Part shown: piece after piece, positions 1 through 64,000 of the stretch
How the letters are laid out: every line of letters starts with the position of its first letter
Position numbering within the stretch: position 1 is the stretch's first letter
NCBI GenBank assembly: GCA_012513435.1
Contig: JAAZCE010000039.1
Coordinates: 1 to 64,000 of the forward strand
Direction of reading: 5' to 3'
Length of the DNA: 64,000 nucleotides
DNA from: Clostridiales bacterium
GTDB taxonomy: Bacteria > Bacillota > Clostridia > Peptostreptococcales > Anaerovoracaceae
Made by a program: the position numbers and the translations under genes
Notes under the pieces: model-generated
Database searches by the model: none
Seen by the model: the letters and a program-made list of their open reading frames with translations, nothing else
Told to the model about the DNA's origin: nothing

Positions 1-1080
1 CAGCAGCTTGCCAAGTCATCCGTCAGCAAGTACAAGGCGATGGAGAATATGGTGTGCGCTGACAGCCGAGCCAGAGGATGCTTCATGTTTTATGGTGCAA
101 GCCGCTCCGGCAGATGGGCAGGCCGGGGCATCCAACTGCAGAACCTTCCTCAGAACCACATGGAAGATCTGGAAGAAGCCAGAAACCTCGTCCGTGACGG
201 TAACTTCACCGCCCTGGAGCTTCTCTATGATAATACCCCGCAGGTCCTTTCCGAATTGATCCGGACAGCCTTCGTGCCAAGACCGGGATACAAATACATC
301 GTCAGCGACTTCTCTGCCATCGAGGCACGAGTGCTTTCCTTCCTTGCAGGGGAACAGTGGCGTATGGATGTATTTGCAGAGGGAAAAGACATCTACTGTG
401 CAAGTGCAAGCCAGATGTTTCATGTTCCGGTTGAAAAACACGGCATCAACTCCCATCTTCGCCAGAAGGGGAAAATTGCCGAGTTGGCTCTTGGCTACGG
501 CGGCTCCGTTGGCGCTTTGAAAGCAATGGGGGCTTTGGAGATGGGCTTGCAGGAGGAAGAACTCCAGCCCCTGGTAGATGCATGGCGCTCTTCCAATCCC
601 AATATCACTGCATTCTGGTGGGCGATAGACGCAGCTGTCAAACAGGCTGTGATCTATAAGACCGCCGCTGACACACACGGTTTCCATATCTACTACCAGG
701 GTGGTATGCTCTTTATCGATCTCCCATCCGGCAGACGGCTCTCCTATGTTAAGCCCCGTATGGGTGTGAACCAGTTCGGCTCTGAGAGCGTGACCTATGA
801 AGGGACTACCACTGGAAAATGGGGAAGGATTGAAAGCTACGGACCCAAATTCGTGGAGAACATCGTCCAGGCAGTAAGCCGTGATATCCTGGCTTATGCC
901 ATGCAGACCCTTTCCCACTGCTTTATCTGCGGTCATGTACATGATGAACTGATCATCGAATGCAGCCCCGATGTATCCCTGGATGCTATCTGCGAACAGA
1001 TGGGGAGAACCCCTCCCTGGATCAAGGGACTGCTTCTTAGAGCAGACGGGTATGAATGTGATTTTTATAAGAAAGATTAA
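1..1080 (+). CDS. Family A DNA polymerase, phage/mobile-element type (5' partial, frame open to window start)
   Basis: Open frame from base 1 (QQLAKSSVSKYKAMENMVCADSRARG...); motifs YIVSDFSAIEARVLSFLAGE, LALGYGGSVGALKAMGA and VHDELIIE typical of pol A C-terminal domain. Confidence 0.9.
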   Translation, partial: QQLAKSSVSKYKAMENMVCADSRARGCFMFYGASRSGRWAGRGIQLQNLPQNHMEDLEEARNLVRDGNFTALELLYDNTPQVLSELIRTAFVPRPGYKYIVSDFSAIEARVLSFLAGEQWRMDVFAEGKDIYCASASQMFHVPVEKHGINSHLRQKGKIAELALGYGGSVGALKAMGALEMGLQEEELQPLVDAWRSSNPNITAFWWAIDAAVKQAVIYKTAADTHGFHIYYQGGMLFIDLPSGRRLSYVKPRMGVNQFGSESVTYEGTTTGKWGRIESYGPKFVENIVQAVSRDILAYAMQTLSHCFICGHVHDELIIECSPDVSLDAICEQMGRTPPWIKGLLLRADGYECDFYKKD

Positions 1081-1095
1081 GCCCATAAAACCACG

Positions 1096-1133
1096 AAAAG
1101 GCATCGGTCAGTTTGATTTGACCGATGCCTTTT
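1096..1133. terminator. Rho-independent terminator hairpin
   Basis: AAAAGGCATCGGTCA-N8-TGACCGATGCCTTTT immediately after DNA polymerase stop. Confidence 0.85.
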
Positions 1134-1156
1134 GCTTCGCACACTCTATATTTTAT

Positions 1157-1879
1157 TTACTCTTCATCCGGGATAAATGCATATCCAAAGTGACACTGTC
1201 CATTACTGATTGCTTCTTTCACATTGGTGCCTGTCTGTCTGAACCAAAGCATAGATGCTCGCATTGTATCTTCTTCTTTTAAGTCCACGATATGGAACCA
1301 GATTTTTGCGGTTTCTTCTTCGCCAAATTCTGGAGGGATAATTGCTGCATCACCTGGGCAGGTAGTTTCATCTCTGTTTGAAACAATCTCCTTAATTGTG
1401 GCAGAATACTTGATGTCGTTGTATCCTTCACCAATGGCAAAGTACATTTTTACTGTTTCACCAGAACGAATAGCATCGTTATAAAAATTAACCTTCTTCT
1501 TATTCATTCCAGTAGAGAGGCTCATGGTACTAAACCATGTTTCGCCATGCTCCTCGATACTTCTCATATAGGCTTCCATAGTTTGAGTACCGGTCAAGGG
1601 TTCTCCATCCACATCATGAGAAGTACCCAGTTTCATAAAAACATAATCATTAATTGGCTGTGAATCTTCTTTCTGCATAATAATCTCCTTTACACTCCCC
1701 ACATTTAAAGACTTCTGTAACAGTTCGTTGTATAACTCAGAATCCTTCGCAAGCATATAGATTGTCATCATGTCCGTTAATGCTGTGGACTTTGTAATAC
1801 CCTTTGTTGCAATAAATTCATCAAAAATTTTCTGTGTTCTTTCATCAGCATACAGTGAAACATATCCAGGTCGTGCCAT
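1157..1879 (-). CDS. Conserved hypothetical protein (MARPGYVSLYADERTQ...)
   Basis: 240 aa ORF, ATG preceded by AAAGGAGG; no family recognised with certainty. Confidence 0.7.
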   Translation of the reverse strand: MARPGYVSLYADERTQKIFDEFIATKGITKSTALTDMMTIYMLAKDSELYNELLQKSLNVGSVKEIIMQKEDSQPINDYVFMKLGTSHDVDGEPLTGTQTMEAYMRSIEEHGETWFSTMSLSTGMNKKKVNFYNDAIRSGETVKMYFAIGEGYNDIKYSATIKEIVSNRDETTCPGDAAIIPPEFGEEETAKIWFHIVDLKEEDTMRASMLWFRQTGTNVKEAISNGQCHFGYAFIPDEE

Positions 1880-2025
1880 ACTCGTTCCTCCTTTTCAAAA
1901 TGTACCGCATTGTCTATCGACTTGTTAATAATAAGATACCACACACTTTAATCCATGTCAATGATTTTGTACCGCAAATTCGACGGACTGCACAAGCCGT
2001 GATCTGCTTATGCAGTCCATTGTAA

Positions 2026-2796
2026 TCAGAAGTACATTTTCAGTAACGTCTCCAGTGCTTTTTGTGCTTCTGCACGGTAATACTCGGTATCACCGACCTT
2101 GTTTGCACTAAAGTTCTGCGTGTCAATCTGGTCAAAATCGGAAATCCCCTCCGGCGCTGTACCAAGAACCTGATTGCGGACACGGTTCGCTGCATCGTGC
2201 TTCAGATGCATACGGGTGGCAAACTCTTCTCCCTTGTATCCCATGCCCATGAGGAGCATGGCAAGACAGTGTTTCGGGGACTTGTCCATCATGGCCTCGA
2301 ACTTAGCCACGATTCTCTGCTGAGCTTCAGAGAGATTTTCTTCTTCAATGAGAATCGAATCTGCTGCCGGAACTTCTGCCAGAGTAAGCCCATTCTCGTC
2401 CTGCTGCTCTTCAATGCTGACCTTGGCGATCAGCTTTCTGTCGTACTTGCCTTTGTTAGGACAGTTGATGCAGGATATCCGGTTATCACCGTTCTTCTTC
2501 GGACACTCCTTATATGTACCATCCTGCTGGGGAATCATGCACCGACCCTCTGTAGGTGTCGGAAGCAGCTCTCTCTGCCAGGAATTGAACTGGGCTTTTG
2601 CCACAGTTTCAAACTCCTTCGGCACTGCTTTCAGCACAGCCTTTACCGACTTCCCGGCTTTCGTGATGGTAACAACGCTCTCTTTGTTGGTCACATTGTT
2701 CTTGACATCTTCCTCGTCATAAGGGGTGAATACAAGCACCTCATCAGCCTTCAGCGGTTCTCCGTTGTAGTTTACAGTAACATTCTTCTTTGTCAT
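2026..2796 (-). CDS. Hypothetical mobile-element protein with Cys cluster (CPKKNGDNRISCINCP)
   Basis: ORF continues upstream to 2916 but start at MTKKNVTVNYNGEP (ATG 2796) looks more natural. Confidence 0.65.
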   Translation of the reverse strand: MTKKNVTVNYNGEPLKADEVLVFTPYDEEDVKNNVTNKESVVTITKAGKSVKAVLKAVPKEFETVAKAQFNSWQRELLPTPTEGRCMIPQQDGTYKECPKKNGDNRISCINCPNKGKYDRKLIAKVSIEEQQDENGLTLAEVPAADSILIEEENLSEAQQRIVAKFEAMMDKSPKHCLAMLLMGMGYKGEEFATRMHLKHDAANRVRNQVLGTAPEGISDFDQIDTQNFSANKVGDTEYYRAEAQKALETLLKMYF

Positions 2797-3092
2797 AGTC
2801 TTGTCCTTTCTGACCGAATAAGTCAGAGGGCAAAACAGTGACTGACGTCCTTGGAGATACTGCCCCAGCCGAAAATGAGCGCACTTGACCGGGGGTACTT
2901 CCATCACTGATTGCACTCGACCTCTCGGCCTGCAGAAATTTGTGATGAATGTGTACCCCGCCTTCGGACGTCACTCCGGCGGTATTACATTATTTGTGAG
3001 CATTGAATGCTCAGATGGCAGCACAGTGATCTGTACAACCAGCTCAGAATTCAAGTCTTGTAATTCTGTGTCTATATGATAAAATGAAATGT

Positions 3093-3122
3093 GTCATATT
3101 AGAATATGACTTCCCATATGAC
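3093..3122. promoter_or_regulatory. Putative operator: GTCATAT-TAGA-ATATGAC dyad plus a third ATATGAC
   Basis: Perfect 7-bp arms at 3093-3110 and an extra half-site at 3116-3122, just upstream of the ORF at 3146. Confidence 0.4.
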
Positions 3123-3145
3123 ATACCAGAAAAGGAGGCAATATA

Positions 3146-4348
3146 ATGATTACAAATCCTGGTTTTTCTTTTAGTGGTATTTCTGGAACCCATAAAATTG
3201 TTCCAGTTAATGAAACGGACCTCCCCTCTTGGGGTGAAAACTATTGCGAGTGCATTGTCTGCACATATGACGGCGAATTGGTGAAGGTCTACGATAACGG
3301 TCCTGGATTTAGTTATCTGGATAAATCCGTTGCAATGGAATTTGCTGCAATAGATATCACTGACCGCAATGCTATTCTCCAATTCTGCAATCGATATGGA
3401 ATGCCAGGTTCTATGCGTCAATTTGGAAACTTTCGTAATGACTACTTGTTTTTCAAGGACGATAAAGACTCTTTTTCAAAAGTAATCCCTCTTGCCAATC
3501 GTCAGGAACGAGTTTGGTTGTACACTGTACAAAGAGATATTCTCCAAATGCAAATGACAATTGAACTGAATCAATCAATCCAGGACAGAAACCTTCAGAG
3601 AATCATTGAGATTCTTCTATATTTCTGCTTTGACTTACATGGTCTTGATTTTGAAGGATCGCAACGCCATACAGAAACCTTTCAGTTCAACCACTATTTC
3701 TATCGATACGCTGAAGAGAATGGCTTTACATTGCATACTCGCCTTGCGGGTCTTTCAATCCATGATCTGATTACTGGTTTTCTTAAAGATATCGAAAACG
3801 ACTATCACGAAACGGAAATGTATCATTCCTATGGATTTCCTCGAAAAGAGAAATATGTTCAGTTCTATTTTTCGACTTGGCAGCATCTATATGATTTATT
3901 CTCTTTTGTTACTGAAAAAGAGAAGGTGTTGGACATCACTCCATTTGGAGAAGTAATTATGTCAGATTCACTTTCAAACTATATAAGTACATTCTCCGAA
4001 AAGGATGCTGATGGTGTGTTAATGTGCGCCAAAGCAGTGTTTTCCGATATTTTTAAGGAGCATCTCCATGCTGTCTATCCTGAAATGGTGTTCAGCAAAA
4101 ATGGTGATCCTGAATCTTCATGGCGAATACCATCTTTACTTGATGCGATGTATCTCGAACTCTTCTTCCGTTTTTCTCCGAATTCGAGCGTTAGAAAATG
4201 TCAAAATCCAGACTGCCCGAATTACTACACACGAACCAGTAGTAGACCAAAGAAGATATATTGCAGCGAATCTTGTGCGCTGCTTATGGCAAAACGCATG
4301 GAACGTGATAGAAAACGGAAAGCCAAGAACAAAGAATCAAAATTGTAA
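3146..4348 (+). CDS. Hypothetical protein with C-terminal CGNR-like zinc finger (CQNPDCPNYYTRTSSRPKKIYCSESC)
   Basis: 400 aa ORF with RBS AAAGGAGG; CX4CX~17CX3C pattern at C-terminus. Confidence 0.7.
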   Translation: MITNPGFSFSGISGTHKIVPVNETDLPSWGENYCECIVCTYDGELVKVYDNGPGFSYLDKSVAMEFAAIDITDRNAILQFCNRYGMPGSMRQFGNFRNDYLFFKDDKDSFSKVIPLANRQERVWLYTVQRDILQMQMTIELNQSIQDRNLQRIIEILLYFCFDLHGLDFEGSQRHTETFQFNHYFYRYAEENGFTLHTRLAGLSIHDLITGFLKDIENDYHETEMYHSYGFPRKEKYVQFYFSTWQHLYDLFSFVTEKEKVLDITPFGEVIMSDSLSNYISTFSEKDADGVLMCAKAVFSDIFKEHLHAVYPEMVFSKNGDPESSWRIPSLLDAMYLELFFRFSPNSSVRKCQNPDCPNYYTRTSSRPKKIYCSESCALLMAKRMERDRKRKAKNKESKL

Positions 4349-4464
4349 ATCCGACATTTTTCCTCCTTTTTCCTTGTATCCAGTTTACTTGCTGTGCTAT
4401 GATATATTCAAATGGAGCATACTTATCTGTTTTACGCATTTATCATTCTCAGGAGGAATAATTT

Positions 4465-5103
4465 ATGAATATAGAGAATTATGAAATGCTCATCACGAAT
4501 ATTGAAATGCTGATGCGCAAGCAGGGGATAAACCAGGCACGACTTATTGAAGCAACCGGGATTTCTCAACCGCAAATGAGCAAAGGACTTAATCGCACCA
4601 ATAAAGGACAGCTGACCTTTGAACAGATCTGGAAAATAGCTGATTACTTCAAAGTGTCCATTGATTTCCTTGTTGGAAGAAAACCTGATGTTGCAGAAAC
4701 AGATCCTATTCCCGCTGCATCTGTATGCCGACAGCTAATGCAGCTTGTTGAGAGTGACATGGTCAGCTATAGAGAAATCGAAGTCGAAGAAGATATGTAT
4801 ACGGAGGAATACTCTCCCGACCCAGGCGATTACCCATATAAATGGAGCAAAGGAAAAAACAAGTACACAGCTTTTTATTTTTCAAACTACATAAACCCGG
4901 ATACTACGGGTCTTCCAGAACCGATGCTTGATGAGTTACAGTACGACTTTGGGACAAGCGGCAACACCAACAGTACCAATGAAGAGATCAACAGTTTCAT
5001 TGCTTACTTTTTTAAGCTCTTTGACCTTCTCAAAAAGAATGACCTTCCAAGAGATATTTTTGATACCGCAATCTCTGACCGACTAAAATCTATGGGAAAA
5101 TAA
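4465..5103 (+). CDS. XRE-family HTH transcriptional regulator
   Basis: N-terminal HTH: LMRKQGINQARLIEATGISQPQMSKGLNRTNKGQLTFEQIWKIADYFKVSIDFLVGRK. Confidence 0.8.
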   Translation: MNIENYEMLITNIEMLMRKQGINQARLIEATGISQPQMSKGLNRTNKGQLTFEQIWKIADYFKVSIDFLVGRKPDVAETDPIPAASVCRQLMQLVESDMVSYREIEVEEDMYTEEYSPDPGDYPYKWSKGKNKYTAFYFSNYINPDTTGLPEPMLDELQYDFGTSGNTNSTNEEINSFIAYFFKLFDLLKKNDLPRDIFDTAISDRLKSMGK

Positions 5104-5106
5104 ATA

Positions 5107-5171
5107 AAAGCCGAGGTAGAAGTCAGCGGATAACCAATTTGGTTATTGCTTAACATCTACCCCGGCTTTGA
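5107..5171. terminator. Terminator-like nested hairpin
   Basis: AAAGCCGAGGTAGA ... TCTACCCCGGCTTT with internal TAACCAATTTGGTTA palindrome. Confidence 0.65.
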
Positions 5172-5251
5172 TACTTTGTGATCGGCACGTTCAGGTAAAT
5201 ACTGTATTTATCTTATCGGACTGCACACCTTCGGCAGCCACGTCTTTTTCT

Positions 5252-5455
5252 TTAGAAATTCAAACTGTACTGTGGAAGTTCCCTTGTATAGAACTCCTTA
5301 TTCAGTTCTTCCAAGGTCGTATAACCCACAATTTCCTCACCCTTAAATGTGGCCAAGGCTTTCTTTCCATTTATAACTGAAAGTTTGCCCTGTACCATTT
5401 TTTGACCGTGGGCGGTATACAGACGGTCTGCATTCTTCTCTTTCTTTTTTTCCAT
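5252..5455 (-). CDS. Small hypothetical protein (67 aa)
   Basis: MEKKKEKNADRLYTAHGQKMVQGKLSVINGKKALATFKG... Confidence 0.5.
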   Translation of the reverse strand: MEKKKEKNADRLYTAHGQKMVQGKLSVINGKKALATFKGEEIVGYTTLEELNKEFYTRELPQYSLNF

Positions 5456-5471
5456 TCATTGTCCTCCATAC

Positions 5472-6599
5472 CTAAAATGGGAATTCATTTCCATTATTAT
5501 CATCTTCCAAATCATCCTTCATAAAAGAATCTATTGCATACATAACAGCCTTGTTAAGTTTAGGATGCTGCATCCGCTCTTTCACAATGGAAAACAGCGT
5601 ATCCACCAATGGAGCAATCGGTGTCTCGTCCTTACTGCACACCAGAAACTGACAGCCAACCTGCGGCGTATATGTCCATATTTCTTTGGCATATGCTCCT
5701 GCATCATTTAATTTATGAACGCTCTTCTCGATGTCCATGAGATAAAGGGTTGTCCCATTTTTCATTCTAAGGTTATAACAATTCCCACATATAAAAGTCT
5801 TGGGACCAAAACTGCGTGAAGTGAATACAACCCTGGTCACTTCATCCGGATATTCGCACTCCCCCTCCTCGTAGAAAGTTTCCAAACTGAATAGAGGATG
5901 ATCCACATAGCCATTCATATCAGTCTCAAGCCTATTAAGATAATCTGCACTTTCGATATTCCAGTCCAGCTTGTCAGCAATAGTATCTGCCTTCAGCTTA
6001 TCAAAGAAGTTCACAATATATTGTTCTGTTGGAGTCAGCCCTGTAAGGTTAACAGAAACCAAAGTGTCCAGACTGACTTTGAGAAGCTTCGCGGCGGTAA
6101 CAATGAATTCCATGCTTGGCTCAGATTTATTCCCTTCCTTCTCCAAACGAGACATATATCCAAGACGAATACCCGCTTCTTTTTCAATCTGTCCAATCTT
6201 TACATCTGGATTCTGCCGAAGCAATTCTCGGATATTGGAGAAGCAAAGCGATTTATTGAAATTCTTTGTTGAAGGCTGCAATTCTTCCAACTGTGTCAGC
6301 AAATGCGCCCAGGCATTTCTCTCTTTTACAAGTGCCTTATACTTGCTACGGATTTCTTCAACTGAACCATACTGTTCTACAATCTTGGCAGTGGTTTCCT
6401 CATCGGCGATGTCCAAACGTTCATCCGCATCCTGAAGATCGGCCAATTCGCTGTTCAGTTCATCAAGGTGTCTATTCACTATATCCATCTTATCAAGGAT
6501 TTCATCCTGCTGACACATTCCTTCTTTTGCCATGAGAATAAACCCCTGGACTACCTGTTTCTCATCGATGTCGCTCATTTTTGTTTCGCTCAATTTCAT
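5472..6599 (-). CDS. XRE-family HTH regulator with N-terminal coiled-coil region
   Basis: HTH (KIGQIEKEAGIRLGYMSRLEKEGNKSEPSMEFIVTAAKLLKVSLDTL); ATG at 6599 with upstream GGAG. Confidence 0.75.
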   Translation of the reverse strand: MKLSETKMSDIDEKQVVQGFILMAKEGMCQQDEILDKMDIVNRHLDELNSELADLQDADERLDIADEETTAKIVEQYGSVEEIRSKYKALVKERNAWAHLLTQLEELQPSTKNFNKSLCFSNIRELLRQNPDVKIGQIEKEAGIRLGYMSRLEKEGNKSEPSMEFIVTAAKLLKVSLDTLVSVNLTGLTPTEQYIVNFFDKLKADTIADKLDWNIESADYLNRLETDMNGYVDHPLFSLETFYEEGECEYPDEVTRVVFTSRSFGPKTFICGNCYNLRMKNGTTLYLMDIEKSVHKLNDAGAYAKEIWTYTPQVGCQFLVCSKDETPIAPLVDTLFSIVKERMQHPKLNKAVMYAIDSFMKDDLEDDNNGNEFPF

Positions 6600-6632
6600 A
6601 GAGTTAGTCTCCTTTCGCATCTATGTGCAATC

Positions 6633-6671
6633 ATTATATCATATTTGCACTATTTGCCAATAGGTGCGAAT
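6633..6671 (-). promoter_or_regulatory. Promoter of the XRE gene (TTGGCA-16-TATAAT) with TTGCAC/TCGCAC half-sites
   Basis: Minus strand: -35 at 6655-6660, -10 at 6633-6638; dyad ATTTGCAC (6643-6650)/GTGCGAAT (6664-6671). Confidence 0.5.
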
Positions 6672-6700
6672 AATTTATTTTATTTGTTCTATTTTGCAAT

Positions 6701-7951
6701 TCAGTAATTCATTTTACCAGGCATGATAATCTTCTCACGGTTATCGCATGGAATCTTCAAATCTCCCAGCAGACAAGCCTGGAACACTGCTCTCTTACCG
6801 AACCTACGCCGGATTTCCTCTATGCAGTCATCCAGTTTCTCTGCTTTCTCTACATGGCGCATATCCGTGAAAAGATCAATCTGTTCCGGCGTTCCCTGGG
6901 GGATAAGATTGATGGCTCTTACAGTCACCGCACGGACAGGAGTAGACCAGCGATAATTTGCCAAGAAGATGGCGTGAGCCTTTTTGGCAATCATCATCGG
7001 ACTTTGGGTTGATAGGCTCAGAGGAGCCTGATACTGTCGGTACCCCAGGTCGTTGCTGCGGATGCTGATCTGAACGCCAGTGGCTTTGAGTTTATGAAGC
7101 CGAAGGCGATGCCCAACATCCTGAGACAATTCCAACATCACCTTCCAGACTTCTTCATCATCCAGAAGGTCAGCCACGCAGGTGATACCATGCCCCACTG
7201 ATTTGATTGGGGAAACAAAGTCCTTGTGCATGACGGGTGTATCGTCCATACCAGCAGCATATCGCCACAGTTGGAGTCCGTTTACCCCCAGGAGCCTTTT
7301 AAGAAAGTCTGGATCGGTGGCTGCAATGTCACCAATGGTGTGGATGCCATAGCTGTTGAACTTAGCGGCGGTTGCCCTTCCTACGAATAAGAGGTCAGAA
7401 GCAGGCAAATGCCACACCTTCTCCTGAAAGCTGGCCTTTGGAATCTCGGTCACGGCATCCGGCTTTTTCATATCACTGCCCAACTTGGCGAAAATCTTAT
7501 TATAGGAAACGCCAATGGAAACGGTCAGCCCCAATTCTTCTTTGATCTCCTGCCGAATACTCTCGGCGATCTTCATACCGTCACCACATACGCTGCGGCT
7601 CCCAGTAACGTCAAGCCAGCATTCGTCCATGCCGTATGGCTCAACCTGGTCTGTGTATCTCTGGTAAATGTTGCGGGCCAGTTCAGAATACTTGAGGTAC
7701 TGGTCGTACTGGGGTTTTACCATGAGCAAACCAGGACAAAGCTGTCTGGCTTCCCAGTTGACCATGCCCGTTTTTACTCCCGCTCTCTTTGCGAGTTCTG
7801 ATTTCGCCAAGACAATACCATGTCGATTCTCTGTACTGCCGCAAACAGCCACAGCTTTCCCACGCAGGGATGGATCGAGCATCATCTCAACAGATGCATA
7901 AAAACAATTCATGTCACTATGTAATATGGTTCTTTCACCCAACTTCATCAC
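6701..7951 (-). CDS. Y-family DNA polymerase (DinB/UmuC-like)
   Basis: ILHSDMNCFYASVEMMLDPSLRGKAVAV, YGMDECWLDVTGS, TVSIGVSYNKIFAKLGSDMKKPDA; exact start (7951/7948 or the TTG downstream) uncertain. Confidence 0.93.
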   Translation of the reverse strand: MMKLGERTILHSDMNCFYASVEMMLDPSLRGKAVAVCGSTENRHGIVLAKSELAKRAGVKTGMVNWEARQLCPGLLMVKPQYDQYLKYSELARNIYQRYTDQVEPYGMDECWLDVTGSRSVCGDGMKIAESIRQEIKEELGLTVSIGVSYNKIFAKLGSDMKKPDAVTEIPKASFQEKVWHLPASDLLFVGRATAAKFNSYGIHTIGDIAATDPDFLKRLLGVNGLQLWRYAAGMDDTPVMHKDFVSPIKSVGHGITCVADLLDDEEVWKVMLELSQDVGHRLRLHKLKATGVQISIRSNDLGYRQYQAPLSLSTQSPMMIAKKAHAIFLANYRWSTPVRAVTVRAINLIPQGTPEQIDLFTDMRHVEKAEKLDDCIEEIRRRFGKRAVFQACLLGDLKIPCDNREKIIMPGKMNY

Positions 7952-8092
7952 CTTCCTTAAGAAACTTCAACATTTCCTGTTGACAAGATGAAGTTGCGGC
8001 GATATAATCAAATTACAACTTCATCAAACTTCACTCGTATAATAGCACCGAGATGTAGTTTCGTCAATGGTTTAGATGAAGTTGATGAAGTT
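7941..8092. promoter_or_regulatory. Divergent promoter/operator region between PolY and ImmR-like repressor
   Basis: + strand TTGACA (7980-7985)-17-TATAAT (8003-8008); - strand TTGACG (8062-8067)-17-TATTAT (8039-8044); repeated GATGAAGTT(G)/(C)AACTTCATC at 7941, 7987, 8016, 8075 and 8084. Confidence 0.8.
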
Positions 8093-8124
8093 ACAAAACA
8101 AAATTTTAGAAAGGAAGGGCTACC

Positions 8125-8550
8125 ATGACATTTTCCGACAAAATCAAAGTATCAAGGGAACTCTGTAATTTAACCCAACAGCAGCTCGCTGATAAGGTTG
8201 GCGTATCTAAGCGTACAATCGCCGCCTATGAAACTACCGATGCAAAAGCACGGTCTTCTACTATGAGGAAATTGGCGGTAGCGCTAAATGTTTCATACGA
8301 CTACCTTGCTAATGATGACGTGACCGATCCAAAGCAGGGAATCGAAAAGACGAGCCATATCGAACTGGCAAGAAGCCAATATGGAACAAAGGCTGCGAAT
8401 GAAGTGGACGAACTGTTAGAGCGCAATGCTGCCCTCTTTGCTGGTGGTGAATTAAGCGAGGAAGCAAAGGATGCTTTCTTCACCGCCGTTACCAGAGCAT
8501 ATCTGGAATGCAAAGAGCAAGCTAAAAAAACCTACGGTCGCAAGAAATAA
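8125..8550 (+). CDS. XRE-family repressor, ImmR-like
   Basis: HTH: LTQQQLADKVGVSKRTIAAYETTDAKARSSTMRKLAVALNVSYDYL; followed directly by ImmA-like gene. Confidence 0.85.
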   Translation: MTFSDKIKVSRELCNLTQQQLADKVGVSKRTIAAYETTDAKARSSTMRKLAVALNVSYDYLANDDVTDPKQGIEKTSHIELARSQYGTKAANEVDELLERNAALFAGGELSEEAKDAFFTAVTRAYLECKEQAKKTYGRKK

Positions 8551-8623
8551 GTCCCTTTTATTGTACAGCTAATTTTGTAGAATTATAAAATAGGATTAGT
8601 ATATACAGAAAAGAGGGATCTGA

Positions 8624-9175
8624 ATGAGCGTGGATTATATCTGCCGTGAAGTCAAACGGCTGAAAAAGAAATACCATGAATCAGACCCGTTCAAGCTGTG
8701 CGATGCTATGGGTATCATACTTCTGGATGCGCCAATGGGTAACTACCAGGGAGCCTGCAAAGGATTTTTCCTGACGCAGAGCCGGAAACGCTCCATCACA
8801 ATCAACAGTGATCTCCCAGAAGAACTTCAGCGTATTATTGTCACACACGAACTGGGTCACGCTGTACTCCATGCCAAAGCCGCCGGGGTGAATGCCTTCC
8901 ACGACTTTGAACTGTTCGACAGCGCCTCTATCATGGAATATGAAGCTAATATTTTTGCAGCCGATTTTCTCATGGACGATGACGATGTCCTGGAAAAACT
9001 CAACGAGGACATCTCCTTTTTTGGTGCGGCCGCACTCTTACGAGTTCCACCAGAACTACTGGATTTCAAATTCCGTCTTATGAAACGGAATGGATATAAA
9101 ATGATCGATCCTCCCTTGATGGCAAACAGCAACTTCCTCAAGAATGTAGAAACGGAGGTACATAATGAATATTAA
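8624..9175 (+). CDS. ImmA/IrrE family metallo-endopeptidase
   Basis: VTHELGHAVLH zinc motif followed by EYEANIFAADFLM. Confidence 0.92.
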   Translation: MSVDYICREVKRLKKKYHESDPFKLCDAMGIILLDAPMGNYQGACKGFFLTQSRKRSITINSDLPEELQRIIVTHELGHAVLHAKAAGVNAFHDFELFDSASIMEYEANIFAADFLMDDDDVLEKLNEDISFFGAAALLRVPPELLDFKFRLMKRNGYKMIDPPLMANSNFLKNVETEVHNEY

Positions 9176-9434
9176 AGTTTATGTCGATGTGACCGCCCGG
9201 TTCAACAGCGAGGGCGTTCTGATTCCTCTCAGCCTAACCTGGGAGGATGGTGAAGAATTTGAAATTGACCGTGTTACCGACATCCGGCAGGCAGCCGCAA
9301 TGAAGGCTGGCGGTCAGGGTGATCGATACACGATATGGGTCAGAGGAAAACAAAGCTACCTCTTCTTTGAACGGAACCACTCTCTCACCGGGAACAACCT
9401 GGGGCGTTGGTTCGTAGAGAGGAGAACCGCATGA
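9165..9434 (+). CDS. Small conserved hypothetical protein
   Basis: 89 aa ORF overlapping the ImmA stop, translationally coupled. Confidence 0.65.
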   Translation: MNIKVYVDVTARFNSEGVLIPLSLTWEDGEEFEIDRVTDIRQAAAMKAGGQGDRYTIWVRGKQSYLFFERNHSLTGNNLGRWFVERRTA

Positions 9435-10051
9435 ATACGGAGATTACATACACAACAGTCGATACGGATGCTCTCGATTTTCTGAAGGTGATTTATTTCG
9501 GAGTGATCACCAACCCTTACGAGGCTGCAAGCAAGAGAGCCTACCTGGATATGAACCGGACAATCCGCTTCAACGGAATGCCGGAAGAAAAAAGAAGCGA
9601 ACTCCGTACCGCCGTCACTGCCCTACTTGAAAAAGAAATCCGGCTATTGTCACCAGAACTCATTACAAGCCAGAAGGAATATGATTCTTGGCATCATGCC
9701 AGATGTACAGAAATCCGTTCTCTTTACCGTGCGGTTGGCATCGAGTTCCATTATGGTCAGTCCCAGAAATGGCTGAACATGATGATAAAGTACCTGTATA
9801 TGATTGGCGAATGCACCTTTGACGGTTTATTTGAATTTCTCCATGTCCCTCTGGATAACTATGTATTTGATGTTGCCCAGAAGGAACTTGGAATCTCTCG
9901 CCCGAAAATCCCCTGGAGCAGATGGGATGACTACACCGGGCAATATGATACATATCAGAATGAGCTACGTTCCAGAATCCAAGACTACCCGCCTCTGCGT
10001 TGGGAGTTCAAATTTTGGATGAAGGAAGCTCGACAACACACAGTAGAATAG
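9431..10051 (+). CDS. Conserved hypothetical protein
   Basis: ATG 9431 (MNTEITYTTVDTDALDFLK); overlaps end of previous ORF. Confidence 0.65.
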   Translation: MNTEITYTTVDTDALDFLKVIYFGVITNPYEAASKRAYLDMNRTIRFNGMPEEKRSELRTAVTALLEKEIRLLSPELITSQKEYDSWHHARCTEIRSLYRAVGIEFHYGQSQKWLNMMIKYLYMIGECTFDGLFEFLHVPLDNYVFDVAQKELGISRPKIPWSRWDDYTGQYDTYQNELRSRIQDYPPLRWEFKFWMKEARQHTVE

Positions 10052-10064
10052 AAGGGAAAATAAA

Positions 10065-10307
10065 ATGCGAGTATATGATCCGCTTATGAAGTATTTAGAC
10101 GAGTGTGGTATTCAGACTGTCACTCTGACTTATTCAGAAATAGAAAAAATCATTGACCGAGAATTGCCCGTCACAGCTTATAAAAGGACTCAATGGTGGG
10201 GAAATAATAAAAACGGACATTCACAAGCTGCGGCGTGGTTAGATGTAGGCTATAAGACCTGCAATATTATCTTGGGTCAATCGGTCACCTTTGAAAAGGT
10301 TCACTGA
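10065..10307 (+). CDS. Small protein resembling DUF7662
   Basis: YDPLMKYL...LTYSEIEKIIDRELPVTAYKRTQWWGNNKNGHSQAAAWLDVGYKTCNI. Confidence 0.6.
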   Translation: MRVYDPLMKYLDECGIQTVTLTYSEIEKIIDRELPVTAYKRTQWWGNNKNGHSQAAAWLDVGYKTCNIILGQSVTFEKVH

Positions 10308-10317
10308 AAGGAAAACT

Positions 10318-10638
10318 ATGACAAATACAGAAAAACAAAATGTTCTCCAGAACCTCAAGAACACTGATACCTGTTCGGTAAGTAGCTACTACGAGGCTTT
10401 GGAGAACATTGGAGATATGAAATACAACTATGGCGATTATATGATCACTGAGCCAATAGACTGCCACGAGGAATTGAAACGGTTACCGGAAGCTGACTAT
10501 GACCTGTGCTGCGCACTGCTCACGATGCTTCTACGGGAAGACCATTTCTGCAACGGTTCCTTTGAGAGACGGCACAGAGCCGGAGATGTTCAGCCCATTC
10601 TGGATAGGCTGATTGCTCTCCTTGCAGACAGGGAATAG
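10318..10638 (+). CDS. DUF6508-like protein
   Basis: YDLCCALLTMLLREDHFCNGSFERRHRAGDVQPILDRL. Confidence 0.6.
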   Translation: MTNTEKQNVLQNLKNTDTCSVSSYYEALENIGDMKYNYGDYMITEPIDCHEELKRLPEADYDLCCALLTMLLREDHFCNGSFERRHRAGDVQPILDRLIALLADRE

Positions 10639-10647
10639 GAGGCGGCG

Positions 10648-11622
10648 ATGGCAACACTTGAATCATACGGTCGAGAAGTACACAGCATCTTCCAACTCCT
10701 CGGCGAAAAGGAAAATGACATCACGCTTAGTATGTCCTGGGCATTAACAAAATGCCCGGAGTTCCTAAAAGCTGTGGTTAAGCATATCTGTGGTTTGGTG
10801 CCAGACACAGATGCCATCACGGTCATGAACCAGAAGTACGATGCCGATACTGGTATCACCGATATCGAAGTGACCGACTACAAAAACTTCCACATCATCT
10901 TTGAAGCAAAGCGTGGGTGGCTTCTTCCCGGAGCGGATCAGCTAACAAAGTATTCTGTCCGGCTGGCGGCATCACCAGCGGCAGTCAAGCAGATTGTAAC
11001 TTTGTCTGAATGCACACAGGCATATGCCGGAGCATATCTACCGTTCACGGTGGCTCCCAACGGCATCCCCATCCAGCACCTCTCCTACCGGGAGGTCTAC
11101 CAAATGGCTCTTGACTCCAAAGCAGCTTCAAACCACGAACAAAAGCATCTCCTTGCGGAGTTCTGCGACTACTTACGGGAGGTAATGACCATGCAGAAAA
11201 AGGACTCTAACATGGTGTATGTCGTTGCCCTAGGAACCCAGAAGCCTGACGGCTGCGACATCACTTGGATAGATATCGTCCAGAAATATAGTAAATACTT
11301 CTGTCCTGTTGGCGGGAACGGCTGGCCGAAAGAGCCGCCAAACTACATAGCATTCCGCTACTATGGGCAGCTCCAGTCAATCCATCACATCGAGGGTTAC
11401 AGTGTTTCCCGGAATATGCATGATGAGATACCGGAAATGCCGGACGAGGTTTGGGATACTGATTGTTATATTTACAAACTGGGGCCGGCAATCGTCCCCG
11501 GAAAGACGGTCAAAACTGGGAAGATTTTCAGGAACGGTCGTGTCTGGGCAATGCTGGACACGCTCCTGACCTGTGATACCATCAGCGAAGCAAGGGATTT
11601 GACTCAGGAACGACTCGGATAA
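10648..11622 (+). CDS. PD-(D/E)XK nuclease-like protein of unknown function
   Basis: TGITDIEVTDYKNFHIIFEAKRGWLLPGADQLTKY fits a D-X(n)-ExK core; distinct C-terminal domain ending NGRVWAMLDTLLTCDTISEARDLTQERLG. Confidence 0.6.
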   Translation: MATLESYGREVHSIFQLLGEKENDITLSMSWALTKCPEFLKAVVKHICGLVPDTDAITVMNQKYDADTGITDIEVTDYKNFHIIFEAKRGWLLPGADQLTKYSVRLAASPAAVKQIVTLSECTQAYAGAYLPFTVAPNGIPIQHLSYREVYQMALDSKAASNHEQKHLLAEFCDYLREVMTMQKKDSNMVYVVALGTQKPDGCDITWIDIVQKYSKYFCPVGGNGWPKEPPNYIAFRYYGQLQSIHHIEGYSVSRNMHDEIPEMPDEVWDTDCYIYKLGPAIVPGKTVKTGKIFRNGRVWAMLDTLLTCDTISEARDLTQERLG

Positions 11623-11644
11623 TTCTTGTGAGGAAGTGAATGAA

Positions 11645-12913
11645 ATGAAACGCCTATTACCACTATTCTTGGCTGTTATTCTTTGCTTCACCTTTGTTGG
11701 GTGTAGTGAAGCAAACGACCAAACTCCCCAAGCAGAATCTCCTTCCGAAACTATTACGCAAACCGAATCGGAGTCATCCACGGCATCAACCGAGGAAACA
11801 ACTTCACCGACCGAGGCAACAACAACCGCTATACCGGAAACCACAGATCAACCATCGACCAGCTCTACTACACCACCAGCTGTGGCAGAGCAACTTCCTG
11901 TGGATTCCTCTTTTTCAATTCACTTTATTGATGTTGGACAGGCTGATGCTGCCCTCGTGGAATGCGATGGTCACTACATGATGATTGATGGCGGCAATAA
12001 AGCGGATTCCAGTTTGATTTATTCAGTCCTCAGAAACACAGGTGTCACCAAACTCGACATCGTTGTAGGCACCCATGCACATGAAGACCACATCGGCGGT
12101 CTGCCAGGTGCTTTCAATTATACGACCACTGATCTCACACTCTGCCCAACCACCAATTATGACAGCGATGCCTTTAATGATTTCAAGAAATATGCTGAGA
12201 AAAACGGCGGAGGCATTACAATTCCATCAGCAGGGGATACATACACATTAGGGAGTGCTACCATTGACATTCTTGGTGTGAATGATGGAAGTGACACCAA
12301 CAACACGTCCATCGTCTTGAAAATCACATATGGCAGCACAGCATTCCTGTTTACTGGCGATGCCGAGCGCGAAGTGGAACAAGCTATTCTAAACCGAGGA
12401 GCAGACCTATCCGCCACAGTATTGAAAGTGGGGCACCACGGAAGTGATACCAGCACCACATATCCATTTCTCCGTGAAATCATGCCGGAGTATGCCATCA
12501 TTTCTGTGGGAACGGGAAACTCCTACGGGCATCCTACTGATAACAATCTGAGCCGTCTATGCGATGCTGAAGTTACTGTATACCGGACAGATTTAAATGG
12601 AGATATCTATGTCACCTCGGACGGTCAGTCTGTTTCTATTTTTTCTGACAAGACAGCTGCTATAGATGAAATTATGACTCCTGGCAGTAGCGTCACCACT
12701 TCGCCACCTGCTACACAAAAGCCTGAGCCAGTCCAGAATGATTCGCCTTCAGAAGGCACAGATTATATCGTCAACACGAACACAGGAAAATTCCACTATC
12801 CTTCTTGTAGCAGCGTAAAGAAAATGAAAGAAAGCAACAAAATGTTCTTTACTGGAACACGGGATGAACTGATTTCTCAAGGCTACAATCCGTGCGGCAA
12901 TTGTCATCCGTAA
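11645..12913 (+). CDS. Secreted lipoprotein with ComEC/Rec2-type metallo-beta-lactamase fold and C-terminal Cys motif (Ada-like)
   Basis: Lipobox FVGCS; IHFIDVGQADAALVE, GTHAHEDHIGG, VGHHGSDTST; C-terminal FHYPSCSSVKKM...NPCGNCHP. Confidence 0.85.
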   Translation: MKRLLPLFLAVILCFTFVGCSEANDQTPQAESPSETITQTESESSTASTEETTSPTEATTTAIPETTDQPSTSSTTPPAVAEQLPVDSSFSIHFIDVGQADAALVECDGHYMMIDGGNKADSSLIYSVLRNTGVTKLDIVVGTHAHEDHIGGLPGAFNYTTTDLTLCPTTNYDSDAFNDFKKYAEKNGGGITIPSAGDTYTLGSATIDILGVNDGSDTNNTSIVLKITYGSTAFLFTGDAEREVEQAILNRGADLSATVLKVGHHGSDTSTTYPFLREIMPEYAIISVGTGNSYGHPTDNNLSRLCDAEVTVYRTDLNGDIYVTSDGQSVSIFSDKTAAIDEIMTPGSSVTTSPPATQKPEPVQNDSPSEGTDYIVNTNTGKFHYPSCSSVKKMKESNKMFFTGTRDELISQGYNPCGNCHP

Positions 12914-13068
12914 AGAAATGTGAGATTCGTATGCTTTGGCAACAGCCATAACTGCCTTTAACAGCGGAGCGAAGGGATGGTTGACATCAGTAATCGAGGA
13001 ATAGTTGGCTTCAATGGCGAATCAGGAAGGGACACGAAAGACGATATAATATGCCAAAGCAAAAAAAG

Positions 13069-13098
13069 TGGAGTGCCTTCCATTGTGATGGCACTCCA
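13069..13098. terminator. Terminator hairpin downstream of the restriction endonuclease gene
   Basis: TGGAGTGCC-N12-GGCACTCCA flanked by an A7 run (T-run on minus strand). Confidence 0.75.
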
Positions 13099-13104
13099 TA
13101 TAAC

Positions 13105-14163
13105 CTATTCATGGTTTCTTACTGTAAAATATAGTGTTTGATCAAATCTTCGCTCTGGACTCAACAGTTCAATGTAACCCGGCTCAATTATTGAGTGAAC
13201 AGCCTCTTTAGGTAAGATAGGCCTTGCCGTTCGTGGGCTTGATACATAGTTTTTCCACTTATTGCCAGGAACTGAAAACTCCTTATCAGTTTGGTTTCCA
13301 AATGCCATCTGCCGATAGATATCAACCACTCTGATTTTTCCGCTTTTACTCAACTCCCATAGGCAACGAGCCAACCGTGCAGATGCCCTCATTGGACGGC
13401 TCATAGTGGATACAACCTCATAAGAAGCATCTACAAACAAACGTGAGAACGCATAGTCGCTCCAAATCACTATATCAAAAGCCTGATCTGCAAGTAAAGG
13501 AGATTTTCCCTGTGTTTTCCACAGTGTCTGCATCAGCAACGGCTTTTGACGCATATAGTACCGTGACTGGAATTCATCAATGGCGCGACTTAGTGCTGGA
13601 ATTTTATGAGTCATCTCGAAGTCGTTGTCCCAACTTTGGATTGAAGAACAAGCTTCTTCAAATATCTCTCGTACGATTGCAGAATCGTTTTTCACAGCAT
13701 CAAACATACCAAGCGCACAATATGATGTTGTAGCAGAGCGAACCACCATTTCTGAACCCCAAAGCTCCTCGCTCTTCTTGTATGTTGTGTTATCTGGAAG
13801 GACTGTCAGTTTAACCTCTAAAGGTGATAAGAAGTTTCCTTCTAAGTCTTTGACAACTAAGTCGATACCATCAACCGCATCAAACGAATACTGTTGGTAT
13901 GGTTCAAATACGCTTTCAAAGGCAAAATACAAATCTGAGGCATGGCGGTCACCACAATTAAACACCTCGCGTATGGGTATTTCAGATGACACAACTTCTA
14001 AGCGACCGTTTCGTTGTTCCAAGTGTATGTAAATCGCCGGAATATCATTTTCGAGCATATAACTGGCTGTAGCCGCAGGAAAGCTGGAGTTAAAACAATT
14101 CTTTCCCCAATGATCCGCGGGCTGCCTATTGGAATGCTCAATTCCAAATAATCCGCTTGGCAC
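13105..14163 (-). CDS. Type II restriction endonuclease, HindVP family (expected site GRCGYC)
   Basis: SGLFGIEHSNRQPADHWGKNCFNSSFPAA, DLYFAFESVFEPYQ, LEVKLTVLPDNTT resemble HindVP family; GTG start at 14163 preceded by GGAGG; divergent from C5 methylase. Confidence 0.78.
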   Translation of the reverse strand: MPSGLFGIEHSNRQPADHWGKNCFNSSFPAATASYMLENDIPAIYIHLEQRNGRLEVVSSEIPIREVFNCGDRHASDLYFAFESVFEPYQQYSFDAVDGIDLVVKDLEGNFLSPLEVKLTVLPDNTTYKKSEELWGSEMVVRSATTSYCALGMFDAVKNDSAIVREIFEEACSSIQSWDNDFEMTHKIPALSRAIDEFQSRYYMRQKPLLMQTLWKTQGKSPLLADQAFDIVIWSDYAFSRLFVDASYEVVSTMSRPMRASARLARCLWELSKSGKIRVVDIYRQMAFGNQTDKEFSVPGNKWKNYVSSPRTARPILPKEAVHSIIEPGYIELLSPERRFDQTLYFTVRNHE

Positions 14164-14191
14164 AAAAACACCTCCATCCTTGGCTATAAAT

Positions 14192-14232
14192 GACGTCAAA
14201 TACTTGACGTCTTGTCGCCGTTCGTTTATAAT
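14192..14232 (+). promoter_or_regulatory. Methylase promoter TTGACG-17-TATAAT overlapping GACGTC sites
   Basis: GACGTC at 14192-14197 and 14206-14211; -35 TTGACG 14204-14209; -10 TATAAT 14227-14232. Confidence 0.75.
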
Positions 14233-14308
14233 AGAAGGGCAGTTTAAAATACAGAAACTACCGTTTGTATTATATCACATACACACAAAAAAGAATAGAG
14301 GCAAAGTA

Positions 14309-15451
14309 ATGATAAATGCTGTTGATCTTTTTGCGGGTTGCGGTGGACTCTCTCTTGGATTTCAAAATGCGGGCATTAATATTATGGCTGCATTTGAATT
14401 TTGGGATAAAGCCGCAGACTGCTACGAAAAGAATTTTGATCATCCGGTGATGCGAATTGACCTTTCTGATGTCGAAAACGCAGTAGAAACAATCCTTCCA
14501 TATAAGCCGGAGTTAATTATTGGTGGCCCGCCATGCCAAGATTTTTCTCATGCTGGTAAAAGAATTGAAGCAGGACGCGCAAGCCTAACCGGGTCATATG
14601 CCGAAATAATCTATCGTATACGCCCTAACTATTTTGTTATGGAAAATGTGGATCGTGCGCAAAAGAGTAACGCTTACTCCTTTGCAAGAGATGTCTTCAA
14701 ATCTGCGGGATATGGATTAACTGAAATAGTTCTTGATGCAAGTCTTTGCGGAGTACCCCAGAAAAGAAAACGTTTCTTTTGCATTGGTATCCTTAACGGA
14801 AAGGATAATGCGCTCCGGTCCTTAATTGAATCACGTATGAGCAAGCATCCGACTACCCTCCGGGATTATTACGGAGATTCTCTTGACTTTGAATTCTACT
14901 ATAGACATCCGAGAAACTATAGTCGACGTGGCATTTTTTCGATTGATGAACCGGCTCCTACAATGCGAGGTGTGAACCGTCCTGTACCCAAAGGATATCC
15001 GGGGCACCCCAATGATGCTTGCCCGTTGAATGACTCGGTTCGTGCCCTGACAACTGAGGAGCGTGCATTGGTACAAACCTTTCCTTCAACATTTTCTTGG
15101 GTTGGAAGTAAAACTGACGTGGAGCAAATGATTGGAAATGCTGTTCCCGTCAAATTGGCAGAATTCGTGGCAAAATCTCTTCTTGCCTATATTGCCTCTG
15201 ACAGTCAAGACACCGAAAAGAATAATTTTGAAGCATGGCTTATAGGTACGAAGAATTACTCTTCCAGAGGCGCAAAAGATGTGATTTCCCGCTGTAAACG
15301 AGCTGAAAAGATGGTTCCCTCTAATGGCGAAGACGAAGCTCACTATATTTTTGCATTAGAACAAAATGAAGAATTCCATTGCTTATCGGTAAATGTGCGC
15401 TCGCAAATCAAACGCGCAATAAAGCTTAAAACTGAATACGAAACCTCATAA
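14309..15451 (+). CDS. DNA (cytosine-5-)-methyltransferase, partner of the HindVP-like enzyme
   Basis: AVDLFAGCGGLSLGFQNAG, GGPPCQDFSHAGK, YFVMENVDR, VPQKRKRFFCIG. Confidence 0.95.
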   Translation: MINAVDLFAGCGGLSLGFQNAGINIMAAFEFWDKAADCYEKNFDHPVMRIDLSDVENAVETILPYKPELIIGGPPCQDFSHAGKRIEAGRASLTGSYAEIIYRIRPNYFVMENVDRAQKSNAYSFARDVFKSAGYGLTEIVLDASLCGVPQKRKRFFCIGILNGKDNALRSLIESRMSKHPTTLRDYYGDSLDFEFYYRHPRNYSRRGIFSIDEPAPTMRGVNRPVPKGYPGHPNDACPLNDSVRALTTEERALVQTFPSTFSWVGSKTDVEQMIGNAVPVKLAEFVAKSLLAYIASDSQDTEKNNFEAWLIGTKNYSSRGAKDVISRCKRAEKMVPSNGEDEAHYIFALEQNEEFHCLSVNVRSQIKRAIKLKTEYETS

Positions 15452-15456
15452 ACATG

Positions 15457-15486
15457 AAACCCTGGTAGATTACTTTACCAGGGTTT
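15457..15486. terminator. Bidirectional terminator between methylase and SymE-like gene
   Basis: AAACCCTGGTA-N8-TACCAGGGTTT. Confidence 0.8.
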
Positions 15487-15502
15487 CTATTAGCTTGTGT
15501 GG

Positions 15503-15967
15503 CTAACAAATTGTTTTCAAAAGTATCGTCAGTTTACCGTCCTCACAGATAACATTGACGTAATCTCCGGAGTTAAATCCTGCGGCTTTAAGCCAGTCAC
15601 CTTTGAGAAGGATTGACGGAGTCGGTTTATATTTATAACCAGATGACTCGTGAACCTTCAGTTGTCTTTCAGTCCGGGCTGTAGATTCCCTTTGCTTTGC
15701 CTTTTCTTCCAGGACATATTCGTCATGTGACTTTATTTCCGAAACCGCGTCAACAACGGTTCGGCAGACTCGATGCTGATGGAAATAGCGGTCACTCTGT
15801 TTGTGTTTGTGGTAAAGTGTTATTTTTCGAGGCGCATTATAAATGTTTTTGAACACGCTCCAACAATGCCCTGTATTGGCAGAGCGGACTTCAATAAACT
15901 GCTCCGTTTCTCGAATCACCTCAAAATAAGGGTCATATAGCATTTTTTTCTCTTTTCTTGTGAACAT
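15503..15967 (-). CDS. SymE-like toxin-domain protein
   Basis: C-terminal PSILLKGDWLKAAGFNSGDYVNVICEDGKLTILL matches the SymE type I toxin/AbrB-fold pattern; ATG 15967 with GGAGG. Confidence 0.65.
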   Translation of the reverse strand: MFTRKEKKMLYDPYFEVIRETEQFIEVRSANTGHCWSVFKNIYNAPRKITLYHKHKQSDRYFHQHRVCRTVVDAVSEIKSHDEYVLEEKAKQRESTARTERQLKVHESSGYKYKPTPSILLKGDWLKAAGFNSGDYVNVICEDGKLTILLKTIC

Positions 15968-16006
15968 CAAATTCCTCCTCGATTTAATCCCAAATAGGTA
16001 AAAAAT

Positions 16007-16032
16007 TTAACGATACCCAGTGGTATCGTTAA
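16007..16032. repeat. Perfect inverted repeat near element end
   Basis: TTAACGATACC-CAGT-GGTATCGTTAA. Confidence 0.7.
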
Positions 16033-16140
16033 AAGGGTATGCAATTATCAACCACCAATCAGAAACGGCTTTGAGCATCCTTTCTTTCCGATAAGGTATT
16101 CTTTGTTGTTTAAGGTTCAAAAACCCCTTATTTCAGCCTT

Positions 16141-17238
16141 CTACGCCGCTACAGGCGTATCTGCTTGTATCAATATGCTCGTTTCTTTGTTGGCGGCGGC
16201 TACTATCATAACCTTCGATGGAAAAACGACCTCCACCATGTTTCTCTTTATCCTTATATATCCGTCTTCCACAGGCTGCCTTATTGCATCTAGGGTTTTG
16301 CTTTCAAACTCTCCCATCTCATCCAGAAACAAAACTCCCCTGTGGGCCAAGGACAGCTCTCCTGGTCTGGGTATATACCCACCTCCCGTCACACCTATGG
16401 CAGAAATAGTGGTATGGGGACTCCTGAAGGGTCTTTTAGTGATAATTGGGCATTCTTCGCTGAGCAACCCTGCTGCACTGTATATCCCTGTGATTTCCAG
16501 CTTTTCCTCGTAGGTCAAATTCGGAAGGACCGTGGGTATTCTTTTGGCCATCATGGTTTTGCCGCAGCCGGGTCCCCCTACTAACAGGAGCCCATGATTT
16601 CCCGCCGCCCCTATTACTATGGCTCTCTTAGCGTTTTCCTGCCCTGCAACCTGACTGAAATCCTCCCGAAAGTCCTCGCTTCTTACGGTATTCTTGCTTT
16701 TATATATATTATTTTTGCCTGTTCCTCTTATGTAATCCGCAGCTTCCTTGAGACTCCCTACAGGATAAAGGTTCATATCCTCCAGTATTGATACCTCCTC
16801 AGCATTTCCCAATGGTAAAACTATATTCTTTATTCCATTTCTCCTCATGCTCATAACTATAGGAAGGGCGCCTCTCACAGTGTTGACCTTCCCGTCCAGA
16901 GATATTTCTCCTAAAAATGCCGTATCTCCCCTTCCTGCATCCTCCCCGCCTTTAACCTCCCATCCCAGAATCACTATGCCAAGGGCAATAGGCAGGTCAA
17001 AATGGCTGCCCTCCTTTGGTTTCCCCGCCGGAACAAGATTTACCGTTACCCGTTCGTTGGGAAAGGCAAAGCCTGAATTCATTATTGCGGGCCGTATTCG
17101 TTTGCAGGCTTCTTTGATGGTGATATCCGCCAGCCCCACTATGTTAAAGCATGGCATCCCTCTGTGTACATCTGTTTCCACCACTACAGGATACCCTTCT
17201 ACTCCTACCAGTGTTGCCGTATTTATCCTAGTAAACAT
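16141..17238 (-). pseudogene. comM: comM/yifB Mg-chelatase-like AAA ATPase, 3' truncated
   Basis: N-terminus MFTRINTATLVGVEGYPVVVETDVHRGMPCFNIVGLAD; Walker A GGPGCGKTMMAKRIPT; reads VMIVAAAN then KETSILIQADTPVAA* where PCPCG and about 150 further residues are expected. Confidence 0.85.
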
Positions 17239-17576
17239 CAGAAGGCCCCTCTCGTATGCTCGACAACTATCTCTATTACATCAAACCTTATTTTGGCCGG
17301 TCTGAAGCCGCCTATCCGTACTTCATCCAAATAGCTCTGAGCAGCCTTCCTCATATGCTTCTTTTTCTCCTCTGTAATGGATTCACAGGGCCTGCCGTAG
17401 TTGAAATTTTGCCTTGTCTTGACCTCTGCAAAGCAAAGCACCGAGCCCTTTGATGCGATTATATCTATTTCTCCTACCTTGCAGCGGTAGTTTCTCCTCA
17501 CCAGCCTGTAGCCATTTTCCTCAAGAAACATAGCAGCTGCTTCTTCCCCTATCATTCCTATCCTCTTATTTCCCAT
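17238..17576 (-). CDS. yraN: YraN family protein (UPF0102, nuclease fold)
   Basis: GEEAAAMFLEENGYRLVRRNYRCKVGEIDIIASKGSVLCFAEVKTR. Confidence 0.9.
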   Translation of the reverse strand: MGNKRIGMIGEEAAAMFLEENGYRLVRRNYRCKVGEIDIIASKGSVLCFAEVKTRQNFNYGRPCESITEEKKKHMRKAAQSYLDEVRIGGFRPAKIRFDVIEIVVEHTRGAF

Positions 17577-17646
17577 TTTGCTCCCTTCTGTTTACAATAT
17601 TTACCATTATTATAATATGGGAAATATTTCCTGTCAATAAAAAAAC

Positions 17647-17695
17647 GTCTTTCACAAAATCCTCTTCCTGATAGAGGAAAATGTGGAAAGACGTC
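17647..17695. terminator. Terminator-like hairpin downstream of HAD gene
   Basis: ACGTCTTTCaCA ... TGTGGAAAGACGT with internal TCCTCTTCCTGATAGAGGA. Confidence 0.6.
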
Positions 17696-17707
17696 AAAGT
17701 ATCCATG

Positions 17708-18532
17708 CTATTTCAGTACAAATTTCTCCACTGCCACTGCCACTCCGTCTTCGTGGTTGGTCGGAACAATATGCCTTGCGATTTTCTTTACCTCTTCCAC
17801 CGCATTGCCTACGGCTACTGGCAACCCTGACGCCAGAAGCATTGCAATATCGTTGGGGCTGTCGCCTACTGCCATCATTTCGTTCTGCTCAACGCTTAGA
17901 AGCTTTCCCATCTGGCTTAAAGCCTCAGCCTTGCTTGTATTCTCTCCGCCTATCTCCAGGTTGTGAAGAAATGAGCTGGTAATGGTAGCCTCCGGTAAGG
18001 TCATGAGCTTTTCCTTCATTATGGGCTTTTCATCCAGGTTCTCAAAATTCACATTTATATTTTCGATGCGCCCCTTGTGTTCCAGCATGAAATCATAGAG
18101 ACCGTCAACGGGATTTCTCGTTTCCAGAATATACTTCACATCTCGGAAGCTCTTTCCTGTAGACTTTACCTGATCGTAATACCACTTTTCGATATAGGCT
18201 ATTCCTTTTACAAAACATTCTATTATATAGTCGTACTGCTTCAGCATTTCCACTGCCGCCAACGTGGTTTTAGGACTGAGGCAGTTCTCGTAAAAGGTTT
18301 CTCTTGTTTTGAGGTCCGTTATAGAAGCTCCGTTAGATGTGAGCACATATCTTATTGCCTCTATTTCAAAAACGTCTTTGGGGAGGGCCGAAAAGGGCCT
18401 TCCCGTTGCAACCACTATGTTTACCCCTTGTGCCGCCGCTCTGCTGAGAGCCTGTCTGTTTCGCTTGCTTATTACTCTGTCATCGTTAATAGTCGTTCCA
18501 TCTAAATCGAGAGCCACCAGTTTGATAGTCAT
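17708..18532 (-). CDS. Cof-type HAD-IIB family hydrolase
   Basis: KLVALDLDGTTINDDRVIS; MMAVGDSPNDIAMLLASGLPVAVGNA. Confidence 0.9.
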   Translation of the reverse strand: MTIKLVALDLDGTTINDDRVISKRNRQALSRAAAQGVNIVVATGRPFSALPKDVFEIEAIRYVLTSNGASITDLKTRETFYENCLSPKTTLAAVEMLKQYDYIIECFVKGIAYIEKWYYDQVKSTGKSFRDVKYILETRNPVDGLYDFMLEHKGRIENINVNFENLDEKPIMKEKLMTLPEATITSSFLHNLEIGGENTSKAEALSQMGKLLSVEQNEMMAVGDSPNDIAMLLASGLPVAVGNAVEEVKKIARHIVPTNHEDGVAVAVEKFVLK

Positions 18533-18533
18533 G

Positions 18534-19139
18534 TTACTTCCCTTCTGTTATATCTAATATATCTAAAAATTCCTTGTTTATTTTTCTCACTTTTTTCATG
18601 GTGCATCCATCACCATGGCCGGGATAAATCATTATTTCATTTGACCATTTATTTATTCTATTTGTTATACTGTCTTCCATCTCTGTATCAGAGCCATCCT
18701 CAAGGTCCGTTCTACCTAAGTCAATGTTGAATATAGTATCTCCTGTAAAGGCCAGCTTACTCTTTTCCGAATAAAAGCACACTCCACCTCTAGTGTGTCC
18801 AGGAGTGTGGATTACCTTTAAGGCCTCCTCTCCAACATATATCACGTCTCCATCTTCCATATACACGTCCACCTTACCCTTATACATATCACAGTCTGCT
18901 CTATGTAAATATACGGGACAGTCGTACACGCTTTTTATCCTTTTGACGGCACCTACGTGGTCGTAGTGGTGATGGGTCAGAAGTATGCCCCTTAACGACA
19001 AATTATTTTCATCTATAAATTTCAAAAATACCTTTGGGTCGTATCCCGGGTCGATTATACAACAATCTCCACCGTTATTTTGATATATTACATAGCCATT
19101 GCTTTCCAGCATACCACCGATAAATCGTTTTATCTTCAT
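18534..19139 (-). CDS. MBL-fold hydrolase, glyoxalase II-like
   Basis: LLTHHHYDHVGA, HTPGHTRGGVCFY, GDTIF, IYPGHGDGCT. Confidence 0.9.
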   Translation of the reverse strand: MKIKRFIGGMLESNGYVIYQNNGGDCCIIDPGYDPKVFLKFIDENNLSLRGILLTHHHYDHVGAVKRIKSVYDCPVYLHRADCDMYKGKVDVYMEDGDVIYVGEEALKVIHTPGHTRGGVCFYSEKSKLAFTGDTIFNIDLGRTDLEDGSDTEMEDSITNRINKWSNEIMIYPGHGDGCTMKKVRKINKEFLDILDITEGK

Positions 19140-19300
19140 ATCTGCCCTTTCTTTTCGACACTATTTTGCCATAGTTTCATGTCCTGATTGTTATTTTAAT
19201 CTATTTCACGACTTCTTGCAAATAGATGTTGAATTCCCGGCAATAAGTGGTAGAATGATTGTGTTTAAACGTTAAGTGAAACGGATAAGAGGTTGATAAT

Positions 19301-20671
19301 ATGAAAGTTGTTATAGTAGGCGCAGGCAAACTGGGAATGAAGGTGGCCAAAGCCTTGCTTGGCGGCGACCATGCCGTTGCGATTATTGATACAAATGAAG
19401 AATGGCTCCAGAAGATTAATTCCATTCTTGACGTCATGACCATAAACGGCAATGCTAAGGAAACGAGAATCCTAAGGCGTATGAATATTGCCAGCTATGA
19501 CTTTCTCATCGCTACCACAGGTAACGATGAGGCCAATATAGTCATCTCTTCCCTTGCGAAAAAATTGGGATGCAGCAAAGTAATAGCTAGAGTTAGAGAT
19601 CCAGAACATATGCAACAGATAACTTTTATAAAGGATGCCTTTGATATAGATCACATAGTAAACCCCGACCTTGGAATAACTTTGGAAATATATAAATATT
19701 TGGCAGAAAAGTATACCTTGAGCAACGGTATTTTTTCCAGCGGCAATGCTTCTCTCATTGAATTCAGAGTTGAAAAGTATCCTGAGCTCATAGGCCTTTG
19801 CATGAAAGAGGTCACAAAAGTACTTCCTAATATGCTGGTTGTCGGAATATCACGAAACGGCAAGGTTATCATTCCTCACGGAGATACAGTGATAAATAAT
19901 GATGATTCTCTTTATGTCATAGGAGAAAAGGGACCGATTTTGGATCTTAATACCAAAGTTCACGTGAGGGGGAAATATACTGACCTTCAAAAGGTTATGA
20001 TAATAGGTGGTGGCAAAACAGGATTTTATCTGGCAGAAAAGCTGTCAGAGTTTGGCGCTGCCGTAAAGATAATAGAAAAGAGCAAGGAACGTTGCCACTA
20101 TCTGTCCACTCACCTTGAAGACGTAATGATACTACACGGGGATGCCACCGATTTGAACCTCCTTGAGGAAGAAAATCTGGATATGATGGATGCTGTAGTT
20201 ACAGCAACAGGCTTTGACGAGGATAATCTTCTCCTAGCACTTACCGCCAAACAGCACGGTATTGAAGACGTTATTGCCAAGGTAAGCCGTACAAGCTACG
20301 CCGAAATCATTTCAAGTATGGGTGTCGATATGGCTTTAAACCCTCTCGATATAACTACAAGCAATATTATGCGTTTCGTACAAGGCTCCAAAAAAGTGCT
20401 TTCATCCCAGCTGATACAGGGTCAGGCAGAAATTATGGAAATAATAGCTACGCCTCATATGAAAATACTGGACACCCCGTTATGCGAGCTCCATCTGCCT
20501 AAGAGTATTATTATTGCCGCAATACACCGAGGATCACAGGTCATTATTCCTAACGGTGATACCGAAATACTGGAAGATGATAAAGTTATTTTGCTCAGTT
20601 TGCTCAGCGACTTATCAGAAACAGAAAGGCTCTTGAAGGATGCTGGCAGATTAACTTTTTTTAGGAAATAA
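19301..20671 (+). CDS. trkA: Trk potassium transporter regulatory subunit TrkA
   Basis: MKVVIVGAGKLGMKVAKAL and second Rossmann GGGKTGFYLAEKLSEFGAAVKIIEK. Confidence 0.93.
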   Translation: MKVVIVGAGKLGMKVAKALLGGDHAVAIIDTNEEWLQKINSILDVMTINGNAKETRILRRMNIASYDFLIATTGNDEANIVISSLAKKLGCSKVIARVRDPEHMQQITFIKDAFDIDHIVNPDLGITLEIYKYLAEKYTLSNGIFSSGNASLIEFRVEKYPELIGLCMKEVTKVLPNMLVVGISRNGKVIIPHGDTVINNDDSLYVIGEKGPILDLNTKVHVRGKYTDLQKVMIIGGGKTGFYLAEKLSEFGAAVKIIEKSKERCHYLSTHLEDVMILHGDATDLNLLEEENLDMMDAVVTATGFDEDNLLLALTAKQHGIEDVIAKVSRTSYAEIISSMGVDMALNPLDITTSNIMRFVQGSKKVLSSQLIQGQAEIMEIIATPHMKILDTPLCELHLPKSIIIAAIHRGSQVIIPNGDTEILEDDKVILLSLLSDLSETERLLKDAGRLTFFRK

Positions 20672-20707
20672 ATGTCTGACCATATATATAGATATTGGGT
20701 GATTTAA

Positions 20708-22171
20708 ATGAATTTAAGCATAAGCTCCGTCTTTAGGATTATAGGCATTGTACTGGTGGTAATAAGCATTGCTATGTTACCATCTTTTTTCGTATCTGCA
20801 ATTTACGAAGAAACTTCTGTCTGTCTTGTATTTTTACCTATTATCTTTGTGGCATCCCTAACCGGACTTTTTCTTGCTAAATTCTGCAAAAGACAAACTA
20901 TACAGCTTAAAGTCCGAGATGGTTTTCTCATAGTAACACTTTGCTGGTTTGTTGCAACGCTTCTTGGAAGCCTTCCCTTCGTGTTTACGGAGAGCATTCC
21001 GAATTTTATTGATGCCTTCTTTGAATCGTGCTCTGGATTTTCTACTACAGGGTCTTCCATACTTGAAGATGTAGAAGCCCTTCCAAGAGGCATCCTCTTT
21101 TGGCGATCATTCACTCACTGGCTGGGCGGCATGGGAATACTGGTATTTGCTATTGCCCTTATGCCCTCCCTTGGGATTAGTGGTCAAAACATCGCTATTT
21201 CCGAAACAACGGGTCCGTCTCTGGACAAAGCGTCTCCAAAAATGTCCGATGCAGCCAAGGCACTGTACACTATATATATTTTCTTTACCATACTTGAGAC
21301 TATTTTGCTCATATTTGGCGGCATGAATCTTTACGATGCTCTTATACATACCTTCGGCACAGTAGGAACCGGGGGGTTCTCTTCATATAATACCAGCATT
21401 GCTCATTTTGACAGCATATATATACAAGTGGTTATAACTGTATTTATGGTTCTATGTGGGATAAACTTTAATCTATATTTTATGACCGCAAAGAGAAGGA
21501 TAGGAGATCTCCTTGGGAATTTGGAACTTAAATATTATCTTGGTATCACCTTAGGAGTATCAGTCTTTATATCGGTTATGCTTTATATAACCAATAACTG
21601 TTTTACAGTCCGCGAATCTATTACTGATGCGTTTTTTCAGACTGCCTCCATCATGACCACTACAGGATACGCTACTGCCGATTATGAAACCTGGCCTACA
21701 GCATGTCAGATACTCATACTTCTGCTAATGTTTATCGGCGGATGTTCTTCCTCTACTAGCGGAGGCATCAAGGTCATAAGGATAATAGTTCTCCTCAAGC
21801 TTGTAAGACGCGGGATTGCTACAAGACTTCACCCCAACGTTATAGAAAATGTCAAGCTCGGTGATAAGAATATACCGGGGGATACTGTGTCTGCAATTGC
21901 AAACCATATGTTTCTCTATATTGTCATGGTCTTCGCAGGCACCTTTATTGTAGCCTTCGAAAACGAGGACCTTCTCACGTGCTTTTCCTCTGTAATCACG
22001 TGTCTGGGAAACATAGGTCCAGGCTTTGGAGCCGTAGGTCCTACGGAGAACTTCGCTGATTTTTCAGATCTTTCCAAAACCCTTCTATCCGTTTATATGA
22101 TTGCCGGAAGACTGGAGCTATACACTTTATTTATAATGCTTATGCCTAGATTCTGGAATCCTGATAGGTGA
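20708..22171 (+). CDS. trkH: TrkH family potassium uptake protein (copy 1)
   Basis: Selectivity-filter-like repeats TTTGSSIL, GTVGTGGFSSYN, TTTGYATADY, CLGNIGPGFG. Confidence 0.92.
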   Translation: MNLSISSVFRIIGIVLVVISIAMLPSFFVSAIYEETSVCLVFLPIIFVASLTGLFLAKFCKRQTIQLKVRDGFLIVTLCWFVATLLGSLPFVFTESIPNFIDAFFESCSGFSTTGSSILEDVEALPRGILFWRSFTHWLGGMGILVFAIALMPSLGISGQNIAISETTGPSLDKASPKMSDAAKALYTIYIFFTILETILLIFGGMNLYDALIHTFGTVGTGGFSSYNTSIAHFDSIYIQVVITVFMVLCGINFNLYFMTAKRRIGDLLGNLELKYYLGITLGVSVFISVMLYITNNCFTVRESITDAFFQTASIMTTTGYATADYETWPTACQILILLLMFIGGCSSSTSGGIKVIRIIVLLKLVRRGIATRLHPNVIENVKLGDKNIPGDTVSAIANHMFLYIVMVFAGTFIVAFENEDLLTCFSSVITCLGNIGPGFGAVGPTENFADFSDLSKTLLSVYMIAGRLELYTLFIMLMPRFWNPDR

Positions 22172-22175
22172 TAAT

Positions 22176-23645
22176 ATGTTAAAATCCTCTGTAAATTACA
22201 AAGCCATAGCGAAAATACTGGGCATCATAATGTTTATACTGGGTCTTTCCATGGTAATTCCCTGGATTTATGCCGAAGTGACAGGCGACATATCAGCAGT
22301 ATCCGGCTTTAGAAAATGCGTGCCCGCCGTGCTGGCTATGGGAGCTTTTTTGTCTTTCTTTATAAAATCTGGCAAGGCCCACTTTAGAGCTAGAGAAGGC
22401 TATATTATTGTAGCCTCCTGCTGGCTGGTAGCCTCCTTTATAGGCGCATTCCCTTACTATCTTTCAAACTTTACCTCTAGCTTCGTTGATGCCTTTTTCG
22501 AGTCTACGTCAGGATTTACCACTACAGGCTGCACGGCTGCTTCAGGTGCACTTCTTTCCAAATCCCTGCTTCTGTGGAAGGCTATATCCCACTGGCTGGG
22601 AGGCATGGGAATTTTGGTATTCGTAATATCCATCCTGCCAACTCTCGGTATTAACGGACAGTTTATAGCTAGGGCAGAAACACCCGGACCAGTGCTGGAA
22701 AAAATGGCTGTTAGGATAAGTGATTCCGCGAAAATTCTTTACATCACTTATTTTTCATTCACTCTACTCGAATTTATTCTGCTAATGCTGTCAAATAAAA
22801 TGTCAGCATTTGATGCTATAGTCAACACGATGGGGAGCATAAGCACAGGCGGGCTTGTGGTACACCCCGCAGGCATCGCCTACTACGACAGCGTGTACGT
22901 TGAAATCGTTATTTCTGTCTTCTGTATTCTGGCTTCGCTGAACTTCGTGCTTTATCATTACCTTATCACCGGTAAGCCTTCCTACATGATAAGGGATATT
23001 GAACTGCGGTCATATATGATAATAATCCTATGTGCTGTATTCCTATGTACTATTGGCTTGATAATGGGCAACGGCAGCAGCTTCGGCAATGCCCTAAGAG
23101 ACTCCTTCTTCCAAGTAGTCAGCATAGCTACCACCACCGGATACGCTCGTTCCCCTTATACCGTATGGCCGGCTTTGTGCCAGTTGGTACTCATGAGCCT
23201 CATGTTTATCGGAGGATGCTCTGCATCAACATCAGGCTCCATTAAGGTTGTAAGGGTTCTTGTAATGGTTAAGCTCATATGGCGCGGATGCATCAAGAGG
23301 ATACACCCACGTTCAGTTGTAGCCGTGAAGCTAGGGAAAAGTTCTGTTTCGGCCCCTGTAGTATCGGGTATCACCGTATTCATACTGGTATATATGATGA
23401 TTTTTCTCATGTCGTCTTTCATTCTTTCCTTCCAAGGTCTCGACATGCAAAGCACCCTTACCGCATCTCTCGCCATGCTCTCTAACACGGGAACTGCCTT
23501 CTCCGAAGTTACATCCATGGGAGACTTCTCCGTCTTTGGCCCTGCACTTAAATTATACTTAAGTGCTCTGATGATAGTGGGTCGGCTTGAACTGTTCACC
23601 GTAATAATTCTGTTTACAAGAAATTTCTGGGGCAGGGATAGATAA
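22176..23645 (+). CDS. trkH: TrkH family potassium uptake protein (copy 2)
   Basis: Same architecture: TTTGCTAAS, GSISTGGLVVHP, TTTGYARSPY, MLSNTGTAFS. Confidence 0.92.
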   Translation: MLKSSVNYKAIAKILGIIMFILGLSMVIPWIYAEVTGDISAVSGFRKCVPAVLAMGAFLSFFIKSGKAHFRAREGYIIVASCWLVASFIGAFPYYLSNFTSSFVDAFFESTSGFTTTGCTAASGALLSKSLLLWKAISHWLGGMGILVFVISILPTLGINGQFIARAETPGPVLEKMAVRISDSAKILYITYFSFTLLEFILLMLSNKMSAFDAIVNTMGSISTGGLVVHPAGIAYYDSVYVEIVISVFCILASLNFVLYHYLITGKPSYMIRDIELRSYMIIILCAVFLCTIGLIMGNGSSFGNALRDSFFQVVSIATTTGYARSPYTVWPALCQLVLMSLMFIGGCSASTSGSIKVVRVLVMVKLIWRGCIKRIHPRSVVAVKLGKSSVSAPVVSGITVFILVYMMIFLMSSFILSFQGLDMQSTLTASLAMLSNTGTAFSEVTSMGDFSVFGPALKLYLSALMIVGRLELFTVIILFTRNFWGRDR

Positions 23646-23674
23646 AATTCCCCCTTTTCGTCAATACTATCTGT

Positions 23675-24103
23675 ATGAAAGTAAAGGAATTAATGAGTTC
23701 AAATATTTCCTGTGTCAAGGAAAATACATCACTCTTGCAGGCTGCCAAACAGATGCGAGTGGAGAATGTGGGGAGCCTGCCGGTCTGCGATGACAAGGGC
23801 ATGATAAGGGGCATAGTAACCGACAGGGATATTGTCATTCGCGCTCTTGCCAAGGACATATCCCTTGCCACCCTTTGCTGTAGCGACATTATGAGCACAG
23901 CACCCACCACCATATCGCCAAACGTCAATATACATCAAGCCTCCCTAATTTTTGCGGCCAAACAAATAAGGAGGCTCCCCGTAGTAGAAAATTCAAAACT
24001 GGTGGGTATGCTCTCCTTAGGTGATATTGCTTCTAAACCTGTCTATATCGACGAAGCCGGTGATGCCTTAAACGCCATCAGCATTAACCCCGTCCTGCGA
24101 TAA
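23675..24103 (+). CDS. CBS domain protein
   Basis: Paired CBS: LQAAKQMRVENVGSLPVCDDKGMIRGIVTDRDIV; IFAAKQIRRLPVVENSKLVGMLSLGDIA. Confidence 0.9.
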   Translation: MKVKELMSSNISCVKENTSLLQAAKQMRVENVGSLPVCDDKGMIRGIVTDRDIVIRALAKDISLATLCCSDIMSTAPTTISPNVNIHQASLIFAAKQIRRLPVVENSKLVGMLSLGDIASKPVYIDEAGDALNAISINPVLR

Positions 24104-25991
24104 TAAAATCTATCTCTCTCCTGTCGGGATCTGAGTGCTCCACCATTATTCTCACCGAATCCCCCAGCTTATAGTTTATCCTGCCCTCTTTATCCTCTAC
24201 GTGTTCAGCTCTAACCAGACCTTCAACTGTATTTTCAAGCTGGACGTAAATACCGTAATCCTTAACTCCGCTTACTATTCCGTCAAAAATTTCACCTATA
24301 TGATATGTCATATATTCGGCCTTCTTCATTTTCTCAACGTCTCGTTCAACATTAATGGCAAGACGTTCTGCTTCTGAGGACTGCTCTGCAGCGGCCGCCA
24401 CCCTTTTCTTAAAATGTTTGATGTTTTTGCCTGTAGTTCCTTCCTTAAGTATGGCCTTGATTATTCTGTGAATCATCAGATCAGGATATCGTCTAATAGG
24501 CGACGTGAAATGACAGTAGTATTTGAGCGCCAGCCCAAAATGCCCGTCACATGCCGTGCCGTAGTATGCCTTTTGCATGGCTCTTAGGGCGGCGTAATTC
24601 ACCACTCTCTCATTTGGCTTGCCCTGAACCTTTTCTATAACGGCACTTATAGCCTTGGGATGTACGCTGTCCGATATACCCTTGAGTACAATGCCCACGC
24701 CGCTTAGGAACAGCCTCAGCTCCCCTATTTTCTCCATATCAGGCTTTTCATGGACTCGGTAGATAAATGGTACCTCCAGCCAATAAAAATGCTCTGCGAC
24801 AGTTTCGTTGGCCAGAAGCATGAATTCCTCAATCATCTTGTTAGCGCTTCTGCGCTGTGTACATTCTATACTGACAGGCACCCCTTTTTCGTCCAGACAG
24901 ATATGAGCCTCATCCAAATCGAAGTCCAGGCTGCCCCGTTCCTTCCTTCTCTGCCGCAATGCCAATGCCAGTGCATCCATATCCTTAAGATTCTCCTTGA
25001 TATGTGCATACCGACCGGTCATAGCCTCGTCGTCGTTTTCCAGCAGATCGGAAACATCATCATATACCAGGCGTTCCTTTGATCGTATAACACTTTCGTA
25101 TATGCCATGGTCAACCACCACTCCCTCTGGTGTCACTTCCATAGTAACGGAGAGAGTAAGCCTGTCCTTTCCAGGGTTCAGACTGCATATGTCGTTGGAA
25201 AGAGCCTTCGGCAGCATTGGTATTACCTGATCCATGAGGTATACGCTAGTACCGCGCTTCAGCGCCTCTTTATCCAGCGGGCTGTCCTCCTGCACGTAAG
25301 CTGTTACATCCGCAATATGCACGCCCAATAAAAAGTTACCTTTTTCTGTTCTTTCTATGGAAACCGCATCGTCAAAGTCCTTTGAGTCAGCGCCATCTAT
25401 CGTAAAAACTATTTTGTCTGTAAGATCTTTTCGTCCTTTAAGATCCTCTATCTGTACTCCGCGATTCTTCATAGCCTTGGCCTGGGCATTTACCCGGCTT
25501 GGAAAGGTGTCTCTCATGCCGTAGCTTCTGGCGATGGCCATTATATCTCCGCCAGGCTGACCGCATCTGCTTATTATCTCCGTTATTCTGCCTTCAGCGC
25601 TATTATACTTATCCGGATATTTAGTAATTTTAACTACTACCTTGTCTCCCTTTTGGGCTCCCGAAAAATCCTTCTTCCGCACAAAAATATCTTCTGTCTG
25701 CCTTTTGCCTTCAGGCACGACAAAGCCGTATTTTTTGTTCTTTTCAAAGGTTCCTGTAACCTCAGCGGTCTTTCTTTCAAGTATTTTGGTTATTATTCCC
25801 TCCGGTGATCCTTTCCATAGGTATTCAGGAATAAGATCCACCTCTACCGTGTCACCGTTCATGGCATTACCCATGGACGACGACGAAATAAATATATCCC
25901 GTTCTGTTTCTTCGCAGGAAACAAAACCAAAGCCTTTTCTATGTTTTGATAATGTTCCCACTAGTGTCTTCCTTTTATTTTTTTTCGTCAT
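24084..25991 (-). CDS. rnr: Ribonuclease R
   Basis: TIDGADSKDFDDAVSIE, HFTSPIRRYPDLMIHR, C-terminal S1 domain. Confidence 0.95.
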   Translation of the reverse strand: MTKKNKRKTLVGTLSKHRKGFGFVSCEETERDIFISSSSMGNAMNGDTVEVDLIPEYLWKGSPEGIITKILERKTAEVTGTFEKNKKYGFVVPEGKRQTEDIFVRKKDFSGAQKGDKVVVKITKYPDKYNSAEGRITEIISRCGQPGGDIMAIARSYGMRDTFPSRVNAQAKAMKNRGVQIEDLKGRKDLTDKIVFTIDGADSKDFDDAVSIERTEKGNFLLGVHIADVTAYVQEDSPLDKEALKRGTSVYLMDQVIPMLPKALSNDICSLNPGKDRLTLSVTMEVTPEGVVVDHGIYESVIRSKERLVYDDVSDLLENDDEAMTGRYAHIKENLKDMDALALALRQRRKERGSLDFDLDEAHICLDEKGVPVSIECTQRRSANKMIEEFMLLANETVAEHFYWLEVPFIYRVHEKPDMEKIGELRLFLSGVGIVLKGISDSVHPKAISAVIEKVQGKPNERVVNYAALRAMQKAYYGTACDGHFGLALKYYCHFTSPIRRYPDLMIHRIIKAILKEGTTGKNIKHFKKRVAAAAEQSSEAERLAINVERDVEKMKKAEYMTYHIGEIFDGIVSGVKDYGIYVQLENTVEGLVRAEHVEDKEGRINYKLGDSVRIMVEHSDPDRREIDFIIAGRG

Positions 25992-26070
25992 GGGTTTTCT
26001 CCTTTTTTTCTATTCTACAATATAAAAGGTGGCATTGCCACCTTTTATCATTCTTGCTTATAGTGATTGG

Positions 26071-26340
26071 TCAATCATTTTGCGACTTGGCTGATGAATC
26101 TCTTGAGGTGTTTCTGCTTTCCCCTCCAGGAGTTGCATCCCTTGCCTTGTCTTCCAAATCGTCAACAGCATCATCTACATTCTCACTCATGTCTTCCATG
26201 GTTGAGTTACCTCTGTTGTCGGTCGTTTGCTCAGACTGGGTGCCCTGGTCGATTTTACCATTGTTATCTTCCCCGCAACCTGCAAAAGCTAAGAGAGACA
26301 CGCAAAGTATCATCACTATAAAAATTCCAAACTTTTTCAT
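26071..26340 (-). CDS. Small lipoprotein
   Basis: MKKFGIFIVMILCVSLLAFAGCGEDN lipobox signal. Confidence 0.6.
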   Translation of the reverse strand: MKKFGIFIVMILCVSLLAFAGCGEDNNGKIDQGTQSEQTTDNRGNSTMEDMSENVDDAVDDLEDKARDATPGGESRNTSRDSSAKSQND

Positions 26341-26449
26341 GACTTTTCTCCTCTCTTGGTTTCCTGTATAGTATCTGTAATTTTGTACAAAATATTTCAA
26401 AAGGAGAATGCCATTTTTTTCATTGTCAGCTTTCTACTATATAAGCCCG

Positions 26450-27106
26450 TCAGTTTTCGTCGTAAACCTTTAGTTTATCGCTCCAGGTCAGCTTACAGCC
26501 TGTAGCTTCATGAACCTCTGCTCTGGTGTAATCCGGATGAAGCTCAACGACAACTATACCATCATCAGTCACCTTCATTACTGCCATTTCTGTAATAATG
26601 GTGGTTACGCATTTTTCTGCCGTCAGAGGGAGAGCACACTTTTCTTTGATTTTATGATTTCCCTTCTGGGTATGAAGCATTACTATAATGGTCTCCGGAC
26701 ATCCTGCACAAAGATCCATTGCTCCGCCCATTCCCGCAACCTTTTTGCCGGGAACGATCCAGTTTGCCAGGTCTCCGTTTTCGGCCACCTCCATAGCGCC
26801 CAGGACCGTAGCTTTTACATGTCCGCCTCTTACAAGTCCAAAGCTTTCTGCTGTATCAAAAAACTTTGCTCTCGGCAAAGCTGTAACATATGTTCCGCCT
26901 GAGTTGATAATATCAACATCCAGGTTGGATTCAACTGCTACTTCATCAATTCCAGCAAAGCCGTTTTCCGAATGACACGTAACAACTACATCTTCAGGAA
27001 GATAATCAGCAACCATCGTGGGAAGACCTATTCCAAGGTTGATGAAATCGCCGTCATTAAATTCTTTTGCGCATCTCTTTGCAATTCTCGCTTTTAAATC
27101 TGCCAT
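26450..27106 (-). CDS. atoA: CoA-transferase subunit B (butyryl-CoA:acetoacetate type)
   Basis: VTCHSENGFAGID active-site motif; in lysine fermentation operon. Confidence 0.87.
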   Translation of the reverse strand: MADLKARIAKRCAKEFNDGDFINLGIGLPTMVADYLPEDVVVTCHSENGFAGIDEVAVESNLDVDIINSGGTYVTALPRAKFFDTAESFGLVRGGHVKATVLGAMEVAENGDLANWIVPGKKVAGMGGAMDLCAGCPETIIVMLHTQKGNHKIKEKCALPLTAEKCVTTIITEMAVMKVTDDGIVVVELHPDYTRAEVHEATGCKLTWSDKLKVYDEN

Positions 27107-27819
27107 GGCTTTTCTCCTTCCACTATTGCGTCAACTATAACTCCTGCTACGGCGAAATAATCCGGATCTATTTCCCCGATTTCTACTAGTTTTTCAGGGG
27201 CTATAATGGTCTTTTCCGAGGCACCTGCCATTACATAGTTAAAATTCTTCGTAGCCTTAGAACAGTAATAGTTGCCGAACCTGTCTGCCACAGACGCTCT
27301 TATAAATGAATAATCTGCATGAAGAGGCTTCTCAAAGAGATACTTATTGCCATCTATTACCATAACGTCCTTTTTTCTGCCAAGTTCATCTAGCTCTGTT
27401 TCCATAGGTGTACCAACCCCTACAGGGGTAAGCACCCCGCCCAGCCCGTAAGCTGCAGCTCTTATTTTTTCTGCAAGAGTCCCCTGTGGAACCAGAGTGT
27501 ATTTCAGAGTGCCTTCTGCAAACTGTTCGTTAAGCTTAGGGTTAACTCCCAGATGGGATGCGATGATATGGTCTACCATGTGATTTTCCAGAAGCTTGCC
27601 TATGCCTCTTGCCGTTTTGGCTGCGAACTCTCCGGCAGGCTGACCCGCATCAAGCCCTCCGTCATTGCCTATTACGGTCAGATGTTTAACGCCTTTTCTC
27701 ACCAGCGCATCCATCAGCACCTCCGGTGAGCCTGTGGCCAGAAATCCACCCACCATTATGGTCATACCGTCCTGTACCCCTGCAACTGCCTCATCTGCAG
27801 TTATGATTTTATTAATCAT
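27094..27819 (-). CDS. atoD: CoA-transferase subunit A
   Basis: DGMTIMVGGFLATGSPE; overlaps atoA start. Confidence 0.87.
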   Translation of the reverse strand: MINKIITADEAVAGVQDGMTIMVGGFLATGSPEVLMDALVRKGVKHLTVIGNDGGLDAGQPAGEFAAKTARGIGKLLENHMVDHIIASHLGVNPKLNEQFAEGTLKYTLVPQGTLAEKIRAAAYGLGGVLTPVGVGTPMETELDELGRKKDVMVIDGNKYLFEKPLHADYSFIRASVADRFGNYYCSKATKNFNYVMAGASEKTIIAPEKLVEIGEIDPDYFAVAGVIVDAIVEGEKPWQI

Positions 27820-27844
27820 ATTTCCTATACCTTTCTATATAATA

Positions 27845-28615
27845 TTACCCTCTGCCTCTGTTAACGATTTCGGTAAGGACGAATGAAGCAACATGTTCTG
27901 CATAAGTGTGGGAACCGAAACCCGCATCATATCCAAGCTCCTGGGCCAGTTCATGAGATATTCTAGGACCGCCACAAACGAGGATGACTTGATCTCTCAA
28001 GCCTTCGGCCTCAAGAAGCTCAACCATGTTGGTCAAATTGTGGATGTGCACATCCTTCTGAGTTACGGTTTGAGATATGAGAATGGCATCCGCATTTACT
28101 TCCTTTGCCTTCTCTATGAGAACTTCGTTGGGAACCTGGCTTCCCATGTTGATAGCCTCAATGCCTTCATATCTTTCCAGGCCAAAGTGTCCATGGAAGC
28201 CCTTCATGTTCATGATAGCATCTATTCCTACTGTATGAGCGTCTGTTCCTGTTGATGCGCCTACAATAGTTACTTCCCTCTTGATATTGTCCTTGATGTA
28301 CTGTGCGCACTCAAGTCTGTCCATAATATCAATTTCTACCTTGGTTACCTTGATGGTAGTGTAATCAACTGTATGCTGACACTTGCCGTAAACTACGAAA
28401 AATGTGTACCCCGGTGCCATATCCTTGGAATATACCACGCTAGGTTCATCAAGCCCCATTTTCTTGGCCAGTATCTTGGCAGCTTCGCTTCCTTCCTCGC
28501 CAAAAGGAACAGGAAGTGTGAATGCTAATTCCATCATACCGTCATTTAACGTATCTCCGTAAGACTTTACCTTGGTCAAATCAACCTGTGCGATTGCTGT
28601 ATTGCATTCAGCCAT
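27845..28615 (-). CDS. kamE: Lysine 5,6-aminomutase beta subunit
   Basis: Cobalamin motif GASTGTDAHTVGIDAIMNMKGFHGHFGLERY; position in kam operon. Confidence 0.93.
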   Translation of the reverse strand: MAECNTAIAQVDLTKVKSYGDTLNDGMMELAFTLPVPFGEEGSEAAKILAKKMGLDEPSVVYSKDMAPGYTFFVVYGKCQHTVDYTTIKVTKVEIDIMDRLECAQYIKDNIKREVTIVGASTGTDAHTVGIDAIMNMKGFHGHFGLERYEGIEAINMGSQVPNEVLIEKAKEVNADAILISQTVTQKDVHIHNLTNMVELLEAEGLRDQVILVCGGPRISHELAQELGYDAGFGSHTYAEHVASFVLTEIVNRGRG

Positions 28616-30171
28616 TATTTTGCACCCCCTATCATCAATGGAATAAATGGATTGAAGTATTCATCATCCTTCACGCATACGCCTCCAAGACCTTTCCCAC
28701 CATCTCTAGGTCTCTTCACGCCGCCGAATTTACCCTGCTCGATAGTTGAGAACAGTCCTTCTGCCTCAATTTCATGAAGCAATTCACTTGCCTTTTCCAA
28801 TACAAACTGAGCTCTCTGCTGGATAATACCGCCATCCTTGAATTCAACCTCTTCTCCCAGGTCTCTGGCATTGTTGAAAATATACTGAGCATTTTCAATA
28901 GAGAGGTATCTATCCTGCATATGAGGAGTATGGATAGCCTCCGTAAGCATTCCAAGAAGCTGCAGAGATTGACCCGACCATACGGCAATAAGGTTGAACA
29001 ACGCATCCTGTATATGACCCTTGAAAATGTTTCCTGTCATGAACTTTGTAGGAGGCATATACTTTAGAGGAGCCTTAGGGAATATTTCCCTCGCCATTAT
29101 AGCCTGTGAAAGCTCATAGAGGAATCCATTCTCTATATCTGGTTCCATTTCAAAAGCGTGTCCAAGACCCATCTGTTCTTCCTTTACATTGGCCAAAACG
29201 GCAAACTGTTCGTTTATAAACTGAGACGCCAGTACCGTATGGGCAGATTCAAATGCATCGTCAGTGGTAAGATAATTATCCTCACCCGAATTGAATATAA
29301 TGTTGCAGTATCCGATGATTACTCTTGAGAAGTACTGGTCTACGAGAGTTCTTTGCATATTTATATCACGGAAAAGAATACCGTAAAGAGCATCGTTCAG
29401 CATAACGTCAAGTCTTTCGATTGCTCCCATTGCAGCTATTTCAGGCATGCACATTCCCGAAGAATAGTTGCAAAGCCTTATGTATCTTCCTACCTCTTCG
29501 CCAACCTCGTCCAAAGCCTTTCTCATTATCTTAAAGTTTTCCTGAGTTGCATAGGTTCCGCCGAAGCCTTCAGTCGTAGGACCGTAAGGTACATAATCAA
29601 GCAAACTCTGTGCGGTAGTTCTGATAACGGCGATAATATCTGCGCCCTGTCTTGCCGCAGCCTGTGCCTGCACAACATCTTCGTATATGTTGCCCGTAGC
29701 TACGATAACATAAAGATAAGGCCTTCTACCCTCACCTATTGTTGCCAGATAATTGTCTCTTTTCTCAGTCTGTACCCTAATGGCCTTCAATGCTTCCATT
29801 ACAGTAGGCATAATCTTTTCTTCTGCCTCTTTTGCCGAAGCGAGAGGGAGCTTAGTAATATCAAGATTATCTGCTGCCATTTCTTCTGCTATTTCCTGAG
29901 GTGATTTGCCTGTCTGTATCATTGCATTACCCATCCAGTAAGCAACACCTCTAGGAAGTCCGCCTGCATCCTTAATTTGGTCTATGACTACGTTAGGCAG
30001 CGGTGTTTCAACATCATCCACGCCGTCTACGCCCAAAAGTCTCAGCACGGTCCTCTCTGTGCTGACAGTAGTATGTCTGTCAATGAAGTCCTGCATGGTC
30101 TGAGCAATCCTTCCTGCACAGGAGCGCGCACTGTCAATTATTTTAGGGTCTAAGTTCAGTTTGCTTTTCAT
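28615..30171 (-). CDS. kamD: Lysine 5,6-aminomutase alpha subunit
   Basis: 518 aa, MKSKLNLDPKIIDSARSCAGRIAQ...; overlaps kamE by 1 nt. Confidence 0.93.
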   Translation of the reverse strand: MKSKLNLDPKIIDSARSCAGRIAQTMQDFIDRHTTVSTERTVLRLLGVDGVDDVETPLPNVVIDQIKDAGGLPRGVAYWMGNAMIQTGKSPQEIAEEMAADNLDITKLPLASAKEAEEKIMPTVMEALKAIRVQTEKRDNYLATIGEGRRPYLYVIVATGNIYEDVVQAQAAARQGADIIAVIRTTAQSLLDYVPYGPTTEGFGGTYATQENFKIMRKALDEVGEEVGRYIRLCNYSSGMCMPEIAAMGAIERLDVMLNDALYGILFRDINMQRTLVDQYFSRVIIGYCNIIFNSGEDNYLTTDDAFESAHTVLASQFINEQFAVLANVKEEQMGLGHAFEMEPDIENGFLYELSQAIMAREIFPKAPLKYMPPTKFMTGNIFKGHIQDALFNLIAVWSGQSLQLLGMLTEAIHTPHMQDRYLSIENAQYIFNNARDLGEEVEFKDGGIIQQRAQFVLEKASELLHEIEAEGLFSTIEQGKFGGVKRPRDGGKGLGGVCVKDDEYFNPFIPLMIGGAK

Positions 30172-30183
30172 CCTTTTTCTCCT

Positions 30184-31812
30184 TTACTCTATATAATACT
30201 TTGCTTTTTCTATAATGCATCTGTCGATACCCAACATTTTGGCTATATTGAGAGCGTCCTTGGGAATCTCCCTGTTGTTCTCAACCAAGGTCAAGCTATA
30301 ATCCATATACTTGCCGATTATATCTATCCTCTCTTTTCTGCTGGCATATCTTATTTCTTTGTCCAGCTTGTTAAAATCGGCTTTTGCCAACCCGGTCACC
30401 TGCACATTCTTAACATCCTCATCTGCAGTCACTGTCTCAAAATGAGTTGTAATCAGTGAAATATAGGGTCGTACCTTCAGGTAATCCACTATGCTCCTAG
30501 TCAGAGCCAGCCCCTCGACGGGATTTGTTCCGCTGGCGATTTCATCAATGAGCAGCAAGGATCTATGGCAGCTGTAATCGAGTATTTCCTTTAGTTCCTC
30601 CATCTCGCTGCCAAAACTGGATAAGCCTCTCTCTATAGATTGGCTGTCTCCTATAAGTATCTGCATATATCCGGATAAGCCAACCTTGGCCTTCCTACAC
30701 GGAACAAAGTACCCGTACTGGGCTAATATTGCTACCATGCCTGCCAGCTTCAAGGAAACCGTCTTTCCTCCCATGTTGGCTCCGGTTATACAGGTAACTC
30801 CGTCATTCAGAGATATGCTGACGGGGCAGTATTCCTTCCCCTTTTCCTTTAAAACAGCCTCTAGCTGAAGGTTTCTCCCATCTTCAAATTCCAGCACATG
30901 CTCCGAAACTATTTCAGGCATTACGCAGTTATTCTTAGCTGCATAAAGTGCTTTTGAAAGTGTTATGTCAAGCCTTCCGATTTTTTCACAATTTTCAAGG
31001 AGCACCTTCTCATATTCTGAAATTTGCTTTGATAATTCTTCCCTGACCTTAAGCTCTTCTTCCTCAATCTCCACCACAAGATTATTGCTCTTGGCTATCA
31101 GCACATCTGTCTCACGGACAGGTACCAGAGAAAATTTTACCGACATGTAATCCTCTTCCGACCTGTTAAGCTCGGAAATCTCTTCAATCATTTTTATTTT
31201 TTCAGCATCATTTTTTGAAACCACTATTTCAAACTTAGGGGTCAATACAACGCCGTATTTTTCTTTGACCTTGTCCTTTTGAGCCTTGTTACTTCTTCTT
31301 ATAGCTCTTTCCAGCTCTTTTTTTTCTTTCCTGAGTTCCTCCAGATTCTTGGAAAAGACATCATATATGTAAAATGTGTTGAGCCTATCCTTCCCAGGAT
31401 CAAGCACATCCAAGATGTCTGTAACATCCTCCGGCACGAAAACGTCAGGAAGGTCCATCTTTCCCCCAAGCCTCCGGACCTTATCCATCTGCAGCAACAA
31501 GCTCTTCAGTTCAAAGATTTCGACCACTGACAATACAGAGGTCCTGCTACGCTCTATTGTGAAGTTGTTATCCTTCACCATCATAAATATTTCCTGAAGT
31601 ATTCCTATATCCTTCGGGTTTTGTTCCGCTATATCCAGCATCCTACTGACTCTCATAAGTTCCTCTCTGAGAGCCTCCTCCTCCCCCGGAAAGAAAGGTT
31701 GCTGCCGCTTTATCTGTTTCACTGCAAAGGGAGTCAGCAAATTCATGGCTGAAACAACATAATCCAATCCAGTTTCTTTTCTTGTTTTAATATTCGCAAT
31801 TCTTTTTGCCAT
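30184..31812 (-). CDS. kamC: MutS-like ATPase of the kam operon
   Basis: MutS-type Walker A CITGANMGGKTVSLKLAGM and Walker B LLLIDEIASGTNPVEG. Confidence 0.85.
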   Translation of the reverse strand: MAKRIANIKTRKETGLDYVVSAMNLLTPFAVKQIKRQQPFFPGEEEALREELMRVSRMLDIAEQNPKDIGILQEIFMMVKDNNFTIERSRTSVLSVVEIFELKSLLLQMDKVRRLGGKMDLPDVFVPEDVTDILDVLDPGKDRLNTFYIYDVFSKNLEELRKEKKELERAIRRSNKAQKDKVKEKYGVVLTPKFEIVVSKNDAEKIKMIEEISELNRSEEDYMSVKFSLVPVRETDVLIAKSNNLVVEIEEEELKVREELSKQISEYEKVLLENCEKIGRLDITLSKALYAAKNNCVMPEIVSEHVLEFEDGRNLQLEAVLKEKGKEYCPVSISLNDGVTCITGANMGGKTVSLKLAGMVAILAQYGYFVPCRKAKVGLSGYMQILIGDSQSIERGLSSFGSEMEELKEILDYSCHRSLLLIDEIASGTNPVEGLALTRSIVDYLKVRPYISLITTHFETVTADEDVKNVQVTGLAKADFNKLDKEIRYASRKERIDIIGKYMDYSLTLVENNREIPKDALNIAKMLGIDRCIIEKAKYYIE

Positions 31813-31848
31813 TTTATCCTCCTTCCAGCTGTTAACAGATTCAAACCA

Positions 31849-32871
31849 CTATATCATCACGTCGATGACGGGAATATCAGGTATCGCTTCCTGTACACCC
31901 TTCAATAAATCAGTATGATCAAAGGCATATCCTCCGGGTGCTGACGGGTTCACCGTAATTGCTGCCACATCTATGTTCTCTAAAACCTCGACCTTCAATC
32001 CCTTTTTTCTCAGCTGCCCCCAAAGAGTGGAGCCTATGAATATTTTAGTCGGGTCCCTCAATATAAATATGACGTTCTTCAATTTTTTTGGATTGATATC
32101 CGCAACTACACTCTGAGTAAAGGCTCCGGGAACGTAGATGAAATCTGTAGTCTCATCGATTTCTCCGTCCAGAAACTTTCCGGCTCCCAAGCCTGTCTTT
32201 CTCTCCAAAACCCTTACGTCCTCACCACTGATTATCAAAAGCTGCTGATTTGCCAAATGCTCTTCTATGATTTTCCTTCCATCTCTATCCTCCATACAAG
32301 GAAGGCGATAGAGGCCGACGGTATGTGCCGTCTCCTCTATTACCTTCTTCATACTTCTAGATAATACCGCTCCCGTGGAAAGAATAATCGCGTCTGAGGT
32401 TCCCGGCGCCGCTATGGATTTTCGATCTATTGCTCCATCAATAAGCACCAGTTCCGCTCCCAATTCCAGCATTTCGCTACACATCTCCTTATGGCTGGCA
32501 TTTATGACCGGCCCTGCAATCTGAACATAACCACTGCTCGCTACCCTGCAAAGCATTATCTGCCCGATAGACGAACCATACCTAGTCATACGCAGTATCT
32601 CTAAGCCTGCATCGGCCAGCTCGTAGAGCTGTGTAGGCACCGATACGATGGTGCCTGTTTCCAGAAATACACGGGGTTTGTCTGTCCCTGTTACAAGGTC
32701 CGTACTTTCACCGTCTCTGCCCGTAGATGTTATTCCAAGGGTAAGGCCTTCATCCATTGCCTCTTCTATAAGGTAGTTGAGCGCCGTAGTCTTGCCGGCA
32801 TTCTTAGCCATGCCGACAATGGATATGGTTTTATACTTTTGTGAAAGGGTCTCAAGTAAATACATGTGCAT
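31849..32871 (-). CDS. kamB: P-loop protein of the kam operon
   Basis: SIVGMAKNAGKTTALNYLI; between kamA and kamC. Confidence 0.82.
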   Translation of the reverse strand: MHMYLLETLSQKYKTISIVGMAKNAGKTTALNYLIEEAMDEGLTLGITSTGRDGESTDLVTGTDKPRVFLETGTIVSVPTQLYELADAGLEILRMTRYGSSIGQIMLCRVASSGYVQIAGPVINASHKEMCSEMLELGAELVLIDGAIDRKSIAAPGTSDAIILSTGAVLSRSMKKVIEETAHTVGLYRLPCMEDRDGRKIIEEHLANQQLLIISGEDVRVLERKTGLGAGKFLDGEIDETTDFIYVPGAFTQSVVADINPKKLKNVIFILRDPTKIFIGSTLWGQLRKKGLKVEVLENIDVAAITVNPSAPGGYAFDHTDLLKGVQEAIPDIPVIDVMI

Positions 32872-32891
32872 CTCTTCCTGTCTCTATATTC

Positions 32892-34151
32892 TCACTTCTT
32901 GTTTCTTTCGTGTCTCAGCAGATGGCTTGGCTCCATAGACATTCTTTCGCCCTGTGCAAGTCCTGCAACGCCTTCGTAACGATAATCCTTTACGTCCTTG
33001 CAGGCCTCATAGCTGCACTTAAGCGGCGGTAGCCCTACAGGCTCAGTATAAGTCGTGATCACGCCTTCATAGTTTCTCAAAATCACCTTGTCAGGTGTCT
33101 GTGAAATTACGTACTGAGGCATTACAGGCGTCTTGCCGCCACCACCCGGAGCATCGACTACAAATGTAGGTACTGCATAGCCGGAAGTATGTCCTCTGAG
33201 TCCTTCGATAAGCTCTAGGCCCTTTGATACAGGTGTTCTGAAATGCTCGATACCCAGCGAAAGGTCACACTGATAAATGTAGTACGGCCTTACTCTGTTT
33301 TTAACGAGAACATGCATCAGGTTTCTCATTACGTGAACATCATCGTTAACTCCCCTTAAGAGGACTGACTGGTTTCCGAGAGGAATACCTGCATCAGCTA
33401 ACTTTCTGCAGGCTTCTACAGCTTCCGGAGTCATTTCCTTAGGATGGTTAAAATGAGTGTTTAACCAGATTGGGTGATATTTTTTCAGCATATTACAAAG
33501 ATTATCCGTTATTCTCTGCGGCATAACTACAGGAGTTCTTGAGCCTAATCTTACGATTTCAACATGGTCTATCTTTCTCAGCTCGCTGATAATATATTCA
33601 AGCACATCATCTTCAACGCAGAGGCAATCTCCGCCTGAAAGAAGAACGTCTCTTACTACAGGATTTCTTCTTATGTAATCGATACAAGCATTGATATCAT
33701 CCATGCTCCTTGCTCCGTCAGTTTCGCCAGCCAGTCTTCTTCTGGTACAGTGTCTGCAGTACATTGAGCACTGATCCGTTATCAGGAAGAGAACTCTGTC
33801 AGGGTATCTGTGGGTGAGTCCAGGCGCAGGAGAATCTTCATCTTCATGAAGAGGATCCAACATATCCGCTTCGCCTCTGTGTGTTTCGGCGATAGTAGGA
33901 ACAGCCTGCATTCTTACAGGGCAGCTGATATCTTCAGGATCCATCAGGGAAGCGTAGTAAGGTGTGATGCCAACTCTGAATCCGTCCATTACCTTGGTAA
34001 TGTCAGCTTCTTCTTCAGGTGTAAGATTTACGACCTTCTTAATTTGTTCTACCGTATTAAGTCTGTTTGCAACCTGCCAATGCCAGTCATTCCACTGCTC
34101 ATCGGTAACGTTCTTCCATAAAGGAATGTCTTTCCAATTTCTGATAGCCAT
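32892..34151 (-). CDS. kamA: Lysine 2,3-aminomutase (radical SAM)
   Basis: CSMYCRHCTRRR CX3CX2C motif; 419 aa. Confidence 0.96.
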   Translation of the reverse strand: MAIRNWKDIPLWKNVTDEQWNDWHWQVANRLNTVEQIKKVVNLTPEEEADITKVMDGFRVGITPYYASLMDPEDISCPVRMQAVPTIAETHRGEADMLDPLHEDEDSPAPGLTHRYPDRVLFLITDQCSMYCRHCTRRRLAGETDGARSMDDINACIDYIRRNPVVRDVLLSGGDCLCVEDDVLEYIISELRKIDHVEIVRLGSRTPVVMPQRITDNLCNMLKKYHPIWLNTHFNHPKEMTPEAVEACRKLADAGIPLGNQSVLLRGVNDDVHVMRNLMHVLVKNRVRPYYIYQCDLSLGIEHFRTPVSKGLELIEGLRGHTSGYAVPTFVVDAPGGGGKTPVMPQYVISQTPDKVILRNYEGVITTYTEPVGLPPLKCSYEACKDVKDYRYEGVAGLAQGERMSMEPSHLLRHERNKK

Positions 34152-34171
34152 TTCTCAATCTCCTTCCACAA

Positions 34172-35236
34172 TTAAGAATACATTTCAGCGAACAGGTCCC
34201 TTATACCTTCATGTTCCCTGAGAACCTGTAGGGTTATTGCCGCATGTCCCTTAGTATATCCGTTCCCTACAATCATGTTAACGTCTTTGCCTACGCCTTC
34301 AGCTCCAAGAGCAGCCTTAGTGAAGCTTGTTGCCATTGAGAAGAAGTAAACGGTTCCGTCATCCTTACATGACAGGATGGAAGCCATTTCTGTATTCTCG
34401 ATATTTACACAATTGATGACAACATCACATAATTTCCCGTCTGTCAGCTCCATAATCTTGTTGTACATTCCAACAGCATCAGCAGCATCCATGTGGAAGT
34501 ATTCGTCTGCTAAATCAAGATTTCTTGCTCTGTCTTCTGACTTCTGTGAACCTGCAGCACATATAACCTTGCCTGTTACGCCTGCTCTCTTCTTAGCTTC
34601 GTATAAACAGAGAAGTCCGGATTTACCGCCGCCGCCTATAACAAGAATAGTGTCTCCAGGTTTTGCCAGCTTAGCAGCCTGTGCAGGAGCTCCCGCTACG
34701 TCCAATGCTGAAAGTGCCAGTCCCTCAGGCATATCCTCAGGAAGCACTGCATATATACCGCTCTGGAATAAGATAGCCTGGCCCTTGATGTCAACCTGAT
34801 CGATTGCAGGTCTCATGTCATAGACCTCTTCAATTACCAGGGGGGTGAGTGAAAGTGAAACGAGAGTCGCCAGCTTGTCGCCAACCTTCAAATCACCAAC
34901 GTAAGTCGGCCCGATTTCCTTGACTGTTCCGATAAGCATTCCACCTGAACCAGTCCACGGATTCTTGTGCTTTCCGGCTTTAGCTACGATTTCTTTCATC
35001 TTATCCTTAATCTTGCTCTTGTCTTCCTCTGAAGTAATATCAGCAGGCTTCTTGCCATCGCATACCCTTCTTACGATTTCCGTGAATGATGCTGAATCGA
35101 TATTCAAAGTCTTAACATCGATAAGAACTTCGTTGTCATAGATTTCCATAGTGTTGTCGATTACGTCTGCCGGCTGTGGCAGAACTCCTTTTGGCGAAAT
35201 AACTCTGTGTGTTCCGTAAGGGCATCCTTTTTTCAT
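34172..35236 (-). CDS. kdd: L-erythro-3,5-diaminohexanoate dehydrogenase
   Basis: MKKGCPYGTHRVISPKGVLPQ; Rossmann ILVIGGGGKSGLLCLYEAKKR; first gene of kam operon. Confidence 0.92.
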   Translation of the reverse strand: MKKGCPYGTHRVISPKGVLPQPADVIDNTMEIYDNEVLIDVKTLNIDSASFTEIVRRVCDGKKPADITSEEDKSKIKDKMKEIVAKAGKHKNPWTGSGGMLIGTVKEIGPTYVGDLKVGDKLATLVSLSLTPLVIEEVYDMRPAIDQVDIKGQAILFQSGIYAVLPEDMPEGLALSALDVAGAPAQAAKLAKPGDTILVIGGGGKSGLLCLYEAKKRAGVTGKVICAAGSQKSEDRARNLDLADEYFHMDAADAVGMYNKIMELTDGKLCDVVINCVNIENTEMASILSCKDDGTVYFFSMATSFTKAALGAEGVGKDVNMIVGNGYTKGHAAITLQVLREHEGIRDLFAEMYS

Positions 35237-35319
35237 GTTAAAATCCTCCTAAAAAATATTATAATTATATGCGTATGCACTGGTCATGAAACCTGCACAA
35301 CTTTCTACCTACTGTATAT

Positions 35320-35335
35320 AGCAAATAATGTGCCA
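35320..35335 (-). promoter_or_regulatory. Sigma-54 (-24/-12) promoter of kdd-kam operon
   Basis: Minus strand TGGCACATTATTTGCT fits TGGCAC-N5-TTGC. Confidence 0.85.
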
Positions 35336-35426
35336 TAGTTATATTATTAACAAATTAATAAATATTCCCCTCTATCCTTGTATTTCCAATATTTCTTTTG
35401 GCTGTCATATTATGTAACGCAATTAA

Positions 35427-35468
35427 AAAAGACCGGTGTGAACCGAAGCAGGTTCAACCCAGTCTTTT
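35427..35468 (-). terminator. Terminator-like hairpin of the sigma-54 regulator gene
   Basis: AAAAGAC...TGAACC-GAAGCA-GGTTCA...GTCTTTT; T-tract on minus strand; overlaps candidate activator site. Confidence 0.5.
35439..35456. promoter_or_regulatory. Candidate activator-binding dyad 1
   Basis: TGAACC-GAAGCA-GGTTCA. Confidence 0.45.
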
Positions 35469-35470
35469 GT

Positions 35471-35490
35471 GCGAACCAAATTAGGTTCGC
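35471..35490. promoter_or_regulatory. Candidate activator-binding dyad 2
   Basis: GCGAACC-AAATTA-GGTTCGC; centre 33 bp from dyad 1. Confidence 0.6.
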
Positions 35491-35516
35491 CGTTTGCATT
35501 TCTTGCCCTCTCTCTG

Positions 35517-37589
35517 CTAAATCATGTACTTGTTTTTCTTTCTTACAAGCTGAGTTTGGCTAATGCCTATGGCCTTTGCCGCCTTTCTCGTAGAGCCGTA
35601 CTTTCCGCAGGCATACTTGATTATATTTTTTTCAAAGGTGTCAACCATCTGGCCAAGGTCCAACCTCTCTCCGTCCACGAGCTCCTGCGAAACCTCAAAA
35701 TCAGCAGTTTCAAAAACTTCGCCGTGAAGCTCCCTCATAACGTCAAGTATAGTAATGCTATCGCTCCTGCATGCGATAATCAGTCTCTGGGTCACGTTTT
35801 CCAGCTCCCTTATATTGCCCGGCCACTCGCACTCCTGTAGATATTTCTTTGCATCCTCCGAGATGTACTTGCTCACACCGAATTTCTCATTGTATTTCCT
35901 GATAAATTCCTCTATAAGAGGCGGTATGTCTTCCCTTCTTTCTCCGAGAGAAGGCACCTTTATAGGAAAAACATTAAGCCTGTAATAAATATCTCTCCTA
36001 AAAAGTTTCTTTTCCACCTGCTCCTCCAGATCTCTGTTTGTTGCGGAGATAAGCCGGACATTTGTTTTGACAGGCTCCGTGCCGCCAACCCTTAGGAACT
36101 CTCCATCCTGGATTACGCGAAGAAGTTTGGCCTGAATATCCAGTGGCAGCTCCCCCACTTCGTCAAGGAAAATCACCCCGTTATCGGCAGCTTCAAAGTA
36201 TCCTTTTTTACCGCCGGTGCTGGCTCCTGTAAAAGCTCCTCTTTCGTATCCGAAGAACTCTGATTCCATAAGGTTAGGGGATATAGACGCGCAGTTTATT
36301 TTAATGAAGGGTTGCACCTTTCTGGAACTGTTTTTCTGTATTATATTGGCCACCTTTTCTTTACCTACGCCTGTCTCTCCCGTTATCAACACATTGCAGT
36401 CATACTTGGCAACGCTGATGATTTCGTCCAGCACCGTCTGCATGCTCCTGCTTACGCTTATGAAATCCTCGGCCATAATCATATCGTGGCTTGCGTAGTG
36501 ATTGAGCATGGTGTTTTGCGTAACGGAAGAAGCCTTTTTCTGACTGCTCCTGCCCCGGTCTCCCACTGCCTCTTTGAAGTAAGGCGCAAGCCTCTTTACG
36601 ATTTCAAAATCGAATTCGTCGTATTTCTCAAGATAACCGTCTGCACACCTTATCTTAAGGTCTCTCGATATTCCTTCCGTTATATAGAGAGCTATATTGT
36701 AGTTGCTTATAAAATTAGCAAAAATAACAGTCCCTCCTGACTTTGTCGCCATGACGTTTACGGTCTCCGCCCCCGGTATGTTGGCACAGTTTACGGACAT
36801 ATCCATCTGAGGGTAATTCTCCAGGTTTTTCAGGCACTCCACTGGCCTGAGCAGGCTCTGATAGGTGACCTCCACGAAGATTTCATCCATAAGATCTTCC
36901 ACAGCTTTACCCTTGAAATTTATCTCCGAATTCTCATCGAATATGCAGTATATTTCACTGTCGTCTCCCGCACTTTTCTTTATGGTATATCCGAAGAGGA
37001 TGTTCATCATGGGATTGTTGCCTACCACGAGAAACCGTTTCTTTCCAACAGCTTCCTTGCTCACCGTGTATATTGTTCCCGACTCGTTGAAGGTAAAGAG
37101 CAATAGATCTATAGGCAGCTCTGCCGGCCTTCTTATTACCGGCACCCCCGGGAGCATTATAGCATAGCCTTCAGCCTCCACCTGAGAATACAGCTTGTCT
37201 ATCTCCTTCATATTGCTTATGTATAGCGGACACCCTGCCAGGGATGTATTACATATTACCTCATCCCCGACCTTGAGGTTTTTCACGTTGTCATAGTCGG
37301 AGGAAAACTCTTCAATAACGCCAAAAAGAAGGCCTCCCGTATCCGTGACGGGGTTATGCATCTTGCCTCTCCTTATGACTATATCTTGTATCTTTTCCTT
37401 GATTCTTCCCTCGTCATTATTAGCCTCCTGGCATATCTGCCTGAAGCTTGTTCCTTCTATATGTATTCTCCTTATGCTTATTCTCATTTCCCCGCTCCTC
37501 AAGGCTCTGCTGTTATCAAGCTGCCATGCCGATGCGGGAAATACCTGAGCAGGCGCTATTACCCTGTCAAGACCATATTGATTTTTCAT
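35517..37589 (-). CDS. Sigma-54-dependent activator with N-terminal Kdd-like domain
   Basis: AAA+ domain (GETGVGKEKVA, GAFTGAS, GGTEPVKTNVRLISATNRDL) and C-terminal Fis-type HTH; N-terminal ~350 aa aligns by eye to Kdd. Confidence 0.92.
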   Translation of the reverse strand: MKNQYGLDRVIAPAQVFPASAWQLDNSRALRSGEMRISIRRIHIEGTSFRQICQEANNDEGRIKEKIQDIVIRRGKMHNPVTDTGGLLFGVIEEFSSDYDNVKNLKVGDEVICNTSLAGCPLYISNMKEIDKLYSQVEAEGYAIMLPGVPVIRRPAELPIDLLLFTFNESGTIYTVSKEAVGKKRFLVVGNNPMMNILFGYTIKKSAGDDSEIYCIFDENSEINFKGKAVEDLMDEIFVEVTYQSLLRPVECLKNLENYPQMDMSVNCANIPGAETVNVMATKSGGTVIFANFISNYNIALYITEGISRDLKIRCADGYLEKYDEFDFEIVKRLAPYFKEAVGDRGRSSQKKASSVTQNTMLNHYASHDMIMAEDFISVSRSMQTVLDEIISVAKYDCNVLITGETGVGKEKVANIIQKNSSRKVQPFIKINCASISPNLMESEFFGYERGAFTGASTGGKKGYFEAADNGVIFLDEVGELPLDIQAKLLRVIQDGEFLRVGGTEPVKTNVRLISATNRDLEEQVEKKLFRRDIYYRLNVFPIKVPSLGERREDIPPLIEEFIRKYNEKFGVSKYISEDAKKYLQECEWPGNIRELENVTQRLIIACRSDSITILDVMRELHGEVFETADFEVSQELVDGERLDLGQMVDTFEKNIIKYACGKYGSTRKAAKAIGISQTQLVRKKNKYMI

Positions 37590-37614
37590 ACCCGTACCTT
37601 TCCTCTCCCCTTTT

Positions 37615-37632
37615 TGAACACAAATCGGTTCG
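37615..37632. promoter_or_regulatory. Candidate activator-binding dyad 3
   Basis: TGAACA-CAAATC-GGTTCG between regulator and kal. Confidence 0.5.
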
Positions 37633-37660
37633 CTTTTAACTATTTCCAATGATACCCTAT

Positions 37661-37676
37661 TGGCATACGTTTTGCA
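37661..37676 (+). promoter_or_regulatory. Sigma-54 (-24/-12) promoter of kal
   Basis: TGGCATACGTTTTGCA. Confidence 0.83.
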
Positions 37677-37734
37677 ATAATATATACCGTCATTAATTAA
37701 ATATTTTTAAAAACCACGTAAAAGGAGAGTTATT

Positions 37735-38124
37735 ATGGAAAAGATTACTTCAATGATAAGACTGCGTATGTCTCACAAGGACGCTCATTACGGCGGAAGC
37801 CTGGTTGACGGAGCTCACATGGTACATCTCTTTGGCGATGTTGCTACTGAACTTCTTATTAAGGCTGATGGGGATGAAGGTTTGTTCCTCAGATACAACG
37901 AGACTGAATTTTTAGCTCCTACATATGCAGGAGATTATATTGAAGCTTACGGGGAAATCACCGAATTCGGCAACACTTCCAGAAAAATGGAGTTCGTTGC
38001 AAAAAAGGTCGTTGCTGCAAGACCTGATATCAGCGCTTCAGCAGCAGACTTCCTTGAAGAGCCTATCGTTGTTTGCAGAGCAAAAGGCATCTGTGTAACT
38101 CCTAAGGAATCCAAGAGGAAATAG
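37735..38124 (+). CDS. kal: 3-aminobutyryl-CoA ammonia lyase
   Basis: Hotdog-fold sized protein, [30 protein letters not shown]; adjacent to lysine fermentation genes. Confidence 0.88.
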
Positions 38125-38145
38125 CTACGGTTATACAACTCAAAG

Positions 38146-38212
38146 AACAGCCCTATGCAAATGCAGCGGCACGCGCCTACGTCCATTTGTATTTGCACAG
38201 GGCTGTTTTATT
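38146..38212 (+). terminator. Terminator of kal
   Basis: AACAGCCCTaTGCAAAT ... ATTTGCAcAGGGCTGTTTTA. Confidence 0.8.
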
Positions 38213-38270
38213 CAATTCAAAGCACAGGATCCAGACCTCTCCTCCAAGAGCCCGTCCACCCGAAAAAAAG

Positions 38271-38984
38271 CTATAGCCCCTTAAGATACTCTATTTCCTT
38301 TACCGTCAGCTTGCGGTAATGACCCGACATCAGTCTGCCTAGCCTTATATCGCCTATGGCGGTCCTCTCCAGTTCCTGAACCTTATTCCCTACAGCCGCA
38401 AACATCTTACGCACCTGTCTGTTCTTGCCTTCCCTTATCTGTATCTCAACTACTGCATAGCGAGGCATCTGCTTAACCACCTTTACCTTGGCCGGGGAAG
38501 TGACAAAACCGCCTATGTCAACGCCCTTGCGAAGCTTTGCAATTCTACTGTCGGAAATTACTCCCTCCACCTTTACCACATAGGTCTTATAAACGTGGTG
38601 CTTGGGGTGGGTCAGGGTATACGTCAGCTGTCCGTCGTTTGTCATTATCAGCAGTCCCGTGGTGTTGTAGTCCAGCCTGCCTACGGGAAAAAGTCTTTCG
38701 GGAATGTCTCCAACCAGCTCTGCCACTGTAGCCCTTTTCTTATCGTCATCCATAGATGTAATGTATCCCGTAGGCTTGTTTAATGCCACGTAAACCTTTT
38801 TGCCTGCGCCTTCAAGTATTTTGCCGTTAACCTGAACCTCATCGTCAGGCACAACATCGTATCCCAGCTCCTTCATCACAAGCCCGTTGATTTTAACGTT
38901 GCCGTTGGCTATTAATTCGTCCGCTTTTCGCCTGCTGCAAATTCCCGCAGAGGCAATGTATTTGTTTAATCTCATTATCTGCAC
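38271..38984 (-). CDS. rluB: 23S rRNA pseudouridine synthase, RsuA/RluB family
   Basis: MRLNKYIASAGICSRRKADELI S4 domain; FPVGRLDYNTTGLLIMTNDG. Confidence 0.9.
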   Translation of the reverse strand: MQIMRLNKYIASAGICSRRKADELIANGNVKINGLVMKELGYDVVPDDEVQVNGKILEGAGKKVYVALNKPTGYITSMDDDKKRATVAELVGDIPERLFPVGRLDYNTTGLLIMTNDGQLTYTLTHPKHHVYKTYVVKVEGVISDSRIAKLRKGVDIGGFVTSPAKVKVVKQMPRYAVVEIQIREGKNRQVRKMFAAVGNKVQELERTAIGDIRLGRLMSGHYRKLTVKEIEYLKGL

Positions 38985-39100
38985 CTTATTTCTGATTTTA
39001 TTCTACTTCATTATAGTGGATTGAGAAAATATTGCAATAGCCCACATTTGACAAGCCCCGAAAATAAGCATAAACTATCCTTATTCAGGGAGGAATAAGA

Positions 39101-40267
39101 ATGAAAGAACTCAAACTAAAAATAGATTCACTGGCAGTGTTCTCGGATATAAAAAATAATAAGGTAATAATGGCTCTGAGACGCCTTTTGGAAAGCATAC
39201 ACACCGATGGAATGGTAAAGGCCTACGGCGATTTCGTTGCAGCCCTCTATCCTCACACTAGCGATTTGACAGACTACATCTCAACTCTGCTGGCTGAAGA
39301 TGATAATTTTTATGTAAAGGACACGGCCGCAGGCCGCGAGATATCTTCTGAGATTAGGGAGGCCGTAAGCAACGAGATAAATGTTTTGCAGGACATTGCC
39401 GCTTTTACACCTTTGCAGATAAACTCAGGAGGTGTCTGCCTTCCAAAATGGACCACACATTCCGTAGATTTGCATGCAGACTTTGAAAAGAAAATGTCCA
39501 ATATTTCCAGACAGGGCTATGGAATTTTTGCAAAATACACCTTCTTCCGACTATCAGAGGGAGAAGTCATTCCCGTTGCTTACCCCGACTACCAGCCTAT
39601 GAGTCAGCTCTTTGGCTACGAGCGTGAAAGGGACCTTGTAATGAAGAACACCCAGGCTCTCCTTGAAGGCAAAGGAGCCGCCAACATGCTTCTTTACGGA
39701 GATGCGGGTACAGGCAAAAGCTCAACCATCAAAGCTGTCACCGCCCAGCTGGCAGGTGAGGGTCTTCGTATTATCGAGGTGAAGAAGAATCAGCTCTTCC
39801 AGATACCGAGGCTGACAGAACAGCTTTCCGCCAATCCCCTTAAGTTCATTATCTTCATCGACGATTTGAGCTTCGGAGGTAACGATGACAACTTCTCAGC
39901 TCTCAAGGCAACTCTTGAGGGAAGCATTTCCGGATGCGGAGACAACACTGTCATATACGCCACAAGCAACCGTCGCCACCTCATCAAGGAACGATTTGGA
40001 GACAGAGTCGGCGATGAGCTGCACCTCAACGACACCATGCAGGAGACTATGAGTCTGGCTTCCAGGTTCGGCCTTACGGTCACTTTCCAAAAACCCGATA
40101 AGGAGGAATACCTTGACATTGTCAAATCTCTTGCGGGCGAATACGGAATACAGATGGAGGAATCCAAGCTGTTCCAGCTGGCTGAAGCTCACGCCATAAG
40201 AAAAAACGGAAGAAGCCCACGAACGGCAAAGCAGTTCATCGAGCTTCTTAAAATAGGAATCCTTTAA
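39101..40267 (+). CDS. DUF815 family ATP-binding protein
   Basis: LLYGDAGTGKSSTIKAV Walker A; FIIFIDDLSFG Walker B. Confidence 0.87.
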   Translation: MKELKLKIDSLAVFSDIKNNKVIMALRRLLESIHTDGMVKAYGDFVAALYPHTSDLTDYISTLLAEDDNFYVKDTAAGREISSEIREAVSNEINVLQDIAAFTPLQINSGGVCLPKWTTHSVDLHADFEKKMSNISRQGYGIFAKYTFFRLSEGEVIPVAYPDYQPMSQLFGYERERDLVMKNTQALLEGKGAANMLLYGDAGTGKSSTIKAVTAQLAGEGLRIIEVKKNQLFQIPRLTEQLSANPLKFIIFIDDLSFGGNDDNFSALKATLEGSISGCGDNTVIYATSNRRHLIKERFGDRVGDELHLNDTMQETMSLASRFGLTVTFQKPDKEEYLDIVKSLAGEYGIQMEESKLFQLAEAHAIRKNGRSPRTAKQFIELLKIGIL

Positions 40268-40279
40268 TAAATGTCGTCA

Positions 40280-41614
40280 TCAAGACCTTTTGATAAACTC
40301 TATCAATGGGTCTTTTTTATTAGGAATTCTGCCCTCTAAAACCCCCTCCAAAAGCTTGTCTAATATAGCTCCGATTTCAGGGCCTTCCTCCACACCAAGC
40401 CCTATTAAATCCTTCCCAGAGACAGCCAAATGCTTTATGCAGAAACACTGTTGCTCCTCCAGGATTTTCTCTATCACGCACCTGACATCCTTAAATTTTG
40501 CACCCAGGTCACTGCTCATGTTTCCCGTAGCAAAATTATCAGCTTCCTTAATATCCAGTATTTCTAAAAGTATCTCCGGTCCAAATTTATTCAGCCGCCT
40601 CTTCAGCAGCTTCCCATTTCTTTCAAACAGCAGGTCGTGGTTTTTCACCAATACGCCTACCCTTTCCACTGTGAACCCGTCTGCCTTCATGCGTTTCAGC
40701 AGTCCGCAGGCCAGCTCTTTACTCTTTGCCGGATGTCCGTAAAAATGACCTACCCCTTCTTCATCTTTAAAAAAAGTGGACGGCTTGCCTGCATCGTGAA
40801 AAAGAGCCGCCATTCTCATATAGGCCTTATTACTCTTGTCTGTTCTTACCGCCTCCATTGTTCGTAGGCAGTGCTCCAGCACGTCGTATTTGTGGTAAGG
40901 ATTGCATTGAGAAAAGCCTTTCATAGCTACCAGCTCCGGCATTAGCTGCCCTAGAACATCCGCATATTTTCTGATTACCTGTCCTGCGAATTTCCCTATA
41001 ATAAGCTTCTTGAATTCCGCATAGATTCTCTCGGCGGATACTTTGGAAAGCAGCTCCTTACTTCTGAATAATTCCTCTTCCGTTTCTGGTTCTATAGCAA
41101 AGCCCAGTGCCGCCGCAAATCGCAGGGCGCGCATTATTCGCAGGGCATCCTCTTCAAATCGCTTTTGCGAATTACCTACGGCTCGTATAACGCCTGCCTT
41201 TATATCCTCTTCCCCTCCAAAAGGATCCGTCAGATTACCCCAGCTATCCATAGCAATGGCGTTCATAGTAAAATCACGCCTTCCCAAATCTTCTTTGAGG
41301 GATGTGATAAATTCCACCTTGTCAGGATGCCTGTTGTCAGAGTAAATTCCGTCACTGCGGTAGGTAGTTACTTCTACATTGGTACCCATTACCACCATAA
41401 CCGTTCCATGCTTGATCCCCGTATCAATGGTACTCCAACCACTAAAAACTCTCTTAATATCCTCCGGCCTAGCATTTGTTGTAATGTCCACATCACCAAA
41501 GTCCCCACCACGCAAGCTGTCTCGAACACAGCCACCTACGAAATAGGCCTCGTATCCTGCATCCTCAAGCATGGTCAATATTCTTTTTTCACTTGTTTCC
41601 GTAAGCTTTTTCAT
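40280..41614 (-). CDS. cca: CCA tRNA nucleotidyltransferase/poly(A) polymerase family with HD domain
   Basis: AYFVGGCVRDSLRGGDFGDVDITTNA; LFHDAGKP. Confidence 0.92.
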   Translation of the reverse strand: MKKLTETSEKRILTMLEDAGYEAYFVGGCVRDSLRGGDFGDVDITTNARPEDIKRVFSGWSTIDTGIKHGTVMVVMGTNVEVTTYRSDGIYSDNRHPDKVEFITSLKEDLGRRDFTMNAIAMDSWGNLTDPFGGEEDIKAGVIRAVGNSQKRFEEDALRIMRALRFAAALGFAIEPETEEELFRSKELLSKVSAERIYAEFKKLIIGKFAGQVIRKYADVLGQLMPELVAMKGFSQCNPYHKYDVLEHCLRTMEAVRTDKSNKAYMRMAALFHDAGKPSTFFKDEEGVGHFYGHPAKSKELACGLLKRMKADGFTVERVGVLVKNHDLLFERNGKLLKRRLNKFGPEILLEILDIKEADNFATGNMSSDLGAKFKDVRCVIEKILEEQQCFCIKHLAVSGKDLIGLGVEEGPEIGAILDKLLEGVLEGRIPNKKDPLIEFIKRS

Positions 41615-41721
41615 GATTCTGATTATACCACCGGAGTGCTCCGCTTTACAATGTTAGTATGACGACCACATTCTTATATGATATAATACTTTTAACCCTT
41701 AACAAAAGGAGGTCTTAAAAA

Positions 41722-42396
41722 ATGTATAAAATACTTATCGTCGAAGATGACGACGTGATTGCAAATAAAATACTGGAAAAAATGGAAAGCTGGGGCTTCA
41801 ATGCTAAATCCTGCGACGACCTCAAGAACGTCCTTCAGGAATTTATCTCCTATGCCCCTCAGCTCGTTCTGCTAGACATTTCTCTTCCGTTTTTTAACGG
41901 CTATTACTGGTGCACTGAGATACGCAAAATTTCCAAGGTACCTATAATGTTTATCTCATCGGCAGGAGATGATATGAACGTGGTAATGGCAATGAATATG
42001 GGCGGCGATGATTTCGTAGCCAAGCCCTTTGACATGGATGTACTTTTGGCAAAGGTCCATGCTCTGCTACGCAGGGCTTATGATTTCAAGGCAGGACAGA
42101 CTGCTCTGATGGAGCACAATGGAGTGGTTTTCAACAGCAGTGCCTGCACCGTCACTTACAACGACCAAAAAATAGAGCTTTCCAAAAATGAAAACAAAAT
42201 ACTAAACCTTCTCCTTGAAAACAAGGGTGAAACAGTATCCCGCGATGCTATTATGAACAAACTATGGGAAACGGATTCCTTCGTAGATGAAAACACACTG
42301 TCCGTAAATATTACCCGCCTACGCAAGGCCCTCAGCTCTATAGGTATTGATGACCTTATAGAAACTAGGAAAGGTATAGGATATATAATACAATGA
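41722..42396 (+). CDS. OmpR-family response regulator (BceR-like)
   Basis: Receiver plus winged helix; precedes BceS/AB-like genes. Confidence 0.9.
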   Translation: MYKILIVEDDDVIANKILEKMESWGFNAKSCDDLKNVLQEFISYAPQLVLLDISLPFFNGYYWCTEIRKISKVPIMFISSAGDDMNVVMAMNMGGDDFVAKPFDMDVLLAKVHALLRRAYDFKAGQTALMEHNGVVFNSSACTVTYNDQKIELSKNENKILNLLLENKGETVSRDAIMNKLWETDSFVDENTLSVNITRLRKALSSIGIDDLIETRKGIGYIIQ

Positions 42397-43394
42397 AAAA
42401 GTATTCTTTTTTGAACTGTTTAAAGCTTTATATAAAGGATCATATCAAGGCGTTTGCCTTTTTTCTGATTGCAGCTTCTATTTTTGCCTTGATTCCTTAC
42501 CTTTATCATGCCCCTATGGAAGCGTTCTTGTACTCTCTAATACTGAGTCTCTGTTTCGGTGCAGTATTATTCTTTGTGGACTTTCGCAAATTTTGCAGTA
42601 TACATAGCCAGCTCGAAGCCTATACCGATACTATATGCCTGACCTTACGCGACCTTCCTGCTGCCGTAAATACTCTTGGACGTGACTATGAGCAGCTTAT
42701 AGATTCCCTCTACAGTCAACTCATCAAAACAGTAGGCGAAGCCGAAAGTTCCAGAAACTATATGTCGGATTATTACGCCCTCTGGATTCACCAGATTAAG
42801 GTTCCTATTTCAGCCATGTATCTTCTGTTAGGCGAAAGCGAAAAAAGTTCGCCTCTTGGAATAGAGCTATTCAAAATCGAGCAGTACGTGGAAATGGCTC
42901 TGTCTTACGTGAGAATGGGATCAAGCTCTACCGACTACGTCTTTAAGAAATACGACCTGGATAACATAGTAAAGCATGCAGTACGCAAATATGCGCCTCT
43001 TTTCATAGGCAAAAAGATTTCGGTGGACATCAAGCCTACAGGCTACGAAATACTGACCGACAAAAAATGGCTGTCCTTTGTAATCGAACAGATACTTTCC
43101 AATTCTCTGAAGTACACGAAGACAGGCACCATATCCATATATGGCAGGAAAGGCACCAACCTTATAATAGAGGACACTGGCATAGGCATAGCCTCCGAAG
43201 ACATAAAGAGAGTCGGCGAAAAAGGCTTCACGGGGTACAACGGAAGAAGCGATAAAAAATCCACCGGATTGGGACTTTACATGAGCCGCGAGGTTTTAAA
43301 GGCACTTTCCCACAGTATGGACATAGAATCCGAAGTAGGTGAAGGAACGAGAGTAATCATACATATGGAGCACCGAAGCATTTTGGAGGAATAA
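42393..43394 (+). CDS. Intramembrane-sensing histidine kinase (BceS-like)
   Basis: Two N-terminal TM segments, DYYALWIHQIKVPISAM H-box, IIEDTGIGIASEDIKRVGEKGFTGYNGR. Confidence 0.9.
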   Translation: MKKYSFLNCLKLYIKDHIKAFAFFLIAASIFALIPYLYHAPMEAFLYSLILSLCFGAVLFFVDFRKFCSIHSQLEAYTDTICLTLRDLPAAVNTLGRDYEQLIDSLYSQLIKTVGEAESSRNYMSDYYALWIHQIKVPISAMYLLLGESEKSSPLGIELFKIEQYVEMALSYVRMGSSSTDYVFKKYDLDNIVKHAVRKYAPLFIGKKISVDIKPTGYEILTDKKWLSFVIEQILSNSLKYTKTGTISIYGRKGTNLIIEDTGIGIASEDIKRVGEKGFTGYNGRSDKKSTGLGLYMSREVLKALSHSMDIESEVGEGTRVIIHMEHRSILEE

Positions 43395-43417
43395 ATAACT
43401 CGATTTAGGAGCCAACA

Positions 43418-43431
43418 TTACAAAATTGTAA
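43418..43431. promoter_or_regulatory. Putative BceR-type operator dyad
   Basis: TTACAA-AA-TTGTAA about 95 bp upstream of the ABC ATPase gene. Confidence 0.4.
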
Positions 43432-43438
43432 GATTGGA

Positions 43439-43479
43439 CCGCCATTTGTAAGCTAGATAAATGGCTGGCTCTTTTTTTA
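43439..43479 (+). terminator. Terminator-like hairpin between kinase and ABC genes
   Basis: GCCATTT-GTAAGCTAGAT-AAATGGC followed by T-run. Confidence 0.6.
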
Positions 43480-43526
43480 TTTGATAATATAGGCTCATAA
43501 GGCATTACCATAAAGGAGGTACATCA

Positions 43527-44294
43527 ATGGCTATTTTAGAAGTCAGCAACCTTAAAAAAATCTATACCACACGCTTCGGAGGAAACAGCGTGCAGGCACT
43601 TACAAACGTTTGCTTCTCTGCTGAAGAGGGCGAATACGTCGCTATAATGGGTGAATCCGGCTCGGGTAAAACCACCCTGCTTAATATTCTTGCGGCTCTC
43701 GACAGGCCTACCACAGGTCAGGTTCTTCTCAACGGACGAGATATAACAGCTATAAGCGAAAAGGAGCTTTCTGCTTTCAGGAGAAACAATCTGGGTTTCG
43801 TTTTTCAGGATTTCAATCTGCTGGACACTTTTAACATAACGGACAATATTTTTCTTCCTATGGTTCTCTCCGGCAAAAAGTTTCAGGAAATGAACAAGCT
43901 CATAAAACCCTTGGCCGCTAAGCTGGGCATATCAGACATACTTTACAAATATCCTTATGAAATTTCCGGAGGACAAAAGCAAAGAGTTGCCATCGCAAGA
44001 GCTCTCATAACATCGCCTAAGCTGGTTCTTGCCGACGAGCCTACAGGAGCTCTTGATTCACGTGCGGCCGATGATTTGCTGACCCTGTTTAACCAGATAA
44101 ACACAGAGGGTCAGACCATACTCATGGTAACCCACTCCATCAAGGCCGCAAGCCACGCTCAGCGAGTTCTCTTCATCAGTGATGGCTGCGTATATCATCA
44201 GATTTACAGAGGTAATTCCTCTACAGAATCCATGTTCCAGAAGATTTCTGACACATTAACGACTATGGCAACGGGTGGTGGTATCAATGACTAG
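43527..44294 (+). CDS. ABC transporter ATP-binding protein (BceA-like)
   Basis: GESGSGKTTLLNIL, ISGGQKQRVAIARAL, LADEPTGALDS. Confidence 0.95.
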   Translation: MAILEVSNLKKIYTTRFGGNSVQALTNVCFSAEEGEYVAIMGESGSGKTTLLNILAALDRPTTGQVLLNGRDITAISEKELSAFRRNNLGFVFQDFNLLDTFNITDNIFLPMVLSGKKFQEMNKLIKPLAAKLGISDILYKYPYEISGGQKQRVAIARALITSPKLVLADEPTGALDSRAADDLLTLFNQINTEGQTILMVTHSIKAASHAQRVLFISDGCVYHQIYRGNSSTESMFQKISDTLTTMATGGGIND

Positions 44295-46308
44295 GCTATA
44301 TCCAAGAATGGCTCTTACCAACATCAAAAACAACAGCAAGACCTACATTCCATACATGCTGTCGACGACCATAACGGTGACCTTGTTTTATATAATCTGT
44401 TCATTGTGCAACAATGATGACGTTTCCAAGCTTTGGGGCGGTAATATCATTCAGTCCTACATGGGCTTCGGACAGTTTGTTATAGCCGTCTTCGCAGTAA
44501 TATTCCTGTTTTACGTCAATAGCTTTCTCATAAAGAGAAGACTGGGGGAATTCGGGCTTTACAACGTACTGGGCATGGAAAAATGCCATATTGCAAGAAT
44601 CGTATTTTGGGAAAATTTCTATGTCTTTTTTATAGCCATGGCTCTAGGCTTTTTACTGGGTATCATTCTCGATAAGCTGATGTATCTGATTATCCTAAAC
44701 ATACTCAATGCATCTATTCCTCTTGGCTTTTATATTTCAGGCAGGGCTATCGGATTATCCTTGGCACTGTTTGGTGTAATTTTTTCCCTTATGTTTCTCA
44801 ACTCTCTTAGGCTCATATACAAAACAAAACCTACGGAGCTCCTTAAGAGCGACAACATGGGAGAAAAAGAGCCAAAAGCAAAGTGGATACTGGCAATACT
44901 TGGGATCATTTGCCTAGGAACCGGCTACTTTATAGCCGTGTTTACAAAAAATCCTGTTGCGGCTGTAATGCTGTTCTTTGTTGCCGTTATACTGGTAATT
45001 ATCGGAACGTACCTGCTCTTCACTGCGGGGAGTATCGCACTGCTTAAGATTATGCGAAAAAACAAGGGGTACTATTATAAGACAAATCACTTTATCAGCA
45101 TTTCATCTATGATGTACAGAATGAAACGAAATGCTATAGGGCTTGCCAATATATGCATCCTCTCCACAATGGTGCTGGTTATGATTTCCGTTACTCTCTC
45201 CATGTTCATCGGCGTGGATGATGCCTTCCAAAAAAGGTATCCTTCGGACTACAATGTAACTTCTACTTACAGCGACAGAAGCTTTGATGAAGCTGTTACA
45301 GGCATTGAATCAGGTCTTGAAGAACAGGGGCTGAAGACAAAGAACAATGTCACATACAGGACCCTTTCTTTTTCTCTGGCATATGATGATGAAAAAGAAG
45401 AGTTTTCCTCTGATATTCACAACTACAGCACCGCCGATATTATTACTGCAATTAACGATATTAATACCTTTATCTTTGTTACTCTCGATGATTACAACAA
45501 AGCCATGGATACGCACGAAGCTCTCAAGGACGGAGAAATTCTTGTACATTCCACTAAAAACCAGCTAAAGGACAGCAGCCTTGATATATTTGACCAGCAC
45601 TTTGAGGTTAAGAAGAATCTGAACTCCTTCATGATGAACAACAATTTAGTTGCTCAGATTGCCTCCGGTCACTACGTGGTTGCCAAGGACATTGCCGTAC
45701 TCGAAAAGCTGTGCCAATACCAGACAGAGACCTACGGTAAAAATGCCGGCACTATTCAGTCAAACTGCTTTATAGATGTGGCTGGAAACTATGAAAAGAA
45801 CAAGGATGCTATGACCGACGTCTATAATTCCGTACAGGATTCAGTTTATGGCTCCGACAGCGACATGTCAACTACACTGATTGAATGCAGAGCTGCCGAA
45901 GACGATACCTTCGGGGTGGACTTCATTGCCCTGTTTTTCATAGGGGTTTTCCTTGGCTTCCTCTTCATTATGGCCACAGTTCTGATAATCTACTACAAGC
46001 AGATTACAGAGGGTTACGAGGACCAAAAACGCTTTGAAATCCTGCAAAATGTAGGAATGAGCAGCAAAGACGTAAAGAAATCCATTAACGCTCAGGTGCT
46101 GACGGTGTTCTTCCTGCCTCTCATTGTTGCAGGAGTGCATATCGCCTTTGCCTTCCCGTTCCTCTACAGGATAATGGCTCTCATGAACCTCTATGATCTT
46201 GGCCTGTTTGCTACATGTACAGTTGGGTGCTTTCTAGTATTTGCCCTGTTCTATACTCTTGTTTACAAGGGCACAGCCAAACTGTATTACGGGATAGTAA
46301 AGAAATAG
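44275..46308 (+). CDS. FtsX-family ABC permease (BceB-like)
   Basis: 677 aa multi-TM protein with large extracellular domain, downstream of BceA-like. Confidence 0.92.
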   Translation: MVVSMTRLYPRMALTNIKNNSKTYIPYMLSTTITVTLFYIICSLCNNDDVSKLWGGNIIQSYMGFGQFVIAVFAVIFLFYVNSFLIKRRLGEFGLYNVLGMEKCHIARIVFWENFYVFFIAMALGFLLGIILDKLMYLIILNILNASIPLGFYISGRAIGLSLALFGVIFSLMFLNSLRLIYKTKPTELLKSDNMGEKEPKAKWILAILGIICLGTGYFIAVFTKNPVAAVMLFFVAVILVIIGTYLLFTAGSIALLKIMRKNKGYYYKTNHFISISSMMYRMKRNAIGLANICILSTMVLVMISVTLSMFIGVDDAFQKRYPSDYNVTSTYSDRSFDEAVTGIESGLEEQGLKTKNNVTYRTLSFSLAYDDEKEEFSSDIHNYSTADIITAINDINTFIFVTLDDYNKAMDTHEALKDGEILVHSTKNQLKDSSLDIFDQHFEVKKNLNSFMMNNNLVAQIASGHYVVAKDIAVLEKLCQYQTETYGKNAGTIQSNCFIDVAGNYEKNKDAMTDVYNSVQDSVYGSDSDMSTTLIECRAAEDDTFGVDFIALFFIGVFLGFLFIMATVLIIYYKQITEGYEDQKRFEILQNVGMSSKDVKKSINAQVLTVFFLPLIVAGVHIAFAFPFLYRIMALMNLYDLGLFATCTVGCFLVFALFYTLVYKGTAKLYYGIVKK

Positions 46309-46340
46309 TCTCTCTGGCATAAAAAAGGTATATTGTATAA

Positions 46341-46396
46341 GGCAGCAGGTTTTTTGGATTACTTTATAAAACTGGAAATCCTGCTGCTTTTGTGTT
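46341..46396 (+). terminator. Terminator hairpin
   Basis: GGCAGCAGG ... CCTGCTGCTTTTG. Confidence 0.75.
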
Positions 46397-46407
46397 AATC
46401 TATTGCT

Positions 46408-47310
46408 ATGTTAGGCTATGTTAAACCGGACAAGGGCGAGCTGAAGGTTCGCGAATACGAAATCTATACGGGGTACTACTGCGGAGTCTGTAAATCCATT
46501 GGCAAACGCTACGGTCAGCTTCCGAGAATGGCCCTAAGCTATGATGCGGCTTTTCTCGCTGTGCTTCTCGCCTCTATTGATGATACCCCAGATTCTCCCC
46601 TTCAGGAGCACTGCGTCGGACACCATATCAAGAAAAAAACAATAGTGCGGAATACAGCCATAGACTACTCAGCAGATGTCATGCTAATTTTGGCATGGTA
46701 TAAGCTCCTTGATGATGCAAAGGATGAGGGCAAGCTCTACGCTAAGGCCACCATGGTTTTGCTGAAGGGCATTTACAAAAAGCTCTCGGGAAAGTATCCT
46801 GACCTTTGCGAGGGCATAGAGAAACATCTAGGAGACCTTTCCTCCCTTGAAGCGGCTAAATGCGACAGCCTTGATATGGCAGCGGAGGCCTTTTCTCAGA
46901 TAATGGAGGTTATTTTTAGAGAGGGAGTCAATCAGATTCATGGGTCCGCAATCGGTGAAACCGGCAATGAAACCGGTGAGGCCTTGGGGAGAATAGGCTA
47001 CCATATGGGCAAGTGGATATACCTGATGGATGCCGTAGACGACATAGAGGAAAACATCAAGTCAGGGGCCTACAACCCACTGCTTTACCGCTTTTCCTAC
47101 AGCGGTGAAGATGAGAGTATACAAGCCTTTAAGAAACGTATTGACGATAAACTGCGCTTTAACCTTTTTCACTGTCTCGCTGTGTTGAGTAATTCTGTAG
47201 ATTCTCTTGATATTAAAAAAAATCAAGGTATAATAGATAATATAATTTATTTCGGATTACACCGAAAAACCGAAGAAATACTGCAAGGAGAATTAGATGA
47301 ATCCATATGA
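46408..47310 (+). CDS. DUF5685 family protein
   Basis: [36 protein letters not shown]. Confidence 0.8.
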
Positions 47311-47851
47311 AGTACTGGGCGTTAATGAGAACGCTTCAGAAGAAGAAATAAAAAAAGCGTATAAAGAACTAGTTAAGAAATATCATCCTGACAGGTATCA
47401 GGATAATCCTCTGGCAAGCTTAGCCGAAGAAAAGCTCCGCGAGGTAAATGAGGCTTACGACATGCTGATGAAGGGCTCCGGCGGCTCAAGTCAGAGCGGC
47501 GGCGGCGCTGTAGATTACATGTCCGTAAGAAGATATATAGACGCAGGAAACCTTAAATCCGCGGAGAAGCTCTTAAACGGCACCAACGACAGAAGTGCCG
47601 AATGGTTCTTCCTTTCTGGGATGCTGTCCTACAGGAAGGGCTGGTATGACGATGCTACAAACAAGATGCAAACCGCCTGTGACCTTGACCCCGGCAATGT
47701 GGAATACAGCCAGGCATATGGACGTATTATTAATATGGGCGGCCAGTATCAAAACCAATCCTTCGGCCGCGGATACAACAGGAATGACGATATGTGCTGT
47801 CAGGCTTTCCAGTGCTATATTTGCGCTGACTGCTGCTGCGATTGCATTTAA
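47297..47851 (+). CDS. J-domain protein with Cys-rich C-terminus
   Basis: [37 protein letters not shown]; tail [21 protein letters not shown]. Confidence 0.9.
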
Positions 47852-47887
47852 TAGTATACCCACAAGGGATGTCCGACGAGGTAGAAA

Positions 47888-48421
47888 GTGAAAAAAACGA
47901 AAACATCAAAAATTGCATTGGGCGGGATTTGTCTCGCCCTTACTATTGTATTCATGTTTGCCGGTTCCATAGTTCCGGGAATAGAGCTAACTCTCTTTGC
48001 TGTGGCATCTCTTTTCACGGCTGTAATGATAATGGAAACAAGTGTAGGCGGAGGAATCCTGCTTTATGCTGCCGCCGTACTTCTGGGGCTTATAATTATC
48101 CCCAATAAGCTGGCAATTATTCCTTATGCCTTTTTCTTCGGATATTATGGCATCCTCAAGTACTATATAGAAAAACTACACAGCGGTGCCATGCAGCTAA
48201 TTTCTAAAATCCTTTTCTTTGCTGTAGCTTTATCTCTGGGTCTTCTCGGCTTCAAGGAAATCCTCCTTGGAAGCATACGTCTTCCGGATTATCCCGTTGC
48301 CATCTTAATCGTAGCCGGTATATTAATAATGTTGCTCTATGATTATATCTACACTCTGCTGATAAACTTCTATCTTCATCGCATCCGCGGCAAAGGCGCT
48401 GACAGCATGAAGCTAAGCTAA
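47888..48421 (+). CDS. Membrane protein of unknown function
   Basis: Multiple hydrophobic helices; GTG start. Confidence 0.7.
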   Translation: MKKTKTSKIALGGICLALTIVFMFAGSIVPGIELTLFAVASLFTAVMIMETSVGGGILLYAAAVLLGLIIIPNKLAIIPYAFFFGYYGILKYYIEKLHSGAMQLISKILFFAVALSLGLLGFKEILLGSIRLPDYPVAILIVAGILIMLLYDYIYTLLINFYLHRIRGKGADSMKLS

Positions 48422-48444
48422 GAGGATTAGCTTGCCGGAGCTAA

Positions 48445-48876
48445 CTAGGCCTTCTGCCTTTCCTGGATTTTTTTGTTCATTTTTTTTGCAAGACGACGGT
48501 GATATGTACAAAAACACCCCCAGATTGCAAACCCTATTATTACCTCGAGCACAATAAATATTGCTACTGCGGCGGCTCCTGCCTGAAACGGAACCCAACC
48601 TGCCCATGTGCCAACCGCGAAAAATACCGCGAAGCCTATCCCCATATGAATTATTGTCTGCACCGGCAGTGCAAGTCTTTCGCTCTCGTATATTATAGAC
48701 GTCGTTCCAAAACCTATACCCACGATAGCCGCTGCAATTGCCTGTTCTATGAAACCCGTGCCACTAAAGGCCTGGCCCTTCCCACATGCAGTTACTATTA
48801 TTCCAATAAGCACAAACCATGTGCATCCATAAGAAATTCCATATAGCAAATATTTTATAAATCTTCTCATATTCAT
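48445..48876 (-). CDS. DUF3021 family membrane protein
   Basis: Four-TM protein directly downstream of LytTR gene. Confidence 0.75.
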   Translation of the reverse strand: MNMRRFIKYLLYGISYGCTWFVLIGIIVTACGKGQAFSGTGFIEQAIAAAIVGIGFGTTSIIYESERLALPVQTIIHMGIGFAVFFAVGTWAGWVPFQAGAAAVAIFIVLEVIIGFAIWGCFCTYHRRLAKKMNKKIQERQKA

Positions 48877-48901
48877 TATTTCCTTTCACTCAAAATTCTT
48901 C

Positions 48902-49342
48902 TTATATTCCGAGATATCTCTTAAATCCCGCCAAATACTTCCTGGATATGTATTCCGTCATGTTGTTTTTTAGCTTGATGTTCATCATACCGTTTAAATA
49001 GGGTTCTACAGAATCAAGATATTTAAAATTTACCACGGCGCTCTTTGATATTTGAATAAAGGCGGAGCCCACTTGCTCCAGCAGTTCATAAAGTCTTTTT
49101 TTTGATTGATACTGATTATCTTTACCATATATTATGGTCTTGCCGCTTTCGACTCTTATCATGTAAATATCTGTAGGATTGAGGATAATTGTCCTTTCCC
49201 CATTTATGGCCATGACAACCTTCTCTCCCCATCCCCTATTAAGACTTGCCACCGCTTCCTGCACCTGGCTATTTATCTCAGGTGTATAAATTACGGCATA
49301 AGCCTCCTCTACATTGGGCGCAATTTTCACTTCTACCTTCAC
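48902..49342 (-). CDS. LytTR-domain DNA-binding regulator
   Basis: DIYMIRVESGKTIIYGKDNQYQSKKRLYELLEQVGSAFIQISKSAVVNFKYL. Confidence 0.9.
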   Translation of the reverse strand: MKVEVKIAPNVEEAYAVIYTPEINSQVQEAVASLNRGWGEKVVMAINGERTIILNPTDIYMIRVESGKTIIYGKDNQYQSKKRLYELLEQVGSAFIQISKSAVVNFKYLDSVEPYLNGMMNIKLKNNMTEYISRKYLAGFKRYLGI

Positions 49343-49390
49343 ATGGTTCTCCTTTCCTCAGCTGATGGTGTAATAATAACATAAAAAACA

Positions 49391-49412
49391 CCTCATGTCT
49401 TTCGACATGAGG
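49391..49412 (-). terminator. Terminator of clpB
   Basis: CCTCATGTC-TTTC-GACATGAGG with A-run upstream on + strand. Confidence 0.8.
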
Positions 49413-49472
49413 TAAGTGGTAGTATTGAGGCGGTAAGATGCATTACTGCCTGTCTAATCAGCTTCTAACCCA

Positions 49473-52064
49473 TTATTTTGCCTGGAAAGTCAGCTTACCC
49501 TCCTTGCAGTCTATCTCTACATCGTCTCCGTCCTTTATTGTTCCTCTGATAAGCTCTCCTGCCAATTCTGTTTCCACATTTCTCTGAAGGAATCTCTTAA
49601 CAGGTCTTGCTCCGTAAGCGGCATCATAGCTTTCCTCGGCTATGAAATTTTTGGCCTCATCTGTCAGCTTCAAAAAAATGTTTCTGTCCTTAAGACGCTC
49701 TTCTATTTCCTTCATTGCAATCTCTATTATCTCCACTATCTGCGCTTCTGTAAGTGGTGAAAATACTACGATTTCGTCCACTCTATTTAGGAATTCGGGT
49801 CTAAAATATTTCTTGGTTTCGCCTTCCACCTTCTTCTTGACTCCATCGTCCACGCTTCCGTCTGCCTTTATCCCATCTATCAGATAGTTGCTGCCGATGT
49901 TAGAGGTCATTATAACTATGGTGTTCTTAAAGTCCACCGTTCTTCCCTGATTGTCTGTCAATCTGCCGTCATCTAACAGCTGCAGCAGAATATTGAAAAC
50001 ATCCGGATGGGCCTTTTCTATTTCATCGAAGAGTATGACGCTGTAAGGTTTCCTCCTTACTGCCTCGGTAAGCTGTCCGCCCTCATCATAGCCTACATAT
50101 CCCGGGGGGGCTCCTACAAGTCTTGATACAGAATGTTTTTCCATGTACTCGGACATATCTATACGAACCATATTTTTCTCCGAGTCAAAGAGCGCTACCG
50201 AAAGGGCTTTCGCCAGCTCCGTCTTGCCTACGCCTGTAGGCCCCAGGAATATAAATGAACCGATAGGTCTCTTCTCATCCTTAAGTCCTGCTCTGGCTCT
50301 CAATACTGCCTCGGCTACAGCCTTTACTCCGTCCTGCTGGCCTATAACCCTCTTATGCAAAATTTCAGGCAGCTTGAGAAGCTTTTCCCTTTCGCTTTCC
50401 ACCAGCTTCGCGACAGGAATACCTGTCCATCCGGAGATTACTTCTGCAATTTCTTCCTCCGTTACCTCTTCCTTCAAAAGTCTTGCTTCTTCTACTTCAT
50501 CTGCCTTTTCCTTTTCTGTTTCCAACTTCTTTTCAAGGTCAGGCAACGTACCGTACTTCAGCTGAGCCATCTTCTCAAGGTCATAATTTCTCTCAGCTTC
50601 TTCCATTTCATGCTTAATATCTTCTATCTGCTGCTTGACAGCCTTAACCTCCGTAATGGCCTTCTTTTCGCTTTCCCACTGGGCCCTCATAGCATTGCTC
50701 TCGTCTTTTAACTGAGAAAGCTCCTTTTCCAGTGTAGCAAGTCTGCCCTTAGAGGCTGAATCTGTCTCTTTTCCTAAGGCCTGCTTTTCTATTTCCAGCT
50801 GCATGATTTTTCTGGAAATCTCGTCCAGCTCAGCCGGAAGGCTGTCTATTTCCGTTCTTATCTTCGATGCCGCTTCATCCATAAGGTCTATGGCCTTGTC
50901 CGGAAGAAATCTGTCACTTATATACCGGTCAGAAAGTGTTGCACAGGCGATAAGGGCATTGTCTGTAATCCTCACGCCGTGATGTATCTCAAAGCGTTCC
51001 TTGAGACCTCGCAATATAGAAATAGTATCCTCTACGGTCGGCTGATCCACCAGAACCTTCTGGAATCGTCGTTCGAGGGCCGCATCCTTTTCAATATATT
51101 TTCTGTATTCGTCAAGAGTGGTAGCTCCTATACAATGAAGCTCGCCTCGTGCAAGTTTAGGCTTAAGCAAATTACCTGCATCCATTGCACCTTCACTTTT
51201 CCCAGCCCCGACTATATTATGAAGCTCATCTATGAACAGCAGTATCCTGCCTTCAGACTTCTCTATTTCATTTAGGACAGTCTTCAGCCTTTCTTCAAAC
51301 TCACCTCTGAATTTAGCACCTGCTATGAGTGCTCCCATGTCGAGAGCAAATATAGTCTTGTCCTTCAGCCCTTCCGGAACATCCCCATTAAGGATACGCT
51401 GTGCCAGTCCTTCGACTACAGCCGTCTTACCTACTCCAGGCTCACCTATGAGCACCGGATTGTTTTTGGTCCTCCTAGAAAGTATCTGTATGGTATGTCT
51501 GATTTCTCCGTCTCTACCTATAACAGGATCCAGCTTCCCAGCTCTAGCCATTTCAACAAGATCCCTGCCGTATTTGTTCAGAGCGTCATAATTCTCCTCA
51601 GGGTTCTGGCTTGTAACCCGCTGATTGCCTCTAACCTGGTTGAGGGCGTTGAGAAACTTATCCTTTGTTATCCCATATCGCCTGAAAATTTCTGCCGATG
51701 GAGTATTTCTCTCGTCTATCAATGCCAGATAAAGATGTTCAACGCTTACATATTCGTCCTTCATCTTCTCTGCCTTTTTCTCTGCATTTATGAGAACCTG
51801 CTGCAGTCTCCTTGTAGAGTACATGGATTCCGCACTGCCGGAAACCTTGGGTAGTTTATCTATCTCCGCCTGGATGGCTCCTATAACCTCTCCGTTGTTT
51901 ACGTCCATAAACTTAAGAAGCTTGGGAATAAGCCCATCCTTCTGCATAAGCAGTGCCATATGCAAATGTTCTCCGTCTATCTGCTGATGTCCCTCTTCTA
52001 TTGCTATGTTTTGGCAATCGATGATTGCACTCTGTGCATTTTGTGTATATTTTTCTATATTCAT
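49473..52064 (-). CDS. clpB: ATP-dependent chaperone ClpB
   Basis: Two AAA+ modules ([30 protein letters not shown]) with M-domain coiled coil. Confidence 0.97.
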
Positions 52065-52162
52065 AACATCCACCTCCTACTATTGGATTTACATTCTATT
52101 GGGTTTATTTTCCCCTTGATAAATCCATTCTAAACCCGGAAATTATTAATGTCAACACTTTT

Positions 52163-52189
52163 TTAGCACTCACTCGTTAAGAGTGCTAA
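52163..52189. promoter_or_regulatory. CIRCE element (HrcA operator) upstream of clpB
   Basis: TTAGCACTC-N9-GAGTGCTAA perfect. Confidence 0.95.
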
Positions 52190-52244
52190 CAAAACAGCTC
52201 CATTCTGTGCGCCATGCACTAGAAAACCCTATAAAGTACAAAAA

Positions 52245-52279
52245 AAAGAGCCGTTCCATCTTCTCAATGCAACAGCTCT
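52245..52279 (-). terminator. Terminator of the ribosomal protein operon
   Basis: Minus strand GAGCTGTTGCATTGAGAAGATGGAACGGCTCTTTTTTT. Confidence 0.75.
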
Positions 52280-52299
52280 CATATTTGGTTCTTTATAGC

Positions 52300-52641
52300 T
52301 TATACTAATTCCAAGAATACCATTTCCGCATTGTCACCCTGTCTAGGTCCTAGCTTCAATATTCTTGTGTATCCGCCCTGTCTCTCTGCATAGTTTGGTG
52401 CGATTTCGTCGAATAGCCTAGCTACTACGGTTTCATCGTAAACATATGCGAGTACTTGTCTTCTAGCGTGAAGGTCTCCACGCTTTGCAAGCGTAATCAT
52501 TTTTTCGGCTTGTCTTCTAGCTTCTTTAGCTCTCGTATCAGTAGTCGTGATTCTGCCTTCTCTGAAAAGGTCTGTTACCAGATTTCTCAGCATTGACTTT
52601 CTGTGAGCTGAAGTTCTGCCTAATTTTCTATATCCTGGCAT
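52300..52641 (-). CDS. rplQ: Ribosomal protein L17
   Basis: [25 protein letters not shown]. Confidence 0.97.
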
Positions 52642-52663
52642 CGCTGCTTCCTCCTATTACTAA

Positions 52664-53611
52664 TTATTCGTCACTCTGTCTCAGGCCCAAACCCAGTTCT
52701 TCAAGCTTATGCTTAACTTCGTCAAGTGACTTCTTGCCTAGGTTCCTAACCTTCATCATATCCTCTTCGCTTCTGTGAGTAAGTTCTTCAACAGTGTTGA
52801 TAGCCGCCCTCTTGAGGCAGTTAAACGAACGTACTGAGAGCTCAAGTTCTTCAATAGTCATTTCCAGAGCTTTTTCCTTCTGGTTTTCTTCCTTTTCAAC
52901 CATAATTTCCATGCCTTCGGCTGAATCTGTAAGCTCAACAAACAGGCTCAGATGCTCCTGCATAATTTTAGCACCTATGGAAACGCCCTCACTAGGCGTA
53001 ACGGAGCCATCCGTCCAAATCTCAAGAATGAGCTTGTCATAGTCAGTTACCTGGCCTACTCTTGTGTTTTCTACTGTAAAGTTGACCTTCCTTACAGGGG
53101 TGAAAATCGAGTCTGTAGGTATGACCGATATAGGAGTGTTCTCATCCTTATTCATTTCGGCAGGGACATAACCTCTTCCTCTGGCCATGTTGATTTCCAT
53201 TATCAACGTAGCGTTTTCTTCAAGTGTAGCTATATGCAGCTCAGGGTTAAATATCTCCACATCGGAATCGCCAAGAATGTCTGCTGCGGTTACTTCCTTA
53301 GGTCCTATGGCGTTTATCAATACTCTTTTGGTGTTTTCGCCGCTGAGCTTGATAGCCAGTTTTTTAAGGTTAAGGATTATTTCCGTAACATCTTCTTTTA
53401 CTCCCGGAATGGTAGAAAACTCATGTAGGATGCCATCTATCTTAACAGATGTCACGGCTACGCCTGGAAGCGAACTCAAAAGAATCCTTCTCAGGCTGTT
53501 CCCAAGTGTAGTGCCATAGCCTCTTTCGAGTGGCTCTACAACGAACTTCCCGTAATTGGGATCTTCGTTTGAAAAAATACATTCGATTGTTGGTTTTTCG
53601 ATTTCTATCAC
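52664..53611 (-). CDS. rpoA: RNA polymerase alpha subunit
   Basis: [28 protein letters not shown]. Confidence 0.98.
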
Positions 53612-53658
53612 TCAAAACCCTCCTTTTCATTCCAAAACTGTAACGTTCAGTCACTAGA

Positions 53659-54279
53659 TTATTTGGAGTACAATTCGACGATAAGATGCTCTGCTACCGG
53701 AGTATCTATTTCTGCTCTAGTCGGCACGGAAATAATTTTTCCTTCGAGTTTTTCAATGTCTACAGAAACCCAAGCAGGCACTGTAACTGACATTTCCTTT
53801 ACTTCCTTGAACTTCGGTGAGTTCGTGCTCTTTTCCTTGACCTTGATAACATCGCCCGGTTTTACTGCGTATGAAGGAATAGTTACCTTCTTGTCATTTA
53901 CCGTAAAGTGACCATGGCTTACTAACTGTCTTGCTTCCTTTCTCGATGAAGCGAATCCAAGTCTGAATACCACATTATCTAATCTTGTTTCCAATAAAAT
54001 CAGCAGATTTTCACCCGTCATACCCGATTTCCTTGCAGCCTTATCAAAAAGATTTCTGAACTGAGTTTCCTGCAGTCCGTAAAACCTCTTAGCCTTCTGC
54101 TTTTCTCTAAGCTGAAGACCATATTCGGAAATCTTGATTCTGCCCTGTCCGTGTTGTCCGGGAGCATAACTTCTTCTGTCTAATGAGCATTTGCCGCCGT
54201 AACATCTGTCACCCTTTAAAAAGAGCTTCTGGCCTTCTCTTCTGCATAATCTGCAGTTTGCGTCTGTATATCTTGACAT
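53659..54279 (-). CDS. rpsD: Ribosomal protein S4
   Basis: [26 protein letters not shown]. Confidence 0.97.
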
Positions 54280-54299
54280 ATGAATTCTCCTCCCTTCTA

Positions 54300-54698
54300 T
54301 TAGACTCTTCTGCGCTTAGGCGGTCTGCAGCCATTGTGCGGTATAGGTGTAATATCTTTTATCATAGTAATTTCTAATCCTGCTGTCTGAAGCGCTCTGA
54401 TAGCCGCTTCTCTGCCGGACCCCGGACCCTTCACATAGACTTCAACAGTCTTAAGTCCGTGCTCCATTGCAGCCTTAGCAGCTTCTTCAGCAGCTGACTG
54501 TGCAGCAAACGGAGTGGATTTTCTCGAACCCTTAAAACCAAGTGAGCCTGCGCTCGACCATGATAATGCATTTCCTGATAAATCAGTCAGGGTTACAAGT
54601 GTATTGTTAAAGGTAGCCTGAATATGCGCCTGGCCTTTTTCAATATTCTTGCGTTCTCTTCTCTTTTTTCTAACAGCCTTTTTTACAGCTTTAGCCAT
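54300..54698 (-). CDS. rpsK: Ribosomal protein S11
   Basis: [27 protein letters not shown]. Confidence 0.97.
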
Positions 54699-54713
54699 AT
54701 TATTCTACCTCCT

Positions 54714-55085
54714 TTACTTCGCTTTCTTTCTTCCTACGGTCTTTTTAGGACCTTTTCTAGTTCTAGCGTTTGTCTTGGTCTTTTGTCCTCTTACTGGGAG
54801 ACCTCTTCTGTGTCTGATTCCTCTGTAGCATCCGATTTCCATGAGTCTCTTGATGTTCATGTTGACATCTCTCCTCAGGTCACCTTCTACCATGTAATCA
54901 CTTTCGATAACTTTTCTAATCTTACCGGCCTCTTCCTCTGTCAAATCCTTGACTCTTGTGTCTGGATTGATTCCGGTTTTTTCTAAGATTTTTCTTGAAG
55001 TAGGCCAACCTATTCCGTAGATGTAGGTGAGTCCAGCTTCGATTCTTTTTTCATTTGGTAAGTCTACACCGGCTATACGAGCCAT
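54714..55085 (-). CDS. rpsM: Ribosomal protein S13
   Basis: [26 protein letters not shown]. Confidence 0.97.
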
Positions 55086-55206
55086 ATTTTCCTCCTGTTC
55101 CCATCTTCCGTCACGCAGCCTTTCACGCCTTACCGACGTGGGGCGTAATATAAACGGGATGTTCTTTTTTTAAAATACCTTCTTCGCCCTTCAGGGCATT
55201 TCCTTT

Positions 55207-55320
55207 TTAGCCTTGCTTCTGCTTATGCTTAGGGTTTTCACAGATAATCATTACTTTACCTTTTCTCTTGATTATCTTGCACTTTTCACAGATTGGCTTT
55301 ACGGAAGCTCTAACTTTCAT
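55207..55320 (-). CDS. rpmJ: Ribosomal protein L36 (not in ORF track)
   Basis: Translated by hand: [37 protein letters not shown]. Confidence 0.97.
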
Positions 55321-55333
55321 TTTAAATCCTCCT

Positions 55334-55555
55334 TTAAGCTTTACCTCTCCATGTGATTCTACCCCTCGTAAGGTCGTAAGGCGATAATTCGACTTTTACC
55401 TTGTCTCCGGGTATGATTCTTATATAATTAGTTCTTATCTTGCCGGATACGTGTGCAAGCACCTTATGTCCGGTTTCAAGTTCCACAATAAACATTGCGT
55501 TAGGCTGTGCTTCTATTACTTTACCTTCCGCTTCAATGACGTCTTTCTTTGCCAT
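55334..55555 (-). CDS. infA: Translation initiation factor IF-1
   Basis: [47 protein letters not shown]. Confidence 0.97.
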
Positions 55556-55573
55556 CTTTAACACCTCGCTTAA

Positions 55574-56323
55574 TTAAGCTAATGTGAGCAATTCCGGCTC
55601 ACCGTCCGTAATAACTACAGTATTCTCATAATGCGCTGACAGCTTACCGTCCAAGGTAACCACAGTCCAATCATTTGAGAGTGTTTCAACATCATAGGTA
55701 CCTTCGCAAATCATGGGCTCTATGGCGAAGACCATTCCCTTTGCAAGTCTCGGCCCTCTTCCAGGTCTGCCGTAATTAGGTATCTGCGGCTCCTCGTGCA
55801 TGTTTTGACCCACGCCGTGGCCTACGAAATCTCTGATTACGGAGAAGCCCTCTCCTTCTGCCTTTTTCTGTATAGCATGTGAGATATCTGACAATCTACT
55901 ACCTACTTTGCAATGCCCCAGTCCGGCAAAAAAACTTTCTCTTGTTGCGTTTATCAGTTTGACAGCATTGTCGCTGACCTTTCCCACAGGATAAGTTCTC
56001 GCAGCGTCACTGACGTATCCCTTATGTGTTGAGCCTACATCTACGCTGACGATATCGCCTTCCTTCAGAATCCTTTTCTTATTAGGTATCCCATGGACCA
56101 CTTCTTCGTTAATTGACACACATGCACTTGCTGGAAATCCACCATAGCCCTTGAAGGTAGGTATCATATTGTGGCTCCTTATGGTTTCCTCTACATATCT
56201 GTCAATATCAGCGGTAGATATTCCGGGTTTGATGAAGGTTTCAAGCTCCTTCAAAATGAAGCCCGTAACCTTCCCCGACTCTCTCATTAAATCTATCTCT
56301 TGATTGGATTTGATAATAATCAT
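55574..56323 (-). CDS. map: Type I methionyl aminopeptidase
   Basis: GGFPASACVSINEEVVHGIP; DVGSTHKGYVSDAARTYPVG; GHGVGQNMHEEP. Confidence 0.96.
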   Translation of the reverse strand: MIIIKSNQEIDLMRESGKVTGFILKELETFIKPGISTADIDRYVEETIRSHNMIPTFKGYGGFPASACVSINEEVVHGIPNKKRILKEGDIVSVDVGSTHKGYVSDAARTYPVGKVSDNAVKLINATRESFFAGLGHCKVGSRLSDISHAIQKKAEGEGFSVIRDFVGHGVGQNMHEEPQIPNYGRPGRGPRLAKGMVFAIEPMICEGTYDVETLSNDWTVVTLDGKLSAHYENTVVITDGEPELLTLA

Positions 56324-56325
56324 TC

Positions 56326-56970
56326 CTAGTCACCCAATATGTCTACGATAGCATTGAACACATTTTCAAGGCCTATCGTTCCATCAAGGTGAGCGATATT
56401 TCCTGCTTTTTCATAATAGTCGATTAACGGCTTTGTTTCTTTATTGTAGACTTCTATCCTGTTTACTGCTGTTTCTTCATTGTCGTCAGCTCTCTGAACA
56501 AGCTCCGCTCCGCAAACGTCACAAATGCCTTCTTTTCTAGGCGGGATGTTCACAACATGGAAAGATGCTCCGCAGGTTTTGCAGACTCTTCTGCCTGTAA
56601 GCCTTATCATCAGTTCTTCCTTGTTAACGTCGATGTCCAGGACATTGTCGACTTTTTTACCGTGAACTGCCAGAAATTCATCCAACTTCTCAGCCTGGAA
56701 AACAGTTCTTGGAAATCCATCCAGTAGGAAACCGTCTTTGCAGTCATCCTTCAAAAGTCTGTCTGTTGCGATTTCTACTACCAGCTGGTCAGGAACCAGT
56801 TCGCCTCTGTTCATGTACTCCTGAGCTTTCTTGCCCAGTTCGGTACCTTTTTTAATATTCTCTCTGAATATATCACCTGTTGAGATATGAGGAATGTTGT
56901 ATTTCTCAATTATCTTAGCGGCCTGGGTGCCCTTGCCTGCTCCCGGAGGGCCTAATAAAATTAAGTTCAT
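56326..56970 (-). CDS. adk: Adenylate kinase (zinc-binding lid)
   Basis: LILLGPPGAGKGTQAAKI; CKTCGASFHVVNIPPRKEGICDVCG. Confidence 0.97.
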   Translation of the reverse strand: MNLILLGPPGAGKGTQAAKIIEKYNIPHISTGDIFRENIKKGTELGKKAQEYMNRGELVPDQLVVEIATDRLLKDDCKDGFLLDGFPRTVFQAEKLDEFLAVHGKKVDNVLDIDVNKEELMIRLTGRRVCKTCGASFHVVNIPPRKEGICDVCGAELVQRADDNEETAVNRIEVYNKETKPLIDYYEKAGNIAHLDGTIGLENVFNAIVDILGD

Positions 56971-56980
56971 CTTCTACCTC

Positions 56981-58264
56981 CTATTTCAAGAAACCTTGAT
57001 AATTTCTCATTACCATTTGATTTTCAAGTGCTTTCATGGTATCCAGCGCAACACCAACGGCAATGAGCAGCGATGTCCCTCCGAAGTGGAAGTTCAGTCC
57101 GCCCAATTCACTTACGATAGTAGGAAGGATAGCAACTGCAGCTAAGAATACTGCTCCCACAAAAGTAATTCTCGTCATTACCTTGTTTAAGTATTCAACG
57201 GTAGTTCTTCCCGGTCTTATTCCAGGAATAAATCCACCGTTTGCCTTCATATTCTGAGCCACCTCCATCGGATTAAAAGTAACCGATGTATAGAAGTAGG
57301 TAAAGAATATGATGAGCACTACATTGAATGCCGCATATACCCAAATACCCGGCGAACCCATAGGGGACAGCCATTTTTCTATCCAGGCAGCCGCACCACT
57401 TTCTGTATCCATAAAGTATGTGATAGTAAGCGGGAACTGCAGGAATGCCATTGCGAAGATTACAGGAATAACGCCTGCCTGGTTTACCTTGAGAGGAATA
57501 TGAGTGGCTTGGCCGCCATACATCTTTCTTCCCACAACTCTCTTGGCATACTGAACCGGAATTCTTCTCTGACCCTGCTGCACTTCGATTATACCTACGA
57601 TTACAATTATGCAGAAAATCCCAAAGATTATCAGCGTAACTATGCTCATTGTGCCTTCTTCAATCTTTACCCATATTTCCTGGAGAGCAGACGGAAGTCT
57701 TGCAATGATACCCGCAAAGATTATCAGCGAAATACCGTTGCCAATTCCATGTTCGTTTATCTGTTCACCCAGCCACATGAGAAAGGCTGTTCCTGCCGTT
57801 AACACCAGCACGATAACCGTAACGGAGAAGAAATCAGTGCTAACAAGCGCCTGCCTGAACAATCCGACAGAAACTCCGATTGCCTGAATGATTGCTAGTA
57901 CTACCGTTAAATAACGAGTATACTGTGCAATTTTCTTTCTTCCTTCCGTACCCTCTCTGGAAAGTCTTTCCAAAGCAGGGACTGCTATGGTCAATAATTG
58001 AAGTATTATTGTGGCAGTAATATAAGGCGTGATACTCAGTGCGAAAATAGTAAAGTTACTGAACGCACCGCCTGAGAACAGGTTGAACAGAGCAAAAAGT
58101 CCTGTTTCGCTATCAAAAGCCTGTGAAAGAACCTCTCTGTCCATACCGGGCACAGGTATTTGAGACCCAATTCTAAAAATCAATAACATTGCAAGCGTAA
58201 ATATGATTTTCTTTCTTAAATCGGGAATCTTCCAAGCTTTTGCGACTGTTCTTAGCATCTCCAT
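56981..58264 (-). CDS. secY: Preprotein translocase subunit SecY
   Basis: GSQIPVPGMD; ALSITPYITATIILQLL; NPMEVAQNMKANGGFIPGIRPG. Confidence 0.97.
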   Translation of the reverse strand: MEMLRTVAKAWKIPDLRKKIIFTLAMLLIFRIGSQIPVPGMDREVLSQAFDSETGLFALFNLFSGGAFSNFTIFALSITPYITATIILQLLTIAVPALERLSREGTEGRKKIAQYTRYLTVVLAIIQAIGVSVGLFRQALVSTDFFSVTVIVLVLTAGTAFLMWLGEQINEHGIGNGISLIIFAGIIARLPSALQEIWVKIEEGTMSIVTLIIFGIFCIIVIVGIIEVQQGQRRIPVQYAKRVVGRKMYGGQATHIPLKVNQAGVIPVIFAMAFLQFPLTITYFMDTESGAAAWIEKWLSPMGSPGIWVYAAFNVVLIIFFTYFYTSVTFNPMEVAQNMKANGGFIPGIRPGRTTVEYLNKVMTRITFVGAVFLAAVAILPTIVSELGGLNFHFGGTSLLIAVGVALDTMKALENQMVMRNYQGFLK

Positions 58265-58704
58265 TAGATCACCTCTGCCTTTCCTCCGGCAGATTCTATT
58301 TTTTCTATTGCGGTCTTGCTGAACTTATGAGCCTTTACTGTTAAGTTTTTCTCCAGCGTTCCATTGCCCAGAATCTTTATACCGTCTTTTACTTGTTTAG
58401 CCATACCAACTTCCTGAATAAGTTCAGGAGTAACTACAGTACCGGCATCGAAATTATTCAAATCTTCTACATTCAAAACAGTATACTCTGTTCCCCAAAT
58501 GTTCGTAAAACCTCTTTTAGGGATTCTTCTGTAAAGGGGCATCTGTCCGCCTTCAAAACCCAGCCTGACTCCGCCACCGCTTCTTGATTTTTGTCCGTTC
58601 ATACCTCTGCCGGCAGTTTTACCCTGTCCGGTAGCTGTACCGCGTCCCTTTCTCTTTGGCGCCCTTGTAGCACCGGGAACCGCTTTTAATTCATGCAGTT
58701 TCAT
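58264..58704 (-). CDS. rplO: Ribosomal protein L15
   Basis: [44 protein letters not shown]. Confidence 0.97.
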
Positions 58705-58724
58705 CTTGTCTTGCACCTCCCATC

Positions 58725-58907
58725 CTATAGTTCTTCTACAGTTAAAAGATGCGATACCTTATTGACTGCCCCTCTTGTAGCGGGAGAATCAACCAATTCA
58801 ACTGACTGGTGCATCTTCTTAAGTCCTAACGCTTCTACAACTTTTCTCTGCTTTGGGGAAGCGCCAATAACACTCTTTGTCAATGTGATTTTAATCATCT
58901 TTGCCAT
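58725..58907 (-). CDS. rpmD: Ribosomal protein L30
   Basis: [31 protein letters not shown]. Confidence 0.96.
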
Positions 58908-58920
58908 TGTTTCTTCCTCC

Positions 58921-59424
58921 TTATCCTAAGATTTCTTCCTTAGTCTTTCCTCTTTTTTTAGCTACCTGCTCAACAGTCATAAGGTTCTTCAGTCCTTCTA
59001 ACGTTGCATAAGCCATATTCCCGACATTGTTAGAGCCGATAGACTTTGCTCTAATGTCCTTTACGCCTGCAGCTTCAAGAACGGTACGAACCGATGAACC
59101 TGCGATTACGCCAGTACCTGGAGCAGCCGGCATGAGCAGAACTCTTCCTGCACCGAAAATTCCAAGGTTTCTGTGTGGAATGGTAGTTCCTACAGTAGCA
59201 ACCTTTATAATATTCTTCTTTGCATCTTCCGTAGCTTTTCTTACCGCTTCAGGAATTTCCTGAGCTTTGCCGAGGCCAACGCCTACATAGCCGTCGCCGT
59301 CGCCGACAACTACTGTAACACTGAATCTCATGTTTCTTCCGCCTTTAACGGTTTTGGCAACACGTCTGATGCTTACAATAGTTTCTTTTAAGTCCAGCTT
59401 GGATACATCCATAATATTTCGCAT
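58921..59424 (-). CDS. rpsE: Ribosomal protein S5
   Basis: [28 protein letters not shown]. Confidence 0.97.
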
Positions 59425-59439
59425 TCAACTTACCTCCTG

Positions 59440-59805
59440 TTAGAATTTCAAACCTGCTTCACGAGCACTGTCAGCAAGATTCTTAACTCTTCCGTGATAG
59501 AGGAATCCACCTCTGTCAAAGGTAACTTCTTCAATTCCCTTTGTCAGCGCTCTCTTTGCAATAGCTTCTCCCACCGCTTTTGCAGCGTCCTTGTTGCCAC
59601 CATATCCGATGCTGCCCTTCAATTCCTTGTCAATAGTGGATGCGGAAGCAAGTGTAACTCCGTTAACATCGTCGATAATCTGAGCCGAAATGTTTTTGCT
59701 GCTTCTAAAAACACAAAGTCTAGGCTTCTCAGGAGTGCCATAAAGGTTTTTTCTGATTCTCTGATGTCTTGCGACACGTTTTTCGTTTCTGCTTTCTTTA
59801 GCCAT
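59440..59805 (-). CDS. rplR: Ribosomal protein L18
   Basis: [30 protein letters not shown]. Confidence 0.97.
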
Positions 59806-59823
59806 TTTACTTTACTCCTTTCT

Positions 59824-60369
59824 CTATGATGTAGCCCCGGTCTTGCCTTCTTTTCTGCGTACATATTCACCTTCATATCTGATACCCTTGCCCTTGTATG
59901 GTTCAGGTTTTCTCCATGACCTTATATTCGCAGCGTAATTGCCGACCTTCGCTTTGTCTATGCCGGTTACTACTATTGTAGTAGCATCAGGCACCTCAGT
60001 TGTAATCCCATCAGGGTCTTCTAATTCTACCGGATGTGAATATCCGAGATTCATTACTAATTTCTTGCCTTTCTTCTCAGCCTTATAGCCAACTCCTATT
60101 AATTGAAGTTTCTTTGAGTAACCTTCCGTTACACCAACGACCATGTTGTTGATAAGCGTTCTTGCAAGACCGTGCTTAGCTCTCTTTTCAGCTTCATCGC
60201 CGTCTCTTGACACTGTTACAACTCCGTCCTTGTTCTCAACCTTCAATAAGCTGCTGACTTTTTCCTGCAATTCGCCTTTAGGTCCCTTAACGGCGATTAC
60301 GTTCTTGTCGCCTATCTTGACCTCTACGCCGGCAGGAAGTGTAATGGGTTTAATACCTATTCTTGACAT
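59824..60369 (-). CDS. rplF: Ribosomal protein L6
   Basis: [31 protein letters not shown]. Confidence 0.97.
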
Positions 60370-60381
60370 TTTATTCTCCTC

Positions 60382-60780
60382 CTACCATACATAACAAATT
60401 ACTTCGCCGCCGATTCCAAGATTTCTTGCTTCCTTGTCACTGATAACTCCCTTTGATGTGGAGATTATGGCGATTCCTAAGCCTCCTAAAACTCTTGGTA
60501 TTTCGTTAGCCTTAGCATAAGATTTAAGACCGGGCTTTGATATCTTCCTGATACCGCTGATTACTCTTTCTTTATCGGAACTATACTTCATAGTAACTCT
60601 GATAACGCCCTGCTTGTTGTCTTCAATTACCTGAAAATCTTCGATATATCCTTCTTCTTTAAGAATCCCTGCAATTGACTTTTTCATCTTGGATGCAGGA
60701 ATATCAACTGTCTTGTGACCTGCTGTATTCGCATTTCGGATTCTTGTCAGCATATCCGCAATTGGGTCTGTCATTGTCAT
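60382..60780 (-). CDS. rpsH: Ribosomal protein S8
   Basis: [22 protein letters not shown]. Confidence 0.97.
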
Positions 60781-61046
60781 CTTTTTTGTTCTCCTTCCTT
60801 TGCTAGTATTGCTTGTCTTTTCCCTGTATTACTGTGTTATCGCAACCCGCTTCGTCTGCCTTGTACTACAGAAAAAATCCTGCGCAATGAACATTGAATT
60901 GTTCAAAATTCGCACTGACATTTTAGCAACTTGGCAAAAAGTAGTTTTAACTTATAATAATTCGGTGCAATTGCGCCGAAAAGTTTGTTTGTGGCTATAC
61001 GAACCCAACACAGTGAATATCATGAACTGATGTAGGTTCTATGCAA

Positions 61047-61077
61047 GAACTGCACAGCTTTAGCTGTATTGCAGTTC
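61047..61077. ncRNA. Stem-loop in the long rpsN-rpsH intergenic region
   Basis: GAACTGC-ACAGCT-TT-AGCTGT-(ATT)-GCAGTTC. Confidence 0.4.
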
Positions 61078-61122
61078 ACACAGGAACATAGGCCAACGCC
61101 ACAGGCAAATTTAACAAGCAAT

Positions 61123-61308
61123 TTACCAGGACGCTTTTTTCACGCCAGGTATCTCGCCCTTGTAGGCTAATTCTCTGAAACAGATACGACAAATGCCGTA
61201 CTTTTTCAGAACTGAATGCGGTCTTCCGCAGATTCTGCACCTTGTATAGGCGCGTGTTGAAAACTTAGGTTTTCTCTGCTGTTTAACCTTAAGAGATGTC
61301 TTAGCCAT
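61123..61308 (-). CDS. rpsN: Ribosomal protein S14 (zinc-binding type)
   Basis: [40 protein letters not shown]. Confidence 0.97.
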
Positions 61309-61317
61309 TATAACCTC

Positions 61318-61860
61318 CTACTTCTCAAACGGCATTCCCAGGCCAGCAAGCAATGCTGCTGCTTCCTCGTCCGTTTTAGCCGTTGTGGTAAATACAATGT
61401 TCATTCCCTTAATAGTCTCAACCTTATCATAGTTGATTTCAGGGAAGATGAGCTGTTCCTTTACACCCATGGAGTAATTGCCTCTTCCGTCGAATGAATT
61501 CTTGCTTACTCCTTTAAAGTCTCTCACTCTCGGAAGAGCGATGTTGAAGAGCTTATCTATGAACCCATACATATTATCGCCTCTCAAAGTAACCTTTGCG
61601 CCTACAGGCATTCCCTGCCTAACCTTAAAGTTGGCGATAGATTTCTTTGCCTTTGTAACGACAGGTCTCTGCCCTGTAATCAGGCTAATTTCTTCGATAG
61701 CACTTTCCATTATCTTAGCATTTTCCTTTGCCTCTCCAAGGCCCATGTTGATAGTAACCTTCTCCAGCTTAGGAACTTCCATTACGCTCTTATACTTGAA
61801 CTGATCCATCATTGATGGGAATACGTCGCTCTTATAACTTTCTTTTAATCTTGCTGTCAA
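61318..61860 (-). CDS. rplE: Ribosomal protein L5
   Basis: [36 protein letters not shown]. Confidence 0.97.
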
Positions 61861-61877
61861 AATCGTCTCCTCCTTTC

Positions 61878-62183
61878 CTAGTCTATTTCGGTTCCGGTCT
61901 TCTTAGCTACTCTGACCTTCTTACCGCTGTCTGTTTTGTAACCGATTCTCGTCGGTGCTTTTGCTTTCGTGTCATAGAACATAACGTTCGATACATTGAT
62001 AGGGCCTTCCTGATGCTTAATCTCAGCCGCTATCTTCTGTGTCTGCTTCTGATGTTTTGTCTGAACGTTAATGCCCTCTACGATGACTCTGCCTTCCTTT
62101 GGCATTGCCTTCAGTACCTTGCCGGTCTTTCCTTTGTCCTTGCCGGTAAGTACTATTACTGTGTCGTTTTTCTTAATTCGCAT
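61878..62183 (-). CDS. rplX: Ribosomal protein L24
   Basis: [28 protein letters not shown]. Confidence 0.97.
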
Positions 62184-62195
62184 CTCGTACACCTC

Positions 62196-62564
62196 CTATA
62201 ATACTTCCGGTGCCAAGGACACTATCTTCATGAAGCCCTTATCTCTCAGCTCTCTTGCTACAGGGCCGAAGATACGGGTTCCAACCGGTTGTAAATCTTC
62301 TTTAATTATTACAGCTGCGTTCTGGTCGAACTTTACATAACTGCCGTCGGTTCTTCTGGCCCCATGCTTTGTTCTTACCACAACAGCTCTGACTACTTCG
62401 CTCTTTTTTACAACTCCGCCCGGTGTTGCGTCCTTAACGGCACATACGATAATGTCGCCGATATTCGCATACTGACGGCTTGTTCCGCCTAATATACGAA
62501 TGCAAAGAAGCTCTTTAGCACCAGAGTTGTCTGCCACCTTTAATCTTGTTTCAGTCTGGATCAT
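62196..62564 (-). CDS. rplN: Ribosomal protein L14
   Basis: [27 protein letters not shown]. Confidence 0.98.
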
Positions 62565-62579
62565 TGCCGGGTGCCTCCT

Positions 62580-62840
62580 TTACTTAACTTTCTCAATGAT
62601 GTTAACAAGTCTCCATCTCTTATCCTTCGAGAGAGGTCTTGTTTCCATGATTCTAACTTTATCGCCAATATTGCAATCATTATTTTCGTCGTGGGCCTTA
62701 ACCTTCTTGGTTCTCTTTACAGCTTTTCCGTAAAGGGAATGTCTTACGAAGTCTTCAACCGCTACGACAATCGTCTTATCCATCTTGTCGCTGATTACCA
62801 TGCCGACTCTTGTCTTTCTTCCGTTTCTATCAACTGCCAT
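62580..62840 (-). CDS. rpsQ: Ribosomal protein S17
   Basis: [33 protein letters not shown]. Confidence 0.97.
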
Positions 62841-62858
62841 AATACATCCTCCTTCCCG

Positions 62859-63062
62859 TTAACCTTGAACCTTAGCCAGTTCTTTTTCTCTGATAATGGT
62901 TTTTATCCTTGCGATATCCTTCTTAGTGTCACGAAGCTTGATTGGATTCTCAAGCTGACCAGTAACATGCTGGAATCTCAGGTTGAACAAATCCTTCTTC
63001 ATTCTTACCAGTTCAGCGTTTAATTCCATTTCTGACATTTCTCTGATTTTATTTAATTCCAT
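62859..63062 (-). CDS. rpmC: Ribosomal protein L29
   Basis: LKKDLFNLRFQ-type motif (MKKDLFNLRFQHVTGQLENPIKL). Confidence 0.97.
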   Translation of the reverse strand: MELNKIREMSEMELNAELVRMKKDLFNLRFQHVTGQLENPIKLRDTKKDIARIKTIIREKELAKVQG

Positions 63063-63490
63063 TATGCTTCACCACCCTTTGCTAAATCTTCTTCCTTGAT
63101 GGCAAATTTACACTTAATAGGCAACTTGTTTGCTGCGAGTCTCATAGCTTCTCTTGCCTGAGTCTCAGTTACACCTTCTATTTCAAACATTACTCTGCCA
63201 GGCTTAATTACTGCTACCCAGTACTCAGGAGCACCTTTACCGGAACCCATACGTACTTCTGCAGGTTTCTTTGTTACTGACTTGTGAGGGAAGATTTTGA
63301 TATAAACCTTGCCACCTCTCTTAACGGATCTTGTCATGGCGATTCTTGCTGCCTCGATTTGATTTGAAGTTATCCATCCACACTCGGTGGCCTGAAGTCC
63401 GTATTCACCATAGGTTATTGTGTTTCCCCTTGTGGCCTTGCCCTTCATTCTGCCTCTGTGGACTCTTCTGCGTTTAACGCGCTTTGGCAT
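63062..63490 (-). CDS. rplP: Ribosomal protein L16
   Basis: [23 protein letters not shown]. Confidence 0.97.
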
Positions 63491-63522
63491 TAACATGACG
63501 CGTCTCCTCCTTTCACTAATGT

Positions 63523-64000
63523 CTATTCTTCAGCCTTTGCTCCTGTAGGTGCTGTTGCCTCCACAGGTGCTTGTGCTTCTTCAACTTGTGCTTCCTTTAC
63601 AGGTTCTGCCTTAGGTGCCTTACGGGTTCTTGGATTAACTGCCTTGGGAGCATCGGCTCTGTCGTTTCTTCTGTCATCTCTTCTAGGTCTCCTGTCACCG
63701 TCTCTTCTAGGTCTCCTGTCGCCCCTCTTCTTGTTGTCTCTTCTATTGTCTCTTTCTTCAGGCACTGAGCTCTTGAGTCCTTTATCAAGGATTTCTCCGT
63801 GGTTTATCCAAACTTTTATGCCCAGCTTACCGTAAGTGGTATCTGCTTCCGCAAAACCGTAATCAATGTCAGCTCTCAGTGTATGGAGAGGAACGTTGCC
63901 TTCGCTATACTTTTCGTTTCTTGCAATTTCAGCTCCGCCAAGTCTTCCGGATGCGAGAACCTTGATTCCCTTTGCTCCGGCTTTCATAGTCCTGCCGATA
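63523..64000 (-). CDS. rpsC: Ribosomal protein S3 (N-terminus outside window)
   Basis: [51 protein letters not shown]; unusual charged tail. Confidence 0.96.

Follow-up and report, generated by a model that had tools for sequence, protein, structure and literature searches.

A twin GRCGYC element conserved upstream of HindVP-family methylase genes: a probable methylation sensor of the methylase promoter

Among the restriction-modification systems that come closest to the one described here, CfrBI has divergent genes with inverted repeats and a recognition site in the methylase promoter, and methylation silences the methylase gene (M) and releases the endonuclease gene (R) (PMC12707154; the same promoter-methylation logic is set out in PMC6237814). 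In AhdI and LlaDII methylation of the recognition site also regulates the methylase promoter, with an effect on the methylase gene only (PMC12707154). Early methylase and delayed endonuclease are likewise the outcome in systems with methylase-repressors (SsoII, Ecl18kI, EcoRII and MspI) and in C-protein systems such as Kpn2I (PMC6237814). According to a 2025 review, the use of promoter methylation for timing is logical but apparently rare (PMC12707154). For systems that recognize GRCGYC, a search of open papers gave no description of regulation.

The locus considered here lies in a stretch of 64,000 nucleotides (JAAZCE010000039.1, positions 1–64,000; the window) from a genome of 2.28 Mb, and its features are collected in Table 1. 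The initial annotation, made from the DNA letters, had described R and M as sharing a gap of about 145 bp with two GACGTC sites 14 bp apart, the second of which overlaps the methylase promoter, and all of this is borne out. The limits of the gap, 14164–14308, are correct because the endonuclease most likely starts at a GTG (14163) with GGAGG upstream and the methylase at an ATG (14309); a TTG at 14199, given as the endonuclease start in a mechanical listing of open reading frames, is a less likely choice and would overlap a GRCGYC site. Both GACGTC sites are found, and the predicted methylase promoter consists of TTGACG (14204–14209), a spacer of 17 nt and TATAAT (14227–14232), matching the sigma-70 consensus at 11 of 12 positions. 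No controller (C-protein) gene is present between R and M within the 145 bp gap. What had been overlooked is that the M-distal site is as conserved as the site at the −35 box, and that the two together form a 20 bp inverted repeat.

Table 1. Features of the restriction-modification locus in the window.
Feature	Position	Strand	Basis
HindVP/BsaHI-family restriction endonuclease gene	13105..14163	-	PF09519 match, start and Shine-Dalgarno, motifs
20-bp inverted repeat GACGTCAA-ATAC-TTGACGTC, comprising two GRCGYC sites 14 bp apart	14192..14211	.	Conserved at exact length in 35 non-redundant loci
M-distal GRCGYC site, within the endonuclease 5' leader and at about -48 to -43 relative to the methylase promoter	14192..14197	.	
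M-proximal GRCGYC site, overlapping the methylase -35 box	14206..14211	.	
Predicted methylase promoter, TTGACG-17-TATAAT, start about 14239	14204..14232	+	11/12 consensus; -10 spacing kept in homologues
Endonuclease promoter (predicted) with extended -10 TGATATAAT, pointing towards the methylase promoter; start about 14262	14269..14277	-	
C5-cytosine methyltransferase gene, 380 aa	14309..15451	+	C-5 DNA_methylase (PF00145), E=1.1e-64; TRD alignment

The assignment of the endonuclease to the HindVP family is confirmed by a full-length match to Pfam RE_HindVP (PF09519; E=6.7e-89, profile positions 1–326 of 332) and by the presence of both an ExK motif (E128-V-K130, numbered from the TTG at 14199) and SPERRFD, which place it with the endonucleases of the GRCGYC systems BsaHI, HgiDI and HindVP (PMC2413257). 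In HindVP itself, which is inactive, ExK is missing (PMC2413257). We found no phage relatives of the endonuclease, and no solved structure for any relative. The methylase resembles those of the same systems in its target recognition domain (TRD), which has an Arg 11 residues before a T-L motif with an adjoining Gly or Ala (PMC2413257); the agreement is with the published description of the GRCGYC family rather than with characterised sequences placed in a direct alignment. Across the loci surveyed below, both those with twin sites and those in which M precedes R, the recognition region RHPRNYxRR[G/A]...PT is near-invariant in the TRD alignment. Because of these endonuclease motifs (E-V-K and SPERRFD) together with this near-invariant methylase region, the target of the window system is likely to be GRCGYC, and the specificity first proposed is thereby upheld by homology. 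M.BsaHI methylates the central C of GRCGYC (PMC2413257). The window itself contains 16 GRCGYC sites, as against 27.5 expected from shuffles and 27.2 from a maximal-order Markov model, a depletion that fits the expectation under long-term restriction.

An alignment of four endonucleases was used to scan genomes, each species being represented once, and yielded 60 HindVP loci; to these we added E. coli, Citrobacter and Morganella plasmids, mapped R and M in each, and removed near-identical intergenic regions to leave a non-redundant set. Conservation of the sites in homologous loci, named as a check in the initial annotation, proved strongly positive: in 36 non-redundant loci a pair of GRCGYC sites closely precedes the methylase gene, with a spacing of exactly 14 bp in 35. 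Divergent loci carry the twin in 33 of 37 cases (32 at exactly 14 bp, and L013 at 13 bp), and it is also found in all three non-divergent loci where M has an upstream region of its own, namely L042, in which R leads to M across a 226 bp gap, and the convergent loci L044 and L050, all of which keep the element before M. It is absent from all eight tandem loci of M-R order and from the four R-to-M loci with little space between the genes. The element goes with the methylase and not with the divergent layout. BsaHI differs from the window system in being an M-R pair, six bases apart, for which no regulation is described (PMC2413257), and the M-R operons of the survey are without the twin. The host names of the loci span Bacillota, Pseudomonadota, Bacteroidota, Spirochaetota, Victivallaceae, a Desulfobacterota-like group and Coriobacteriia, or about seven phyla, single assignments being soft because several of the genomes are metagenome bins. 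In L003, L006–L009 and similar loci the system is plasmid-borne, in E. coli, Salmonella, Morganella and Citrobacter; the plasmids are small and mostly mobilizable, and the mobilizable ones of E. coli are convenient for laboratory tests. HindVP-type endonucleases of Pseudidiomarina and Idiomarina (L054–L058, L060 and L068) match only from about residue 44, and the flanks fetched with them hold no related methylase; they are possibly solitary or truncated.

The pattern GRCGYC-N8-GRCGYC has a single other occurrence in the 2.28 Mb genome, and that one is without the TTGAC core. When the methylase upstream region was shuffled with dinucleotides preserved, 0 of 200 shuffles matched as well for each locus with an intact 20 bp element, and an unbiased pattern search of 398 genomes of the phylum gave three matches, two of them at HindVP loci and one, taken as chance, in a murein-ligase-like coding gene. 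A search of all fetched loci with GRCGTCAA-N4-TTGACGYC returned exactly one match per element-bearing locus. The GRCGYC letters of the 35 elements of length 20 partly reflect how the elements were chosen, since they were gathered with that pattern; the features that follow do not. The degenerate positions that the search left open are A or G only on the left and T or C only on the right in 42 of 42 matching loci, and AA always follows the left site except in two plasmid loci, where it is TA. As GRCGCC is never used at the left site, the GTCAA...TTGAC symmetry must itself be constrained. At the M-proximal half, the sixth base of the −35 box is always G (TTGACG) and never the consensus A (TTGACA), so that the methylation site has been preserved at the expense of an optimal promoter. 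In an alignment anchored on the element, the flanking columns carry little information except for the TATAAT block 17 nt after TTGACG. The outer positions co-vary somewhat, with five G..C pairs observed (Fisher p=0.006, uncorrected for relatedness).

A further feature missed in the initial annotation is the extended −10 that faces the endonuclease gene (Table 1). Motifs of this kind (TGnTATA[AC], in R orientation, between the methylase −10 and start codon) are present in 20 of 32 divergent loci, as compared with a mean of 0.7 and a maximum of 5 in mononucleotide shuffles, and a strict match is absent from the other 12. Because this −10 lies inside the M leader, the predicted R and M promoters point at each other, and each transcript would cross the other promoter. 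The same −10 would also make the twin part of the endonuclease leader, a short way ahead of the ribosome-binding site. The distal TTGACG was considered as a −35 for the endonuclease and set aside, as there is no convincing −10 at 16–18 nt and the ribosome-binding site occupies that spot.

Taking the anatomy of the locus together, we think it probable that the methylase promoter senses methylation through the 20 bp twin GRCGYC element, in a CfrBI-like switch without a C protein, as the initial annotation had predicted. The basis for this is direct in the anatomy, the protein family, the conservation, the variation limited to R and Y, the retention upstream of M when gene order changed and the conserved facing −10. 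As twin copies of the system's own target are kept across about seven phyla, the methylase probably shuts down its own synthesis after the DNA has been marked. While the DNA is unmethylated, the near-consensus methylase promoter would be strong, and would interfere with the weaker endonuclease promoter opposite it in the methylase leader; promoters arranged in this way point to transcriptional interference and not to competition for one binding site. As methylase builds up, the central cytosines of both sites would become methylated; at the M-proximal site the predicted targets are the C that forms the fifth base of the −35 hexamer and the C opposite its sixth. A methylated −35 would then be poorly read by sigma, methylase synthesis would drop, and endonuclease transcription would be released.

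The CfrBI logic is the most economical reading of this arrangement. As in CfrBI, the system's own recognition site lies within the methylase promoter, here at the −35 and conserved, with the switching itself predicted. The target site of CfrBI is a different one, however, and here there are two sites at fixed spacing, found family-wide and in about seven phyla; moreover, the R promoter apparently lies within the M leader and faces the M promoter. The overlapping and competing R and M promoters of CfrBI may have a counterpart in this layout, a facing extended −10 being present in 20 of the 32 divergent loci. In AhdI and LlaDII, which are other enzymes, the methylase promoter is regulated by methylation of the recognition site, as is predicted here; in the window the methylase transcript would cross a predicted endonuclease promoter. 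Early methylase and delayed endonuclease would also be an aim in common with the SsoII, Ecl18kI, EcoRII and MspI systems and with Kpn2I-type systems, but these use an added DNA-binding domain or a C protein, neither of which is seen here, and an operator unrelated to the recognition site. Since promoter methylation is already known, the novelty would lie in a family-wide, two-site version of it on C5 enzymes with facing promoters, and the whole enzyme family offers an evolutionary record of promoter methylation that includes natural site-loss variants.

A single site would suffice to block a −35 box, but conservation of the distal site and of the adjoining GTCAA is just as strong, and extends to L042, L044 and L050 despite their non-divergent R. 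The twin of L050 apparently lies over the −10 and start region of a TTGACA promoter and not at the −35, and methylation of the −35 may therefore not be the sole mode of action; this reading is tentative because the −10 of L050 is weak, and on that footing it suggests that the element can act from more than one promoter position. A possible, though more speculative, extension of the sensor model is that the twin is a dedicated operator of two sites and four methyl groups, portable from one promoter position to another as L050 suggests, both sites of which need modifying before the switch flips, and that it has been kept intact as a self-contained timing module across about seven phyla. The second site thus hints at a multi-step switch, and a two-site operator, if true, would give a sharper or delayed response compared with the single-site CfrBI case.

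A different explanation, to which we give a rather low probability, is that the methylase acts as a repressor by binding at its own promoter, the 20 bp repeat serving as a two-site operator and methylation being either secondary or a means of tuning occupancy. The symmetry of the repeat beyond the recognition sites (GTCAA...TTGAC), the spacing of nearly always 14 bp and the retention of the element at a shifted promoter position in L050 are all consistent with such binding, and methylases such as SsoII control transcription of their own systems (PMC3978073, PMC6100179). However, the window methylase has no N-terminal DNA-binding domain, its Pfam methylase domain beginning at residue 3, and two methylases placed 14 bp apart would be expected to crowd. 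A C-terminal extension of about 80 aa (FxxWL...SRxxR...SQ[IL][KR]RA...) comes and goes among close relatives and has no Pfam match; a role for it as reader of the operator is not supported, as many twin-bearing loci are without it. It is much less probable that the element acts as an RNA hairpin in the endonuclease leader, near the ribosome-binding site, to control translation or transcription of R. For most loci the fold of the element is a perfect 8 bp stem closed by a 4 nt loop, situated 8–45 nt ahead of the R start, but in L042, L044 and L050 the element lies upstream of M and outside the R leader, which makes a hairpin weak as the primary function; a base pair is also broken in the R-sense RNA of four non-redundant divergent loci, and folding of the window leader is barely above that of shuffles (z −1.67). 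A coincidental overlap of site and −35 through their common TTGAC, free of any regulation, would explain part of one site but is scarcely credible, as it leaves unaccounted for the sixth-base G, the completing Y-C, the second site, the fixed spacing and a variation confined to R and Y, and this across 35 intergenic regions with little else in common, whose shuffles never yield the element.

Natural variation within the family bears on the history of the sensor. In a quick tree of 52 methylases, many inner branches of which are weak, the M-R tandem loci fall outside a large twin-bearing group and the presence of the twin takes six changes. L042, L044 and L050 are inside the twin-bearing group, and the element therefore appears to have stayed with the methylase through changes of gene order. 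Two loci, L019 (AACATC...GATGCC) and L041 (GATGTC...GATGTC), keep the 14 bp layout with both sites gone, and in neither does the recognition domain or the endonuclease look damaged. Of the six changes, four are C-to-T type transitions at the central CpG, which holds the cytosine that M.BsaHI methylates, and, as far as two cases allow, the loss fits deamination of 5-methylcytosine.

Elsewhere in the window, a gene at 8624–9175 (+) gives a weak match to an spr1629-type repressor/antitoxin (E=3.4e-6, below the cut-off) and has a HELGH motif in its translation. Directly after the methylase gene and convergent with it is a gene of the SymE-like toxin family (15503–15970, minus strand; Pfam SymE_toxin, E=7.9e-12).
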